From contig NZ_JAOEGB010000008.1 in the NCBI RefSeq assembly GCF_025420585.1, positions 62,001 to 126,000 on the forward strand: a DNA stretch of 64,000 nt. The letters run 5' to 3'. The notes under the pieces were generated by a model. It was not told where the DNA came from. It saw nothing but the letters and a program-made list of their open reading frames with translations, and did no database searches. This DNA comes from Planotetraspora sp. A-T 1434 (lineage in GTDB: Bacteria; Actinomycetota; Actinomycetes; Streptosporangiales; Streptosporangiaceae). The translations under genes were made by a program, and so were the position numbers. This document shows positions 1-64,000 of the stretch, piece after piece (the stretch's first letter is position 1; the number at the start of each line of letters is the position of its first letter).

Positions 1-429
1 CGGGCGGACGACGTGACGCTGCTCGCCATCCGGTTCAAGGGCGTCCCGAGCCACAACGTCGCCCAGTGGCTGATGGAGCCGCAGCCGATGACGGCGGGCC
101 GGGTGCGCGGCCTGGTCCGCAGGACCCTGACCTCCTGGGGCCTCGAACGGATGATCCCGGTCGCCCAGTTGCTGGCCTCCGAGCTCGTCACCAACGCCGT
201 GCGGCAGACGTCCCGGCCGATCACCATCAGGCTGCTGCGGACCGACGCCCTGCTGTGCGAGGTCAGCGACGACGACCACCGGATGCCGATCCTGCGCGAG
301 CCCGGCGTGCTCGACGAGGACGGCCGGGGGCTCTACCTCGTCAGCCAGCTCGCCGAACGCTGGGGGACGAGCCGGGTCGCCGGAGGGAAGACGGTCTGGT
401 TCTCCATGCCCATCCCGCTCGCCCGCTGA
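1..429 (+). CDS. SpoIIE phosphatase / HATPase fusion protein, C-terminal part
   Basis: The frame is open from base 1, so the gene begins upstream of the window. The first visible residues (RADDVTLLAIR) match the usual end of a SpoIIE/PP2C phosphatase domain. They run into a HATPase_c_2 (anti-sigma kinase type) domain with an N-box (ELVTNAVRQ) and a G-box (DEDGRGLYLV). Proteins of this build combine a phosphatase for anti-sigma-factor antagonists with an RsbW-like kinase, usually behind PAS or GAF sensors. Sensors here would lie outside the window. It probably belongs to the same partner-switching circuitry as the genes at 5.8-12 kb. A short internal start at 13 is possible, but the phosphatase-like residues before it argue against that. 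Confidence 0.8.
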   Translation, partial: RADDVTLLAIRFKGVPSHNVAQWLMEPQPMTAGRVRGLVRRTLTSWGLERMIPVAQLLASELVTNAVRQTSRPITIRLLRTDALLCEVSDDDHRMPILREPGVLDEDGRGLYLVSQLAERWGTSRVAGGKTVWFSMPIPLAR

Positions 430-442
430 TAGGCTCCTGGAT

Positions 443-456
443 ACCGACTGGTCGGT
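443..456. promoter_or_regulatory. TetR-type operator palindrome ACCGAC-TG-GTCGGT
   Basis: This is a perfect palindrome with 6-bp arms and a 2-bp centre, ending 12 bp before the SDR start. The form ACCnACnnGTnGGT is common for TetR-family operators in actinobacteria. A one-mismatch version lies at 35040-35053 upstream of the acyl-CoA ligase. The regulator is not identified. Confidence 0.55.
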
Positions 457-468
457 TCGGAGGGGTTC

Positions 469-1263
469 ATGCGAGTTCGGGACAGGGTCGCCGTCGTGAC
501 CGGCGCCGCGAATGGCATCGGCCGGGCCATGGCGCTCCGGTTCGCCGCCGAGGGGGCGGCCGGGGTGCTGGTCGCCGACCTGGACGAGGCGGGAGCCACC
601 GCCGTCGCCGGGGAGATCGGCGACCGGGCGATCGCCGTACGGGCCGATGTGACTGTGGAGGACGACGTCAGGTCGCTCGTGGACACGGCAGAGCGGGCGC
701 TCGGGCCGGTGGACCTGTTCTGCTCCAACGCCGGGATCATCACCGGCCACGGCCTGGAGGAGGCGTCCGACCTGGAGTGGAGCCGGACCCTCGCGGTCAA
801 CACCATGGCCCACGTGTACGCCGCTCGCGCGGTGGTGCCCCGCATGGTGGAGCGCGGCGGCGGCTACCTGCTGAACACCTGCTCGGCCGCCGGGCTGGTC
901 AGCTGCCCCGGAGACGCGCCGTACGCCGTGAGCAAGGCGGCCGCGATCTCCTTCGCGGAGTGGCTGGCCATCCACTACATGGCCAAGGGCATCCGGGTCA
1001 GCGTGCTCTGCCCGCAAGGGGTCCGGACCGCGATGATGCGTCAGGGTCTTGAGGAGGACCACATCACGGCGAGGGCGGTCGAGGCGTCCGGGGCGGTCCT
1101 CGACCCGGAGGACGTGGCCGGGCACGTCATCGACGGCCTGGACGCGGAGCGGTTCTACATCTTCCCGCATCCCGAGGTGGCCGACTTCGTCCGGATGAAG
1201 GTGGACGACCCGGACCGGTGGCTCAGCGGCATGTCGCGCTTCGTGGAGTCGCTCTCACGGTGA
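469..1263 (+). CDS. SDR family NAD(P)-dependent oxidoreductase
   Basis: This is a 264-residue classical short-chain dehydrogenase. The cofactor motif TGAANGIG is at residues 11-18, the NAG motif near 87-89, and the catalytic set is N111, S139, Y152 and K156 (YAVSK). Length and motif order are normal for the family, which interconverts alcohols and ketones on many substrates. The substrate cannot be read from the sequence. The ATG follows a GGAGGGG ribosome-binding site and a TetR-type palindrome at 443-456, so repression by a TetR protein is likely. The gene is monocistronic, and the following deacetylase has its own promoter-like element. Confidence 0.9.
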   Translation: MRVRDRVAVVTGAANGIGRAMALRFAAEGAAGVLVADLDEAGATAVAGEIGDRAIAVRADVTVEDDVRSLVDTAERALGPVDLFCSNAGIITGHGLEEASDLEWSRTLAVNTMAHVYAARAVVPRMVERGGGYLLNTCSAAGLVSCPGDAPYAVSKAAAISFAEWLAIHYMAKGIRVSVLCPQGVRTAMMRQGLEEDHITARAVEASGAVLDPEDVAGHVIDGLDAERFYIFPHPEVADFVRMKVDDPDRWLSGMSRFVESLSR

Positions 1264-1301
1264 GCCTCGCCAACCCCGGGCGGTGGCGTGGCCCCGGCCG
1301 A

Positions 1302-1307
1302 TAGCAT
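1302..1307 (+). promoter_or_regulatory. -10-like TAGCAT, leaderless start
   Basis: TAGCAT lies 6 bp before the GTG start of the deacetylase and no Shine-Dalgarno sequence is visible. This is the arrangement expected for a leaderless actinobacterial transcript. Confidence 0.4.
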
Positions 1308-1313
1308 CCACGC

Positions 1314-2135
1314 GTGATCATCCGGGTGCTCATCGTCATCGCGCTGATCGGAACCGCGGGCTGTGCCGCGTCAGGTCCGGCCGTCCCCCGGAGCACACCG
1401 GCCGTACACGTGACGCCCGCTCCCGCGGCCTCACCGCCGGTCACGCCGGCGGCCGCCCCCCAGCCGCACCCGCTCGTACGGCACGGCCGGCGGGGCTCCG
1501 GAATGGTCGCGCTGACCTTCGACGCCGACATGACGACGTTCATGGAGCGGCAGCTCGACAGCGGCGAGGTCGGCAGCTACGCCAACCCGAGGCTTCTCGC
1601 CGAGCTGCGCCGGTTGAAGGTCCCCGCGACGATCTTCCTCACCGGACTGTGGATCAAGCGCTATCCGCGCGTGGCCGCCGGCCTCGCCCATGACCCGCTC
1701 TTCGAGCTGGGCGACCACTCCTACGACCACCGGGCCTTCGCGACCCCGTGTTACGGCCTGGGCGAGACCGACGACATGGCCGCGAGCGTCAGCCGTACGG
1801 AACGGCTCCTCGACCGCCTCGCCCCCGGCCATCCGAAGTTCTTCCGCTTCCCCGGGGGCTGCTTCGACAAGGCGGCGCTGAAGGCCGTGAAGAGGCAGGG
1901 GGTGACCCCCGTGCAGTGGGACGTGATCGGCGGGGACGCCTTCGCGACCTCCAAGGAGGCGATCGTGCGCCAGACCCTCGCTAACGCGCGGGACGGTTCG
2001 ATCGTCGTCCTCCACCTCGGCGGCGGCAAGCCGTCGGGCCTCACCGACGACGCGGTCCCGGCGATCGTCAAGGGCCTGCGCAAGCGCGGGCTCCGGCTCG
2101 TCAGGCTGTCGGAGCTGCTCGGCTATTCGCGGTAG
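1314..2135 (+). CDS. Polysaccharide deacetylase family lipoprotein
   Basis: This is a 273-residue NodB-fold (carbohydrate esterase 4) protein. It starts with a lipoprotein signal peptide ending in a lipobox (TAGC, lipidated Cys17), then a proline/alanine-rich spacer to about residue 55. Metal and catalytic motifs are TFDAD (68-72, a variant of the usual TFDDG) and HSYDH (135-139). A later RFPGG segment fits motif 3. The family removes acetyl groups from peptidoglycan or other polysaccharides, and here it would act outside the membrane. The TFDAD variant keeps the first two-residue acidic pattern but lacks the usual second Asp-Gly, so activity should not be assumed. The GTG start sits behind a leaderless-type promoter. 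Confidence 0.85.
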   Translation: MIIRVLIVIALIGTAGCAASGPAVPRSTPAVHVTPAPAASPPVTPAAAPQPHPLVRHGRRGSGMVALTFDADMTTFMERQLDSGEVGSYANPRLLAELRRLKVPATIFLTGLWIKRYPRVAAGLAHDPLFELGDHSYDHRAFATPCYGLGETDDMAASVSRTERLLDRLAPGHPKFFRFPGGCFDKAALKAVKRQGVTPVQWDVIGGDAFATSKEAIVRQTLANARDGSIVVLHLGGGKPSGLTDDAVPAIVKGLRKRGLRLVRLSELLGYSR

Positions 2136-2197
2136 GCCTGCAGGGCGCCGATGAAAACCTCCAGGCCGGACTCGAACCACTTGTCGCCGCCCCCGCT
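2123..2197 (-). pseudogene. C-terminal remnant of a TetR family regulator
   Basis: On the minus strand this stretch reads DKWFESGLEVFIGALQAYRE followed by a stop. This resembles the last helix of TetR-type regulators (a W/F-E-x-GL-x-x-x-x-x-GL pattern ending with the protein). No TetR helix-turn-helix is found upstream of it. The stop codon lies within the end of the deacetylase gene. It is probably the surviving tail of a deleted regulator. The short length keeps confidence moderate. Confidence 0.45.
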
Positions 2198-2299
2198 TTC
2201 CAGATCACGCCGTGGGAACGGTTTGCAGTCGCTTGGATGAAGGGCCCGGCCAGGCCGTACGGCACGCAGTCGTAAGGGGTGAACCGAATGGAGGCGCTC

Positions 2300-3784
2300 A
2301 TGAGGCCGCGTGTTCTCATCCTGGTCATCGCCCTGCTGATGCTCGCCGCCGCCTGTGGAGGCGGGGGCAGCGAACGAGCTCCGGACTACCGGCCCACCCG
2401 GGCGCCGGCCCCGCCGACCGCGGGCCTCCCGGCCGACTCCTCGGCGGGCCTTCCATCCGGCTCCGCCGAGAGGGACGCCACCTCCCAGCAGATTTCCACG
2501 TTCGCCCTCGACGTCGACACCGCGTCGTACGGCTACGCCCGCCGGGCCATCCAGGAAGGGAGGTGGCCCGAGCCCGGCCAGGTCCGGACCGAGGAGTTCG
2601 TCAACGCCTTCCGCCAGGACTACGCCGAGCCCGGCGACAACGGCTTCGCCGTACACGTCGACGGCGCCCGGACCGACGGCGGCGCGCTGGTCCGGGTGGG
2701 GCTGCAGACGCGCCGGACGGAGGCGGCGGCCCGCAAGCCGGCCAACCTCACGTTCGTCGTCGACGTGTCCGGGTCGATGGCCGAGCCCGGCCGCCTCGAC
2801 CTGGTCCGCGACGCCCTGCACACACTGGTCGACCAGCTGATGCCGGGGGACGAGGTCTCCATCGTGTCCTTCAGCGACTCCGCCCGGCTGATCATCCCGA
2901 TGGTCCCGGTCTCCGAGCGCTCCCGGTTGCACGCGGCGATCAACGAGCTGGCCGTCGACGGCTCGACCAACCTGGAGCAGGGCCTGGTCACCGGCTACCA
3001 GGAGGCGTCCCGTGCCTTCCGGCTCGTGGCGACCAACCGGGTCATCCTCCTCTCGGACGGCCTCGCCAACACGGGTGAGACCGACTGGCAGGGCATCCTC
3101 AACCGCGTCCGCGACTACGCCGGCAAGCAGGTCACGCTGCTGTGCGTCGGCGTCGGCCGCGAGTACGGCGACCAGCTCATGGAGCAGCTCGCCGACAACG
3201 GCGACGGCTCGGCCGTCTACGTCAGCTCGCTCGACCAGGCGCGCAAGGTCTTCGTCGAGCAGCTGCCCGCCACCCTGGATGTCCGGGCCCGTGACGCCAA
3301 GGCCCAGGTCGTGTTCAACCCGGGAGCGGTCGAGTCGTACAGCCTTCTCGGGTACGAGGACCGGCAGATCGCGCCGGAGGAGTTCCGCGACGACTCCCGT
3401 GACGGCGGAGAGGTCGGTCCCGGCCACTCCGTGACCGCGCTCTACTGGGTGCGGCTGCGGCCTGGGGCGTCCGGACAGGTCGCGACCGCGACCGTGCGCT
3501 GGCTCGACCCCGACAACCGCCGGCCCTCCGAGGCCAGCCGCTCGGTGGAGACCGGCGACCTGTCCCGCGACCTGTGGAGCTCCACCAAGCCCAGGCTCCA
3601 GGTGGACGTGGTCGCCGCCGCCTTCGCCGAGCACCTCCGCTCACACTGGACCCCCGGCGCCGGGCGCTTCGGGATCAGCCTGGACGACCTCGGCACCCGG
3701 GCCGCCCGCCTCGCCGCCACCACCGAGGACCCCGACGTGAGCGAGCTGGCCGACCTCATCGCCCGGGCGAAGTCCCTCGGCTGA
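2300..3784 (+). CDS. YfbK-like von Willebrand factor A domain lipoprotein
   Basis: This is a 494-residue exported lipoprotein. The signal peptide ends in LAAAC (Cys19) and is followed by a Pro/Ala linker. Next comes the YfbK-type N-terminal domain (STFALDVDTASYGYARRAI), then a vWA domain with a complete metal-site motif (DVSGSM), then a DUF3520-like C-terminal domain. The ATG at 2300 is preferred because GGAGG lies 6 bases upstream. In-frame starts at 2279 and 2288 would put charged residues before the signal peptide. Metal-dependent protein binding at the cell surface is expected. Neighbours give no specific partner. Confidence 0.88.
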   Translation: MRPRVLILVIALLMLAAACGGGGSERAPDYRPTRAPAPPTAGLPADSSAGLPSGSAERDATSQQISTFALDVDTASYGYARRAIQEGRWPEPGQVRTEEFVNAFRQDYAEPGDNGFAVHVDGARTDGGALVRVGLQTRRTEAAARKPANLTFVVDVSGSMAEPGRLDLVRDALHTLVDQLMPGDEVSIVSFSDSARLIIPMVPVSERSRLHAAINELAVDGSTNLEQGLVTGYQEASRAFRLVATNRVILLSDGLANTGETDWQGILNRVRDYAGKQVTLLCVGVGREYGDQLMEQLADNGDGSAVYVSSLDQARKVFVEQLPATLDVRARDAKAQVVFNPGAVESYSLLGYEDRQIAPEEFRDDSRDGGEVGPGHSVTALYWVRLRPGASGQVATATVRWLDPDNRRPSEASRSVETGDLSRDLWSSTKPRLQVDVVAAAFAEHLRSHWTPGAGRFGISLDDLGTRAARLAATTEDPDVSELADLIARAKSLG

Positions 3785-3851
3785 TCGAGTACGACCCGGT
3801 CCGTGAAGTCCTATACACTGGCGTGGCGCCGCTGACGGTGGCGTCACCAAA

Positions 3852-3927
3852 GGGGCTATAGCGCAGCTGGTAGCGCACCTCCATGGCATGGAGGGGGTCT
3901 GGGGTTCGAGTCCCCATAGCTCCACCA
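3852..3927 (+). tRNA. tRNA-Ala (anticodon GGC), CCA encoded
   Basis: This is a complete 76-nt cloverleaf. The acceptor arms GGGGCTA/TAGCTCC pair with one G-T wobble. The anticodon stem CCTCC/GGAGG carries the 7-nt loop ATGGCAT with GGC in the anticodon position. The T-arm is TGGGG/CCCCA with loop TTCGAGT, the discriminator is A, and CCA is encoded in the DNA. It reads GCC codons, the dominant alanine codon here. The DNA just downstream holds a broken kinase gene and an MNT/HEPN pair, consistent with the tRNA end having been an insertion point. Confidence 0.97.
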
Positions 3928-4030
3928 TACGCAGGGCCGTTTTAGTCAGCTCGGGAACGGTTGACGAAATCCCGTCTGATCGACTTGATCGGATGGATTT
4001 CCTCGCCCCGGTCAAGGGCACCAGGAGTCG

Positions 4031-4274
4031 TTGATGCACCGGCCGGACCCATTGCGGACGGTGCGCCTGTCTGAATACGAAGCGGTTTCCACGTATCTGT
4101 CGTTACTGAGCGACCATCAAACTCGGCGACGTCGTGGCCGCGGCCGCCCAGCACGGCTCGGGCATCGGCGGCAGGTCGGCAGAGCTGGACGTCAACGGAC
4201 ACCGGTTGTTCATCAGACGTGTTCCCCTGACCGACCTTGAAATCCGAAACCAAACGGACACCATATCCCGCTGA
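4031..4274 (+). pseudogene. Frameshifted, truncated protein kinase-like gene
   Basis: Two overlapping frames together read like the first ~75 residues of one protein. The frame from 4031 gives LSEYEAVSTYLSLLSDH, and from 4116 a shifted frame continues with GSGIGGRSAELDVNGHRLF and IRRVPLTDLE, then stops at 4274. The GIGG...LDV.G..LF.RRVPLTDLE pattern resembles the start of an actinobacterial family annotated as serine/threonine protein kinases. The shift falls at about 4112-4118, and everything beyond the N-terminal lobe is missing. The rest of 3928-4395 holds no other supported gene. Confidence 0.55.
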
Positions 4275-4395
4275 AGAGCTTGGGCAGGTCGCGGTGAACG
4301 CCTTGCCTCTGTCAGTTTGGCAGCTCAGTGAGAGGCCACGCCGACGGAGCTGGGCATCTGGCATCCTTCAATAAATCGAGGTTAATCTTAGTTTT

Positions 4396-4983
4396 ATGAA
4401 GGTTATGCCGCCGCCGTTGCTACCGATCTTCCGGTCGGAGGCGCAGGTCAGAGTCCTGACGTGGGTGCTGCTCCATCCCGAGGACGAGCTGTCGATCACG
4501 GCGCTCGCGGACCGCCTCGGTCTTCCTTGGCTCACCGTGCAGCGAGAGGCGGGTCGCCTGGCCGAGGCCGGCGTCCTGACCGAGCGGGTCGTGGGGCGGG
4601 CGCGCCTGCTCTCGGCGAATACGGACAGTCCCTATTATGCTGCGCTGAGTCAGCTAGTCGGATATGCTTTCGGCCCGGCCACGGCGATCGCTGAGGCGTT
4701 CGACGGGATGCCGGACGTGTACCAGGTACTGATCATCGGCTCATGGGCGGAGCGATTTCTCGGCGAAGCGGGCGTCCCGCCTCGTGACGTCGACGTGCTT
4801 GTGGTGGGCGATCCGCCCCGACGGGACGTCCGTCGCCTCAACGAGGAACTGGAAGAGTGCTTGGGGCGCTCGGTCCAGATCACAGTTGTTCCCCCTCGCG
4901 AATGGGAGGAGGCGACAACGGGGTTCGTTCGCGAGGTTCTGGGCCGGCCGCACCTGGTCGTCGTCCGGAACGAGAGGGAGTGA
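4396..4983 (+). CDS. Winged-helix MNT-type nucleotidyltransferase (antitoxin-like)
   Basis: This 195-residue protein has an N-terminal winged helix-turn-helix (about residues 12-75, ArsR-like) and a C-terminal minimal nucleotidyltransferase domain. The nucleotidyltransferase motifs are GSWAER (115-120) and DVDVLVVG (131-138), whose Asp131 and Asp133 would bind the metal ions. In HEPN/MNT modules the MNT protein inactivates its HEPN partner by adding AMP. The downstream HEPN-like gene starts 6 bases after this stop, so the two are probably co-translated. The winged helix suggests the protein also represses its own promoter. The upstream DNA is AT-richer than its surroundings, in keeping with acquired DNA. 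Confidence 0.75.
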   Translation: MKVMPPPLLPIFRSEAQVRVLTWVLLHPEDELSITALADRLGLPWLTVQREAGRLAEAGVLTERVVGRARLLSANTDSPYYAALSQLVGYAFGPATAIAEAFDGMPDVYQVLIIGSWAERFLGEAGVPPRDVDVLVVGDPPRRDVRRLNEELEECLGRSVQITVVPPREWEEATTGFVREVLGRPHLVVVRNERE

Positions 4984-4989
4984 AGCAGG

Positions 4990-5475
4990 TTGTCGCCAGC
5001 GCGGGTGACACTTCAGCAGCTGCTGGACGAAGGAGTTGTGGAGCCCGTCGCTCGCGATGAGGACGCATGCCGCGTCCTCATCGACCAGGCGGCTCGCCAT
5101 GTCCGCACCGCGAGCGCCGGTATCGGACTCGGCGACAGTGAAGGCGGGCTCCAACTCGCTTATGACGCGTGCAGGAAGACCTGCCTCGCTCTCATCCTGG
5201 CCATTGGCTTGAGGCCCAAAGACGAGCAGGGATCCCATGCGGTGACCTTCGAGGCTGCGGCCGCCATCGCCGCCAACTTCGGCGCGAGGGACGTCGTCGG
5301 CGACGCCGGCCGCCTCCGTTACGTACGGCATGGCGTCGAATACCGGGCGGGTGTGGTTCATCACGCCGACGCGGAGGATGCGGTGTCTCTGGCGGAAGAA
5401 CTCCTCGATTCGCTGAGCCCTCAGGTCACGAAGCTTCTGGACCATCCTCCGCCCTATCGGTCACGGCGGGCGTAG
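4990..5475 (+). CDS. HEPN domain protein (putative toxin partner)
   Basis: This is a 161-residue, mostly helical protein. Residues 55-145 fit a HEPN domain, and a segment R108-x5-H114 fits the R-x(4-6)-H motif of HEPN RNases. It begins with TTG, 6 bases after the nucleotidyltransferase stop, with GAGGGAG about 8 bases upstream. Together the pair has the layout of HEPN/MNT (type VII) toxin-antitoxin modules, where HEPN cleaves RNA and MNT modifies it. The HEPN assignment rests on context, helical character and this motif. Which protein is toxic here is inference. Confidence 0.65.
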   Translation: MSPARVTLQQLLDEGVVEPVARDEDACRVLIDQAARHVRTASAGIGLGDSEGGLQLAYDACRKTCLALILAIGLRPKDEQGSHAVTFEAAAAIAANFGARDVVGDAGRLRYVRHGVEYRAGVVHHADAEDAVSLAEELLDSLSPQVTKLLDHPPPYRSRRA

Positions 5476-5547
5476 CCGGTGGTCGGCAAGCGGCTTGGTG
5501 GGATGGGAGGCGCGGCTCAGGGGGCCGGCCGGACATGAGGGGCGCCG

Positions 5548-5769
5548 ATGAGGGTAGGCGCTGAAGGCATGAAGCGGATTCTGCAACTCTTCGTCACTCG
5601 CTGGCTGTCGCGGACCCCGTTCGGCCTGGTCGTCCTCGGCATCGGCTGGTGGATCATGCGCAAGAAGCGCCGTAACCAGGAAGTCACTCGCGCCGACCTG
5701 CGTGAGCCCGGCCGGAAGCAGGGGAGCCCCTATGCCTGGCACGGGCCGTCCAGCACGAATCGCCGCTGA
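5548..5769 (+). CDS. Small basic single-pass membrane protein (DUF6203-like)
   Basis: This is a 73-residue protein with one hydrophobic segment (about residues 25-37, FGLVVLGIGWWIM) followed by a very basic stretch RKKRRNQ. It resembles small actinobacterial proteins annotated as DUF6203, an assignment from memory and not certain. The ATG at 5548 has GAGGGG 5 bases upstream; an internal ATG at 5569 is an alternative. The positive-inside rule places the C-terminus in the cytoplasm. No function is known. Confidence 0.6.
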   Translation: MRVGAEGMKRILQLFVTRWLSRTPFGLVVLGIGWWIMRKKRRNQEVTRADLREPGRKQGSPYAWHGPSSTNRR

Positions 5770-5787
5770 GCTCTGCCGGTATACGCC

Positions 5788-5821
5788 GACGCCCGCGGGC
5801 GACATGTGGCCGGCGGGCGTC
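5788..5821. terminator. Hairpin between convergent genes
   Basis: The perfect 9-bp arms GACGCCCGC (5788-5796) and GCGGGCGTC (5813-5821) lie between the convergent DUF6203-like and STAS genes. There is no clear U-tract. Confidence 0.45.
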
Positions 5822-6197
5822 AGGCCGGGGGACCTTCCTGGAGGGCCTCGGTGAGCGAGTCGCGGATGGGGATGTGCTGGGCCAGGCCGACGAGCTCCAT
5901 GACCTTCCGCGGGGACGGCCGGGGGCCGCTGAGCGTGACGCTGCCGCCGTTGGCCTGGGCGTGGTTGTACGCGTCGAGCAGCACCCTGATGCCCGCGCTG
6001 TCCATGAAGGTCATGCCGGCCAGGTCGAGCAGCAGGTGCGGGGACAGCTCACGGGCGTGCTGGATGGAGTCGTGCAACCGGGCCGTGGTGGTGGCATCCA
6101 GATCGCCGACCACGGTCACCACGGCGAACGGCTCGGTAAGCTCGGTGAACACCTGCATGCTGTCCATCCCCGGCTCCCTGTCGTAGATCGTAGTCAT
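5820..6197 (-). CDS. STAS domain anti-sigma factor antagonist
   Basis: This is a 125-residue single-domain STAS protein of the RsbV/SpoIIAA type. The phosphorylation-site region reads DLAGMTFMDSAGIRVLL, with the serine of DSAG as the predicted phosphorylated residue. Unphosphorylated, such proteins bind the anti-sigma kinase and free the sigma factor. It is transcribed away from the stressosome-like operon that begins at 6251, with about 50 bp between the two start codons. The start chosen is the ATG at 6197 (MTTIYD). An in-frame ATG at 6212 would add five residues. Confidence 0.88.
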   Translation of the reverse strand: MTTIYDREPGMDSMQVFTELTEPFAVVTVVGDLDATTTARLHDSIQHARELSPHLLLDLAGMTFMDSAGIRVLLDAYNHAQANGGSVTLSGPRPSPRKVMELVGLAQHIPIRDSLTEALQEGPPA

Positions 6198-6250
6198 GAG
6201 GCCTACAACCATAAGGTGGGGGCAGTCATGATGAGAGGACCGAGCCGTTC

Positions 6251-7108
6251 ATGGAGGCTGGCATTTTTACGCGAATCGCCCAACTCTGCCGGGCCCGGGA
6301 AGAACGGCTCAGTGAGCGGTGGCGCGCACTGGTCTCGGCGAGCCTGGGCGGCCGGGTGCCGGAGACGCAGGTGGACAAGGAGCAACGGGAGATCCTTGAC
6401 GTCCTGCTGACCGCGCTGGCGCTGGGCGCGGGGCGCGACATCGAGGCGGAGCCGTATGCCGAGCTGAGGGCGCTGCTCATGGAGCTGTCCCGGAGCCGCG
6501 CCCAGCAGGGATTCAGCCCGCGAGAGACCGCGATCAGCGTGTTCGCGCTCAAGGGGGCCGTGCTGGACGTCTTCGACCAGGACGGCGACGCCGAGGCGTT
6601 CCGCGAGTTCGTCGCGTTCTCGCAGCTGATCGACGAGCTGGCGCTGTTGACGTTCGAGACGTACGCCAGGGCGCGGGAAGAGGTCATCTCCAGCCAGGCG
6701 GAGCAGTTGCTGGAGCTGGCGACCCCGGTCGTGAAGGTGTGGGACGGCGTCCTGGCGCTCCCGCTCGTCGGGACGCTGGGATCGGCCCGGGCGCAGGTCG
6801 TCATGGAGAAGCTGCTGCAGACCCTGGTGGACACGGGGTCGGAACACGCGATCATCGACATCACCGGCGTTCCCGCCGTGGACACCCAGGTCGCGCAGCA
6901 TCTGCTGAAGACCGTCATGGCCGCCCGCCTGATGGGCGCCGAGTGCATCATCTCCGGCATCCGCCCGCAGATCGCGCAGACCATCGTGGCGCTGGGCATC
7001 GAGTTCGGCGACATCGCGACGAAGGGGACACTGGCGGACGCGCTGGTCCTCGCCATCAGCCGCACCGGGGTGAGCGTGGGCGGGGATCTCACGAAGCGGG
7101 GCCGGTAG
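6251..7108 (+). CDS. rsbR: RsbR-like stressosome co-antagonist
   Basis: This 285-residue protein has an N-terminal helical RsbRD-type domain (about 1-160) and a C-terminal STAS domain (about 170-280; IIDITGVPAVDTQ). In stressosomes RsbR forms a mixed shell with RsbS and holds RsbT until a stress signal triggers phosphorylation. The phosphoacceptor position in the STAS domain has Asp-Thr, as expected for RsbR, where RsbT phosphorylates threonine. The gene ends directly against rsbS (7109), then rsbT and a PP2C gene follow with overlaps, so this is one operon. The N-terminal domain would set signal specificity, and its ligand is unknown. Confidence 0.87.
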   Translation: MEAGIFTRIAQLCRAREERLSERWRALVSASLGGRVPETQVDKEQREILDVLLTALALGAGRDIEAEPYAELRALLMELSRSRAQQGFSPRETAISVFALKGAVLDVFDQDGDAEAFREFVAFSQLIDELALLTFETYARAREEVISSQAEQLLELATPVVKVWDGVLALPLVGTLGSARAQVVMEKLLQTLVDTGSEHAIIDITGVPAVDTQVAQHLLKTVMAARLMGAECIISGIRPQIAQTIVALGIEFGDIATKGTLADALVLAISRTGVSVGGDLTKRGR

Positions 7109-7471
7109 ATGGACAGCGTCCCGATCCTGAAGATCGGCGATGTGCTGCTGGTCTCCATCCAGACCGACCTTCAGGACGAGGCCGTCATGGCGCTCCAGGA
7201 GAGCCTGGCCGAGAGAATCTCCTCCACGGGCGCGTCCGGCGTGATCATCGACATCTCGGTGCTCGACGTCGTGGACTCGTTCGCCGGCCGGATGCTCGCC
7301 ACCGTCGCCGCGATCTCGAGGGTCCTCGACGCGGAGACCGTCGTCGTGGGGATGCGGCCGGCCGTGGCGATCACGCTGGTGGAGATGGGGCTGTCGCTCG
7401 ACGGCATCAAGACGGCCCTCGACCTGGAGCGAGGTATGCGGCTGCTGTCCGGCGACGGCGCTCTGGCATGA
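7109..7471 (+). CDS. rsbS: RsbS-like stressosome scaffold
   Basis: This is a 120-residue STAS-only protein. The region VIIDISVLDVVDSFAGRML carries a serine (DSFAG) in the phosphoacceptor position, typical for RsbS. It starts at the base after the rsbR stop codon and overlaps rsbT by ATGA, so translation is coupled. With RsbR it should form the core that sequesters RsbT. Confidence 0.88.
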   Translation: MDSVPILKIGDVLLVSIQTDLQDEAVMALQESLAERISSTGASGVIIDISVLDVVDSFAGRMLATVAAISRVLDAETVVVGMRPAVAITLVEMGLSLDGIKTALDLERGMRLLSGDGALA

Positions 7472-7866
7472 CCCGTCGGGAGCTCCCGATCAACGACGAC
7501 GGCGACGTGGTCCGCGTTCGCCAGCTCGTCCGATCGGTGGCGGTGGACGCGCGGCTGTCCCTGGTCGAGCAGACCAAGCTCGTGACCGCGGCCAGCGAGC
7601 TCGCCCGCAACACGCTGACGTACGGCGGGGGCGGCGCGGCGACGGTCGAGCACATCACGAACGGCACCAAGAGCGGCGTCAGGGCGATATTTCGCGACAA
7701 GGGACCGGGCATCGCCGACCTGGACCTCGCTCTCACGGACGGCTACACCTCGGGCAAGGGGCTCGGGCTCGGTCTCGGAGGCGCCAGAAGGCTGGTCGAC
7801 GAGTTCTCGGTGGAGTCGAGTCCCGGCAGCGGAACGACGGTGACGGTGACCAAGTGGGCGCGGTAG
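7468..7866 (+). CDS. rsbT: RsbT-like serine/threonine kinase (GHKL)
   Basis: This 132-residue GHKL ATPase domain protein has the N-box ELARNTLTYG, the G1 box DKGPGI and the G2 box GKGLGLGLGG. RsbT phosphorylates RsbS and RsbR and, once released, activates a downstream phosphatase. The ATG overlaps the rsbS stop (ATGA), and the 3' end overlaps the next gene by 13 bases. Size and motif order are normal for RsbT. Confidence 0.9.
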   Translation: MTRRELPINDDGDVVRVRQLVRSVAVDARLSLVEQTKLVTAASELARNTLTYGGGGAATVEHITNGTKSGVRAIFRDKGPGIADLDLALTDGYTSGKGLGLGLGGARRLVDEFSVESSPGSGTTVTVTKWAR

Positions 7867-8816
7867 CCCCTCCGGCATGGTTTCTCGTCGAGGACGAGAG
7901 CGCGGTCGTCGCCGTCCGCCGCGCCGCCGCCCAGCGGGCCGAAGCGCTCCGCTTCCCCGGCCACCGCGCCGCCGAGGTGGCCGCCGCCGCCACCCTGATC
8001 GCCACGCACCTGTGCCGGAACGGCGCTCGCGGAACCGTGCACGTACGGCAGGCCGGGCCGGCGCTGGAGATCATCGCGGTCGGTGCAGGCCGTGGTCTCG
8101 ATGTCGCCGGGTTGGGGGGCATCACCGGCGTGAGCGATTGGTCGGACGCTTACTCTCACCCGGAGCGCGGCACCGTGTTCGCCGCCGGCTTCCGTCCTCG
8201 CCGGGACCACCCCGACCTGGCCGGCGAAGGCTGGCTGGTGGACGGGCTCGTCCGGCCGGTGGCGGGTGAGGAGCTCTGCGGGGACGGCTTCGCCGTACGG
8301 CAGGAAGACGGCACACTGGCGCTCATGCTCTGCGACGGCCTCGGCCACGGCCCAATGGCGGCGGCCGCCGCCGACGTCGCGATCCGCACGTTCGAGCACA
8401 TCGGTGACGGGCGGCTGATGGTGGACGGGCCGGGGGAGCTCCTGGAGCGGATCCACAAAGAGCTCCGGGAGACCCGGGGTGCGGCCGTGGCCGTGGCCGT
8501 CGTCTCCGGCGGGATCCTCCGCTACTCGGCGCTGGGCAACGTCTCGGCCGGCATCGTGGACGAGGAACGCCGGGCCCTGGTCTCCCTGCCGGGCATCGCG
8601 GGCCATCGCGCCGCCGCGATCCGGGAGTTCGAATATCCGTTGCCGCCCGGCGCGCTGATCGTCATGCATTCTGACGGGGTGAGGGACCGGTGGGAGCTCA
8701 ACGCCTATCCGGGGCTGCGCGCCCGCGGCCCCCTGGTGATCGCGGCCACCCTGCTGCGCGACATGGGGGTGCCGAGAGACGACGCCGGAATCCTGGTCGC
8801 GAAGCCGGCCTCATGA
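7854..8816 (+). CDS. SpoIIE/PP2C phosphatase with N-terminal GHKL-like region (RsbX-type)
   Basis: This 320-residue protein has about 130 residues resembling a degenerate HATPase module, then a SpoIIE-type PP2C domain. The catalytic motifs read LMLCDGLGHG near residue 160 and MHSDGVRD near 270. In actinobacterial stressosome operons a protein of this build follows rsbT and is thought to dephosphorylate RsbS/RsbR, resetting the switch. The GTG start overlaps rsbT by 13 bases. An RsbU-like activating role is the main alternative. Confidence 0.82.
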   Translation: MGAVAPPAWFLVEDESAVVAVRRAAAQRAEALRFPGHRAAEVAAAATLIATHLCRNGARGTVHVRQAGPALEIIAVGAGRGLDVAGLGGITGVSDWSDAYSHPERGTVFAAGFRPRRDHPDLAGEGWLVDGLVRPVAGEELCGDGFAVRQEDGTLALMLCDGLGHGPMAAAAADVAIRTFEHIGDGRLMVDGPGELLERIHKELRETRGAAVAVAVVSGGILRYSALGNVSAGIVDEERRALVSLPGIAGHRAAAIREFEYPLPPGALIVMHSDGVRDRWELNAYPGLRARGPLVIAATLLRDMGVPRDDAGILVAKPAS

Positions 8817-8826
8817 CGGGCCCGAG

Positions 8827-8870
8827 ATCCGTACCGGCATCCGTACCGGCATCCGTACCGGCATCCGTAT
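8827..8870. repeat. 12-bp tandem repeat (ATCCGTACCGGC x3 plus partial)
   Basis: Units start at 8827, 8839 and 8851, with a partial fourth at 8863. They fill the gap between the phosphatase stop and the ribosome-binding site of the histidine kinase. Confidence 0.9.
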
Positions 8871-8886
8871 CTACGTGGAGGCGCGC

Positions 8887-10155
8887 ATGCTTCTGAAGAA
8901 GATGACCCGCATCCGTCTCCCGAAGGCGCGCACGAGGAAGGCCGAGCTTGAGGAGCTGAGGGCGCGTAACGCGGAGTTGGAGGCCGCCAACCGGCGGGTG
9001 ACGGCCCTCTACGAGCAGATCTCCGAGGAACTGGAGCAGACCAACCAGGGCGTGGTCGCGCTCTACGCCGAACTGGAGGACAGGACGGCCCGGCTCCATG
9101 AGGCCAACGAGGCCAAGACGCGGTTCCTCGCGAACGTCAGCCATGAGCTCCGGGCTCCCGCGACCTCGATCCTCGGCCTGTGCCGCATGCTCATCGACCC
9201 TCCCACCGGCCATCCGGCCCTGGGCGAGCCTCTCGATCCGGAGCGACGCCACCAGGTGGAGCTGATCCGCACCTCGGGCCGTGACCTCCTCACCCTGGTC
9301 AACGACCTTCTCGACCTCGCCAAAGCCGAGTCGGGACGGATGGAGCCCAACCTGACCGAGGTGGACGTCCGGGCGGTCTTCGGACGGCTGACCGGTCTGC
9401 TCCGGCCGATGGTGAGGGACGGCGTGGAGCTCGCCGTCGAGGATCCGGACGCGGTCGGTCACCTGTTCACCGACGAGGTGATGCTGACGCGGGTGCTGCG
9501 CAACCTCCTCACCAACGGCCTGAAGTTCACCGAGCGGGGAGAAGTGCGCCTCAGCGCCCATGAGGAGGACGGCGAGGTCGTCCTGAGCGTCGCCGACACC
9601 GGGATCGGCATCGCCGCAGACCAGCTCGACAAGATCTTCGAAGAGTTCTACCAGGTGCGCGGGCCGCTGCAGGCCGAGGTGACCGGGACCGGCCTCGGCC
9701 TGCCGTACGCCCGGAGGCTTGTCCGCATCCTGGGGGGCACGATGTCGGTGCGGAGCACGGCCGGGAAAGGCACCGACTTCGAGGTACGGCTGCCGCGCCC
9801 GAAAGTGGGCAGAGCGCTCATCGTGGACGACGACGCGGCGTTCCGCCTCGTGCTGCTCGACTTGGTGAAGGGCGTGGCGGACACCGTCGAACAGGCGGCC
9901 GACGGTCAGGAGGGGCTGGATGCGATGCGCCGGAGCCGCCCTGACGTGGTGTTCCTCGACATGCGGATGCCCGGGATGGGAGGGGAGCGGGTGCTGGAGG
10001 CGATGCACGGGGACGACCTCCTCCGAGAGATCCCCGTCGTGGTGGTGACGTCGGCCGAGGTCGGGCTGCCGCCCGGCGGAGCGGTGGCCGTGCTCCAGAA
10101 GTCGGCGCTCAGCAGGACGGAGCTGCTTCGGGCGATCGGGGCGTGCCGGAGATGA
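8887..10155 (+). CDS. Hybrid histidine kinase with C-terminal receiver
   Basis: This is a 422-residue cytoplasmic protein. A charged coiled coil (about 10-75) leads into HisKA with NVSHELRAP (His86). A HATPase_c domain follows (N-box [10 protein letters not shown]1 DTGIGI, G2 GTGLGLPYA), then a receiver domain whose phosphoacceptor Asp is in [10 protein letters not shown]. There is no membrane segment, so it senses an internal signal or docks to the stressosome through its coiled coil. The ATG at 8887 has GGAGG 5 bases upstream. The stop overlaps the next gene (ATGA), so receiver-phosphatase and kinase are made together. Confidence 0.9.
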
Positions 10156-11969
10156 GCGAGCTGATCCTCGTCGTGGATGATGTGGAGGCCAACCGCTACG
10201 TCATCGGGACGTGGCTGCAGCATGCCGGCTATCGGGTCACCGAGGCGGCCACGGGCGGGGCCGCCCTGGAGGCGGCCGGCCGGGAGCGCCCCGACCTCGT
10301 GCTGCTCGACGTGCAGATGCCCGACATGGATGGCTTCGAGGTTTGTGAGCGGATCAAGGCCGATCCCGAGACCGCCGCGGTGCCCGTCATTCACCTCACG
10401 GCGACGGCCGTCGACGTGCGGGACCGGACGATGGGGCTGACCAGGGGCGCGGACGGCTATCTGACCGAGCCGATCGAGCCGGAGGTGCTGCTGGCGACGG
10501 TGCACGCCACACTCCGGTACGCCAGGGCGCGGCACCGTGCCGAACGGCTGGCGGGCCGGCTGGCCGGGCTCGCCGACACGACGGTCGCCGTCAACACCGC
10601 GACCACCCTCGGGGAGCTCCTGACGGCGGCGGCGGAAGGCGCCGCGCGGATGTTCGGCTGCCCGGCGACGGTCGCCGTCTCCGGCGACGATGACAGCGCA
10701 GGCGGCGCAGACGGCGGAAGCAGGGGACGAGGCGGAAGCAGGGGAGAAGGCGGCGGCGTGCGGTACGCGGTCGCCGACCCGTGGGGCGGCGACGGGCGCG
10801 TCCGGACGGCGGCGGACAGAACGCTCGGCGAGGTCGCGACCGGCTTCACCCTCACGGTCGCCCCACCGGAGGAGTGGGCCGAACTGCTGGCGCCCTCGGC
10901 CCTGATGGCCGACGTCCGGGTGGCACTGGCCCGGCTCGGCAGGGTGCATCCAGGGGCGTCCCCCTCAGCCGCATCCCAGCCGCGTGCCCCGCATCCGGAC
11001 GGTCATCAGCCGCCCGATACCCATCCCGATACCCATCCCGATACTCATCCCGATGGTCCCCCGCCGCCCGGGGCTCAGCCGCTCGAAGGGCATCCGAACC
11101 CCGCCCAGCCGGGCACGGCTCAGGGGGAGGCGGCCAAGCCGGGCGGAGGTCGGCCGCCGGTCGCGGTGCTGGTGCCGGCGGCGGCGACCGCGAGCGAGGA
11201 GGACCGGCACGTCCTGAGCCAGCTCACCCAGGCCGTCGCGCTGGCCGTCGAGGCGCTGCGCTCCTATGACGAGGAGCGCCGGATCGCCGTGACCCTGCAG
11301 CGCAGCCTGCTGCCGCGCGACCTGCCGAAGGTCCAGGGGATGGAGCTGGCCGCGCGGTACGTCCCGGCGAGCGCGCAGGCCGAGATCGGCGGGGACTTCT
11401 ACGAGGTCATCAGTCTCGGCGACCGGCTGCTCGTGGCGATCGGAGACGTGCTCGGCCATTCGCTGCACGCGGCGACGGTCATGGCGGAGGTGCGGCACGC
11501 GCTGCGGGCGTACGCGTGCGAGGGGCACTCGCCGGGCGACATCCTGGCGAACATCAACCGGCTGATGCTGCGGTTCCACCCCCGTGAGATCGCGACCGTG
11601 TGCCTGCTGCTGGTGGATCCGGAGACCGGGGACGTCCGCGCCTGCAACGCCGGCCACCTTCCGCCGCTGCTCGTGTCCACGGGGCGGTCGGAGTACGTGA
11701 CGCTGGCGGGCCCCCTGCTCGGGGCCGACCTGCCGAGGCCGGGCGAGTCGGCGCTGTGGATCCCGCCGGGTGGCGCGCTCGTCCTGGTAACCGACGGGCT
11801 CGTAGAGCGGCGCGACATGAGCATCCAGGAGGGCATGGCCCGGCTCCAGCGGCTCGCCAACGTCGTCGAGCCAGACCTGGAGAGCTTCTGCGACCGGATG
11901 CTGGAGGACCTCATGCCGGCCGACCACGAGGACGACATCGCCCTCGTGGTCCTGCGCCGCTCACCCTGA
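10152..11969 (+). CDS. Receiver-GAF-SpoIIE phosphatase (RsbU-like effector)
   Basis: This 605-residue protein has three parts. A receiver domain (about 5-125) carries the Asp of [17 protein letters not shown]-like region (about 135-360) is interrupted by a low-complexity insert, and a SpoIIE/PP2C domain (about 375-605) has [15 protein letters not shown] and VTDGLVE motifs. The insert contains a 12-bp tandem repeat at 11021-11055 that encodes Thr-His-Pro-Asp repeats. The protein should dephosphorylate an RsbV-type antagonist, such as the STAS protein at 5820, when its receiver is phosphorylated by the upstream hybrid kinase. Coupled translation (ATGA) supports that pairing. Confidence 0.88.
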
Positions 11970-12033
11970 CCGGCCGCGAGTCGCCTACTACCTGCCGTGT
12001 ACGGCCCGCCGGGTGAAGGCGGCCTACGACCGC

Positions 12034-13545
12034 TTACGACCCGGTGCTGACGGCGCCCGATCCGCGACCGGCGGACTCGGGTCCGGCGGGCTCTGTGCTG
12101 GCCGGTTGGGTGCTGTCTGCCCCTGTGCCTGCTGAGCCCGTGCCGGTCGGCCTTGTGCCGGCAGACCGGATGGCGACGACGGCGGCGGTCAGCGCGAGCG
12201 CGGCCAGCACGGCGCCTCCGGCGAAGGCGGCCGCCATGCCGTGGACGAGCGCGCCCGAGGCCGCAACGGCGGTGCCGTGCATGGCCATGCCGAACACGGA
12301 GACCAGGGCGGCCGAGCCGAGCGCGCCGCCGGCCCACACCATGGTCTGCGCCAGACCCGACGCGGCGCCCGACTCGCGCGGGGCGACTCCCGACAGGATG
12401 GTGGCGTTGAGCGGCATGAAGCTGAGCCCGCCGCCCAGTCCGAGCAGAAGCGTCGGGCCGAACACTCCGGTGAAATACGAGGTGTCCGCCGAGACACGGG
12501 TCAGCCACAGCATCCCGGTCAGAGCCACCGTGGCACCGGTCACCACGATCCGCTTCGCGCCGAACCGGGGCAGCAGGCGCGGCACGATCCGCACGACGGA
12601 GAACTGCGTGAGCGTCATCGGCAGGAACGCGAACCCGGCCGTGACCGGATCCATGCGGAGCACGAGCTGATGGAACTGCGTCATGAAGAAGAAGAACCCG
12701 AACATCGCGGCCGACAGGAGCAGAACGACCAGGTAGGCGGCCGAGCGGTTGCGGTCCGCGAGCAAGTGGAGAGGCATGATGGGTTGCCGCGCCCGGGTCT
12801 CCACCACGACGAACAGGGCCAGCAGCGCCGCGGCCACCACGAGGGCCGGGGCCGCGTCGCGCCAGCCGGAGTCGGCCATCGTGATCAGCGCGTACACGAG
12901 GGAGACCATGCCGCCCGTCGCGGTCACGGCTCCGGCGAGGTCGAACCGGCCGGGATGCCGGTCCGGCTCGGCGATGAACCGGGGTGCGAGCGCGACGACC
13001 ACGAGCCCGATCGGGACGTTGACGAAGAACGTCCAGCGCCAGGAGACGGTGCCGGTGAGCGCGCCGCCGAGGATGAGCCCGATCGACCCTCCCGCACCGG
13101 TGACGGCCGAGTAGACGCTGATCGCCCGGTTCCGCGCGGCGCCCTCGGCGAACGTCGTGGCGATCAGGGCGAGGATGCTGGGCCCGGCGATGGCGGCGCC
13201 CACGCCCTGTGCGGCTCTCGCCGCCAGCAGCCACCACCCGGCGGTGGCCAGGCCGCCGAGCAGGGAGCCGAGCGTGAAGACCAGCACCCCGGCGACGAAT
13301 ACCCTGCGCCGCCCGAGGATGTCACCCGCCCGGCCGCCGAGCAGCAGGAGGCCGCCGAAGGCGAGCAGGTAGCCGTTCATGACCCACGAAAGCCCGGTGG
13401 GGGAGAAGCCGATCTCCTGCTGGATCCTCGGCAGCGCGATGGTCACGATCGTTCCGTCCAGGCCGATCATGAGCTGGCAGGTGACGACGACCGCGAGGGC
13501 CAGGCGGGTGTGCGCCGTACGGGGAGATACGGTGAGCGTCGACAA
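12034..13545 (-). CDS. MFS drug:H+ antiporter, DHA2-type (14 TM)
   Basis: This is a 503-residue major facilitator with about 14 hydrophobic helices. The N-terminal motif GLDGTIVTIALPRIQ and the loop-2/3 motif GGRAGDILGRRRV are typical of DHA2 multidrug exporters. The cytoplasmic tail is a Thr/Gly/Ser/Pro-rich run. The TTG at 13545 is preferred because GGAGG lies 5 bases upstream; a TTG at 13557 is an alternative. It is divergent from a TetR gene with two related palindromes between them, so TetR-controlled efflux is the likely role. Confidence 0.88.
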   Translation of the reverse strand: MSTLTVSPRTAHTRLALAVVVTCQLMIGLDGTIVTIALPRIQQEIGFSPTGLSWVMNGYLLAFGGLLLLGGRAGDILGRRRVFVAGVLVFTLGSLLGGLATAGWWLLAARAAQGVGAAIAGPSILALIATTFAEGAARNRAISVYSAVTGAGGSIGLILGGALTGTVSWRWTFFVNVPIGLVVVALAPRFIAEPDRHPGRFDLAGAVTATGGMVSLVYALITMADSGWRDAAPALVVAAALLALFVVVETRARQPIMPLHLLADRNRSAAYLVVLLLSAAMFGFFFFMTQFHQLVLRMDPVTAGFAFLPMTLTQFSVVRIVPRLLPRFGAKRIVVTGATVALTGMLWLTRVSADTSYFTGVFGPTLLLGLGGGLSFMPLNATILSGVAPRESGAASGLAQTMVWAGGALGSAALVSVFGMAMHGTAVAASGALVHGMAAAFAGGAVLAALALTAAVVAIRSAGTRPTGTGSAGTGADSTQPASTEPAGPESAGRGSGAVSTGS

Positions 13546-13567
13546 ACGAGCCTCCAAGGGATTAAGT

Positions 13568-13610
13568 GGAGGGAGCCTCCGATACGGCGAATATACGGAG
13601 GTCGCCTCCG
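13568..13610. promoter_or_regulatory. Paired palindromes in TetR/MFS divergent promoter
   Basis: GGAGG-GAG-CCTCC (13568-13580) and CGGAGG-TCG-CCTCCG (13596-13610) share arms, and their centres lie about 29 bp apart, close to three helical turns. They sit between the divergent exporter and TetR starts and are the obvious operators. Confidence 0.6.
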
Positions 13611-13629
13611 GTTTGCAAGGGTGTTATCT

Positions 13630-14181
13630 ATGAGCAGGCCCATGCGCGCCGACGCGCGGCGTAACTACGAGCGGCTACTGGCGGAGGCCCGGGAGCTTTT
13701 CGGCGAGGAGGGTCCCGACGTGCCGCTGGAGGACATCGCCCGCCGGGCGGAGGTCGGCATCGGGACGCTCTACCGGCACTTCCCCACGCGGCAGGCGCTT
13801 CAGGAGGCGGTCTACCGGGACCAGATCGAGGCGCTCGCCGCGGATGCGTACGAACTGGCCGAGCGGGACGAGCCGGGCGAGTCGCTGGTCCGGTGGATCC
13901 GGTCGATGATGTCGCATTCCACCGCCAAGCGCGGCCTCAACTCGGCCCTCGTGGTCACGCTCGGCCGGGATTCGGAGCTGTTCTCCATCTGCCGGGATGT
14001 GATCTCACGCGCGGGGGGCACGCTGCTCGCGAAGGCACAGGAGGCCGGGGCCGTACGGCGGGATGTCGAGATTCTGGACCTGCTCAAGCTGATCCACGCG
14101 ATCGCGCTGGCGACGGAGAAGTCTCCGGAGACCGCCGACCGGTTGATCATGTTCGTCATCGAGGGGCTGCGCCCTCGGTGA
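13630..14181 (+). CDS. TetR/AcrR family regulator of the divergent exporter
   Basis: This 183-residue protein has an N-terminal TetR helix-turn-helix (about 10-55; IARRAEVGIGTLYRHFPTR) and a helical ligand domain. Its ATG is about 20 bp from the second of two palindromes, and the MFS gene runs the other way. Repression of both genes, relieved by a transported compound, is the likely scheme. The C-terminal domain has the pattern of SACE_7040-type regulators, but the ligand cannot be inferred. Confidence 0.88.
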   Translation: MSRPMRADARRNYERLLAEARELFGEEGPDVPLEDIARRAEVGIGTLYRHFPTRQALQEAVYRDQIEALAADAYELAERDEPGESLVRWIRSMMSHSTAKRGLNSALVVTLGRDSELFSICRDVISRAGGTLLAKAQEAGAVRRDVEILDLLKLIHAIALATEKSPETADRLIMFVIEGLRPR

Positions 14182-14182
14182 G

Positions 14183-15154
14183 TCATCGAAGGGCCGCGCC
14201 GCCGGTGTGACGGAACGTCTGGCGGTAGGCCAGGGGCGAGACGCCCACGGCCGCGTGCAGGTGCTGTCGCAGCGAGACCGCCGTGCCGAACCCCGCCCGC
14301 CGGGCGATGACGTCCACCGGGAGGTCGGTGGTCTCCAGTAGGTGCCGGGCGTGCTCGACCCGCTGCCGGGTGAGCCACCTGGCCGGGCTGAGCCCGGTCT
14401 CCTCGCGGAAGCGGCGGGTGAACGTGCGCACGCTCATCCTGGCGTGCCCGGCCAGCGCGGAGAGGTCCACCGGCTCCTGCAGGCGCTCCAGCATCCACGC
14501 CCGCGTGGGCGCCGTGGTGGTCCCGGACGGGTCAGGGAGCGGACGCTCGATGTACTGCGCCTGGCCGCCCTCCCTGAACGGCGGGGTCACGCAGCGGCGG
14601 GCCGTCCGGTTGGCCACCTCGCTGCCGTGGTCGCGCCGGATGACGTGCAGGCACAGGTCGATCCCGGCGGACACCCCGGCCGAGGTGAGGATGTCGCCGT
14701 CGTCGATGAACAGCACGTCGGGGTCGAGCCGTACGCGAGGGAAGAGGGCGCGGAACTGGCCGGCGTTGCGCCAGTGCGTCGTGGCCGGACGGCCGTCGAG
14801 CAGCCCGGCGGCGGCCAGGACGAACGCACCCGTGCAGATGGAGATGATCCGGGAGCGCTCCGCCGCCCGGCGCAACGCAGCGCGCACGGGCGCGCTGACC
14901 GTGCCGTCGGTCATGGGCGTCCCACTGTGGATCCCCGGCACGACCACCGTGTCGGCGGTCGCCAGCACGCCCAGGTCGTGGTCCGGGAGCACGCTGTAAC
15001 CGGCCCGGCTCCACACCGGCTGGCCGTCCGGTGTGCAGGTCACGACCTCGTAGAGCGGCTCGTCGCCGCCGGTCGCCCAGAACACCTGACCCGGAACGCC
15101 GAGGTCGAGCGTGGCGAAGTCGTCCATGGCGAGTACGGCGACGCGGTGCTGCAT
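14183..15154 (-). CDS. GlxA family (DJ-1/PfpI-AraC) transcriptional regulator
   Basis: This 323-residue protein has an N-terminal DJ-1/PfpI-like domain (about 5-170; nucleophile-elbow region ICTGAFVLAAAG) and a C-terminal AraC double helix-turn-helix (about 220-315; MSVRTFTRRFREETG). It faces the MFS transporter at 15226, which it probably controls. Its stop lies just after that of the convergent TetR gene. Length and domain order are normal for the family. Confidence 0.9.
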   Translation of the reverse strand: MQHRVAVLAMDDFATLDLGVPGQVFWATGGDEPLYEVVTCTPDGQPVWSRAGYSVLPDHDLGVLATADTVVVPGIHSGTPMTDGTVSAPVRAALRRAAERSRIISICTGAFVLAAAGLLDGRPATTHWRNAGQFRALFPRVRLDPDVLFIDDGDILTSAGVSAGIDLCLHVIRRDHGSEVANRTARRCVTPPFREGGQAQYIERPLPDPSGTTTAPTRAWMLERLQEPVDLSALAGHARMSVRTFTRRFREETGLSPARWLTRQRVEHARHLLETTDLPVDVIARRAGFGTAVSLRQHLHAAVGVSPLAYRQTFRHTGGAALR

Positions 15155-15225
15155 GGCCGGATTCTTTCACACATTGGCTTCCGGGCCACTGTCGAGGGAT
15201 GCCCGGCGCAGACAGGATGAACGGC

Positions 15226-16494
15226 ATGCAATCGTCGCGGACCCTCCATCGGGCCTGGATCGTCGCCATCGTCGCTTTCGTCGCCATCGTGGGGGCGGCC
15301 GGGTTCCGCGCCACCCCCGGCGTGTTGATCACGCCACTGCAGGACGAGTTCGGCTGGTCGAGAGGGACGATCTCACTCGCGGTCTCGGTCAACCTGACGC
15401 TCTACGGCCTCTTCTCGCCCTTCGCCGCCGCCCTGATGGAACGGTTCGGGATGCGGCGGGTGGTCTCGGCCGCGCTCGCCCTGGTGGCGTTGGGCAGCGG
15501 CCTCACCGTCTTCATAACGGCGAGCTGGCAGCTCGTCCTGCTCTGGGGCGTGCTCGTCGGGCTGGGCACCGGCTCGATGGCCCTCGTCTTCGCCGCGACC
15601 CTCACCGACCGCTGGTTCGTCCGGCACCGCGGCGTGGTCATGGGCGTGCTGACGGCGGGAGGGGCCACCGGGCAGCTCATCTTCCTCCCCGTGCTCGCCC
15701 ACCTGGCCGAGACGCAGGGCTGGCGGACCTCGGCGCTGACCGTCGCGGGGGCGGCCCTGGCGGTCGTGCCGCTGGTGTGGTTCCTGCTCCGCGACACCCC
15801 CGAGGAGCTCGGGCTCACGGCTCTCGGCGCCACGGAGCCGATCGTCCGCACGCCCAGCGGGGGAGCCGCCGCGCGGGCGCTCAGGGTGCTCCGCCAGTCG
15901 GCGCGCAAGAAGTCGTTCTGGTATCTCGTCGCGGGCTTCGCCATCTGCGGCGCGAGCACGAACGGGCTCGTGGGCACTCACTTCATCCCGGCCGCGCACG
16001 ACCACGGCATGGGGGAGACCGCCGCCGCGTCGCTGCTGGCCGTCATCGGGATCTTCGACATCGTGGGCACGGTGGCCTCAGGCTGGCTGAGCGACCGGGT
16101 GGACTCTCGCGTCCTGCTCACGGTCTACTACGCGCTGCGCGGGCTGTCGCTGCTCGTCCTGCCGCAGCTCTTCGCGGCGACGGCCCACCCGAGCATGCTG
16201 GTCTTCATCATCTTCTACGGCCTCGACTGGGTGGCGACCGTGCCGCCGACCGTGGCCCTGTGCCGCAAGGTCTTCGGCCCGGACGGATCCGTGGTCTTCG
16301 GCTGGGTGTTCGCCTCGCACCAGGTGGGCGCGGCCGTCGCCGCCACCGTGGCCGGAGTGACGCGCGACCACCTCGGCAACTACAACCTCGCGTGGTACGG
16401 CGCGGGCCTGCTGTGCCTGCTCGCCGCCCTGATGTCGGCCCGGATCGTCACGAATGTGAGGCAGGACCGCCGGGCTGCCATCCTGGTCGGGTGA
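15226..16494 (+). CDS. MFS transporter (12 TM)
   Basis: This is a 422-residue major facilitator with about 12 transmembrane helices and an N-terminus ending in a conserved-looking FGWSRGTISLAVS segment. That pattern resembles oxalate/formate or monocarboxylate-type carriers (OFA/MCT-like), a tentative subgroup. The ATG at 15226 has ACAGGA 8 bases upstream; ATGs at 15217 and 15199 are in frame. It is divergent from the GlxA-type regulator. The stop overlaps the next gene by GTGA, so the peptidyl-tRNA hydrolase-like gene may be co-translated. Confidence 0.85.
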   Translation: MQSSRTLHRAWIVAIVAFVAIVGAAGFRATPGVLITPLQDEFGWSRGTISLAVSVNLTLYGLFSPFAAALMERFGMRRVVSAALALVALGSGLTVFITASWQLVLLWGVLVGLGTGSMALVFAATLTDRWFVRHRGVVMGVLTAGGATGQLIFLPVLAHLAETQGWRTSALTVAGAALAVVPLVWFLLRDTPEELGLTALGATEPIVRTPSGGAAARALRVLRQSARKKSFWYLVAGFAICGASTNGLVGTHFIPAAHDHGMGETAAASLLAVIGIFDIVGTVASGWLSDRVDSRVLLTVYYALRGLSLLVLPQLFAATAHPSMLVFIIFYGLDWVATVPPTVALCRKVFGPDGSVVFGWVFASHQVGAAVAATVAGVTRDHLGNYNLAWYGAGLLCLLAALMSARIVTNVRQDRRAAILVG

Positions 16495-17141
16495 CAGAAC
16501 GCGTGCTTCCCCTGGTCGTCCGCATCGAGCGTGCCGCTCCGCCCGAGCGCACGGACGCGCTCGAGGCGGCGGCGACAGCCGTACTGCGCTTGCTCGATCA
16601 GGACGAGTGGGCCGAGCCGATCGCGGAGTGGGAGGACCACCGGATCAGGAAGGTCGTCCGCCGGGCACGCGGGTCGGAATGGCGGCGGGTCCTCACCCTG
16701 CCGGGGATCACCGTGACGCACCGCACGGCCGAGGTCCGGGTGCACCCTCCGGTGCCGCTCGACGACTGGCCCAAGGACCTGTCGCGGCTCCAGGTGTCGG
16801 GCACCGATCTGGCCGACTCCGCGCCTGCTCCGGAGCCGGACCTCGGCGGCGTGGTGCTGTGGGTCAATCCGAACCTCGACATGACGGCGGGCAAGGCGAT
16901 GGCCCAGGCCGGCCACGGCGCCCAGCTCGCCTGGTGGGCCTCCGGCGAGACCGCCAGGGCCACCTGGAGGGACCGAGGGCTCGCCGTGTCCGTGCGGACC
17001 GCCGGCCCGGCCAGATGGGCGGAACTGGTGGGCGGCGGCCTGCCGGTAGTCCGGGACGCGGGCTTCACGGAGATCGAACCCGGCTCCGCGACGGTGATCG
17101 CCGACGCCCCGTGGCTACCCCGGGGCGTTCTCGAAGTGTGA
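16491..17141 (+). CDS. PTH2 family peptidyl-tRNA hydrolase
   Basis: This is a 216-residue protein. The C-terminal ~105 residues contain VNPNLDMTAGKAMAQAGHGA, which matches the PTH2 active-site signature (K, and the Q-x-x-H helix). The first ~110 residues are an actinobacterial extension seen in such genes. PTH2 frees tRNA from peptidyl-tRNA that has fallen off the ribosome. The GTG overlaps the MFS stop by four bases, and no functional link to the transporter is evident. Confidence 0.8.
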   Translation: MTERVLPLVVRIERAAPPERTDALEAAATAVLRLLDQDEWAEPIAEWEDHRIRKVVRRARGSEWRRVLTLPGITVTHRTAEVRVHPPVPLDDWPKDLSRLQVSGTDLADSAPAPEPDLGGVVLWVNPNLDMTAGKAMAQAGHGAQLAWWASGETARATWRDRGLAVSVRTAGPARWAELVGGGLPVVRDAGFTEIEPGSATVIADAPWLPRGVLEV

Positions 17142-17174
17142 TGGGGATCGCGCCCGAATTAACGGGATATGCCG

Positions 17175-17180
17175 TACGCT
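17175..17180 (+). promoter_or_regulatory. -10-like TACGCT, leaderless start
   Basis: TACGCT lies 7 bp before a GTG start that lacks a Shine-Dalgarno sequence. Confidence 0.4.
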
Positions 17181-17187
17181 CCCGATC

Positions 17188-18216
17188 GTGTCACCTGGGG
17201 ACTATGGGACGAAGGCTGTTCCCACTTACGTTGCGGCCGAGGCGGAGACGACCCCCCTGCCGAAGATCACGGTCCCGGAGGCCCCGCCGCCGCCGAGTTC
17301 TGGCAAGGGCCTCGGCGACCTGCCGATGCGAGTGGTCTACCGGACGATAGCCACCGTCGCCGCCGTGGCGGTGGTGGGCGTCGCGGGGACCGCCGTGGTG
17401 CTCGCCGGGCACAACGCCACTTCTCAGAGCACGCCGGGGAACGTGCCAGGCAACACGGTCGCGGCCGCGGGTGCCGGCGCCCCCGCCGCGTCGCCCGCTG
17501 ACCTGTCCGGCTCCGTGCCGAGCGCGCCGCCGAGCCCGGTGCCGGGCGCCGTTCCGAGTGCCGCGCCCAGTGGCGGAGTCAGTGGCGGGGTCAGTGGTGG
17601 GCCCAGTATCGAGCCGAGCGCGGTGGCGAGTCCCTCGCCGTCCCCCGGCACGACGGCGATGGACGCGGCCCTCTCCGACCCCCGGGTGCCCGTGCTGCCC
17701 GCGAGCTCCAAGAAGCTGCGCAACCTGCCGGGCAAGTCCGCCGCCACCCGTGGCCTGATCAAGGACCGGCGGTCCGGCGTGGCGTTCCCCCGGTTCGCCA
17801 AGGTGTGGAAGCTCGCCAAAGCCAGCCCCTTCGCCTCGCGACAGGTGCTGCCCAAGGTCAAGGGCTCGGCCTTCCGCGGCCTCCTGGTCTCCTGTCCGGT
17901 GCCGATCCCGGTGCAGGACAGCCTGCGGGACACCGCCTTCCTGGCCGCCCGCTGGACGCTCAACCACCACCCCTCCGGGGCCACGATCACCTGGGCCGCG
18001 TCGCAGCCGATCCGAGTGGGCAAGCAGGACGGCTGGCTGCTGGGATACAACGTGCACTACACCCTCAAGGGCAAGAAGCGGACGTCGATGGCCGCCATCG
18101 CCCTCGTGGACGTTTCTCTGGACAAGCCGGCGCTGGTGTTCGTCACCATCCCCGACACCCAGAAGAAGCACTGGCGCGACATCAACACCGTGATGTCCCG
18201 GATCAAGCTTTTGTAG
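17188..18216 (+). CDS. Membrane-anchored protein with Pro/Ser linker and outer domain
   Basis: This 342-residue protein has a short cytoplasmic Pro-rich N-terminus, one transmembrane helix (about 52-75) and a long Ala/Pro/Ser linker (about 80-155). A folded outer domain of about 160 residues follows, ending in DINTVMSRIKLL. The outer domain resembles that of the protein at 38044-39501 (SGVAFPRF..VWKL versus AGITVPKL..PWQL, and shared DINTV near the end). The two are probably distant paralogues. No function is known. It may be a surface sensor or substrate-binding protein. The start is leaderless-type GTG. Confidence 0.75.
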   Translation: MSPGDYGTKAVPTYVAAEAETTPLPKITVPEAPPPPSSGKGLGDLPMRVVYRTIATVAAVAVVGVAGTAVVLAGHNATSQSTPGNVPGNTVAAAGAGAPAASPADLSGSVPSAPPSPVPGAVPSAAPSGGVSGGVSGGPSIEPSAVASPSPSPGTTAMDAALSDPRVPVLPASSKKLRNLPGKSAATRGLIKDRRSGVAFPRFAKVWKLAKASPFASRQVLPKVKGSAFRGLLVSCPVPIPVQDSLRDTAFLAARWTLNHHPSGATITWAASQPIRVGKQDGWLLGYNVHYTLKGKKRTSMAAIALVDVSLDKPALVFVTIPDTQKKHWRDINTVMSRIKLL

Positions 18217-18292
18217 AGTGCCGCGGGTCCTTCCCCGCCCTCGGAATGAGGTCCCGGGGGTCGCCGGTCGTCATGCTGTACGCAATCGGCAT

Positions 18293-18298
18293 TAGGCT
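18293..18298 (+). promoter_or_regulatory. -10-like TAGGCT, leaderless start
   Basis: TAGGCT lies 8 bp before the GTG of the maf gene, with no ribosome-binding site. Confidence 0.45.
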
Positions 18299-18306
18299 TC
18301 GCTGAT

Positions 18307-18894
18307 GTGACTGAGCTTGTGCTGGCCTCGGCCTCGCCCGCCCGCCTCGGCGTGCTGCGCGCGGCCGGGCTCGACCCGAAGGTCATCGTCAGCGGGGTGG
18401 ACGAGGACGCCCTCGTCGCCGATTCCCCCGAAGGGCTCTGCCTGGCCCTCGCCGAAGCCAAGGCCGCCGCAGTGGCCGGATCCCTCGCCGAGGGCCTCGT
18501 CATCGGCTGCGACTCTATGCTGGAGCTCGACGGCGTCGCGTACGGCAAGCCGTCGTCGCCCGAGGACGCGATCGCCCGGTGGCGGTCGATGCGGGGGAGG
18601 ACGGGACGGCTGCTGACCGGCCACTGCGTCATAGACGTGGCGGCGGGCCGTACGGTGTCGGAGGTGGCCTCCACGGTCGTCCGGTTCGGTACGCCGACGG
18701 ATGACGAGGTTTCCGCTTATGTCGCAAGCGGCGAGCCGTTGCGGGTCGCGGGGGCGTTCACCCTCGACGGCCTGGGCGGCTGGTTCGTCGAAGGCATCGA
18801 AGGCGACCACGGCAACGTCCTCGGCATCTCGCTTCCCCTCATCCGCCGTCTTCTGGACGAATTGGGAGTGTCCGTCACTCACCTGTGGCGCTAG
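18307..18894 (+). CDS. maf: Maf-like nucleoside triphosphate pyrophosphatase
   Basis: This is a 195-residue Maf/Ham1-fold protein. The N-terminal signature [12 protein letters not shown] and the central [10 protein letters not shown] fit the family. These enzymes hydrolyse non-canonical or pyrimidine NTPs (dTTP/UTP type) to the monophosphate and keep modified bases out of nucleic acids. The gene precedes the EI24 gene by 10 bp, and its start is leaderless-type. Confidence 0.92.
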
Positions 18895-18904
18895 CCTGCC
18901 GGGC

Positions 18905-19684
18905 ATGAGCGGCAACGGGCGGCAGGCCGAAAGGCGAGGAGTCGGCGGTCTCGCCGAGGGGATCGGTTTCTTCCTCAAGGGGGTCGGCTGGGTCGCGAGG
19001 AAGCCGCGATGGTGGCTGTTCGGCCTCATCCCCGCCCTCATCGCCTTGGTGCTCTACGCCGTCGCGCTCATCTGGCTGGGCACTCACGCCACCGACGTCG
19101 CCGCCTGGGTCACACCCTTCGCCGACGACTGGGGCTGGCACGACGCGTTCCGTACGCTCGTCGGCATCATGATCTTCGTGGTGGGCCTCGGCCTCGCCGT
19201 GTTCACGTTCACGGCGGTGACGCTCGCGATCGGTGACCCGTTCTACGAGAAGCTGTCCGAGAAGGTCGAGGAGGATCTCGGCGGGCTTCCCGACGGGCCG
19301 GACGTGCCGTTCTGGCGGTCGTTGTTCCGGTCCATCCGCGACAGCGTCATCACGCTGCTCTACGTCCTGATGTTCACTCTTCCGTTGTTCGTGCTCGGCT
19401 TCGTCCCCGTGATCGGGCAGACGGTCGTACCCGTGCTGGGCGCCATCGTCTCCGGGTTCTTCCTGACCGTGGAGTTGACGGCTCTGGCCATGGAGCGGCG
19501 GGGGATCCCGCGCAGGGAGCGGCTGACCCTGCTGCGCTCCAACATGGCCGTGTCGCTGGGCTTCGGGATCCCCATCTTCCTGCTGTTCCTGGTGCCCCTG
19601 GTGGCCGTGATCGTCATGCCGGGCGCGGTGGCGGGCGCGGCGATGCTCGTGCGTCTACGGCTGGCTCATCCACAGCGAGCCTGA
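18905..19684 (+). CDS. EI24 domain (CysZ-like) integral membrane protein
   Basis: This is a 259-residue protein with about five hydrophobic segments (about 37-55, 80-105, 148-175, 180-205, 220-245), in the pattern of EI24/CysZ proteins. The segment AIGDPFYEKLSEKVEEDLGG after the second helix is characteristic of the family. CysZ moves sulfate in enterobacteria, while the actinobacterial role is unknown. It follows maf by 10 bp and is probably co-transcribed. Confidence 0.85.
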   Translation: MSGNGRQAERRGVGGLAEGIGFFLKGVGWVARKPRWWLFGLIPALIALVLYAVALIWLGTHATDVAAWVTPFADDWGWHDAFRTLVGIMIFVVGLGLAVFTFTAVTLAIGDPFYEKLSEKVEEDLGGLPDGPDVPFWRSLFRSIRDSVITLLYVLMFTLPLFVLGFVPVIGQTVVPVLGAIVSGFFLTVELTALAMERRGIPRRERLTLLRSNMAVSLGFGIPIFLLFLVPLVAVIVMPGAVAGAAMLVRLRLAHPQRA

Positions 19685-19745
19685 TTTCCACAGGGCGTGC
19701 GTTCTGCGCCTTGGCGGGCCGGCCCGTGGGCCAGGCTCTCGGAGC

Positions 19746-20966
19746 ATGACCCTCACCCCGACGCTCACGCTCTCCACCCCGGCGGACATCCTCGCCGCCG
19801 TGCCGTACCTCCTCGGCTTCCACCCCGCTGACAGTCTCGTCGTCACCGGCTTCGCCGGATCCTCTCTCCGCCTGACCACGCGGTGGGACCTGCCGCCCGA
19901 GCCGGACGACTTCGACCGCCTGGTGTCGGTTCTGCGGCGGGAGGGGGTCACCATGACGATCCTGGCCGGATACGGTCCGGGCCACCTCGTGACGCCCGTC
20001 GTGGACGAGGCGACCCGACGGCTGAGCGAAGCCGGCATCGGGGTGGCCGAGTCGCTACGCGCCGACGACGGACGTTACTGGTCCTATGCCTGCCACAGCG
20101 CGGACTGCTGCCCGGCCGAGGGCACGTCATACGACCCGGTGGCGAGCCCCGTGGCCGCCGAGGCCGTCGTGCACGGGCTCGTCGCGCTCCCCGACCGGCA
20201 CAGCCTCAGGCGTTCCGTCGAGCCGTACGGCGGGGCGGCGATGTGGCAGGCCACCCAGCGGGTCGCGGCCGAGCTACGAGCCAGGCTCGCCATGACCGAG
20301 ACCGCCCCCAACTCGGCGAACGGAGCCGCGCCAGATGGCAGGGGCGCCGTGACCGGCGCTGTGCCGGGTGCGGTGACCGCGGCTGCGGCGGGTACCAGGG
20401 TGGGCGCGGTGACCGGCGACTTCGCCGCCGAGTTCGCCGCCGAGTTCGTCGCGGAGGGGCTGGCGAGGGTGCGGGCCGCGATCGGCCTGTACGCCTCGGG
20501 AGACCGCCTTGGAGACGAGGCGGTGGCACGGCTGGGGTTCGACCTCTCGGTGATCCGGATCCGCGACGAGGCGTGGGCGTTGCTCGACGATGGGGCAGCG
20601 CACATGGCCCTGTGGAGGGACGTGACCCGGCGGATGGAGCCGGCTCACGTCGCTCCGGCCGCCTCTCTGCTGGCAGCGGCCGCTTGGCGGGCGGGGGAGT
20701 GCGCGCTCGCCGGCATGGCGCTGGAGCGGGCGCTGGAGGCCGATCCGGCCTACTCGATGGCGAATCTCCTACGGCAGGCTCTGCTCCACCTGCTCTCGCC
20801 CGCCGTGTTGCGTGACCGGATGCCCACGCCGGAACAGCTGGACGAGGAGATGGGCCCGCCCCAGGCAGGCTGGCTCGCGCCGCTGCTCACGCTGCTGCGC
20901 GAGCAGCCCCACGAGCAGCCCCACGGCCGGCCCTACGACGAGGAGCCCTCAGCGCTGGCGAGTTGA
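19746..20966 (+). CDS. DUF4192 domain protein
   Basis: This is a 406-residue protein that begins with the conserved DUF4192 opening (STPADILAAVPYLLGFHPADSLVV). The domain is common in actinobacteria and has no known function. An Ala/Gly-rich variable stretch (about 190-230) separates it from a helical C-terminal part with TPR-like character (ALAGMALERALEADPAYSMA). Its ATG lies 62 bp after EI24, and an independent promoter is possible. Confidence 0.88.
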   Translation: MTLTPTLTLSTPADILAAVPYLLGFHPADSLVVTGFAGSSLRLTTRWDLPPEPDDFDRLVSVLRREGVTMTILAGYGPGHLVTPVVDEATRRLSEAGIGVAESLRADDGRYWSYACHSADCCPAEGTSYDPVASPVAAEAVVHGLVALPDRHSLRRSVEPYGGAAMWQATQRVAAELRARLAMTETAPNSANGAAPDGRGAVTGAVPGAVTAAAAGTRVGAVTGDFAAEFAAEFVAEGLARVRAAIGLYASGDRLGDEAVARLGFDLSVIRIRDEAWALLDDGAAHMALWRDVTRRMEPAHVAPAASLLAAAAWRAGECALAGMALERALEADPAYSMANLLRQALLHLLSPAVLRDRMPTPEQLDEEMGPPQAGWLAPLLTLLREQPHEQPHGRPYDEEPSALAS

Positions 20967-21051
20967 TGACAAGGTCTCAGACGCGCTGTCCCCCCGGTCG
21001 CAGACGAGAGCGACGAATGCCTCCCACACCCGGGGCGCCCTGCCTGCCTGG

Positions 21052-21402
21052 CTAGACAGGCTCGCCGCTCTGGGCCTGGCGGCGGCGTTCGTTGTAGGCG
21101 CGCATCCGCGCCGGATAGCCGGTGAGCTGCACGTCGTAGACCGGAAGGGCGAGGTTTCTGGCGACCCTGCCGATGACGACCGGCGATCCGACACGGCGGC
21201 GCGTCCACTCCCCGTCGTGCGCCACGGCAACGGCCGTGGTGTCCGTGGCGAAGGTCTCCGGCTCGACGTAGAACTCCACGCCGCGCCGAGACTGGGCGAA
21301 CGCGATGAGCGCCTCGATGTCCTCGTCTGTCGCCTCACGGTCGAATTTCGCCACTCGGGGGCCCCGGAAACGCCGGATGCCATAGCGATCTCGCCATCTC
21401 AT
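21052..21402 (-). CDS. Conserved small protein of unknown function
   Basis: This is a 116-residue soluble protein, mixed alpha/beta, rich in Arg. It has one recognisable block RRGVEFYVEPETFATDTTAVAVA-like strand-loop region and RRVGSPVVIGRVARNLALPVYDV after it. I do not recognise a family with certainty. Coding character is good and it is divergent from the DUF1707 gene at 21576. Confidence 0.6.
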   Translation of the reverse strand: MRWRDRYGIRRFRGPRVAKFDREATDEDIEALIAFAQSRRGVEFYVEPETFATDTTAVAVAHDGEWTRRRVGSPVVIGRVARNLALPVYDVQLTGYPARMRAYNERRRQAQSGEPV

Positions 21403-21575
21403 GGATCTTATATACCGTGACGAACATCACGAACGTGTTAATGAGGCCGTCTCGGGGTCATGTACTCGGGGCCATATAGGGGTTGTCCCCGATGGACCGG
21501 ATCCCGGCGAACCGCCGAAGATGGAGGCAGACTCGAACGTAGACAGGCACTTTCACGATGGAAGGTGACGCGCTG

Positions 21576-22160
21576 ATGCCGGCGACAGCGACACCACCGT
21601 GGCAGGGGCGGCCGCCCTTGCCGCATCACCACCTGCGGGTGACCCACCAGGACCGCGACCAGGTGGTCGAACATGTCAAGGCGGCCTTCGCCGAGGGCCG
21701 CCTTGACAAGGACGAGATGGACCAGCGGCTGCACCAGGCGATGACCGCCCGCACGCACGCCGACCTCGCCCCCATCATGACCGACCTGTACGGCTCCCGC
21801 CCTGCCACGCCGGCCCCACCGCAGCCGTATGCCGCCGGTCCGGCGCCTGACGGAGGCGAGCGGTTCGGCGCGGGGGCGGCGCACCTGCTGACGCTGTGCG
21901 GGCTGTTCGTCGCCGGCCCCCTGATCATGCTGCTGACCGGCGGCCGGACCTCTCCCTACATCAGGAAGCACGCGGTGGAGTCGCTCAACTTCCACCTCAC
22001 CGTGCTGGGCGCGTCGCTGCTGCTGATGGTCACGGTCGTCGGCGTTATCGTGCTGCCGTTCCTCTGGGTCCTGGCCTACATCCTGCCCATCGCCGGAGGC
22101 GCGGCCGCCCTCGCGGACGGCGAGTTCCGCTACCCGCTGACCGTCCGCCTGATCAAGTAA
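21576..22160 (+). CDS. DUF1707 / DUF4870 membrane protein
   Basis: This 194-residue protein has an N-terminal DUF1707 segment (DQVVEHVKAAFAEGRLDKDE) and a C-terminal DUF4870 domain with two to three transmembrane helices (IRKHAVESLNFHL signature). DUF1707 is a short helical module often found at the N-terminus of actinobacterial membrane proteins. The ATG at 21576 has GAAGG about 10 bases upstream. An ATG at 21558 has no ribosome-binding site. Function is unknown. Confidence 0.87.
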   Translation: MPATATPPWQGRPPLPHHHLRVTHQDRDQVVEHVKAAFAEGRLDKDEMDQRLHQAMTARTHADLAPIMTDLYGSRPATPAPPQPYAAGPAPDGGERFGAGAAHLLTLCGLFVAGPLIMLLTGGRTSPYIRKHAVESLNFHLTVLGASLLLMVTVVGVIVLPFLWVLAYILPIAGGAAALADGEFRYPLTVRLIK

Positions 22161-22166
22161 CGACGC

Positions 22167-23693
22167 TCACGGCATGAGCGCGCGGACGGCCGCCACGGTG
22201 TCGGCCTCCTCGGCGCGCTTGTCCGGGCGGTAGCGCAGGACGCGGGCGAACCGCAGCGCCATCCCGCCCGGATAACGGCTCGACCGCTGGACGCCGTCGA
22301 AGGCGATCTCCACCACCAGCTCCGGCTTCACGGTGACGACCCAGTCCTCTGTGGACCCCACGGCGAGCCGCAGAAACTGCTCCGTCTGCCAGGTCAGCAG
22401 CTCGTCGGTGAGCCCCTTGAACGTCTTGCCGAGCATCACGAAGCCGCCGGTCTCCGGGTCGAGCGCGCCGAGGTGGAGGTTGGACAGCCAGCCCCTGCGC
22501 CGCCCGCTGCCCCACTCGGCCGCCAGCACCACCAGGTCGAGCGTGTGCCGGGGCTTCACCTTGATCCAGCCGGCCCCGCGTCTACCGGCGGCGTATGGCG
22601 TCTGCGGTGACTTGACCACGACGCCCTCGTGGCCCCGCCGTACGGCGTCGGCGAAGAAGGCCTCGCCCTCCTCGGCGTCGGCGGTGACCACGCGCGGTGT
22701 GATCAGCTCGGCGGGCACGGCCGCCTCGAGCGCCGCGTGCCGCTCCTCGTCGGGCAGGTCGAGCAGATCGGCCCCGCCGATCCGGAGGGCGTCGAAGAAG
22801 AAGACGCTGAGGGGCACGCTCTCGCGCAGAGAGGCGACACCGGTACGGCTCGCGACCCGGCCCGAGGTCACCTGGAACGGCTCGGGACGACCGTCGGGAC
22901 GCAGCGCGATCACCTCGCCGTCGAGGACGAGGTCGCTCACCGGCAGAGCGAGGACCGCCTCGACCAGCTCGGGGACCTGCGCGGTGATGTCGTCCAGGGT
23001 GCGGGTGAACACGCCGACCCGGTCGCCGGACCGGTGGGTTTGCACCCGGACGCCGTCAAGCTTCCACTCGACCGCGGCGGCTCCGCCGATCTTCTCCAGC
23101 GCCGCGGTGACGCTGGGCGCGCTCTGCGCCAGCATGGGCGCGACCGGGCGGCCGACCTCCAGCGTGAAGGCGCGCAGCTCCTCGACGCCGCCCTTGAGCG
23201 CGGCCGCTCCGACCGCGGGCAGCCAGCCGCGCAGCGTCAGGGCCCGCCGCACCTCCGCCGACGGCACGGCGGACGCCTTGGCGATCGCCTCGATCATCAC
23301 GCCGTCCAGCGCACCCTGCCGCAGCTCGCCGGTCAGCAGGCGCTGGAGGAAGGACTGCTCCTGGCGGGTCGCCGCGCCGAACAGCTCGTCGAGCAGCGCC
23401 TTGCGCGCGGCCTGCGAGCCCGGCCCGGACTGGGCCTTGATCCGCTCCAGCAGCGCGTCGACCTGGGTCAGCGTCGCCGTGGCGACCTGGCGCGGCTCCG
23501 GCAGGTCCCCGAGCGTGCGCCAGCCCACGCCGACCTGCCGCTGGGGCAGCTCTCCCGACAGGTAGGCGATCGCTGTCTCGGCTTCATCCGGCCCGACCCT
23601 GCTCAGCAGCTCGGCCAGATGAGCGATCTTGGCCAGCCGTGCGGCGTCGGCGGCCACCGCCGCGGACGTCCGGGCAAGGTCGATCAGCAACAC
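22167..23693 (-). CDS. ligB: ATP-dependent DNA ligase (LigB-type)
   Basis: This is a 508-residue ligase with an N-terminal DNA-binding domain (about 1-200), an adenylation domain whose lysine lies in [15 protein letters not shown] (about 210-225), and a C-terminal OB-fold. It resembles the stand-alone ATP-dependent ligase of mycobacteria rather than LigD, since the polymerase and nuclease modules are missing. It joins DNA nicks, probably in repair beside the essential NAD-dependent ligase. It ends 6 bp from the convergent DUF4870 gene. Confidence 0.92.
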
Positions 23694-23738
23694 ACCGTAA
23701 TCCTGCCCTACCGCACCGGCGTTCGCCCACGCGGGGCG

Positions 23739-24275
23739 TCAGCTGTAGTGGCGCGCCTCCGGCCACATCTCCTTCCACGGCCGGCGGGGGTCACGGCAGA
23801 CGACGATCGCGGTTGTACGACGCCACGCCGGCGATCAGGCCGGTCCGGATCCAGTAGCGCCCGTCGCCCCGCATGAGCACGCGGACGACGCACAGCGTGG
23901 CCGCCCGCCGTCCAGAGCGCCAAATCGGGGGTGAGGGTCAGCAGCGTGTGCCCTGCCAACAGGGGAAGCGTCGCGGTGGCCGTTCCCGCCGCCGCCAGGA
24001 TCTGCGCCGTACGGCTGCCGCCCAGTTCCCTGGTCACAAGGGCGACGAGCGGGATGACGACCCCCACGCACAGGGCGGGGACGATTCGCGGGGCGACGAC
24101 CGTGTCGCCGAAGACGGCGGTGGACACCCGCGCGATCATCGGCGTGAGCGGAGGGGTGTCGAAGTAGCCGAGCCTGGGCCGTTGCCCGAGGAGCCGTCAG
24201 GCTGATGCCGCCGACCGGGTGGCGGGCGAACCGGGGGAGCCGGGCCTCTGGACGGACCTCGGTGATCGTGGACAC
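23739..24275 (-). pseudogene. Decayed GT39 / ArnT-like glycosyltransferase, middle deleted
   Basis: Fragments of one membrane glycosyltransferase are read in different frames along the minus strand. A start segment (STITEVRPEARLPRFARHPVG) is followed, in a shifted frame, by GYFDTPPLTPMIARVSTAVF, the conserved first-loop motif of GT39 enzymes. Helix-like sequence continues to LALW. Another frame gives RGDGRYWIRTGLIAGVASYN, and then AIVVCRDPRRPWKEMWPEAR-HYS-stop, the usual C-terminal end of these proteins. Intact relatives are about 480-520 residues. Here the first transmembrane helix and the central and periplasmic parts are missing, so it cannot be functional. Confidence 0.75.
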
Positions 24276-24329
24276 CGGGCCATCATGGAGCCCCGGGTCC
24301 GTCCCGCGATACCCCGGAGCGGCAGGGGA

Positions 24330-24704
24330 TCAGCCGACGCCGAGCAGGTCGACGACGAAGATGAGCGTCTCGCCCGGCTTGATGGCGTTGCCCGCGCCGC
24401 GGTTGCCGTAGCCCAGGTGCGGCGGGATCGTGAGCCGGCGGCGGCCGCCGACCTTCATGCCCGCGACGCCCCGGTCCCATCCGGCGATGACCCGGCCGCC
24501 GCCCAGCGGGAACTGGAACGGCTGGCCGCGGTTCCAGGACGCGTCGAACTCCTCGCCGCTGGAGAAGGCGACGCCGACGTAGTGCACCGTCACGTTGTGC
24601 CCCGGCTTGGCCTCCGGTCCGTCGCCCTCGACGAGGTCGACGATCTCCAGGTCGGCGGGCGGCTCCCCCTCGGGGAAGTCGATCTCGGGCTTCTCGAGTG
24701 CCAC
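24330..24704 (-). CDS. FKBP-type peptidyl-prolyl cis-trans isomerase
   Basis: This 124-residue FKBP domain has the motifs VTVHYVGVAFSSGEEFDASW, VIAGWDRGVAGMKVGGRR and IPPHLGYGNRGAG in the usual order. It catalyses proline isomerisation during protein folding. There is no signal peptide, so it is cytoplasmic. The GTG start has AGAGGAGA 5 bases upstream. Confidence 0.95.
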   Translation of the reverse strand: MALEKPEIDFPEGEPPADLEIVDLVEGDGPEAKPGHNVTVHYVGVAFSSGEEFDASWNRGQPFQFPLGGGRVIAGWDRGVAGMKVGGRRRLTIPPHLGYGNRGAGNAIKPGETLIFVVDLLGVG

Positions 24705-24776
24705 GTGGGTCTCCTCTGTTCTCCGCGACCGGGTGTTCCGGACGACCGAACGACTCTACCGAAGATCGTCGGAACG

Positions 24777-24813
24777 GTGACGTCCTCCCCACCATCGGTG
24801 AGGAGGACGTCAC
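24777..24813 (-). terminator. Strong hairpin downstream of the general stress gene
   Basis: The 16-bp arms (24777-24792 and 24798-24813) pair with one mismatch around the loop CATCG. The hairpin lies 3' of the gene at 24837-25466 and upstream of FKBP, and has no clear U-tract. Confidence 0.75.
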
Positions 24814-24836
24814 GGAGCAGGAGCCGCCAAAGGGCG

Positions 24837-25466
24837 CTAAAGGGCGCGTCGGTCCGAGAGTGGGGGAGCGTCGCCAGGACGCTGGGGCTCGGTCTCGGCG
24901 GGCGGGGTCTCGCCGGGCGGGGTCAGCGGCGAGGTGTTGGCGGGCCCGGCGGACGGCGGCCGCTGGACCACCACGGTGTCGGCAGGCTGGAGGCCGCCCT
25001 GCAGCAGCGCCTGGGCCTGCTCCAGCACGGAGGCGGCCACGAGCACGTCGTAGCGGCCCGCCACGATCGAGCTCTTCGACGAGAAGTCCCGCGTGCCCCC
25101 CGTGAAGGCGTGGCTCGTGAAGCCGAACGCGGCGCCCGCGATGGCGCCCCAGAGGATCGACCACAGCACGAGCCCGATGAACGAGGTCGTGGTCGAGGTG
25201 AACAGCGCGAGGAACAGTCCGACGATGAGGCCGAAGACGGCGCCGCTGACCAGGCCCATCAGCGCCGCCCGGCCGTTGGTGAGCCGGCCGGTGACGGTCT
25301 CCTCCAGGCGGAGGTCGCTGCCGACGATGGCGGCCGTCTCCACCGGGAAGCCCGCGTCCGAGAGGGTGTCGACCGCCTTCTGCGCGGCCGTGTAGTTGTC
25401 ATAACTGACCAGCAGCCGCCTGTCGACCGCCGGCGAGACCGGCCCTGTGGCAGGGGAATCGAACAT
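24837..25466 (-). CDS. General stress protein, GSP17M-like with glycine-zipper membrane segment
   Basis: This 209-residue protein has an N-terminal domain RRLLVSYDNYTAAQKAVDTL that matches the general stress protein 17M/YflT-like domain. A central glycine-rich hydrophobic stretch follows (about 68-125, two helices), then a conserved VLVAASVLEQAQALL region and a Pro-rich tail. The N-terminal domain is stress-induced in other Gram-positives, and the molecular role is unknown. It may be a target of the stress sigma pathway encoded at 5.8-12 kb, but no such promoter was identified. Confidence 0.85.
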   Translation of the reverse strand: MFDSPATGPVSPAVDRRLLVSYDNYTAAQKAVDTLSDAGFPVETAAIVGSDLRLEETVTGRLTNGRAALMGLVSGAVFGLIVGLFLALFTSTTTSFIGLVLWSILWGAIAGAAFGFTSHAFTGGTRDFSSKSSIVAGRYDVLVAASVLEQAQALLQGGLQPADTVVVQRPPSAGPANTSPLTPPGETPPAETEPQRPGDAPPLSDRRAL

Positions 25467-25535
25467 GATCGCCTCCGCGGGTAGTGCGGTCGTTACGCAA
25501 CCGCACTACCCGACGATCGGGCGATATGCGTGGGC

Positions 25536-27572
<2,037 letters not shown>

Positions 27573-27576
<4 letters not shown>

Positions 27577-27742
27577 TCATGCACGCGTTCCCGGACAGGG
27601 GTCGCGGCCCGCGGTTCCCCCGCCCGTGATCATGCACGCGTTCCCGCGCATGACCGCCGGCCTGCGGTTCCTCCATGCGTGATCATGCGCGCATTCCCCG
27701 GCATGCCTCCGGACCTGCGGCTCCTTCGTCCGTGATCAGGCA
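27573..27742. repeat. 53-bp tandem repeat array A (GTGATCATGCRC...TTCCC)
   Basis: Units start at 27573, 27626, 27679 and (partial) 27732, exactly 53 bp apart. Each opens with GTGATCATGCRCGCRTTCCC or a close match, and the rest of the unit is GC-rich and variable. The TGATCA core of the first unit provides the TGA stop of the GyrI-like gene. The last unit provides the TGA stop of the nitroreductase on the other strand. Confidence 0.9.
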
Positions 27743-28407
27743 TCGGGAGCGGCGGGCGAGCTCCAGAGCGGTCCGGGGATCTCGAAGCCGACGGGCTCAC
27801 CCCACCGGTTGCGGTAGCTCACCTCGTGGACCGGCATCCGCTCGGCCACGCCCCAGCGGCCGGTCGGGTAGCCGAACGTGACCATGCAGGCCAGCTCCCA
27901 GCCCTTGCCCTCCGGCACGCCGAGGATCTTCATCGCCTCGGCGCCGTGGAAGAGCCCGAGCACGGTCGTCAGCGCGCTGCCCACCCCGAAGGCACGGGCC
28001 GCCAGCTGGGCGCTCCACACCGAGGGGTAGATCGAGCCGCCGCTGGGGTCGTTCCTGGTGAAGGCGAACAGCAGCAGCGGGTAGCCCTCGAAGTGGTCCG
28101 CCAGGTGCTTGGCCGACTTCAGCACACTCAGCGTCCGAGTGTCCCCGGCCGCCTCGGCCCTCTCCCGCATCGGCTTGTAGTGGCCCTCGAAGAGCCTGCC
28201 GAGCCCGTCGCGGTAGAGCGGCCCCAGCTCGGCCTTCACCGCTGGGTCGTCCACCAGCAGGAACCGCCAGCCCTGCGTGTTGCCGCCGCTCGGCGCCCGG
28301 ACGGCGGCGTCGAGGATCCGCTCCTGGATCTCCGCCGGGATCGGGTCCGGCTTCACCCGCCGCATCGCCCGGGTCGTGTAGAGGGCCTCGAAGAGGTCCA
28401 TGCGCAT
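27736..28407 (-). CDS. Nitroreductase family protein
   Basis: This is a 223-residue FMN-dependent nitroreductase-fold protein. The N-terminal FMN-binding motif TTRAMRRVKPDPIP and RAPSGGNTQGW, and a C-terminal GYP-GRW segment, are typical. It would reduce nitro, quinone or ene substrates with NAD(P)H. The ATG at 28407 has GGAAGG 4 bases upstream; an ATG at 28419 overlapping the CoA-transferase stop is an alternative. Overlap or 11-bp spacing indicates co-transcription with the CoA transferase. The stop lies in the 53-bp repeat array. Confidence 0.9.
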   Translation of the reverse strand: MRMDLFEALYTTRAMRRVKPDPIPAEIQERILDAAVRAPSGGNTQGWRFLLVDDPAVKAELGPLYRDGLGRLFEGHYKPMRERAEAAGDTRTLSVLKSAKHLADHFEGYPLLLFAFTRNDPSGGSIYPSVWSAQLAARAFGVGSALTTVLGLFHGAEAMKILGVPEGKGWELACMVTFGYPTGRWGVAERMPVHEVSYRNRWGEPVGFEIPGPLWSSPAAPDA

Positions 28408-28418
28408 CGGTCCTTCCA

Positions 28419-29540
28419 TCAGGCCAGCACCCCCGCCGCGCGGAGGGCCTTGGCGTCGTCGTCCGGCAGCCCCCAGCCGGTCAGGTCGTGCAGGCGGGTG
28501 GCGGGGGACAGGGCGCTCCGTTCTCTGCCCAGCAGGCGGGGCGCCGGAGCCGGCTGCGTCACGCCGCCGACCTCGACGAACGTCCCGCGCGCCCGGTTGT
28601 GGGGGTGTTCCGCGGCCTCGCCCATCTCCAGGACGGGGAACACACAGGCGTCCGAGCCGTCGAAGATCTCCTCCCACTCCGCCCTGGTCCTGGACCGGAA
28701 GGCCGCGGTCAGGCGTTCGCGCAGCTCGGGCCAGTTGGCCCGGTCGTCCCTGTCGGGCAGGTCGGCGATCCCCATCCGGGAGACCATCTCGCTCCAGAAC
28801 TGAGGCTCCAGCGGGCCGACCGCGAGGTATCGGCCGTCGGCCGTCTCGTACGTGTCGTAGATCGGGGAGCCGGTGTCCAGCAGGTTCGTCCCGCGCGGGC
28901 CCCAGGAGCCGCTCTGGACGCCGTGGTAGAACATCGAGAACAGGGCCGCCGCGCCGTCGACCATGGCGGCGTCGATGACCTGGCCCCTGCCGGTGCGCTC
29001 GCGCTCGAACAGCGCCAGCAGCACGCCGTACGCGAGCATGAGCCCGCCACCGGCGAAGTCGCCGAGGATGTTGATCGGAGGGGTGGGCTTCTCGCCCGCG
29101 CGGCCCAGCATCGACAGCGCGCCGGAGATCGCGATGTAGTCGATGTCATGGCCCGCCCGGGGCGCCAGCGGGCCGTCCTGGCCCCATCCGGTCATCCGGC
29201 CGTAGACGAGCCGTTCGTTCACCGGCCGCAGGTCGTCCGGGCCGATCCCGAGCCGCTCGGCGACACCCGGCCGGAACACCTCGATCACCACGTCGGCCCG
29301 GGCCGCCAGCCTCTTGAACGCCTCGACGCCCTCGGGCGACTTCAGGTCGAGGCCGATCGTGCGCTTGCCCCGGTCCATGACGTCCGGGCGGGGCGCGTCG
29401 GTCACCGCCGTGACCCGGTCGATCCGCAGGACCTCGGCGCCGTGGTCGGCGAGCATCATCCCGGCGAACGGCCCAGGGGCCAGCCCGGCGAGCTCCAGCA
29501 CGCGCACCCCGGCCAGCGGGCCCTTCCGGGACTCCTCCAT
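28419..29540 (-). CDS. CaiB/BaiF family CoA transferase / alpha-methylacyl-CoA racemase-like
   Basis: This 373-residue family III CoA-transferase fold protein has the start GVRVLELAGLAPGPFAGMML and the later Asp-containing DLKSPEGVEAF and GHDIDYIAISGALS motifs. The GHDIDYIAISGALSMLGR region resembles alpha-methylacyl-CoA racemase more than a transferase. If so, it would epimerise 2-methyl-branched acyl-CoAs, which would fit the branched-lipid genes at 30-38 kb. Specificity cannot be fixed from sequence alone. It is the first gene of a two-gene operon with the nitroreductase. Confidence 0.85.
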   Translation of the reverse strand: MEESRKGPLAGVRVLELAGLAPGPFAGMMLADHGAEVLRIDRVTAVTDAPRPDVMDRGKRTIGLDLKSPEGVEAFKRLAARADVVIEVFRPGVAERLGIGPDDLRPVNERLVYGRMTGWGQDGPLAPRAGHDIDYIAISGALSMLGRAGEKPTPPINILGDFAGGGLMLAYGVLLALFERERTGRGQVIDAAMVDGAAALFSMFYHGVQSGSWGPRGTNLLDTGSPIYDTYETADGRYLAVGPLEPQFWSEMVSRMGIADLPDRDDRANWPELRERLTAAFRSRTRAEWEEIFDGSDACVFPVLEMGEAAEHPHNRARGTFVEVGGVTQPAPAPRLLGRERSALSPATRLHDLTGWGLPDDDAKALRAAGVLA

Positions 29541-29614
29541 GCCACTCTCCTCGGTGGGTGGTTCTGTTCATGGGTTAGTAGAACATGCTTCGGTCGCGTG
29601 GGAGACTTCGCCAT

Positions 29615-30595
29615 GTGACGTGGAAGCTGCTGGCGCTGCCGCCCCTGCCCGAGGACGCCGTCCGCGGGCTGCTCGCGGACCTGGGCGACCGGGTCGAGGT
29701 CGCCGTCCCCGCCCGCCGTGATCGCGCGGCCCTGCTCGACGCCCTGCCCCAGGCAGAGATCGTCGTCGGCGACTGGAGCGGCATGCTCGTCCTGGACGAG
29801 GAGGCCGTACGGCACGCTCCCAAGCTCGCCTTCCTGCAGCAGCCGTCGGTCGGCGTGGACGGCCACGACCTGGAGGCGCTCGCCAAGGCGGGAGTGCCGC
29901 TGTCCAACACGGCCGGGGTCAACGCCCTGTCCGTGGCCGAGTGGTGCCTGGCCGCGTCGCTCGCGCTGCTGCGGCACCTCGCCGACGGCGACCGGGAGAT
30001 GCGGGCGGGGGAGTGGCCGCAGTTCACCGCGCAGCGCCGGGAGCTCGCGGGCGCCCGCGTCGGCGTCGTCGGCTTCGGTCCGATCGGCGCCACCTGCGCC
30101 CGCCTGTTCGGCGCGCTCGGCTGCGAGGTCTCCTACTGGTCACGCTCGCCCAAGGCCGAGTCGTACGGCGCGGCCTACCGCGACCTCGACTCGCTGATCG
30201 CCTCCAGTGACGTGCTCGTCCTCGTCGTGCCGCTCACCGACGAGACCCGCGGCCTGCTCGACGCGGCGCGGCTCGCGCGAATGCCCGCCGGATCGGTGCT
30301 GGTCAACGCCGCCAGGGGCGGGATCGTCGAGCAGGCGGCGCTGCTGGCGGCGCTGGAGTCGGGCCATCTGGCCGGGGCCGCGGTGGACGTCTACGACATC
30401 GAGCCGCTTCCCGCCGACGATCCGCTGCGCTCGTGCGGCCGGATCCTGCTGTCGCCCCACGCGGCCGCGGTGACCCCGCAGGCGATGGCCCGCCTCGTCG
30501 AGTGCGTGCTCGGCAACGTGCGGGCCGCGCTCGACGGCCGGCCGGTGACGAACGTGGTCAACGGGGCCGACCCCGTCGTCTATCGGCGCCTCTGA
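29615..30595 (+). CDS. D-2-hydroxyacid dehydrogenase family protein
   Basis: This 326-residue NAD(P)-binding protein has the Rossmann motif VGVVGFGPIG (about 145-154). The catalytic set is present: Arg in NAARGGIVE, Glu in VYDIEPLP and His in SPHAAAVT. It would reduce a 2-keto acid to a D-2-hydroxy acid or the reverse. The GTG at 29615 has GGGAGA about 9 bases upstream. It is divergent from the CoA-transferase operon. Confidence 0.88.
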   Translation: MTWKLLALPPLPEDAVRGLLADLGDRVEVAVPARRDRAALLDALPQAEIVVGDWSGMLVLDEEAVRHAPKLAFLQQPSVGVDGHDLEALAKAGVPLSNTAGVNALSVAEWCLAASLALLRHLADGDREMRAGEWPQFTAQRRELAGARVGVVGFGPIGATCARLFGALGCEVSYWSRSPKAESYGAAYRDLDSLIASSDVLVLVVPLTDETRGLLDAARLARMPAGSVLVNAARGGIVEQAALLAALESGHLAGAAVDVYDIEPLPADDPLRSCGRILLSPHAAAVTPQAMARLVECVLGNVRAALDGRPVTNVVNGADPVVYRRL

Positions 30596-30803
30596 CGTAA
30601 CACCGTCCCCGGGGGGTGCCTGAGATGCGAAATCACCACACGATACGATCTACCGTCAGGGCACGGGCCTTCCCGGGCTTGACGAGGTGACTGGCTGGGA
30701 TGCCCGATAGTTTTCGCGGGCGTAACGTGTCTAGTCTGGTCCGCGTCGTTTTCGAGGGATAGCGTGCCTAGAGGCGATCTCTATAGTCCATGGGGGTGGT
30801 GTC

Positions 30804-32174
30804 ATGCCAGAGCGCACGGCAAGTATGACCGCCCATAGGAAGGCCGTCGAGCAGATCAGGGACTCCTACGCGGCGATCCCCGATGACGCGGCTCCCCGGC
30901 TCGCTAAGGCGACCACGAACCTGTTCCGTTTCCGTGAGCCGACCAAGACGGCCACGCTGTCCGCCCGCGACCTGGACCAGGTGATCCAGGTGGACCCCGT
31001 CACCATGACGGCCGAGGTCCAGGGCATGACCACGTACGAGAACCTGGTGGACGCGACCCTGCCGTACGGGCTCATGCCGTACGTCGTGCCGCAGCTCAAG
31101 ACGATCACGCTCGGCGGCGCGGTCACGGGTCTCGGCATCGAGTCGACCAGCTTCAAGGACGGCCTGCCGCACGAGTCCGTGGAGGAGCTGGAAATCCTCA
31201 CCGGCGACGGGCGGATCGTCGTGGCGCGGGCCGACAACGAATACGCCGACCTGTTCCGGGCCTTCCCGAACTCGTACGGCACTCTCGGCTACGCCCTGCG
31301 GATCCGGATCAAACTGGCCCGGGTCAAGCCGCACGTGAAGCTGACGCACATCCGGTTCACCGACGCCGACAAGTGCATGCTCGCCATGCAGGAGATCTGC
31401 GAGAGCCGCGAGCACGACGGCGAGCAGATCGACTTCGTCGACGGCACGTTCTTCGCGCCGGACGAGCTCTACATCACGGTCGGCACGTTCGCGGACAAGG
31501 CACCCTACGCGTCCGACTACACGGGCATGCGCATCTACTACCAGTCGATCCGCAACCGGACGCGCGACTGGCTGACCATCCGCGACTACCTGTGGCGCTG
31601 GGACACCGACTGGTTCTGGTGCTCGCGCGCCTTCGGCGTGCAGCAGCCGCTGGTCCGCTCGCTGATGCCGCGCCGCTGGCTCCGCTCCGACGTGTACCGC
31701 AAGCTGGTCGGCCTCGACCAGCGGTACGGCCTGACCGCCCGCATCGACCGCTGGCGCGACAACCCGGTGCAGGAGTCGGTCATCCAGGACGTGGAGGTCC
31801 CCGTCGAGCGGGGAGCCGAGTTCCTCGACTTCTTCCACGACCGGGTCGGCATGGCCCCCGTGTGGATGTGCCCGCTCAAGGCCAGTGGCGAATGGTCGCT
31901 GTACCCGCTGGAGCCCGGACGGCTCTACGTGAACTTCGGCTTCTGGGGCATGGTCCCGTTGCCGCGTGGCCAGCATGACGGCTACTACAACCGGCTGATC
32001 GAGCACGCCGTACACCGGCTCGACGGCCACAAGTCGCTGTACTCGACCTCGTTCTACGAGCGGGACGAGTTCTGGCGGCTGTACAACGGGGACTCCTATT
32101 GGCCCGTGAAGCGCTCGTACGACCCGGGCGGGCGGCTGCTCGACCTGTACGACAAGTGTGTCCGGGGTAGGTAG
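30804..32174 (+). CDS. tmsA: FAD-binding oxidoreductase, TmsA-like (10-methyl fatty acid synthesis)
   Basis: This 456-residue FAD_binding_4 protein related to DHCR24-type reductases contains PYVVPQLKTITLGGAVTGLG-type FAD loops and SYGTLGYALRIRIKL. A helical C-terminal part has WSLYPLEPGRLYVNFGFWG. In actinobacteria such a gene directly before a cyclopropane-synthase-like gene encodes the reductase of tuberculostearic-type 10-methyl fatty acid synthesis: it reduces the 10-methylene intermediate using NAD(P)H. The ATG has GGGGGTGG 5 bases upstream and the methyltransferase gene follows 27 bp downstream. About 200 bp upstream carry no gene and are expected to hold the operon promoter. Confidence 0.8.
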   Translation: MPERTASMTAHRKAVEQIRDSYAAIPDDAAPRLAKATTNLFRFREPTKTATLSARDLDQVIQVDPVTMTAEVQGMTTYENLVDATLPYGLMPYVVPQLKTITLGGAVTGLGIESTSFKDGLPHESVEELEILTGDGRIVVARADNEYADLFRAFPNSYGTLGYALRIRIKLARVKPHVKLTHIRFTDADKCMLAMQEICESREHDGEQIDFVDGTFFAPDELYITVGTFADKAPYASDYTGMRIYYQSIRNRTRDWLTIRDYLWRWDTDWFWCSRAFGVQQPLVRSLMPRRWLRSDVYRKLVGLDQRYGLTARIDRWRDNPVQESVIQDVEVPVERGAEFLDFFHDRVGMAPVWMCPLKASGEWSLYPLEPGRLYVNFGFWGMVPLPRGQHDGYYNRLIEHAVHRLDGHKSLYSTSFYERDEFWRLYNGDSYWPVKRSYDPGGRLLDLYDKCVRGR

Positions 32175-32201
32175 GCAGTACGTGCGTGGGGAGAGGTGCA
32201 C

Positions 32202-33461
32202 ATGACTCTTGCGGAGATCTTCGAGAAGATCGTCGGCTCTGACGCGGGCGTCCAGTTCGCGGCCTACGACGGCAGCAAGGCCGGATCGCCGGACGCGGAC
32301 ATCCGGATCGAGGTGAAATCTCCGATCGCGGTGGCCTACCTCGCGCAGGCCCCGGGGGAGATGGGCCTCGCGAGGGCCTATATCTCGGGGCATCTCGACG
32401 TCCAGGGCGACATGTACACGCTTCTGGACCGCATGTGGTCCATAACCCTGAACGACCTGCCGCTCAGCGAGAAGATCGCCGCGGTCCGGTCGCTCGGGGC
32501 CAAGCCGCTGCTCATGCGGGTCCCCCCGCCGCCGCAGGAGGTGCGGCGCAGCACGCTCGCCAAGCTCGGCAGCCGCCACGCCAAGCAGCGCGACGCCGAG
32601 GCGATCCACCACCACTACGACGTGTCCAACCGCTTCTACGAGTGGGTGCTCGGGCCGTCCATGGCGTACACCTGCGCGGTCTTCCCGTCGCACGACGCGA
32701 CGCTGGAGGAGGCGCAGTACGCCAAGTTCGACCTGGTGGCCAAGAAGCTCGACCTCAAGCCGGGCATGCGGCTGCTCGACGTCGGCTGCGGCTGGGGCGG
32801 CATGGTCATGCACGCGGCCCGCGAGTACGGCGTGAAGGCCCTGGGCGTCACCCTCTCCCGCCAGCAGGCGGAGTGGGCGCAGAAGGCGATCGCCGAGGCC
32901 GGGCTCTCCGAGCTCGCCGAGGTCCGCCACACGGACTACCGCGACGTCGCCGAGACCGGCTTCGACCGGGTCAGCTCCATCGGCCTGACCGAGCACATCG
33001 GCAAGGACCAGCTCCCGTCGTACTTCTCCTTCCTGTACGGCAAGCTCAAGCCGGGCGGGCGGCTGCTCAACCACTGCATCACCCGCCCGACGGGCAAGGA
33101 GAAGACGATCAACAAGGGCGGCTTCATCAACCGCTACGTCTTCCCCGACGGCGAGCTCGAGTCGGTCGGCCACCTCATCCGTCAGATGGAGGACACCGGC
33201 TTCGAGATCCGCCACGAGGAGAACCTGCGCGAGCACTACGCGCTGACGCTGCGCGAGTGGTGCGCCAACCTCGACGCCCATTGGGACGAGGCGGTCCAGG
33301 AGGTCGGGCAGGGCACCGCCCGCGTCTGGCGGCTCTACATGGCGGGCTGCGTGGTCGGCTTCGAGCGCAACAAGGTGCAGCTGCACCAGGTGCTCGGCGT
33401 CAAGCTCGACGACCAGGCCTCGGCGCAGGTCGCCCTGCGCCCGTCCCTCGACTGGCCGTGA
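32202..33461 (+). CDS. tmsB: Cyclopropane-fatty-acyl-phospholipid synthase-like methyltransferase, TmsB-like
   Basis: This 419-residue SAM-dependent methyltransferase of the CFA synthase family has the SAM site LLDVGCGWGGMVMHAA and HHYDVSNRFYEWVLGPSMAYTCAVF around the active site. The C-terminal region (ENLREHYALTLREW) is also typical. In TmsAB pairs it adds a methylene from SAM to the double bond of an oleoyl chain on a phospholipid, and TmsA then reduces it. The start at 32202 has GAGAGG 6 bases upstream. A plain cyclopropane synthase cannot be excluded, but the linked reductase argues for the 10-methyl route. Confidence 0.82.
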   Translation: MTLAEIFEKIVGSDAGVQFAAYDGSKAGSPDADIRIEVKSPIAVAYLAQAPGEMGLARAYISGHLDVQGDMYTLLDRMWSITLNDLPLSEKIAAVRSLGAKPLLMRVPPPPQEVRRSTLAKLGSRHAKQRDAEAIHHHYDVSNRFYEWVLGPSMAYTCAVFPSHDATLEEAQYAKFDLVAKKLDLKPGMRLLDVGCGWGGMVMHAAREYGVKALGVTLSRQQAEWAQKAIAEAGLSELAEVRHTDYRDVAETGFDRVSSIGLTEHIGKDQLPSYFSFLYGKLKPGGRLLNHCITRPTGKEKTINKGGFINRYVFPDGELESVGHLIRQMEDTGFEIRHEENLREHYALTLREWCANLDAHWDEAVQEVGQGTARVWRLYMAGCVVGFERNKVQLHQVLGVKLDDQASAQVALRPSLDWP

Positions 33462-33465
33462 TCGT

Positions 33466-34992
33466 CTATCGCAGCTCGCGCTTGAGGATCTTGCCGGTGG
33501 CGGTCATCGGCAGGGACTCGCGGAACTCGACGATCCGCGGGTACTTGTAGGCCGCCATCGTCTCCCGGCACCAGGCGACCAGCTCCTCCTCGGTCGTCGT
33601 GGTTTCGGGAGTGCGGATGACGTACGCCTTGATCTCCTCGCCGTGCGACTCGTGGGCCACGCCGACGACGGCGGCGAGGGAGACGGCGGGGTGCGTCAGC
33701 AGCACCTCCTCGATCTCACGCGGGTAGACGTTGAACCCGCCACGGATGATCATGTCCTTGGCGCGGTCGACGATGTAGTAGTAGCCGTCCTCGTCGCGCC
33801 TGGCCACGTCGCCGGTGCGGAACCAGCCGTCCTTCATGACCTCCGCGGTCGCCTCCGGCCGGTTGTGGTAGCCCTTCATGATGTTGTGCCCGCGGATGGC
33901 GATCTCGCCGACGTCGGTGACCGTGTTCCAGTCGCCGTCGATGAGCTTCATCTCCACGCCCCAGATCGGGGTGCCGATCGACCCCGCCTTGGCCGGCCTG
34001 CCGACCTGGTTGAAGGAGGCCACCGGGGAGGTCTCCGACAGGCCGTAGCCTTCCAGGATCCCGACGCCGAACGTCGCGGCGAAGTCCTTCAGCACCTCGA
34101 CCGGCAGCGCGGAGCCGCCCGCGATGGCGGTCGCCAGTGAGGCGGGCGCCTTACCGGCCCCACTGTGGACCGCGGTCAGCAGCGCCCAGTACATCGTCGG
34201 CACCCCGGCGAAGAGCGTGACCTTCTCCTCGGCCATCAGCGCGAGCGCCTCGGCCGGATCGAAGCGCGGCACGAGGACCAGGGCGGCCCGGCGGCGGAAG
34301 CCCGCGTTCATGATCACGGTCTGCCCGAATGAGTGGAAGAGCGGCAGGGTGGCGAGGTAGACGTCGTCGCCCTGGCGGGGGAACATCTCGTCGCTGATCA
34401 TGGCGTTGATCAGCATGTTCTGGTGGCTCAGCTCGGCGCCCTTGGGCCGGCCGGTGGTGCCGCTCGTGTAGAGGATCACCGCGGTGTCGTCCGGGGCCGT
34501 CTGCACGGTCTCGAACTCGCCGGACACGCCGTCGAGGGCCGCCCACAGGGTCTCGCCGTACGGCGACTCGGTGGCGAGCGGGGTGGCGGGCAGCACGAGG
34601 AAGTGCTCGGTTCCCGCCGCGCCCTCGAAGCCGGCCCGGCCCCGCTCGCCGAGCGGCAGTTCGGGCGTGCCCTCGAAGCAGAAGAGGGCCTTGGCCTCGG
34701 AGTCTTCGAGGTGGTAGGTGATCTCCCGCGACTGGAGCAGGACGTTGAGGGGGACGACCGTGGCGCCGGCCTTGAGGATGCCGAAGTAGACGAACGGGAA
34801 GTAGGGGAGGTTGGGGCAGGCCAGCGCCACCTTGTCTCCTTTGCCGATGCCCCGGGAGACGAGCATGTTCGCGACCTGGTTGGCGACGGTGTTCACCAGC
34901 GAATACGGCAGGCGGAGGTCACCCAGCACCAAGGCGGTGCGGTCCGGGGTCTCCCTGGCGCTGTCCTCCAGCACGACGGACAGGTTGAGCAT
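33466..34992 (-). CDS. Long-chain fatty-acid-CoA ligase (AMP-binding)
   Basis: This 508-residue ANL superfamily enzyme has the P-loop YTSGTTGRPKGA, the motif GYGLSETSPV, the hinge Asp in YYIVDRAKDMIIRGG and the C-terminal catalytic Lys in PMTATGKILKREL. It activates fatty acids to acyl-CoA via acyl-AMP. It ends 5 bp from the convergent tmsB-like gene. The ATG has AAAGGGAG 5 bases upstream, and a TetR-type palindrome lies about 50 bp before the start. The context suggests turnover or supply of chains for the branched-lipid genes. Confidence 0.92.
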   Translation of the reverse strand: MLNLSVVLEDSARETPDRTALVLGDLRLPYSLVNTVANQVANMLVSRGIGKGDKVALACPNLPYFPFVYFGILKAGATVVPLNVLLQSREITYHLEDSEAKALFCFEGTPELPLGERGRAGFEGAAGTEHFLVLPATPLATESPYGETLWAALDGVSGEFETVQTAPDDTAVILYTSGTTGRPKGAELSHQNMLINAMISDEMFPRQGDDVYLATLPLFHSFGQTVIMNAGFRRRAALVLVPRFDPAEALALMAEEKVTLFAGVPTMYWALLTAVHSGAGKAPASLATAIAGGSALPVEVLKDFAATFGVGILEGYGLSETSPVASFNQVGRPAKAGSIGTPIWGVEMKLIDGDWNTVTDVGEIAIRGHNIMKGYHNRPEATAEVMKDGWFRTGDVARRDEDGYYYIVDRAKDMIIRGGFNVYPREIEEVLLTHPAVSLAAVVGVAHESHGEEIKAYVIRTPETTTTEEELVAWCRETMAAYKYPRIVEFRESLPMTATGKILKRELR

Positions 34993-35038
34993 CGTCGCTC
35001 CCTTTCTTTCGGCCGTTCTGGTCGGCCGTTTCAGTCCA

Positions 35039-35054
35039 TACCAACCGGTAGGTA
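35039..35054. promoter_or_regulatory. TetR-type operator palindrome TACCAACCGGTAGGTA
   Basis: The core ACCAAC-CG-GTAGGT (35040-35053) has one mismatch between arms and lies upstream of the acyl-CoA ligase. It has the same ACCnACnnGTnGGT form as the site at 443-456. Confidence 0.55.
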
Positions 35055-35110
35055 CCTCACAGTAACGGCTGGGGGCCGCGCTGAGGAGGGTGATCCGGCG
35101 CAAGCCGTAC

Positions 35111-35260
35111 GTGATCATCCACCACCTTGGGAGGTGATCATGCACGGGTTCCCAGGGTGGCGGGGTGAGCTGCGCGAAGCGCCGTACGTGATCATGCGCA
35201 CTTTCCCTGGATGCCTTCCGATGTGCGGGAACGCAAGCCGTGATCATGCACGATGGTCAA
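35111..35260. repeat. 53-bp repeat array B
   Basis: GTGATCAT motifs start at 35111, 35134, 35188 and 35240. The last three are 54 and 52 bp apart, close to the 53-bp period of array A and in the same orientation. They fill the gap between the acyl-CoA ligase promoter and the first P450. Confidence 0.85.
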
Positions 35261-35299
35261 GCCTTGACGTAAGTGATTGCTCGGACAAAAGTGGGCGGC

Positions 35300-36574
35300 A
35301 TGACCGTGGCGCCGGGCATCGACCTGTCGTGGATCCCGTTCTGGGGTCTGCCGCAGACTGAGCGGCTGGACGCGTTCCGGCGGCTGCGCGAGCTGGACCG
35401 GCCCGTCTTCGTCCAGGAGAACAAGATTCCCTTCATCCGGCACGGCGCCGGTTACTACGCGCTCGTACGGCATGCCGACGTGAGCGAGGCCAGCCGGAAC
35501 GCCGGGATCTTCAGCAGCGAGCCGACCGCGAACAGCATCCCGGACATGCCGCGGTGGCTCGCCGTCTACTTCGGGTCGATGATCAACATGGACGATCCGC
35601 GGCACGCCCGGCTGCGCCGCATCGTCTCGCGGGCCTTCACGCCCCGCGTCCTCGCCAAGATGGAGCAGGACCTCCAGCGGGCGGCCGAGGAGATCGTCGG
35701 AAGGGCCGTCAAGGACGGTCCGGGGGATTTCGTCACCCAGATCGCGGCCAGGCTCCCGGTCCGGGTCATCTGCGACATGATCGGCATTCCCGGGAAATAT
35801 CACGACATGGTGCTCAGCCGTACGAACACGATCCTCGCCAACGCGGACGGCGAGTATTCGGGGATCGAGGTGGACTACTCCCGGCAGGACGCGCCCTTCG
35901 GCCGATGGGCCACGGCCCGCGGCCTGGTCAAGCTGCTCCGTGCGGGACACGAGCTCAGCGCCCTGGCGCAGCGCCTCGGGCGGGAGCGCCGCCGGCACCC
36001 GACGGGCGACCTGACCAGCCTCCTTGTGAACGGGGAGGAGCGGCTCACCACCCAGGAGCTCGGCTCGTTCTTCATCCTGCTCGTCGTGGCGGGCAGCGAG
36101 ACCACGCGCAACGCGATCACGCACGGACTAAAGCTCCTCACCGACAACCCCGGCCAGCGCGAGCTGCTCACCGGCGACTTCGAGACGCACATCGGGGGCG
36201 CGGTCGAGGAAATCGTCCGCTATGCCACCCCGGTGATCCAGTTTCGCCGGACCGTCACGCGCGACCACTCGATGAACGGGCAGGACTACAAGAAAGGCGA
36301 CAAGGTCCTGCTGTTCTACAACTCCGCGAACCGGGACGAGGCGGTCTTCACCGATCCCGACGTCTTCGACATCACGCGAAGCTCCAACCCCCATGTCGGC
36401 TTCGGTGGCCCGGGTCCGCACTACTGCCTCGGCGCCCATCTGGCCAGGCGGGAGATCACGGTCATGTTCCGCGAGCTGTTCGGGCGGATGCCCGAGATCC
36501 GCTCCGACGGCGAGCCGGCCTACCTGCTGTCCAACTTCATCAACGGTGTCAAGCACCTGCGCTACCGGTTCTAG
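35300..36574 (+). CDS. Cytochrome P450, CYP124/125-like
   Basis: This is a 424-residue soluble P450. The I-helix is FFILLVVAGSETTRNAI (acid-alcohol pair in AGSETTR), the K-helix EIVRYATPVIQFRR, and the haem loop GFGGPGPHYCLGAHLARRE holds the cysteine ligand. The C-terminal FINGVKHLRYRF is typical of the CYP124/125/142 group, which hydroxylates the ends of methyl-branched lipids or sterol side chains. The ATG at 35300 has GGGCGG upstream. It is flanked by inverted arrays of the 53-bp repeat and followed by a close paralogue. Its redox partners are not in the window. Confidence 0.9.
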   Translation: MTVAPGIDLSWIPFWGLPQTERLDAFRRLRELDRPVFVQENKIPFIRHGAGYYALVRHADVSEASRNAGIFSSEPTANSIPDMPRWLAVYFGSMINMDDPRHARLRRIVSRAFTPRVLAKMEQDLQRAAEEIVGRAVKDGPGDFVTQIAARLPVRVICDMIGIPGKYHDMVLSRTNTILANADGEYSGIEVDYSRQDAPFGRWATARGLVKLLRAGHELSALAQRLGRERRRHPTGDLTSLLVNGEERLTTQELGSFFILLVVAGSETTRNAITHGLKLLTDNPGQRELLTGDFETHIGGAVEEIVRYATPVIQFRRTVTRDHSMNGQDYKKGDKVLLFYNSANRDEAVFTDPDVFDITRSSNPHVGFGGPGPHYCLGAHLARREITVMFRELFGRMPEIRSDGEPAYLLSNFINGVKHLRYRF

Positions 36575-36691
36575 TGCATGATCACGTACGGCTGACGACC
36601 AGGCCAGGGCGGGTGGCGGGGAACCTGTGCATGATCACCACCTGAGCGGGTGCCGGTGCGGCTGGGTGAGCGGGAATCTCTGCATGATCAC
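36574..36691. repeat. 53-bp repeat array C (inverted orientation)
   Basis: The reverse-complement motif GTGCATGATCAC starts at 36574 and 36627, with a one-mismatch copy at 36680, exactly 53 bp apart. It lies directly after the first P450 stop and before the second P450. Orientation is opposite to arrays A and B. Confidence 0.9.
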
Positions 36692-36752
36692 GCGGGATTG
36701 TGGCAGGATGAACCGAACGTGATTCTGGTCGCAGACCTCTCCAAGGAGCGCC

Positions 36753-38027
36753 ATGACCACCCCGCCTGTGGAACAGGCCCCCATCAGGTCGGCCACCGAC
36801 GTCAACCTGTCTGACTGGAACTTCTGGGCCCGGTCCCAGGAGGAGCGCGAGCACGCGTTCCGGCTGCTGCGCGAGCTGGACCGGCCCGCGTTCTTCGAGG
36901 AGCCCGAGGTCACGTTCGCCCAGACGAGGGGCATCGGCTACCACGCGCTGGTCCGGCACGCCGACATCCTGGAGGCCAGCCGCAACCCCGAGGTCTTCTG
37001 CTCGGGCGACGGCGGAGCGACCAGCATCCTCGACATGCCCGCCGAGCTGGCCGAGTATTTCGGCTCCATGATCAATATGGACGACCCTCGCCACGCCCGC
37101 CTGCGCCGCATCGTCTCCCGCGCGTTCACGCCCAGGATGATCAAGCAGTTCGAGGCCGACGTGGACGCGGCGGCCGTGCGGATCGTCGACGAGTTGCTCG
37201 CCACGGGCACGGGGTGCGACTTCGTCACCGAGGTCGCCGCGAAGCTGCCCCTGAAGATTATCTGCGACATGATGGGAATCCCGGAGAAGGACTACGGATT
37301 CGTCTTCGACCGGTCGAACATCATCCTCGGCGCCTCGGACCCGGAGTACGTCAGCGACCGCGGGGGCATCGCCCACGCGCTGCTCACCGCCGGTATGGAG
37401 CTCCAGCAGCTCGTCCAGGACCTGGCCGTCCACCGGCTCGAGAACCCGACGGACGACCTGACATCCTCGCTGGTCAACGCCAACATCGACGGTGAGCGGC
37501 TGACCGCGCAGGAGCTCGGGTCGTTCTTCATCCTGCTCGTCGTCGCCGGCAACGAGACCACCCGCAACGCCATCTCGTACGGCATGCGCCTGCTCACGCT
37601 CAACCCCGGCCAGAAGCGGCTATGGCTGGAGGACGTCGAGGGGCGCGCGGCGGGCGCGGTCGAGGAGATCGTCCGGCTGGCCGCGCCGGTGAACTTCATG
37701 CGGCGCAAGGTCACCCGCGACCACGTCATGAACGGCAACCTGTACCGGCAGGGCGAGAAGGTCGTCCTCTACTACTGGTCGGCCAACCGGGACGAGCGGG
37801 TCTTCGACGACCCGCTCCGGTTCGACATCCTCCGCGCCCCGAACCCGCACGTCGGCTTCGGCGGCCCCGGGCCGCACTTCTGCCTCGGCGCCCATCTCGC
37901 CCGCAGGGAGATCACCGTGATGTTCCGCGAGCTGCTCCGCCGCGTTCCGCGGATCGAAGCCGGCGAGCCCGAGCGGCTGTTCTCCAGCTTCATCAACGGC
38001 ATCAAGCACATGCGGTGCGACTTCTGA
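36753..38027 (+). CDS. Cytochrome P450, CYP124/125-like (paralogue)
   Basis: This 424-residue P450 is clearly related to the one at 35300, with the same length and many identical segments (YFGSMINMDDPRHARLRRIV in both). The I-helix has LVVAGNETTRNAI, where N replaces S, the haem loop is GFGGPGPHFCLGAHLARRE, and the end is FINGIKHMRCDF. It has a strong AAGGAG ribosome-binding site 4 bases before the ATG. The pair looks like a tandem duplication, with the 53-bp repeat array between the copies. Substrates may be branched fatty acids from the nearby TmsAB-like enzymes. Confidence 0.9.
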   Translation: MTTPPVEQAPIRSATDVNLSDWNFWARSQEEREHAFRLLRELDRPAFFEEPEVTFAQTRGIGYHALVRHADILEASRNPEVFCSGDGGATSILDMPAELAEYFGSMINMDDPRHARLRRIVSRAFTPRMIKQFEADVDAAAVRIVDELLATGTGCDFVTEVAAKLPLKIICDMMGIPEKDYGFVFDRSNIILGASDPEYVSDRGGIAHALLTAGMELQQLVQDLAVHRLENPTDDLTSSLVNANIDGERLTAQELGSFFILLVVAGNETTRNAISYGMRLLTLNPGQKRLWLEDVEGRAAGAVEEIVRLAAPVNFMRRKVTRDHVMNGNLYRQGEKVVLYYWSANRDERVFDDPLRFDILRAPNPHVGFGGPGPHFCLGAHLARREITVMFRELLRRVPRIEAGEPERLFSSFINGIKHMRCDF

Positions 38028-38043
38028 CGATCGGACGGTCGCG

Positions 38044-39501
38044 CTAGCCGGCCCGGCGAATCGCCTTGAAGACCGTGTTGATGTCGGGAAGCAGGTCGTC
38101 CTTGAGCGCCGGGACGGCCATGTAGACGATCGCGGGCACGTCCGCGCCGGTGTTGACCGCCCCCACGAACACGGTGGTCTCCTCCTTGTCGGCCTCGACC
38201 TTGTAGGCGGCGATCAGGCCGGTCAGACCGTTGCGGGACAGGCGCTGCTGCGCCACCTTCGTCACCTTGTTCCCCTTGGGGAACAACGTCTGCCGCGCCT
38301 GGAACATCACGGCGCTGATCACTGGAGCGAGCTTGTCCGGCGAGGTGTACCGCGCGGCCAGCGGTTGCGGGAGCGGGCCCGACATGACCTGGGCGAACTC
38401 AGGTTTGCCCCTCGTGGTCATCCCGGCGGGGACGAACTGGCGGGTCGCATAGCCGTACTTCGTCTTGATGTCCTGCGCGTTCCTGTCGAGCTGCCACGGG
38501 CCGCCGAGCTTGGGCACCGTGATGCCCGCCGCCTCGTCGGTCACCACGCCGCTGACCGGCGAGGCCGTGCCCTTGAACCTCGGCAGCGCGGGGAACTGCG
38601 ACGCGGCCTTCGGCGGCGCCGCCGACACCGTGGGCTTCGCCTCGGGGCTCGGCACGGTCTCCGCGCCGTCGTCCGACCTGAGCGGCCCCGCGACGAACGC
38701 CCAGATCAGGCCGCCCACCAGGGCCACGAGCACCGTCCCGACGAGGGTGAACAGCCAGATCGGCCGGCCGCGCTCCTCGTCCTCGTACTCGTCGATCGCC
38801 CGGTAGTTCTCCCCGAAGACCGTGTTCCACAGCTCCTGCTGCCGATGCGCGGGAGGCGTCTTCGGCCCGCTGATCTGCCCCGCCGTCACGAACGGCTTGT
38901 ACGGATCATCGGCCCTCGGCGGGCTTGGCTGTGCCTGGACCGGCTGCGGGGAGAACGGCTGCGCGGGATTCGCGAACGGCTGTGCGGGGTTCGCGAACGG
39001 CTGCGCCGGTTGCTGCGGGAAGGGCTGCGCGGGGTTCGGGAACGGCTGTGCCGGGCCCTGGAACGGTTGCGCCGGTTGCTGCGGGAAGGGCTGCGCGGGG
39101 TTCGGGAACGGCTGTCCGGGAGCCTCGAACGGCTGGGCGGGGGCCTGCGGTGTGGCGCCCATCATCGACGGCCCGGCGCCGGTCATGAAGGGCCCGGTCT
39201 CCGTCATCGGCGGTCCGGACTCCACGAAGGAGCGGACAGTCGGGGTGAAGGAGGAGGCCGTGGGGACCTCGGGCCAGGCAGGCGGAACCTCCGGCCAAGC
39301 CGTGGCTCTCTGGGGGTCGCTGTGGTCCGAGGGCATGGCACCTCCAGAGATCATGCCCGGATTGGGAGTGCCTGGCATGTTCTCATGCGACGTGGGGGCC
39401 GCCGCAGTAAAACTGGAGAATGCCGCGCGAAACTGTTCGCCCGTGGGGTCGGTCGGCGGATCCTGCATCGGTAGGTCCGACGACGGAAATGGGTTGGCCA
39501 C
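38044..39501 (-). CDS. Membrane protein with PAQPF repeats and outer domain
   Basis: This 485-residue protein has a long cytoplasmic Pro/Gln/Phe-rich region (about 100-205) with repeats of PAQPFxNPAQPF. One transmembrane helix follows (about 252-275), then an outer domain (about 300-485) ending in DINTVFKAIRRAG. The outer domain resembles that of the protein at 17188-18216. The GTG at 39501 has no good ribosome-binding site, and an ATG at 39468 is an alternative. Function is unknown. The repeats may form a flexible tether or a binding scaffold. Confidence 0.75.
   Translation of the reverse strand: MANPFPSSDLPMQDPPTDPTGEQFRAAFSSFTAAAPTSHENMPGTPNPGMISGGAMPSDHSDPQRATAWPEVPPAWPEVPTASSFTPTVRSFVESGPPMTETGPFMTGAGPSMMGATPQAPAQPFEAPGQPFPNPAQPFPQQPAQPFQGPAQPFPNPAQPFPQQPAQPFANPAQPFANPAQPFSPQPVQAQPSPPRADDPYKPFVTAGQISGPKTPPAHRQQELWNTVFGENYRAIDEYEDEERGRPIWLFTLVGTVLVALVGGLIWAFVAGPLRSDDGAETVPSPEAKPTVSAAPPKAASQFPALPRFKGTASPVSGVVTDEAAGITVPKLGGPWQLDRNAQDIKTKYGYATRQFVPAGMTTRGKPEFAQVMSGPLPQPLAARYTSPDKLAPVISAVMFQARQTLFPKGNKVTKVAQQRLSRNGLTGLIAAYKVEADKEETTVFVGAVNTGADVPAIVYMAVPALKDDLLPDINTVFKAIRRAG
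38935..39130. repeat. In-frame minirepeats encoding PAQPF units
   Basis: Repeated 30-45 bp units (minus-strand Pro-Ala-Gln-Pro-Phe) occur within the membrane protein gene. The units differ by a few bases, so the array could gain or lose units without a frameshift. Confidence 0.75.
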
Positions 39502-39780
39502 AGCGATGACAGTAAACTAAAGGGACAGAAGACCTCACAACGGATCTATCACCATCGCGTATCGTGGTTTGACTTATGGCGTCAGCGCCGATATTCCGTC
39601 GCCGACCTGGTTGTCGGCTGCGCTAGGCTTGAGCCGCGTGCCGCGACCCTGCTTATCGGGCAGCTATCTCAGAAGTCGGCATGAGATCGCGCAAACGCAG
39701 GTTGCCCCTCGTGCCGAGCGGGGGGCTCTGTTGTGAGCAGGCGTCTTCGTGTTTGACCAGCAGCCGGGCGAGGAGTGGAA

Positions 39781-42243
<2,463 letters not shown>

Positions 42244-42270
42244 TGCGTGGCACGGGGTTAGGTAGCACAG

Positions 42271-42305
42271 CGCTCCGCGGTGACACCCGATGTCGCCGCG
42301 GAGCG
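42271..42305. terminator. Terminator hairpin between leuS and lexA
   Basis: The 15-bp arms (42271-42285 and 42291-42305) pair with one wobble around CCCGA. The hairpin serves convergent leuS and lexA. Confidence 0.75.
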
Positions 42306-42313
42306 GTGGGTGC

Positions 42314-43024
42314 CTACAGCTTGCGCAGGACCGCCGTGACCTTGCCCAGGACGGTGGCCTCGTCGCCGGGGATCGGCTCGTAGCTCGGGTTGTGGGGCAC
42401 CAGCCACACGTGCCCGTCCTTGCGCTTGAACGTCTTGACCGTGGCCTCGCCGTCGATCATGGCGGCCACGATGTCGCCGTTGTCGGCGACCGGCTGCTGC
42501 CGGACGACGACCCAGTCGCCGTCGGCGATCGCCGCCTCGATCATCGAGTCGCCGGTCACCTGGAGCAGAAACAGCGTGCCCTCGCCGACGAGTTGCTTCG
42601 GCAGGGCGAACACGTCCTCGATGCTCTGCTCGGCCAGGATCGGGCCACCGGCGGCGATGCGGCCCACAAGCGGAACGTACGCCGCCGTGGGGCGGTTGAA
42701 GCCGCTGTCCTCCTCCGCGGCGTCCGGATCCACCCACAGCACCGGCTCGCCCGGCAACCGGACCTCCAGGGCCCTCGGCCGGTGCGGGTCGCGGCGCAGG
42801 TAGCCCTTGCGCTGGAGCGCGGTGAGCTGATGCGACACGCTGGAGGTGCTGGTCAGCTGGACCGCCTCCCCGATCTCCCGCATCGACGGCGGGTAGCCGC
42901 GCTGCTGGACCGAGTCGCGGATCACCTCAAGGATCTTGCGCTGCCTCGGGGTGAGACCAAGCGAGTCCCGCCTGCGCACGGCGAGGTCGCCGACGCTCTG
43001 ATCTTGCGCACTCCGGTCACTCAC
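42314..43024 (-). CDS. lexA: LexA repressor of the SOS response
   Basis: This 236-residue protein has an N-terminal winged helix (about 24-88) and a C-terminal S24 peptidase domain. The self-cleavage bond is Ala125-Gly126, with Ser160 (TGDSM) and Lys197 (VKTFK) as catalytic pair. DNA damage activates RecA, which triggers self-cleavage and induces SOS genes. The GTG has AGAGGTGG 4 bases upstream. Two LexA-box-like sites lie between it and the divergent LysM gene, implying autoregulation. The lexA / LysM / nrdR order matches mycobacteria. Confidence 0.97.
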
Positions 43025-43091
43025 GATGCCACCTCTCAATCCGTGTTCCTCAAGTCGCACAGAGCGACCGTACCGCGATTCAAGATCATCA

Positions 43092-43107
43092 TCAAACAAT
43101 TGTTCGA
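43092..43107. promoter_or_regulatory. SOS box TCAAACAATTGTTCGA
   Basis: It matches the actinobacterial LexA box TCGAAC-n4-GTTCGA with one mismatch and lies 67 bp upstream of lexA in the divergent promoter. Confidence 0.8.
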
Positions 43108-43159
43108 TTGTCCTCGAAATCGTCGGTGTCGTGGTGTACAACATCGTACGGGAGTTCGA

Positions 43160-43175
43160 TCGATATCGTGTTCGA
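43160..43175. promoter_or_regulatory. Second, weaker SOS-like site TCGATATCGTGTTCGA
   Basis: Ten of the twelve fixed positions of TCGAAC-n4-GTTCGA match. It lies closer to the LysM gene than the first box. Confidence 0.45.
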
Positions 43176-43235
43176 TTTTCCGATCTTCTTCGTGACTGTG
43201 TCCGCGCAGCTCAGGAACAGTTCCGGGAGGTAGCC

Positions 43236-43586
43236 ATGCGACCGGTCCCCGGTCCCGTCCCCAAACGTCCCGACCCTCCGCTGCGCCTCACCCGGCGCGG
43301 CAAGATCGTGCTGGTCACCATGGTCACGGTGCTGGCACTCGGCGTCCTGTGGCTGGGCACCCACGCCGCCGTGACCGCCTCCAGCGGGCTCGCCTCGCCC
43401 GGCCAGAGCGGCCTGCCGTACGTCACCGTCCAGCGGGGTGACACGCTCTGGGGCATCGCCCGCGCCGTCAGCGCGGGGGACGACCCCGCCCCGTTGGTCC
43501 GGCAGATCATGAACCTCAACGGCTTATCCGACTCGCTCATCCAGCCCGGCACCCGGCTCTATCTCCCGAGCGGGATGCCCGGCTAG
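43236..43586 (+). CDS. LysM domain membrane protein, SOS-linked (ChiZ/DivS position)
   Basis: This 116-residue protein has a short cytoplasmic Pro-rich N-terminus, one transmembrane helix (about 22-42) and a LysM domain (about 62-112; VTVQRGDTLWGIAR) that binds peptidoglycan outside. The divergent partner of lexA in mycobacteria (Rv2719c/ChiZ) and in corynebacteria (DivS) slows division after DNA damage. Position, size and architecture suggest the same role here, but this is inference from context. The ATG has GGGAGG 5 bases upstream. Confidence 0.85.
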   Translation: MRPVPGPVPKRPDPPLRLTRRGKIVLVTMVTVLALGVLWLGTHAAVTASSGLASPGQSGLPYVTVQRGDTLWGIARAVSAGDDPAPLVRQIMNLNGLSDSLIQPGTRLYLPSGMPG

Positions 43587-43717
43587 CACCTCGCGCCCGG
43601 AAACCCCTCCGCCGGGGGGCGGCCCCCCACTGTGCCGCGACACGCTGGCTGAACAGCGACTTCGGGCGGGAGGGGCGCTTCGACTTGCGTTCATGGACGG
43701 GCACTTCTACGGTTGGA

Positions 43718-43765
43718 CCACAACATCTAGTAGTCACATCGATGTAAGTTCACCACTTCTTGTGG
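43718..43765 (+). promoter_or_regulatory. Two NrdR boxes
   Basis: CCACAACATCTAGTAG (43718-43733) contains a full CWANATNTWG core. TCACCACTTCTTGTGG (43750-43765) is a weaker match. They start 32 bp apart, three helical turns, as usual for NrdR box pairs, and lie before nrdR. Confidence 0.7.
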
Positions 43766-43795
43766 TTGCGGTGTGCGTTCATGGGAGGCGATGGC

Positions 43796-44260
43796 ATGCA
43801 CTGTCCGTTCTGTCGCCACCCGGACACGCGGGTCGTGGACAGCCGCTCGACCGAAGACGGGGCGGCCATCCGCCGTCGGCGCACGTGCCCCGAGTGCGGG
43901 CGCAGGTTCACCACCCAGGAGACCGTCCTGCTCATGGTGAGCAAGCGCAGCGGGGTCACCGAGCCCTTCTCGCGCGACAAGGTCATCGCCGGGGTACGGC
44001 GGGCCTGCCAGGGGCGCCCGGTCAGCGAGGATTCGCTGGCGCAGCTCGGGCAGCGTGTAGAGGAGAGCATCCGGGGCACGGGAGCGGCCGAGATCGCCTC
44101 ACACGAGGTGGGGCTCGCCATCCTGGGGCCGCTGCGCGATCTCGACGAGGTCGCCTATCTCCGGTTCGCATCGGTTTATCGCGGGTTCGAGACGCTGGCC
44201 GACTTCGAGGCGGAGATCGAGCAGCTCAGGGTGGCCCGCACCGCGTCGAGCGAGCAGTAG
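43796..44260 (+). CDS. nrdR: Transcriptional repressor NrdR
   Basis: This 154-residue protein has an N-terminal zinc ribbon (Cys3, Cys6, Cys31, Cys34) and an ATP-cone (about 49-139) that senses ATP and dATP. It represses ribonucleotide reductase genes by binding paired NrdR boxes, two of which lie just upstream. The ATG at 43796 (MHCPFC) has GGGAGG 7 bases upstream. It is followed by nrdJ, so the operon is self-regulated. Confidence 0.96.
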
Positions 44261-44360
44261 GACGCCCCCTGCGCCGGGGACCGGCCGGGCGCGACGATGT
44301 GGTTATGAAGACACGTGGTCCGACACTAGGGGCTCCACCGGGCCCTGGGAGGGGGAAGTC

Positions 44361-47195
44361 ATGACGGAAGTGAACGGCACCGTGACGGGACCGGGGGGTG
44401 CGGTGGCCGGAGGCCGGAAGCGCACGCGCAAGGGCCTGAAGATGAAGCGCATCTTCACGACCGCCGGAGTTCACCCGTACGACGAGGTCCGCTGGGAGCG
44501 TCGCGACGTCGTGATGACGAACTGGCGCGACGGCTCGGTGAACTTCGAGCAGCACGGCGTGGAGTTCCCCGAGTTCTGGTCGGTCAACGCGGCCAACATC
44601 GTGACGACCAAGTACTTCCGCGGGGCCGTCGGCACGCCGCAGCGCGAGTGGAGCCTCAAGCAGCTCGTCGACCGCGTCGTGGGCGTCTACACCCGGACCG
44701 GTGTCGAGCACGGCTACTTCGCCGGCGACGAGGACGCCGAGATCTTCGACCACGAGCTCAAGCACGCCCTGATCCACCAGATCTTCAGCTTCAACTCCCC
44801 GGTGTGGTTCAACGTCGGCACGCTCTCCCCCCAGCAGGTGTCGGCCTGTTTCATCCTCGCCGTCGACGACCAGATGGAGTCGATCCTCGACTGGTACAAG
44901 GAAGAGGGTGTGATCTTCAAGGGCGGCTCCGGCTCGGGAGTCAACCTCTCCCGCATCCGGTCGTCCAAGGAACTGCTGTCCAGCGGTGGCACGGCCAGCG
45001 GCCCGGTCTCCTTCATGCGCGGCGCCGACGCCTCCGCCGGGACCATCAAGTCGGGCGGCGCGACCCGCAGGGCCGCCAAGATGGTCGTCCTCGACGTCGA
45101 CCACCCCGACATCGAGGAGTTCATCGAGACCAAGGCGCGCGAGGAGGACAAGATCCGCGCGCTGCGCGACGCCGGGTTCGACATGGACCTCGGCGGCAAG
45201 GACATCGTGTCCGTGCAGTACCAGAACGCCAACAACTCGGTCCGCGTCTCCGACGAGTTCATGCGCGCCGTCGAGGCCGGCGGCAAGTTCGGCCTGCGCG
45301 CCCGCCTCACCGGCGAGGTCATCGAGGAGGTCGACGCGAAGTCGCTCTTCCGCAAGATGGCGCAGGCCGCGTGGGAGTGCGCCGACCCCGGCCTGCAGTA
45401 CGACGACACGATCAACGACTGGCACACCTGCCCCGAGACGGGGCGGATCACGGCCAGCAACCCCTGCTCGGAGTACCTCCACCTCGACAACTCGTCCTGC
45501 AACCTGGCGTCGATCAACCTGCTGAAGTTCCTGCGCGACGACGACACCTTCGACGTCCCGAACTTCGTGAAGCTGACCGAGCTGATCATCACCGCGATGG
45601 ACATCTCGATCACCTTCGCGGACTTCCCGACCGAGAAGATCGGCGAGACGACCCGCGCCTACCGCCAGCTCGGCATCGGCTACGCCAACCTCGGGGCGCT
45701 GCTCATGGCCACCGGCCACGCGTACGACTCGGACGGCGGGCGGGCCGTCGCGGCCGCGATCACCTCGCTGATGACCGGCGCCTCCTACCGCCGCTCGGCC
45801 GAGCTGGCCGGGATCGTCGGGCCGTACGACGGCTACCAGCGAAACGCCGAGCCGCACAAGCGGGTGATGCGCAAGCACGCGGCGGCCAACGACGACCTGC
45901 GCACGCTGAGCGACATGGACAAGACCATCCACGCCGAGGCCACCCGGCAGTGGCAGGAGTGCCTCAGGCTCGGGGAGAAGAACGGCTACCGCAACGCCCA
46001 GGCGTCGCTGCTCGCCCCCACCGGAACCATCGGCCTGATGATGGACTGCGACACCACCGGCATCGAGCCCGACCTGGCGCTGGTCAAGTTCAAGAAGCTC
46101 GTCGGCGGCGGCTCCATGCAGATCGTCAACCAGACGATCCCGCGGGCGCTCCGGCAGCTCGGCTACCAGGAGGAGCAGGTCGAGGCGATCGTCGAGTACA
46201 TCGCCGAGCACGGCCACGTGGTCGACGCCCCCGGGCTCAGGATCGAGCACTACGAGGTGTTCGACTGCGCCATGGGCGAGCGGGCCATCGCCCCGATGGG
46301 CCACGTCCGCATGATGGCGGCGGCCCAGCCGTTCCTGTCCGGCGCGATCTCCAAGACGGTCAACCTGCCCGAGACGGCCACCGTCGACGAGATCGAGCAG
46401 GTCTACCTGGAGGGCTGGAAGCTCGGCCTCAAGGCACTGGCCGTCTACCGCGACAACTGCAAGGTCGGCCAGCCGCTCTCCGCCGCGAAGAAGCCTTCCG
46501 AGGTGGAGCCCGAGCCCGTCCCCGTGCAGGTCATCGAGGTGCCGCGGCCGACCCGCCGCCGGATGCCGAACCAGCGGCCCAGCCTGACCACGCGCTTCAC
46601 CGTTGGCGGCGCCAAGGGCTACATGACCGCCTCGTCCTACCCGGACGACGGTCTCGGAGAGGTCTTCCTCAAGATGTCCAAGCAGGGCTCGACCCTCGCT
46701 GGCGTCATGGACGCGTTCTCCGTGGCCATCTCGATCGGCCTGCAGTACGGCGTGCCGCTGGACACCTACGTCCAGAAGTTCGTCAACATGCGGTTCGAGC
46801 CGGCCGGCATGACCGACGACCCGGACGTCCGGATGGCGCAGTCCGTCATGGACTACATCTTCCGGCGGCTCGCGCTCGACTACCTGCCGTACGACGACCG
46901 CGCGGCGCTCGGTATCTTCTCGGCGTCCGAGCGGGCCGCTCAGCAGCGCGGAGAGGACCCGGCGGCTCTCCAGGAGGTCGTGGACACGGCCGCCCTGGCC
47001 CAGTCCGCGCCGATCGAGGAGAAGCCCAAGGCCGTCTCCGTCGCCGACCCGCAGCGGGCGGGGGTCACCTCGCTGGAGAGCCACCAGGGCCGTACGGCCG
47101 ACGCCCCGCTGTGCATGACCTGCGGCACGAAGATGCGCCCGGCGGGTAGCTGCTACGTCTGCGAGGGCTGCGGCAGCACCAGCGGCTGCAGCTGA
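44361..47195 (+). CDS. nrdJ: Vitamin B12-dependent (class II) ribonucleotide reductase
   Basis: This is a 944-residue adenosylcobalamin-dependent ribonucleotide reductase. It has a conserved substrate loop NPCSEYLHLDNSSCNLASINL-like region (about 372-392), an ALLAPTGTIG-type barrel strand, and a C-terminal Cys-rich tail with CMTCGTK and CYVCEGCGS that feeds reducing power and may bind zinc. It makes deoxynucleotides in aerobic or anaerobic growth and needs B12. The ATG has GGGAGGGGG upstream. The NrdR boxes before nrdR should control both genes. Confidence 0.96.
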   Translation: MTEVNGTVTGPGGAVAGGRKRTRKGLKMKRIFTTAGVHPYDEVRWERRDVVMTNWRDGSVNFEQHGVEFPEFWSVNAANIVTTKYFRGAVGTPQREWSLKQLVDRVVGVYTRTGVEHGYFAGDEDAEIFDHELKHALIHQIFSFNSPVWFNVGTLSPQQVSACFILAVDDQMESILDWYKEEGVIFKGGSGSGVNLSRIRSSKELLSSGGTASGPVSFMRGADASAGTIKSGGATRRAAKMVVLDVDHPDIEEFIETKAREEDKIRALRDAGFDMDLGGKDIVSVQYQNANNSVRVSDEFMRAVEAGGKFGLRARLTGEVIEEVDAKSLFRKMAQAAWECADPGLQYDDTINDWHTCPETGRITASNPCSEYLHLDNSSCNLASINLLKFLRDDDTFDVPNFVKLTELIITAMDISITFADFPTEKIGETTRAYRQLGIGYANLGALLMATGHAYDSDGGRAVAAAITSLMTGASYRRSAELAGIVGPYDGYQRNAEPHKRVMRKHAAANDDLRTLSDMDKTIHAEATRQWQECLRLGEKNGYRNAQASLLAPTGTIGLMMDCDTTGIEPDLALVKFKKLVGGGSMQIVNQTIPRALRQLGYQEEQVEAIVEYIAEHGHVVDAPGLRIEHYEVFDCAMGERAIAPMGHVRMMAAAQPFLSGAISKTVNLPETATVDEIEQVYLEGWKLGLKALAVYRDNCKVGQPLSAAKKPSEVEPEPVPVQVIEVPRPTRRRMPNQRPSLTTRFTVGGAKGYMTASSYPDDGLGEVFLKMSKQGSTLAGVMDAFSVAISIGLQYGVPLDTYVQKFVNMRFEPAGMTDDPDVRMAQSVMDYIFRRLALDYLPYDDRAALGIFSASERAAQQRGEDPAALQEVVDTAALAQSAPIEEKPKAVSVADPQRAGVTSLESHQGRTADAPLCMTCGTKMRPAGSCYVCEGCGSTSGCS

Positions 47196-47212
47196 CCACT
47201 GTTTAGCGGAGG

Positions 47213-47257
47213 GCCGGTCTCGGGTCCGGGCGACCATCGCCTGGAGCCCGGGCCGGC
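47213..47257. terminator. Terminator hairpin after nrdJ
   Basis: A GC-rich imperfect inverted repeat (GCCGG... / ...CCGGC) followed by TTT lies between the convergent nrdJ and YbjN genes. Confidence 0.6.
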
Positions 47258-47264
47258 TTTCCCG

Positions 47265-47717
47265 TCATTCGGCTTCGAAGGCGAGCCGGTCGGTCAGCCA
47301 GCGATGGAACTTGATCGCGAACCTGACCCAGTGGGCGATCACCGTGGTGAGGTGCTCCCGCGTTACACCGGCGCCGATGTAAAGCTGTGAGTCACCGATG
47401 ACCCGGATCAGCCCGCTGTCGGGTGTGAAGGCGTAGACCTTCGGCCACATGGTGTCCGCGTTCCACTCGTTCAGCGCGGTGAGAAGCATCGGCTTCTCGT
47501 CGACCGAGTAGTGCCTGTCGTAGAAGGTGCGGATCGTGAACAGATCGCCCTCGGAGCCGAACAGGAAGAAGACCGTGAGCGCGGCGGTGGAGATCGCGAT
47601 GTCACCCTCGGCGTCGATGGTGTGCTCGAGCTCCAGCTCGTCGAGGATCTGCTTGATGAGCTCCTGGTCCGGCTGGACGACCGCTGGGGAAGGGGTCACG
47701 GATACATCCTGCACCAT
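47265..47717 (-). CDS. YbjN domain protein
   Basis: This 150-residue protein matches the YbjN (DUF1790) fold, a type III chaperone-like module (FFLFGSEGDLFTIRTFYDRHYSV and LLTALNEWNADTMWPKVY). Its role in actinobacteria is unknown. The ATG at 47717 is preferred by homology to such proteins. A GTG at 47789 is in frame but has no better ribosome-binding site. Confidence 0.8.
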   Translation of the reverse strand: MVQDVSVTPSPAVVQPDQELIKQILDELELEHTIDAEGDIAISTAALTVFFLFGSEGDLFTIRTFYDRHYSVDEKPMLLTALNEWNADTMWPKVYAFTPDSGLIRVIGDSQLYIGAGVTREHLTTVIAHWVRFAIKFHRWLTDRLAFEAE

Positions 47718-47814
47718 CGGACCGTCAATAAGCCGGTAGTCCTGTGGGAAGGACGTCGAGGCGCAGCGTTCCCGGACGTTCGGCCTCACCTACCGGATGC
47801 TCGGCTCCGCCGCC

Positions 47815-47952
47815 GACCGGGCCTCGGCACCGGCGGCACCGGCGTGCTCGGCCGCCAGATCGTCGACCGGCTGGCGTGCCTCGCCCTCGGTGAACCCGCT
47901 GACCGCGTCCCGGACATGGAAGGGAGGCCTCCAGATCCTCACGGCTAGATGA
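47815..47952 (+). pseudogene. NmrA-like NAD(P)-binding protein remnant, middle deleted
   Basis: Both ends of an NmrA/atypical-SDR protein survive. A Rossmann-type start reads GTGGTGVLGRQIVDRL. It runs directly into ALGEPADRVPDMEG, a segment that sits about 170-200 residues later in intact relatives. A frameshift follows, and the next frame reads GGLQILTAR and then stops, fitting the usual GGPEILTAR. The intervening domain is absent, and no start codon with a ribosome-binding site is seen. Confidence 0.5.
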
Positions 47953-48149
47953 CCGGTACGCCGGTGCCTGAGAGTAACAAGTGGCGCAGGTTCCCTGGTC
48001 GCGGGTGGTGCCCACATCGGGGGGAGGGCCCGACCAGACCATAGCCACCTGACCGCCAGCCACCTGACCCGCCCATGCAGTCACCTGCGCCATAAACCCC
48101 GGAAAGCACGGTCGACCACCCCGCCACCGAGCGCCAACACCCCCGGCTC

Positions 48150-48208
48150 ATGCACTGCGCTGCACTGCACTGCACTGTGCTGTGCTGTGCTGCCCTGCAC
48201 TCCACTGC
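48150..48208. repeat. Short simple-sequence tract (CTGCA / TGCTG)
   Basis: Runs of CTGCA and GTGCT pentamers occur in a 300-bp stretch (47953-48252) with no supported gene. Confidence 0.8.
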
Positions 48209-48252
48209 CGCTGGCCAGCCCACCCGACGCGGACGTGGCGGCCCCCGTCCAA

Positions 48253-50835
<2,583 letters not shown>

Positions 50836-51099
50836 ACGGTAAAACTACCAACCACCACCGACAAAAACACCCCGCGATAACGCCGCCAATCGCCGCCAGA
50901 TTACTGCGGAACCTTCAGCCGTGCTAAATCGGAATTATGGGGGACTGGAGAGACCTGTGAAGGTTGTGCCCTGAGGCGTACGGCAGGGCATTCATATTAA
51001 TATGAGGTTTTCGGCGCTTGCTCGGGTGATGTAGGGCTCGGTGCGATAATTCAATGGTCGCCCGAGTGCCTTTGGTGGCCTCCGAAAGCGCCGGCGCCT

Positions 51100-51744
51100 T
51101 CAGGCCGGGTGAGCCGGCTGGCCGGCGCGGTGCCGTACGTGATCGGGGACCGGACGTGTCGCGAGTGGATCGGTCACCGGGGCCTGCCACAAGGCGGCGA
51201 GCGGCAGCACGCCGGCCCACACGTCGTGAGGGTCGTGGGCGTCGTTCGGACCGCCCTCCCGTACCTTGACCGACGCCTCTTCCAGAGAGAGGGCCAGGAT
51301 GCTGGTGGCGGCGAGCTCCTTGCGATTGGGCTGCCGCGCGTAGTCCCACTGGCCTGGGGTGACTTGCTCGGTGAGGCACTTGAGCGCCGTCAGCTTCTCC
51401 TCGCCCTCCAGAGCGCGGGGAACACCGTAAATCATGGCGCTGCGGTAGTTCACGCCGTGCTCGAAGACCGATCGGGCCAGCACGAGACCATCGACGTGAG
51501 TGACCGTCACGCATGCCGTGGCACCATGGGTGAGGCTGCGGCTGGCGACCGATCCGTGCACGTAGATGTGGGACGAGTCGAAGCCGTAGACGGTCGGCAC
51601 GACCATCGGATCGCCGTTCACGACCACCCCGAGGTGGCAGACGAACCCGGCCCGCAGCACGGCGAACAGCGCCTCGCGGTCCGTACGGCCCTGCTCTCGT
51701 AGCCGCCTGTGCCGGGTTCGGTCAGTTGCCGACAGATCACTCAT
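51100..51744 (-). CDS. Pyridoxamine 5'-phosphate oxidase family FMN protein
   Basis: This is a 214-residue split-barrel flavoprotein-like protein. The PNPOx-like region contains FVCHLGVVVNGDPMVVPTVY and SRSLTHGATACVTVTHVDGL, and it has GVNYRSAMIYG, as in actinobacterial F420/FMN-binding members. The reaction is unknown. It stands alone, preceded by a 264-bp gap that contains the perfect palindrome CATATTAATATG at 50993-51004. Confidence 0.85.
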   Translation of the reverse strand: MSDLSATDRTRHRRLREQGRTDREALFAVLRAGFVCHLGVVVNGDPMVVPTVYGFDSSHIYVHGSVASRSLTHGATACVTVTHVDGLVLARSVFEHGVNYRSAMIYGVPRALEGEEKLTALKCLTEQVTPGQWDYARQPNRKELAATSILALSLEEASVKVREGGPNDAHDPHDVWAGVLPLAALWQAPVTDPLATRPVPDHVRHRAGQPAHPA

Positions 51745-51817
51745 GACGTCACATTTAACCAGTACGGCTCAAGCGAGCCGAACGGGCCCTTCAACGGCCA
51801 TGCCGGGCGCTTGGGCG

Positions 51818-51976
51818 TCAGGCCGCCGAGGTCGGCCCAGAGGTGCGCGGGAAGCTGATGACGTTGCCGCCCGTGTAGGCGCGCAGGTCGATGATTTTGC
51901 TGTCTCGCCTCGGCCTCCGGCGCAGGGCCGGCCTGATGTCCCTGACCTTGGCCAGTGTCGGCACCACCTTGAGCAT
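51818..51976 (-). CDS. Small protein of unknown function (52 aa)
   Basis: This 52-residue protein starts at an ATG with GGGGGGA 5 bases upstream. It has a basic middle (RRRPRRDSK) and a polar C-terminus YTGGNVISFPRTSG. There is no membrane segment or known motif. It lies upstream of, and parallel to, the PNPOx-like gene. Coding status rests on the ribosome-binding site. Confidence 0.45.
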   Translation of the reverse strand: MLKVVPTLAKVRDIRPALRRRPRRDSKIIDLRAYTGGNVISFPRTSGPTSAA

Positions 51977-52062
51977 GATCGTCCCCCCGACCGTGATACT
52001 TCCGTTATCCAAGCTCGATAGCTCAGATAGATACAGATCAAGGGGTAAAGCCAGCGTAAAAC

Positions 52063-52164
52063 CTAGTAGGGGAGGGGGCGGCCCGAGGGGGAGCGCAGGT
52101 CGAGGTTGAGGCGGCGCGGGGTGCGGCGGGTGTTACGGGCCCGCGAGATCCGTATGCGTCTCAT
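52063..52164 (-). CDS. Very basic 33-residue peptide
   Basis: A 33-residue reading frame (MRRIRISRARNTRRTPRRLN, then a C-terminal part ending in Pro-Leu-Pro-Tyr) has a near-ideal ribosome-binding site, GGAAGGAGAT, about 7 bases before its ATG. It contains 11 arginines and no lysine. No family is recognised. It could be a regulatory or RNA-binding micro-protein, or a chance frame. It sits between the 52-residue gene and the CMD gene, all on the minus strand. Confidence 0.5.
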   Translation of the reverse strand: MRRIRISRARNTRRTPRRLNLDLRSPSGRPLPY

Positions 52165-52307
52165 GGTCCGTATCTCCTTCCGGTGATTTGAGCACACTAT
52201 GTGCCGCGTCGCTTGCCTTCTCCTTGTTTTCCGGCTGCAGGGTGCGCGCCGGTTGCGGGGCCGCATCAAGATTTGCCGCACGGCCCCGCTCGCTGGAATG
52301 TCGCTCG

Positions 52308-52757
52308 TCAGCGGTGGGACCCGGGGACGAGCCTGGCGGTGACGCCGATCCTGTTCCAGGCGTTGATCGCCGCGATCGCCACGACGAGCGCCGCCAGAGT
52401 CTCCTCGTCGTAGTGCTTGGCCGCCTCGGCCCAGATCTCGTCCGGGACCGGGTCGGGACGGTCGCTCAGCCGCGTAGCCGCCTCGGTCAGTGCCAGTGCG
52501 GCACGCTCCGCGTCGGTGTAGAACGGCGCATCCCGCCAGGCCACCACGGCGAACAGCCGCTCGTCGCTCTCCCCGGCCTTCTTGGCGTCGTGGCTGTGCA
52601 TGTCGACGCAGTAGCCGCAACCGTTGATCTGGCTGGCCCGCAGCTTGACGAGCTCAAGCGTGCGCTGCGGAAGCCCGCTCTCATGGAGGAACCGCTCCAG
52701 GCCGAGCAGCGAGTGGTAGGCCTTAGGGGCGAGCTTCGCCACGTCGATTCTCTGCAT
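52308..52757 (-). CDS. Carboxymuconolactone decarboxylase / AhpD family protein
   Basis: This is a 149-residue AhpD-fold protein. The motif INGCGYCVDMHSHD has the active-site cysteines Cys47 and Cys50 and His54, the set of AhpD-like alkylhydroperoxidases. It probably acts as a thiol peroxidase or oxidative-stress protein. In actinobacteria such genes often pair with a SigJ-type sigma factor, and a sigma-factor remnant lies directly upstream here (52775-52978). Confidence 0.9.
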   Translation of the reverse strand: MQRIDVAKLAPKAYHSLLGLERFLHESGLPQRTLELVKLRASQINGCGYCVDMHSHDAKKAGESDERLFAVVAWRDAPFYTDAERAALALTEAATRLSDRPDPVPDEIWAEAAKHYDEETLAALVVAIAAINAWNRIGVTARLVPGSHR

Positions 52758-52774
52758 TCGTTTCCCCTTTCACA

Positions 52775-52978
52775 TCACAGGTTCCCGGTACGGCTCACAC
52801 GGGCGAGCTTTTCCGGGTTCATGACGAGGTCGATGGCGGTGATCCGGCCGCCGGCGACCGTGAGCGCCACTCCAGGACGACCAGCATGGCCGTACGCCAC
52901 TCCCACGAGCCGGGGCCGCAACGCGTCGACCTCCGCCGCGAGGTCGTCATGGTCGTTCACATACTGAGGGCGAGACAC
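52775..52978 (-). pseudogene. SigJ-like ECF sigma factor with the middle deleted
   Basis: This open frame of 67 codons joins two ends of one sigma factor. Residues 10-30 (DDLAAEVDALRPRLVGVAY) are the opening of sigma region 2. After two to four residues the frame reads RPGVALTVAGGRITAIDLVM and NPEKLARV, the end of the SnoaL-like C-terminal domain of SigJ-type factors. About 220 residues, including all DNA-binding parts, are gone. It lies upstream of and parallel to the CMD gene that such factors usually accompany. It may still be translated but cannot work as a sigma factor. Confidence 0.75.
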
Positions 52979-53091
52979 GCTCCCAGTGTGTGACAGTTAT
53001 GCCCAGCGGCCTCGGGGAGGTCCGTCCGTACGCCTCTGGGAGGTCCGTACGCCTCTGGAAGGTCGGTCCGGACGGCTCTGGGGGTCCGTGC

Positions 53092-53397
53092 CTACAGTTC
53101 GGGGCAGGCTTCCCACTCGTGGCAGGGTCGAAGGGGATAGTGGTGGTAGATCATGCCGACCGCCAGGTGGGGGCCCCCGGCCTCCACGGCAGGCCAGACG
53201 TCGCCCTGACCGTCTATGCCGTCCGGGCCATCGACGCCGTGCGCGTCGTCAATGCCGTCCCAGCCATCTATTCCGCCGCTTTCGTCCATGACGTCCAGGG
53301 CGCTTACGGCCTGGCCGCCGGGGCCGCAGACGCAGTCCGGCGTGCCCTCGTGGCGGATGACGTCGTCGAGCGGCATCACGTGTACGAACCTGTCCAT
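53092..53397 (-). CDS. Small acidic protein with DCVCGP motif, unknown function
   Basis: This 101-residue acidic protein has a start block MPLDDVIRHEGTPDCVCGP, an Asp/Gly-rich middle (about 45-65), and MIYHHYPL near the end. Similar HE..DCxCGP small proteins occur in actinobacterial phage-like or accessory regions, from memory. The ribosome-binding site GGAGTGGAGG precedes the ATG. Function is unknown. Confidence 0.55.
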   Translation of the reverse strand: MDRFVHVMPLDDVIRHEGTPDCVCGPGGQAVSALDVMDESGGIDGWDGIDDAHGVDGPDGIDGQGDVWPAVEAGGPHLAVGMIYHHYPLRPCHEWEACPEL

Positions 53398-53655
53398 GCC
53401 ACCTCCACTCCGAGGCGTGAATTGGCCGTCACGTTACCGTAAAGAGACATAAATCGGAACATATGGCTCAAAAGATTACTAATCTCCCGCAGGCGCTTGG
53501 GAGGGGCGCGGAAGCCGTACCTCCGCGCCGGTTCGCCCGGCCGGCCGTAAGAGCCCGGAAGGAAGCCCGTCGCGTGTGGGTGGGCAAGAGGCGCGCGCTG
53601 AAGGGGGCTCCGCCGTGCGAGCTGAACGAGTCGGCCGCATGAGCTCATGCGAATC

Positions 53656-53763
53656 CGGCGCGTGTGGCGAGAAGATCAGGCGGCGCGATCCCGGCGCGTG
53701 GTGTGGCCAGGAGATCAGGCGGCGCGATCCCGGCGCGTGTGGCGAGAAGGTCCCGCCGTGTGG
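53656..53763. repeat. 36/39-bp direct repeat, three copies
   Basis: Copies begin near 53656, 53691 and 53730 (CCGGCGCGTG...GAAG...GGCGGCGCGATC), and the last one is truncated. No coding frame is convincing, and the rest of 53398-53900 shows nothing else supported. Confidence 0.8.
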
Positions 53764-53900
53764 TCCTTCGGCGTGGGCGGGAACGTCCCGCCGGGTGAGC
53801 TGGAAGGGGCACGGATGTCCTGACATGGGGCATCGGGGGGAGAGGCTCGAAGTCCCACGGCGAGCGCTGGAAATCGACCGGACATCGATCACTATTTCGC

Positions 53901-53906
53901 TATTCT
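53901..53906 (+). promoter_or_regulatory. -10-like TATTCT, leaderless start
   Basis: TATTCT lies 7 bp before the ATG of the first kinase, and there is no Shine-Dalgarno sequence. Confidence 0.45.
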
Positions 53907-53913
53907 CCCCGAT

Positions 53914-55461
53914 ATGGCCGAATCGCGCGGGGAGACGCTGGCCTCGCGATACCACCTGCTGCGCCCACTCGGCTCGGGCGGGATGGGCACGGTCTGGCTG
54001 GCCAGGGACGCCATGCTCGACCGCGAGGTGGCCGTCAAGGAGCTGCGAATCCCTGACGGCGTCGCTGACGCCGAACGTGCCGAGCTGACGGCCCGGGTAA
54101 TGCGGGAGGCGGAGGTCACGGCGCGCCTCCGCCATCCGGGCATCGTGGCCGTACATGACGTACTTGTCCAGGGCGGCAGGCCGTGGATCGTGATGGAGCT
54201 CCTCCACGGGCGCGACCTGGCGCAGGAGATCTCGGCGCGCGGACCGTTGCCGCCGCCCCCGGTCGCGGACCTCGGCGCCCGTGTGCTTGAGGCGCTCATG
54301 GCGACGCACGCGCGAGGTGTGCAGCACCGGGACGTCAAACCCGGCAATGTGTTCATCACGGGCGACGGCAGGGTTGTCCTGACCGACTTCGGCATCGCGC
54401 GGCCGGCCGATCAGACTGCCCTGACCGAGGCCGGGCTGCTCGTGGGCTCGCCCGGGTTCATCGCGCCGGAACGGCTGGCCGGGGAGCCCGGAGGCCCGGC
54501 CTCCGATCTTTGGTCGTTCGCCGCCACGCTGTACGCGGCGGTCGAGGGCGTTCCGCCGTACCAGGGCTCGCAGGCGGAGGTGATCCGCGCGACGCTGACG
54601 CGGGAGTGCCGGCCGCCCCGGCTTGCCGGTCCGCTGGGGCCGCTGCTCGTTTGGATGTTGGCGAGAGATCCCCTCGCCCGCCCTGACGCCGCGACGGCGC
54701 TCGGCCACCTGCGGCAGATCGCGGAGGGCGGCTCACCGGAGATCCGCCCGCGCCCGGCTCGCACCGTCGGCCGCGCGGGCTCGAGAACCCCTGCCGGGTC
54801 TGCCGGCCGTACGCGCTGGTGGGTCCCGGCGGTGGCCGTCGCTGTCGCCGTCGCGGCCTTGGGAGCCTCTGCCATGGTGCTCCTCCCGAAGTCCCGGGAG
54901 GAGGGATCGGCGCAGCGGACCAATCCCGGCTCCCCGACGTTCACCCATGCGGTGGATCTCTGCCGTTCCCTCGCCGCGCCGGAGGTGGCCAGACTCCTCG
55001 GTACGGCGAAGCCGCCGCGGGGACGCTCCCGCGAGGCGGAATGCCAGTGGACCATCGACGGCGCCGGGCTCGGCCTGACGGCCGTGACCGACTCCGACAC
55101 CCCCGACCCGTGGTCGCTGACGGCCGAGTCGGCTCGCACGCTCCTGGCCGGATACCAGAGGCAGTACGGCTCGGGACCCCGTGACGGCGAGTGGATTTGG
55201 TACGAAATCGGCCTCGACCGGAAGAGCCCCGTCATCGAGTCCGTGGCGCAGCCCGTTCCCGATGTCGCCGACCAGGCGTTCGCCTCGGACCTCTCAACGC
55301 CGGAGGGCCAGGTGCAAGGGTCTGTGGTGTTCTTCCGCCTGGGTGATCTCGTGGCGAGCCTGCGGTACGCCGACCTCGACGCGACATCCCCCACCGACGT
55401 GCGGCGACGCGCCGTGGAGGCGGCGAGGTCGGCCGCCGACGGGCTGAGGGGGCTGGCGTAG
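53914..55461 (+). CDS. Receptor-type Ser/Thr protein kinase (PknB-like)
   Basis: This 515-residue protein has a Hanks-type kinase domain (about 12-270): Gly loop LGSGGMGTV, Lys42, HRDVKPGN and DFG. A transmembrane helix follows (about 305-330), then an outer domain of about 170 residues with CRSLAAPEVARLL and ECQW. The outer domain resembles DUF3558-type modules and those of the two following proteins. The activation loop (DQTALTEAGLLVGSPGF) should be autophosphorylated. It is the first gene of a three-gene cluster, with a leaderless-type start. Confidence 0.9.
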   Translation: MAESRGETLASRYHLLRPLGSGGMGTVWLARDAMLDREVAVKELRIPDGVADAERAELTARVMREAEVTARLRHPGIVAVHDVLVQGGRPWIVMELLHGRDLAQEISARGPLPPPPVADLGARVLEALMATHARGVQHRDVKPGNVFITGDGRVVLTDFGIARPADQTALTEAGLLVGSPGFIAPERLAGEPGGPASDLWSFAATLYAAVEGVPPYQGSQAEVIRATLTRECRPPRLAGPLGPLLVWMLARDPLARPDAATALGHLRQIAEGGSPEIRPRPARTVGRAGSRTPAGSAGRTRWWVPAVAVAVAVAALGASAMVLLPKSREEGSAQRTNPGSPTFTHAVDLCRSLAAPEVARLLGTAKPPRGRSREAECQWTIDGAGLGLTAVTDSDTPDPWSLTAESARTLLAGYQRQYGSGPRDGEWIWYEIGLDRKSPVIESVAQPVPDVADQAFASDLSTPEGQVQGSVVFFRLGDLVASLRYADLDATSPTDVRRRAVEAARSAADGLRGLA

Positions 55462-55463
55462 CC

Positions 55464-56885
55464 GTGGACCTGCTCGCGGGTCGATACCGCCTGGTCGAGC
55501 GGCTGGGGGAGGGCGGTGGTGGCACTGTCTGGCGCGCCGCCGACGAGGTGCTCCGCCGCGAGGTCGCCGTCAAACAGCTACGGACCGCCCGGGGCCTGAG
55601 CGAGGCGGAACTCGCGGACCTCACCGCCCGCGCGATCCGCGAGGCGCGGGCCGCCGGGCGGCTCAGCCATCCGTCGATCGTCATGGTCCACGACGTGGTA
55701 CGGCATGCCGGCGGGCCCTGGATCGTCATGGACCTCGTGCCGGGCCGGTCGCTCGACAAGATCGTCCATGCGGAGGGCCCGCTCCCGGTGGACCGGGTGG
55801 CCGCGATCGGGCTGTCCGTCCTCGGCGCCCTTGAGGCGGCGCACGCCCACGGGATCCTGCACCGCGACGTCAAGCCGGGCAACGTCCTGATCGGGCCGGA
55901 CGGCCAGGCCATGCTGACCGACTTCGGGATCGCCGCCTTCGCCGGGAAGAAGCGGGACGCGGAGGCGCAGAGCTCGGCCGGGTCTCCCGCCTACATGGCT
56001 CCCGAGCGGTTCCGGGGCGAGCCGGACGGGCCGGCCTCCGACCTGTGGTCGTTGGGCGCGACCCTGTACACGGCCGTGGAGGGCCACCCGCCCTTCCAGC
56101 GCGACCTGGCCGCCGCCGTCGTGGCCGCCGTGCTGCTCCACGAGCCCCGGCCGATGGTCCGGGCGTCGCCCGAGCTGGCCCGGCTCGTGCTGGCCCTCCT
56201 CGGCAAGGACCCCGCGCGGCGGCCGCCTCATGAGGTCGTCCGCCAGGCGTTGGGCGCCCTCGCGGGGCCGCCCAAGCAGGCCCGGGCCGTACGGCCACGG
56301 CCCCGCCGTACTGTCCGGACGATCGCCGGTGGCGTGCTCCTGGGCGCGGTGGTCGTGGCGGTGGGGGTCGCGGTCGGCCTGGGAGCGTGGCGGCTGGCCT
56401 CCGAGGACGAGGGCGACGCGGGCTCCGGGCGGTTCGCGGCGGCCCCCGACCCGTGCCGGAGCCTCACCGGGACCCAGATCAGGGACCTGCTCGGCGCGCA
56501 ACCCGACGCGGAGCCGTCCGCGTTGGGCTGCCGATGGGCCGAACGGCGCGGCGGCCGGACCGTGACCGTGTCCTACGAGGTGCCGCCCGCAAGCCAGGGA
56601 GCCGGCGGGGCCGACGTGGCGCGGGCCGACTTCGCCGGGCGGCGGACGGCCCAGGCCCGGGAGGCGGGCACCGGGCTCCACGACCAGCCCGGTGTCGCGG
56701 ACGAGGCGTTCGCCCGAGACGTGGCCGACCCCGCGTCCGGCACTGCCGGGACCACGGTGTGGTTCCGGCTCAGCAACATCATCGTCGAGGTCGCCTACCG
56801 GCGTTCGGGCGGCGGGGCGGCCACCCCGGACGACCGGCGGACCGCCGTCCGCGCGGCCGAACTCGTCAGCATCGGGCTCGGCTAG
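55464..56885 (+). CDS. Receptor-type Ser/Thr protein kinase (paralogue)
   Basis: This 473-residue kinase has Lys37, HRDVKPGN and DFG, a transmembrane helix (about 285-310) and a Cys-containing outer domain (DPCRSLTGTQIRDLLG ... LGCRW). It starts at a GTG 3 bp after the stop of the first kinase, so translation is coupled. Sequence and layout show a tandem duplication. The Gly loop is LGEGGGGTV instead of the usual G-x-M-G-x-V. Both kinases probably respond to related extracellular signals. Confidence 0.9.
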   Translation: MDLLAGRYRLVERLGEGGGGTVWRAADEVLRREVAVKQLRTARGLSEAELADLTARAIREARAAGRLSHPSIVMVHDVVRHAGGPWIVMDLVPGRSLDKIVHAEGPLPVDRVAAIGLSVLGALEAAHAHGILHRDVKPGNVLIGPDGQAMLTDFGIAAFAGKKRDAEAQSSAGSPAYMAPERFRGEPDGPASDLWSLGATLYTAVEGHPPFQRDLAAAVVAAVLLHEPRPMVRASPELARLVLALLGKDPARRPPHEVVRQALGALAGPPKQARAVRPRPRRTVRTIAGGVLLGAVVVAVGVAVGLGAWRLASEDEGDAGSGRFAAAPDPCRSLTGTQIRDLLGAQPDAEPSALGCRWAERRGGRTVTVSYEVPPASQGAGGADVARADFAGRRTAQAREAGTGLHDQPGVADEAFARDVADPASGTAGTTVWFRLSNIIVEVAYRRSGGGAATPDDRRTAVRAAELVSIGLG

Positions 56886-56935
56886 GGACGCCACCTAGTG
56901 CCCCTCCCTTCCCTCGAGTGCTCTCAGGAGACGAC

Positions 56936-58738
56936 ATGACCAGCGGCGAAGACGGACACTTTCAGCCGGACGGCCACCCACCCGACCGGTCCCGGCCTCC
57001 CCAGCCGCCACCGCCGTACGGCCCGCCCTGGCAGGGCACGCCGCCACCGCCTCCCGGCGCGGGCCCGCGAGACGGATCCCTCCCGCAGTGGACCGGGCAG
57101 GGTCCGGGGGCGGGGTGGGAGGGGCCGGGGCCCGGTGCGGGATGGCAGGGGCAGGGTCCGGGCGCGGGATGGCAGGGGCACGGTCCGGGCGCGGGATGGC
57201 AGGGGCACGGTCCGGGCGCGGGATGGCAGGGGCCCGAGGGATGGCCGGGGTCGGGGTCGGGGGCGGGGTGGCCGGGGGCAGGGCAGGGGGACCGGCAACC
57301 GTCAGGGCAAGGAGGGTGGCAGGGGACGACCCAGCCTCCTCCGGAGTTGTGGCAGATGCCCACCCAGCCCGCGCCGAGGCGGCGAGGATGGGCTGTGGCG
57401 GTGGTGGCCGTCGTGGCCGTGCTGGCGGTGGCCGGAGCGACCTTCGCCTTCATGATGGTCCGGGGAGGCGGCCCCACCCCGGTGGCCGCACGTAAGCCGC
57501 TCGCGCCTCCGGCGTCCCCGGCTGTCACGGCGGCTTCCGCCGCTACGTCCGCCGACGTCTGCGCCATGATCGACCCGGCCCAGGCCGAGCGGCTGGTCCC
57601 CAAGGCGAAGATCGACTCAAGGACCAGCGACAACCGCGCCGACGGCTTCGTCAGCTACATCAGGTGGACCTGCGACTGGGCCAACAGGGACATCTCCTAC
57701 AAGGACGTCACCCGCAGCCGGGAGATCACGGTGAACGTCGCTCGCTATGAGGCGCTCGGCGGCACCACAGCGGAGAGGGCGGCCCGCATCCAGTTCGACG
57801 GCGAGCAGAGGCAGTACAAGTACAACGCGACCGTCTCCACGAAGGAGCACTACTACTCCGCGCCGGAGGACTATCCCGGGATCGGGGACCAGGCGGCCGC
57901 GCAGTATCAGTGGATCAGGCAGAAGGACGAGTTCTGGTACTCCTTCGGTCAGGGCGTGGGCCGCGTGGGCGACGTGGTGTTCCAGGTGAAGTACGAGGCG
58001 AGCCAGCAGAACAAGGAGGCCGCCTTTCTGTCCACGGACACCAAGCAGTCGATCACCGAGGAGAACGCCCTGCGTGAGGTGAGGAGCCTCCTCTCGCAAC
58101 TCGGCCGCTCGGTCGCGGCATGGCGCTCGGGGCGGCCCCTGCCGTACCACGCGCGGCCCGAGCCCAGCCCGAGCCCGACGGCGAGCCCGAAGCCGACGCT
58201 TGTCGCCCTTCCCGCGCCGTGCGTGAGCGTGAAGCCGCTGGCCGCGACGCTCGTCCCGGACACCGAGGGGCTGGCCGCCCGGAGCGTGGACGGCAAGGCG
58301 GCGGTGGCCGACTGCCAGTGGTGGAACGAGAAGCTGCCCGCGGGCCATGGCAAAGCCAGGTGGCGGAACCTGCGGATCACCATCCGCGCCTTCACCGATG
58401 CCGACACCGCCCGCTATTTCCTCATCGACAAGCGCGCGAAGAACAGGTTCACGGCCAACAGCCAGATCGGCGGCATCCGCTGGGGCAGGATCCAGAAGCT
58501 GCCGGGGCTGGGCCAGGACGCGTTCGGCCAGGCCATCCGCCAGCGCACGGACACGGCGCAGTCGAACCGTTACGAGATCTACGTGCTCGACGGGAAGAAC
58601 GTGGTCTGGGTGCTTTTCGGCGGCAGCGACCGTCCGGAGGACACGCCGATCAACGCCCCCGACTCGACGCTGATGGACCTGAAAGAGGCGACGGCCGGGG
58701 CCAGGTCCGTCACCGAAGCCGTGGTGGGAGCCCTGTGA
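56936..58738 (+). CDS. Pro/Gly-repeat membrane protein with two outer DUF3558-like domains
   Basis: This 600-residue protein begins with a Pro-rich cytoplasmic stretch. GPGAGWQG(H/Q) repeats follow (about 55-100), then a transmembrane helix (about 150-172) and two outer domains. The first starts at DVCAMIDPAQAERLV (CDW later), the second at PCVSVKPLAA (CQWW). The outer domains resemble those of the two kinases just upstream. The ATG has AGGAG 5 bases upstream and follows the kinase by 50 bp, so it is likely in the same operon. It may be a kinase substrate or co-receptor. Confidence 0.82.
   Translation: MTSGEDGHFQPDGHPPDRSRPPQPPPPYGPPWQGTPPPPPGAGPRDGSLPQWTGQGPGAGWEGPGPGAGWQGQGPGAGWQGHGPGAGWQGHGPGAGWQGPEGWPGSGSGAGWPGAGQGDRQPSGQGGWQGTTQPPPELWQMPTQPAPRRRGWAVAVVAVVAVLAVAGATFAFMMVRGGGPTPVAARKPLAPPASPAVTAASAATSADVCAMIDPAQAERLVPKAKIDSRTSDNRADGFVSYIRWTCDWANRDISYKDVTRSREITVNVARYEALGGTTAERAARIQFDGEQRQYKYNATVSTKEHYYSAPEDYPGIGDQAAAQYQWIRQKDEFWYSFGQGVGRVGDVVFQVKYEASQQNKEAAFLSTDTKQSITEENALREVRSLLSQLGRSVAAWRSGRPLPYHARPEPSPSPTASPKPTLVALPAPCVSVKPLAATLVPDTEGLAARSVDGKAAVADCQWWNEKLPAGHGKARWRNLRITIRAFTDADTARYFLIDKRAKNRFTANSQIGGIRWGRIQKLPGLGQDAFGQAIRQRTDTAQSNRYEIYVLDGKNVVWVLFGGSDRPEDTPINAPDSTLMDLKEATAGARSVTEAVVGAL
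57107..57235. repeat. 27-bp in-frame tandem repeats (GPGAGWQGx)
   Basis: About five near-identical 27-bp units (GGTCCGGGCGCGGGATGGCA core) occur within the cytoplasmic region of the membrane protein. Confidence 0.9.
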
Positions 58739-58766
58739 CGACGCCCCGATGCCGGCGCTGGGTGGT

Positions 58767-58800
58767 TTGGACGGTGTTGGACGGTGTTGGACGGTATTGG
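58767..58800. repeat. 10-bp tandem repeat TTGGACGGTG x3
   Basis: Units start at 58767, 58777 and 58787, with a partial at 58797. The period of 10 bp matches one DNA turn. The array lies 50 bp upstream of the metallothionein-like gene. Confidence 0.9.
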
Positions 58801-58852
58801 GGGCGGTACGGAACGGGTATGCCCGACTCGACATCGGCTATCGGGGGGAACG

Positions 58853-59107
58853 ATGGCGACCTGTGAGGTTTGCGGCAACGAATACGACATGGCCTTCGAA
58901 GTGCACGCCCAGGGCGTGACGCACGTGTTCGACAGCTTCGAGTGCGCGATCACCCGGATGGCACCGGTCTGCGAACACTGCGGGTGCCGCATCGTCGGTC
59001 ACGGCGTGGCGGTGGACGATCGCTGGTACTGCTGCGCCCACTGCGCGCGGGAGTCCGGGGCGAGGGCCATCGTCGACCGGGAGGTCACGGCCTCGGGCAG
59101 AAGGTGA
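58853..59107 (+). CDS. Metallothionein-like small Cys-rich protein
   Basis: This is an 84-residue protein with nine cysteines in CxxC and CCxxC patterns (MATCEVCGNEYDM, VCEHCGC, WYCCAHC). This pattern and the HVFDSFECAI segment match actinobacterial proteins annotated as prokaryotic metallothioneins. It should bind zinc or similar ions. The ATG has GGGGGGAA 5 bases upstream. A 10-bp tandem repeat upstream may be a regulator site. Confidence 0.82.
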   Translation: MATCEVCGNEYDMAFEVHAQGVTHVFDSFECAITRMAPVCEHCGCRIVGHGVAVDDRWYCCAHCARESGARAIVDREVTASGRR

Positions 59108-59134
59108 ACGCCCGGAGGGGAAGTCCCGGACGTT
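59105..59134. terminator. Hairpin between convergent genes
   Basis: GAACGCCCGG (59105-59114) and CCGGACGTTC (59125-59134) pair 9 of 10 and separate the metallothionein-like gene from the convergent gene at 59164. Confidence 0.65.
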
Positions 59135-59163
59135 CATTCGCCTGAGGGGAACCAGCGGCCAGG

Positions 59164-59511
59164 TCAGGACTCGAAGGCGACGAGACGCATGATCACGTAG
59201 CCGTCGCCCTCGGCCATGGGCGGGAACGTGGTCCCGGGCACCGCCTCGAAGATCTCGGGGCGCTCGGCCCGGGACACCACGCCGAACATCTCGCCCGGCA
59301 GCGTCATGCCGAGCGCGTGGGCGCGCTTCGCGGCGGCGTAGAAGCTGCCGCCCGACTCGAGCTCGGCGGCGATGGTCTCCGCTGCCCAGTGGTCGGCGAG
59401 CCGGATGAACGCCACGCGCGCATTGTCCGGCTTCGCCGTCTGCGCGCTGAGGTAGTCCTCGATCTCCCATATGAGCAGCTCGCCCAGGTACTGCGACGTG
59501 TCTTTCCACAT
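59164..59511 (-). CDS. Conserved small protein of unknown function
   Basis: This is a 115-residue soluble protein with one cohesive domain (YLGELLIWEIEDYLSAQ at the start, EGDGYVIMRLVAF at the end). There are no recognised motifs. The ATG at 59511 has AGGGAA about 13 bases upstream, which is long. Coding character is good and the gene is convergent to the metallothionein-like gene. Confidence 0.6.
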   Translation of the reverse strand: MWKDTSQYLGELLIWEIEDYLSAQTAKPDNARVAFIRLADHWAAETIAAELESGGSFYAAAKRAHALGMTLPGEMFGVVSRAERPEIFEAVPGTTFPPMAEGDGYVIMRLVAFES

Positions 59512-59557
59512 GCGGGACAGGTTCCCTTGTCTTGCTTGATGACCGGTTGCACTCGAA

Positions 59558-60019
59558 TTGCTCGGCGTGCCATCGCCTCTCCGATATCTTGTCCTGGGGT
59601 CTGGACCGGGCGGCCAGAAGGCCGCCATCGCCGCCGCGAAGCTGGAGCGGCGAGTGGCCATCGTCGAGCGCCGCGACATGATCGGCGGAGTGTGCATCAA
59701 CACGGGAACGATCCCGTCCAAGACCCTCCGCGAGGCTGTGCTGTACCTCACCGGGCTCACCCAGAGGGACATGTACGGCAGCAGCTACCGCCTGAAGGAG
59801 GACATCACGGTCACCGACCTGACCGTGCGGACGCGGCACGTGGTCGGGCGTGAGATCGACGTTATCCGCAACCAGCTCGCCCGCAACAGGGTGACCGTCC
59901 TGACCGGGTCGGGGCACTTCGTGGACCCGCACAAGGTCGCCGCTCTGGACGCGATGAACAAGCTGCGCAGGATCGAGCGCTTCGCCGACCAAATAGTCGG
60001 CATGACAGATTGTCTTTGA
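59558..60019 (+). pseudogene. sthA: SthA (soluble transhydrogenase) remnant with internal deletion
   Basis: The open frame encodes the N-terminal ~130 residues of soluble pyridine nucleotide transhydrogenase: FAD motif [16 protein letters not shown], then [20 protein letters not shown] (the family has the conserved active-site region as CINTG with Thr in place of a second Cys) and GSGHFVDPH. It then jumps to [13 protein letters not shown], which is the C-terminal end of intact SthA. About 310 of ~465 residues are lost. No ribosome-binding site precedes it, and the frame runs past the normal end. Confidence 0.8.
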
Positions 60020-60035
60020 TAAAGCCCATCTGTCA
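60003..60035. promoter_or_regulatory. Inverted repeat upstream of MarR gene
   Basis: TGACAGAT (60003-60010) and ATCTGTCA (60028-60035) are perfect 8-bp arms separated by 17 bp and lie 22 bp before the MarR start. It is a likely autoregulatory operator. Confidence 0.5.
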
Positions 60036-60057
60036 AGTCACCGTCTATCATGAAAGC

Positions 60058-60594
60058 GTGAGAGAACTGGCGTGCGAACTCCCTGCCGGCCTTGAGGTTG
60101 ACTTCGGATGGTTGCTGGGCCAGGCGCTGCATGCCCACCTGACGGCGACCAAACGCGCGGCGGACACGCTTCCCGCAGGTCACCGTGGTTATCTGGTGCT
60201 GTCGGCGGCGGTCCACGAGAGCGCCCGCAATCAGATCGAAATGGCCCGCCAGCTCCGCCTCGACCGCACGGTGATGGTCTACCTGGTCGACGACCTGGTG
60301 AAGGCCGGCCTGGTCGAGCGGCGCCCGGATCCCGCGGACCGGCGCAACCGGCTCATCGCGGCGACCCACCTCGGAGCCGAGCGCCTCGCGCAGGTGACGG
60401 CCGAGATCGACCGCGCCGAGGCGCACCTCCTGGCCGCCCTCGACGACCACGAGCGGGAGATGCTCAGGAACCTGCTGCGCCGCGTCGTCGCGGGATCTCT
60501 GGCGGAGGACGGCCACGTGCCGTCGATGTGCGAGGTGGCGGAGAACCTACAGGACGCGCTCCAGGGACAGCACGGCGACGAGAAGTGCGACTAG
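60058..60594 (+). CDS. MarR family transcriptional regulator
   Basis: This 178-residue protein has a winged helix (about 45-115; LRLDRTVMVYLVDDLVKAG and RRPDPADRRN wing). It would bind the inverted repeat just upstream of its own gene. The GTG start follows a weak GAAAG. The last 48 bases overlap the convergent ltrA gene. The target gene may have been the upstream sthA, now broken, but that is speculation. Confidence 0.88.
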   Translation: MRELACELPAGLEVDFGWLLGQALHAHLTATKRAADTLPAGHRGYLVLSAAVHESARNQIEMARQLRLDRTVMVYLVDDLVKAGLVERRPDPADRRNRLIAATHLGAERLAQVTAEIDRAEAHLLAALDDHEREMLRNLLRRVVAGSLAEDGHVPSMCEVAENLQDALQGQHGDEKCD

Positions 60595-61695
60595 CGCCGC
60601 GAGTTGCGCGGCCGACCACCACATCCCCAGCGGGAAGCTGGCCGCGGCCGCCAGCGCCGCGATGAGCCTCAAGGGCCCCTGACCGAGCCCGAGCACCCGG
60701 CGGAACCACACGTCGCCGATCAGGAACAGCGCCACCCCCGCCGCCATCGCGACGGCGGGGCCGAGGCCGAGGTGGTCGTGGCCGATGGCCTTCTTGATCC
60801 CGGCGGCCGTGGCGACGATGCCCAGCAGCATCGGCACGTGCGCGTAGAAATAGGCGCCCAGGATGAGCCGCGTGCGGCGGACGACGTCCACCCCGATCAG
60901 GGCCCGTTCGGGGGCCTCCTCGTCACCGCCGAAGTAGACCCACCACATGGCGGCCGTGAGGGCCAGCCCGAGCAGCGCCGCGACGATCAGCTTGGCGCCC
61001 GGGTGGTCGCCGCTCGCGCCGATCCCGATGGCCACGATCGACTCGCCCAGCACGATGATGACGAGCAGGCCGTGCCGCTCGACGATGTGGGCGGGGTGGA
61101 GAGGGAAGCCCTTCTGGCCGATGAAGTAGGGGCTCGTCCACAGCAGCAGGAGCGCCGCCGTCCAGAGCACGTAGTTCCCCGGCTCGTCCACGAACGCGGC
61201 GGCGAAGATGAGCGCCGTCCCGGCCAGGTTGAAGGGGAGGACGCGGGTGAAGGCGGCCGACGCCTGCAGGTAGAGCGCGCCGTGGACCAGCACGATCACC
61301 AGGTAGCCGAGGGCGAAGGCCGCCCCGCCGCCGTCGAAGACGCTCGGGATGGCCAGTGCCATGATCAGGAAGCCCGCCATGCCGAGCAGGATCAGGATCC
61401 GCCGGGCCGGCCGATGCGGGGGAACGGTGTTGGTCAGCCAGGCGTAGCCGGAGTACATCCACCACAGCACGCCGAAGATCAGAAGCGTCTGCACCGTGCC
61501 CTGCCCGGTGAACCGGTGCCCATCGGACCCCCCTGTGACGGCGGGGTGGGCGAAGTCGCCGACGATCAGCGTCGTCAGCTGTGTCACGGTGAAGACGAAG
61601 ACCAGGTCGAAGAAGAGCTCGACCGTGGAGACGCGGAGTTCGGCTTCGGGGGAGGTCGGCTGGAGCCGCTCGGCGAACCAGACGGGCAGGCGCAT
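60547..61695 (-). CDS. Low temperature requirement protein A (LtrA) family
   Basis: This 382-residue integral membrane protein has about ten to eleven hydrophobic segments and the N-terminal signature VSTVELFFDLVFVFTVTQLT. The family is named after a Listeria gene needed at low temperature, and its transport function is unknown. Its 3' end overlaps the convergent MarR gene by 48 bp. The gap 61696-61959 on the other side shows no supported feature. Confidence 0.9.
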   Translation of the reverse strand: MRLPVWFAERLQPTSPEAELRVSTVELFFDLVFVFTVTQLTTLIVGDFAHPAVTGGSDGHRFTGQGTVQTLLIFGVLWWMYSGYAWLTNTVPPHRPARRILILLGMAGFLIMALAIPSVFDGGGAAFALGYLVIVLVHGALYLQASAAFTRVLPFNLAGTALIFAAAFVDEPGNYVLWTAALLLLWTSPYFIGQKGFPLHPAHIVERHGLLVIIVLGESIVAIGIGASGDHPGAKLIVAALLGLALTAAMWWVYFGGDEEAPERALIGVDVVRRTRLILGAYFYAHVPMLLGIVATAAGIKKAIGHDHLGLGPAVAMAAGVALFLIGDVWFRRVLGLGQGPLRLIAALAAAASFPLGMWWSAAQLAALVALLVAVLSLERVL

Positions 61696-61959
61696 GCCGA
61701 AATTATGCGGCTTTCTTGATTACACCTTTGCACCTGTTAGATGACAGCACGGCCAATCAGGACCGAGGCTCATAGGGCGGCGCAGGTCCCAAATGCGTTG
61801 CCGCTCCGCACTTTCCCTCAGACAGACAGTGCCGCCATGGGGACGCGCGCGGCGACCATGAACGATCTGGCAGGCCCTCAAGCATTGTTCGAGGCGTCTG
61901 GCCGGCCAGTCCGACCAATGGCGGTGGCAGATCGACGGCAGAACGCGGCCGGCCATGGA

Positions 61960-62943
61960 CTAGTCGATGACCTCGGCCCGCAACTGGGGGAAGACCTTCG
62001 ACACCTTTCCGAGGAGGTAATCGCCGTACGTCCCGGTGAAGGCGCGGAGGTCCTGGCCGTCCCAGCGCGGGCGCCCGCCGTCGCGTTGTGGGCGGGACGG
62101 CAGCGGTGGCACCTCCCGGTCCCAGCCGGGGTCGAAGAAGAACGGGAACGAGAGCCGGTCCCGGCCGCTCAGGTTGCGCACTCGGTGCGGCGTCGACCGG
62201 TAGTGGCCGCCGGTCAGCCGGTCGAGCATGTCGCCGATGTTGCAGACGAACGTGCCGGGGATGGGCGGAGCCTCCATCCAGCCGCGTGAGGTGTGGACCT
62301 GGAGCCCGCCGTTGTCGTCCTGGAGGAGCAGGGTCAGCAGGCCGTAGTCGGTGTGCTCGCCGACCCCCCAGTCCGTCGAGTCCGGCGGCGAGGGCGGATA
62401 GTGAAATATCCGGAAAAGGATGGTCGGCGCGGCCGTGTAGCCGGAGGCGAAGTAATCCTCCTCCAGCCCGAGGCTCAGGGCGATCCCACGCATGACGCTC
62501 TGCGCGACCTCGGTCAGCGCGTCGAGATAGGCCAGTACGGCAGGGCGCAGCTCCGGCACCTGGGAGGGGAACAGGTTGGGGCCGTGCAGGGGCCTCGGGT
62601 CGTCGACGGCCCCTTCCACGCCGAAGTAGATCCCTTCCTTCAGGTCGGGGCGTCCGGAGGTGAGCTCGCCACCCACGGGGAAGAAGCCGCGCCAGGCCCG
62701 GCCGCCCCGGTCCATGGAGATCTCCATCTTGCGCTGCGGCGGGAGCCGGAAGAACCGCCGCGCGGCGCCGTCCAGCCGGGTGACGAGCTCGGCGGGCACC
62801 CCGTGGCCGCTGACGTAGAAGAACCCGCTGTCCCGGCAGGCCGCCTCGATCTCGCGGGCGACAGCCGTACGCTCGCCGGGAGAGCCGGGGCCGACGAGCG
62901 GGCTCACATCGATGACCGGCAGCGGTCCGGAAGCGCTCGACAT
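61960..62943 (-). CDS. 2-oxoglutarate/Fe(II) oxygenase, isopenicillin N synthase-like
   Basis: This 327-residue DIOX_N plus 2OG-FeII_Oxy protein carries the iron ligands in GEHTDYG (His, Asp) and STPHRV (His). The co-substrate motif RLSFPFF has the Arg and Ser. It hydroxylates, desaturates or cyclises an unknown substrate using 2-oxoglutarate (or substrate only, in IPNS). The ATG lies 5 bp after the HxlR regulator stop, so the two are co-translated. Confidence 0.9.
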
Positions 62944-62948
62944 GATCG

Positions 62949-63386
62949 TTACCCCAGCACGCCCGCGCGGGGCCTCGCCATGGACGAGGACGCGGAGGAC
63001 ATGGCCTCCGACGCGGCGGAGGCCATGGCGTCGGCCCGCTCGCGCGCCTCCAGGACCTCCTCGACGTGGGTTTCGGCCCACTTCTTCACGGCGGCGATGG
63101 GCTCCAGGAGCGAACGGCCCAGCTCGGTGAGCCGGTATTCGACACGGGGCGGGACCACGGGGAAGACCTCGCGGCTGACGAGCCCGTCTCTTTCAAGCGC
63201 TCGAAGCGTCTGGGTCAGGACCTTGGGAGTCGCTCCGCCGACCCGTGCGCGGAGCTGGGAAAACCTGAGAACCTCACGACTGAGCGCCACGATGATCAAT
63301 AGGGTCCATCTGTCGCCGATCCTGTTGAGGATCATCCGCGAGGGGCAGTCCACGCTCAGAACGTCATATTCGCGTTCAGTATCCAT
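62949..63386 (-). CDS. HxlR family winged-helix regulator
   Basis: This 145-residue protein has an HxlR-type winged helix (about 10-105; [45 protein letters not shown]). The C-terminal tail is Ala/Ser-rich. It lacks the N-terminal cysteine pattern of HypR-like disulfide sensors, apart from Cys14 (VDCPSR). The downstream oxygenase is the probable target, and autoregulation is likely. Confidence 0.88.
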
Positions 63387-63474
63387 TCGGGAACTATAGC
63401 GCTTCGAAGTACTCAATACCTGTTGGATACCGGTCGGCCTTCGCGCGCCTTCGGCGACTTGGCGCGGGCTCGAC

Positions 63475-63621
63475 CAGGTGCCGTTCATGCCGACGGGAGG
63501 GGTGACCATGGGGGAGGCGGCGGAGTGGGTCAAGGCCGGTGCCGTCGCCGTCGGAATGGAGCGCGCGCTCGCCCGCGCCGGCGCCGCCGCCCTGGCCGGC
63601 CTCCTGCGCGCCCTCACCTGA
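63475..63621 (+). pseudogene. C-terminal remnant of KDPG/KHG aldolase
   Basis: The frame reads VPFMPTGGVTMGEAAEWVKA, then GAVAVGMERAL, and stops at 63621. This is the phosphate-binding end of Entner-Doudoroff aldolases (PTGGV...GAVAVG). The frame has no aldolase sequence before 63475, so the catalytic lysine part is missing. It is a remnant and cannot be active. Confidence 0.65.
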
Positions 63622-63817
63622 CGGTCCGCATTGCGGCCCCGTGGCTGACGGACACCTTGACTGCCCGTTTTGTCCCCTTTACATCCTTGTTGCGTTTTGT
63701 GTACCTTTGGTCCCCACGGCACGGACGACGATGACCCCCGCGTTGTTCCGCCGCCGGTCAGTTGCCCGGACCGTGCGTTTCAGATGGGATCCGTCCCGAC
63801 GGGAACGCCGGCCGCCG

Positions 63818-63945
63818 AATCCGCACCTCGCGGAGCCGGGGACCCACCTTTGCGGGGTGAATCGGAGCGCCGGCCCCCAGGCGCGCCCGTAGGGCACTTC
63901 CTCGCCCGAACCCGTCAGCTAACCCGGTAGGCGGTATGGAAGCAA
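63818..63945 (+). promoter_or_regulatory. c-di-AMP riboswitch (ydaO-yuaA type)
   Basis: The leader has the conserved elements of the actinobacterial ydaO/yuaA RNA: GGAGCCGGGGACCCACC, GGGGTGAATCGG, TAGGGCACTTCCTC, CCCGAACCCGTCAGCTAACC and CGGTAGGCGG in order. It binds cyclic di-AMP and usually turns off genes of cell-wall hydrolases (rpfA, NlpC/P60 or M23 families) in actinobacteria. The start of the downstream gene at 63961 fits that arrangement. Confidence 0.85.
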
Positions 63946-63960
63946 GGAGCCAACCCCTAC

Positions 63961-64000
63961 ATGCCCCACCAGCGACACTCCTCGACCGCCCCCTCTCCCA
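63961..64000 (+). CDS. Start of gene controlled by the riboswitch (partial)
   Basis: Only 13 codons are visible (MPHQRHSSTAPSP). AAGGAG lies 11 bases before the ATG. From the riboswitch alone the product is probably a secreted cell-wall hydrolase such as an Rpf or NlpC/P60 protein. The visible residues cannot confirm it. Confidence 0.5.
   Translation, partial: MPHQRHSSTAPSP

Follow-up and report, generated by a model that had tools for sequence, protein, structure and literature searches.

10-Methyl fatty acid genes beside an acyl-CoA ligase, CYP124-like P450s, and a racemase in Planotetraspora: a family-specific neighborhood possibly serving methyl-branched lipid metabolism

Many actinomycetes, among them the tubercle bacillus with its tuberculostearic acid, carry 10-methyl fatty acids as membrane markers. 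We are not aware of any published route by which these acids are broken down or modified further. Against this background, a 64,000-nucleotide stretch of the Planotetraspora sp. A-T 1434 genome (contig NZ_JAOEGB010000008.1, positions 62,001 to 126,000; hereafter, the window) raises the question of whether genes that make these lipids are accompanied by genes that process them. A first-pass annotation, made from the letters of the window, proposed that a TmsA/TmsB-like pair, an acyl-CoA ligase, two CYP124/125-like P450s, and a CaiB-type racemase-like gene could together make, activate, and oxidize mid-chain-branched lipids. Here, we examine the identity of each gene, the conservation of the grouping, and the explanations that may account for it.

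Results

Gene content of the locus

The proposed TmsA/TmsB-like pair proved to be bfaA-bfaB, tms and bfa being the same genes according to the authors of the T. curvata study (PMC7791843). The first gene, bfaA/tmsA (30804-32174, plus strand), encodes a FAD-dependent 10-methylene fatty acyl reductase with a FAD_binding_4 domain and 65% identity to the Thermomonospora curvata protein. It is directly followed by bfaB/tmsB (32196-33461, plus strand), which encodes a Cfa-type SAM-dependent methyltransferase of unsaturated phospholipid acyl chains (CMAS, 339 bits; 67% identity to T. curvata BfaB). Both genes, their order, and their domain types are identical to those of the known bfaAB (tmsAB) operon (PMC5660069, PMC7791843). 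Given that T. curvata bfaAB expressed in E. coli converts oleate to 10-methylstearate without P450s (PMC7791843), the Planotetraspora pair probably carries out 10-methyl fatty acid synthesis as its orthologues do.

The neighboring FadD-type acyl-CoA ligase gene (33466-34992, minus strand; AMP-binding, 300 bits) was likewise recovered, with a corrected start. Its open reading frame is over-long, and the alignment with relatives, which begin with MLNL, places the start most likely at 34992 rather than at 35247. The corrected protein has 508 amino acids, and the divergent intergenic region then spans 280 bp.

Beyond this region lie two P450 genes, P450-1 (35273-36574, plus strand; p450, 78 bits) and P450-2 (36753-38027, plus strand; p450, 77 bits). 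The first-pass assignment to the CYP124/125 type could be narrowed: CYP124A1 is the closest natural solved P450 for both (335 bits and 47.5% identity for P450-1, 387 bits and 50.7% identity for P450-2), CYP268 and CYP125 score lower, and both proteins are nearer to CYP124 than to CYP125 or CYP142. Identity above 40% led us to call them CYP124-like, a term used here outside formal family naming. The I-helix and heme-binding motifs are intact in both (AGSETTR and the heme-Cys motif in P450-1; AGNETTR, EEIVR, and HFCLG in P450-2).

The racemase-like gene noted at 28.4 kb (28419-29540, minus strand; CoA_transf_3, 287 bits) encodes an alpha-methylacyl-CoA racemase of the MCR type. Its product scores 388 bits against alpha-methylacyl-CoA racemases (PDB MCR 1x74/8rmw) versus at most 132 bits against class III CoA transferases, and it keeps the GHD, GDF, and DTYE motifs, which we take to contain the catalytic His, Asp, and Glu of MCR. 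It has no other close homologue in the genome (834 bits versus 113 bits for the next).

Two further genes complete the neighborhood. A D-2-hydroxyacid dehydrogenase-like protein (29585-30595, plus strand; 2-Hacid_dh_C, 188 bits) is encoded between the racemase gene and bfaA and is found in close relatives only. On the other side, the translation of 38044-39501 (minus strand) is a proline-rich, probably membrane-anchored protein without an assigned function, which has no Pfam or NCBIfam match and whose gene accompanies P450-2 and leuS. We saw neither a redox partner nor genes for beta-oxidation (acyl-CoA dehydrogenase, thiolase) within the window, and no terpene or polyketide genes adjoin the P450 genes.

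A palindrome upstream of the ligase gene

The divergent intergenic region contains a palindrome, TACCAACCGGTAGGTA (35039-35054), which is a candidate TetR-type operator of the ligase gene. This 16-bp element, TACCNACCGGTNGGTA, occurs in only two exact copies across the 7.8-Mb genome; the second is located next to the arginine genes and just upstream of the closest paralogue of the ligase (41% identity). Related loci totaling 2.4 Mb contain 71 sites, of which 69 lie upstream of this same ligase gene; a scan of 122 loci showed no site upstream of bfaA. Judging by this distribution, the palindrome probably serves a small acyl-CoA ligase regulon. A search for an operator common to bfaA, the ligase, and the P450s returned none, the ligase palindrome being the only strong one; in this genome, the ligase gene lies on the opposite strand from bfaAB and shares neither operator nor operon with it. 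We also considered the GCATGATCAC repeats between the P450 genes as operator sites and rejected them, as they belong to an intergenic repeat that occurs genome-wide (505 pairs).

Conservation of the grouping

The first-pass annotation had suggested a synteny survey, and the co-occurrence of these genes in relatives was borne out by our analysis of 151 genomes of the order, within the limits of one GTDB family. A strong match to bfaA is present in 147 of 147 family members. Among the 102 genomes that carry a strong P450-2 relative, 99, T. curvata included, have one within 25 kb of bfaA, at a median distance of 8.1 kb; only G001, G058, and G118 do not. Outside the family, bfaA adjoins bfaB in 40 of 40 loci, a P450 is found near the bfa locus in only about 1 of 40 (a weak, 195-bit match), and P450 relatives can be found with no bfaAB in their vicinity. 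Since the linkage is confined to one GTDB family, it is one ancient inherited arrangement and not a series of independent events.

Within that arrangement, bfaA, bfaB, the ligase gene, and a P450 gene have been retained between the same flanking genes through the deepest splits of the family, and other insertions turn over. The genes that come and go between bfaAB and leuS encode a GMC oxidoreductase and an alpha/beta hydrolase (both named by Pfam) and a sugar transporter, a GGDEF protein, and an aminotransferase (all named by eye). The T. curvata locus, whose bfaAB is experimentally active, carries a P450 gene and a ligase gene before leuS. Because leuS, lexA, and the proline-rich gene also hold their place in the family (leuS in 68 of 68 full-length loci and the proline-rich gene in 67 of 68), conservation alone is no proof of a shared pathway.

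In many members of the family, bfaAB is present and a CYP124-like P450 is lacking. Such members, including Nocardiopsis-like genomes, have mostly retained the ligase gene as well, and in the Nocardiopsis-like genomes, it still adjoins leuS. As P450-lacking members keep bfaAB, the P450s are dispensable for 10-methyl synthesis. With regard to the racemase, 63 of 64 orthologues scoring at least 590 bits are encoded within 12 kb of bfaA. A racemase match is present in all 151 genomes, often far from bfaAB, and its phylogenetic profile is therefore uninformative as evidence.

Relationships among the P450s

In a tree of 94 P450s (a quick tree with a single support measure), 5 label changes suffice for the locus copies, compared with 31.5 when labels are shuffled. 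Four kinds of copy each group separately around the locus: P450-2-type, P450-1-type, Thermomonospora-type, and Nocardiopsis-side. Named members of the P450-2 group include Microbispora, Planotetraspora, Nonomuraea, Streptosporangium, and Herbidospora. The tree indicates that the P450 genes were duplicated in place. M. tuberculosis CYP124A1, a methyl-branched lipid omega-hydroxylase, has the same catalytic motifs as both locus P450s; it falls outside their clade, however, and the locus P450s are tandem duplicates. The neighbors of off-locus relatives are mixed (Na/H exchanger, MoeA, MFS, acyl-CoA dehydrogenases, and a ligase), and we set them aside as only suggestive of a substrate.

Discussion

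Our preferred reading, to which we assign a probability of roughly 0.4, is that the locus is a lineage-specific neighborhood for the synthesis and turnover of methyl-branched acyl chains. As has been shown for the orthologues, BfaB would methylate C9-unsaturated phospholipid chains, and BfaA would reduce the resulting methylene group to give 10-methyl fatty acids. The acyl-CoA ligase may then activate free branched acids for beta-oxidation, in which a methyl group at C10 arrives at C2 after four rounds. If natural 10-methyl acids have the (R) configuration and acyl-CoA dehydrogenases are S-specific, these acids would end as (2R)-2-methylacyl-CoA, which these dehydrogenases would refuse and which, on stereochemical grounds, the adjacent racemase could invert to the 2S form.

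The P450s would enter from the other end of the chain. Since CYP124 attacks methyl-branched chain ends and not mid-chain branches, the two enzymes more likely do not act at C10; they may instead hydroxylate methyl-branched ends, most likely those of abundant iso fatty acids or isoprenoid lipids. Oxidation of a chain end should also yield 2-methyl carboxylates, and these would again depend on a ligase and on the same racemase. The cluster makes sense under either route, and P450 action on the 10-methyl chain is accordingly not required. In favor of this reading stand the similarity of bfaAB to the active T. curvata pair, the recurrent linkage of P450-2 relatives, the grouping of the locus P450s in the tree, the persistence of bfaAB, ligase, and P450 amid gene turnover, the identity and genomic uniqueness of the racemase, and an off-locus P450 relative (L158) next to two acyl-CoA dehydrogenases. 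Several observations weigh against it: bfaA and the ligase have no common operator, bfaAB occurs without P450s and P450 relatives without nearby bfaAB, racemase matches often lie far from bfaAB, and neither a redox partner nor beta-oxidation genes were seen in the window.

Much of the linkage is explained by shared ancestry, since it is found in one family only and leuS and lexA are kept too. It is a real possibility, albeit one we do not favor, that nothing more is involved and that bfaAB, a general FadD, and CYP124-like P450s were inherited beside leuS/lexA while serving unrelated processes. The almost invariant presence of leuS and of the unrelated proline-rich gene would be expected in that case, as would the absence of bfaAB-P450 linkage outside the family, a ligase with its own operator, and a Nocardiopsis-like ligase next to leuS with no P450. 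Inheritance of this kind accounts less readily for the fact that, across a deep family split, just bfaAB, the ligase, a P450, and housekeeping genes stay in place as the intervening genes turn over, for the in-place duplication of the P450s, and for the suitability of ligase, P450, and racemase alike for methyl-branched lipid chemistry.

A more ambitious proposal, a dedicated 10-methyl system in which racemase, ligase, and P450s remodel or recycle the R-methyl chains made by BfaAB, leading to an undescribed oxidized 10-methyl lipid or to dedicated catabolism, seems to us unlikely. The pathway of the first-pass annotation, in which the P450s hydroxylate the BfaAB-made 10-methyl fatty acids and the ligase activates them to give an undescribed oxidized mid-chain-branched lipid, we regard as distinctly improbable. 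The conserved linkage speaks for it, as do the genera in which bfaA-bfaB-bfaC-P450 run in one direction with short gaps, and CYP124 accepts varied head groups (PMC7589583). Known CYP124 substrates, however, have in common a methyl-branched tail that the enzyme holds in position for omega-hydroxylation, and 10-methylstearate has no such tail (PMC7589583, PMC6469627); in addition, bfaAB works, and is common, in the absence of P450s, and the open-access literature yielded no report of an oxidized 10-methyl lipid or of a bfa-P450 link. We consider it very improbable that the P450s lack a cellular fatty acid substrate and instead oxidize steroid side chains or terpenoids, or serve a secondary metabolite. 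CYP124A1 does oxidize cholestenone and vitamin D (PMC7589583), and a P450 clade member encoded outside the locus (L158) has two acyl-CoA dehydrogenase genes as neighbors. As a related system, the breakdown of sterol and isoprenoid side chains in mycobacteria passes through the order of chemistry considered here (terminal oxidation, CoA activation, and 2-methylacyl-CoA epimerization), with CYP125/CYP142/CYP124, an acyl-CoA ligase, and MCR as its enzymes. Unlike the mycobacterial sterol/isoprenoid side-chain loci, the window holds bfaAB and no acyl-CoA dehydrogenase or thiolase, and both P450s are closer to CYP124 than to CYP125 or CYP142, with no terpene or polyketide genes adjoining. The genome has no match to KshA_C (3-ketosteroid 9alpha-hydroxylase) and so gives no sign of classical breakdown of the sterol ring; as a single marker for which no control genome passed the cut-off, KshA_C lowers the sterol reading only somewhat.

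Returning to the proposal that these genes jointly make, activate, and oxidize one lipid, the gene identities and their co-occurrence stand, the racemase fits better than the annotation could foresee, and the single pathway is possible but unproven. This is so because bfaAB alone makes 10-methyl acids (PMC7791843) and many family members have no CYP124-like P450, because bfaAB is not linked to P450s outside the family, because the ligase operator is shared with a second acyl-CoA ligase and was not found at bfaA, and because a C10 methyl group is not the branched tail typical of CYP124 substrates (PMC7589583). The expectation that the combination lacks a published description agrees with our search of open-access papers, in which all parts are singly known and the conserved grouping appears undescribed. 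The two reports on the bfaAB operon cover only the pair itself and, optionally, bfaC or an assistant gene; neither mentions a P450, and we found no mention there of a racemase or ligase beside bfaAB (PMC5660069, PMC7791843).

With a racemase, a ligase, and P450s next to bfaAB, the conserved neighborhood offers concrete genes for testing how 10-methyl lipids are broken down or modified. The natural substrate of CYP124-type enzymes is still unconfirmed (PMC7589583), and the locus would place them in a genomic setting suggestive of fatty acids. Two arrangements within the family speak for a functional link. In loci from several genera (L065, L067, L079, and L089), a P450 gene lies 25 to 82 bp behind a codirectional series of bfaA, bfaB, and a small third gene, presumably bfaC from its position, and has the same orientation. 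In four others (L063, L069, L084, and L092), a GMC oxidoreductase gene lies 27 to 73 bp before a P450 gene, which would fit further oxidation of the alcohol after hydroxylation.

An intergenic tandem repeat family

Tandem copies of a repeat of ~53 bp occupy positions 27572-27742, 35134-35249, and 36576-36691 of the window, and a lone copy occurs at position 59187. The core of the repeat, GCATGATCAC, is invariant, and GGGAA is conserved a few bases 5' of it. A search of the whole genome from which the window comes revealed 505 head-to-tail pairs, versus 0 with the pattern reversed; the ~53-bp repeat constitutes a large intergenic repeat family. Our comparison of related loci showed that it is also present in Planotetraspora, and it was not found when looked for in the Microbispora and Nonomuraea loci.

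Genes and a putative operator around the bfa-P450 stretch

The palindrome TACCAACCGGTAGGTA (35039-35054) has just 2 exact copies genome-wide, and since an acyl-CoA ligase gene lies downstream of each, it is a candidate operator for a regulon of the two ligases. In 67 of 68 full-length loci, the gene following the second P450 encodes a proline-rich protein (38044-39501 in the window), which has no Pfam match and, judging from its sequence, is probably membrane-anchored. The bfa-P450 stretch (bfaA-bfaB, acyl-CoA ligase, and two CYP124-like P450s) of relatives (loci L063, L069, L073, L084, and L092) also hosts a GMC oxidoreductase and, in some of them, an alpha/beta hydrolase or a class III aminotransferase; none of these three lies within that of the window.

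Elsewhere in the window, nrdR and, after it, the gene for a class II (B12-dependent) ribonucleotide reductase occupy 43760-47195 next to lexA, an arrangement that is usual in actinomycetes, and 48253-50835 encodes an 860-aa protein with weak matches to both DUF222 and HNH endonuclease.
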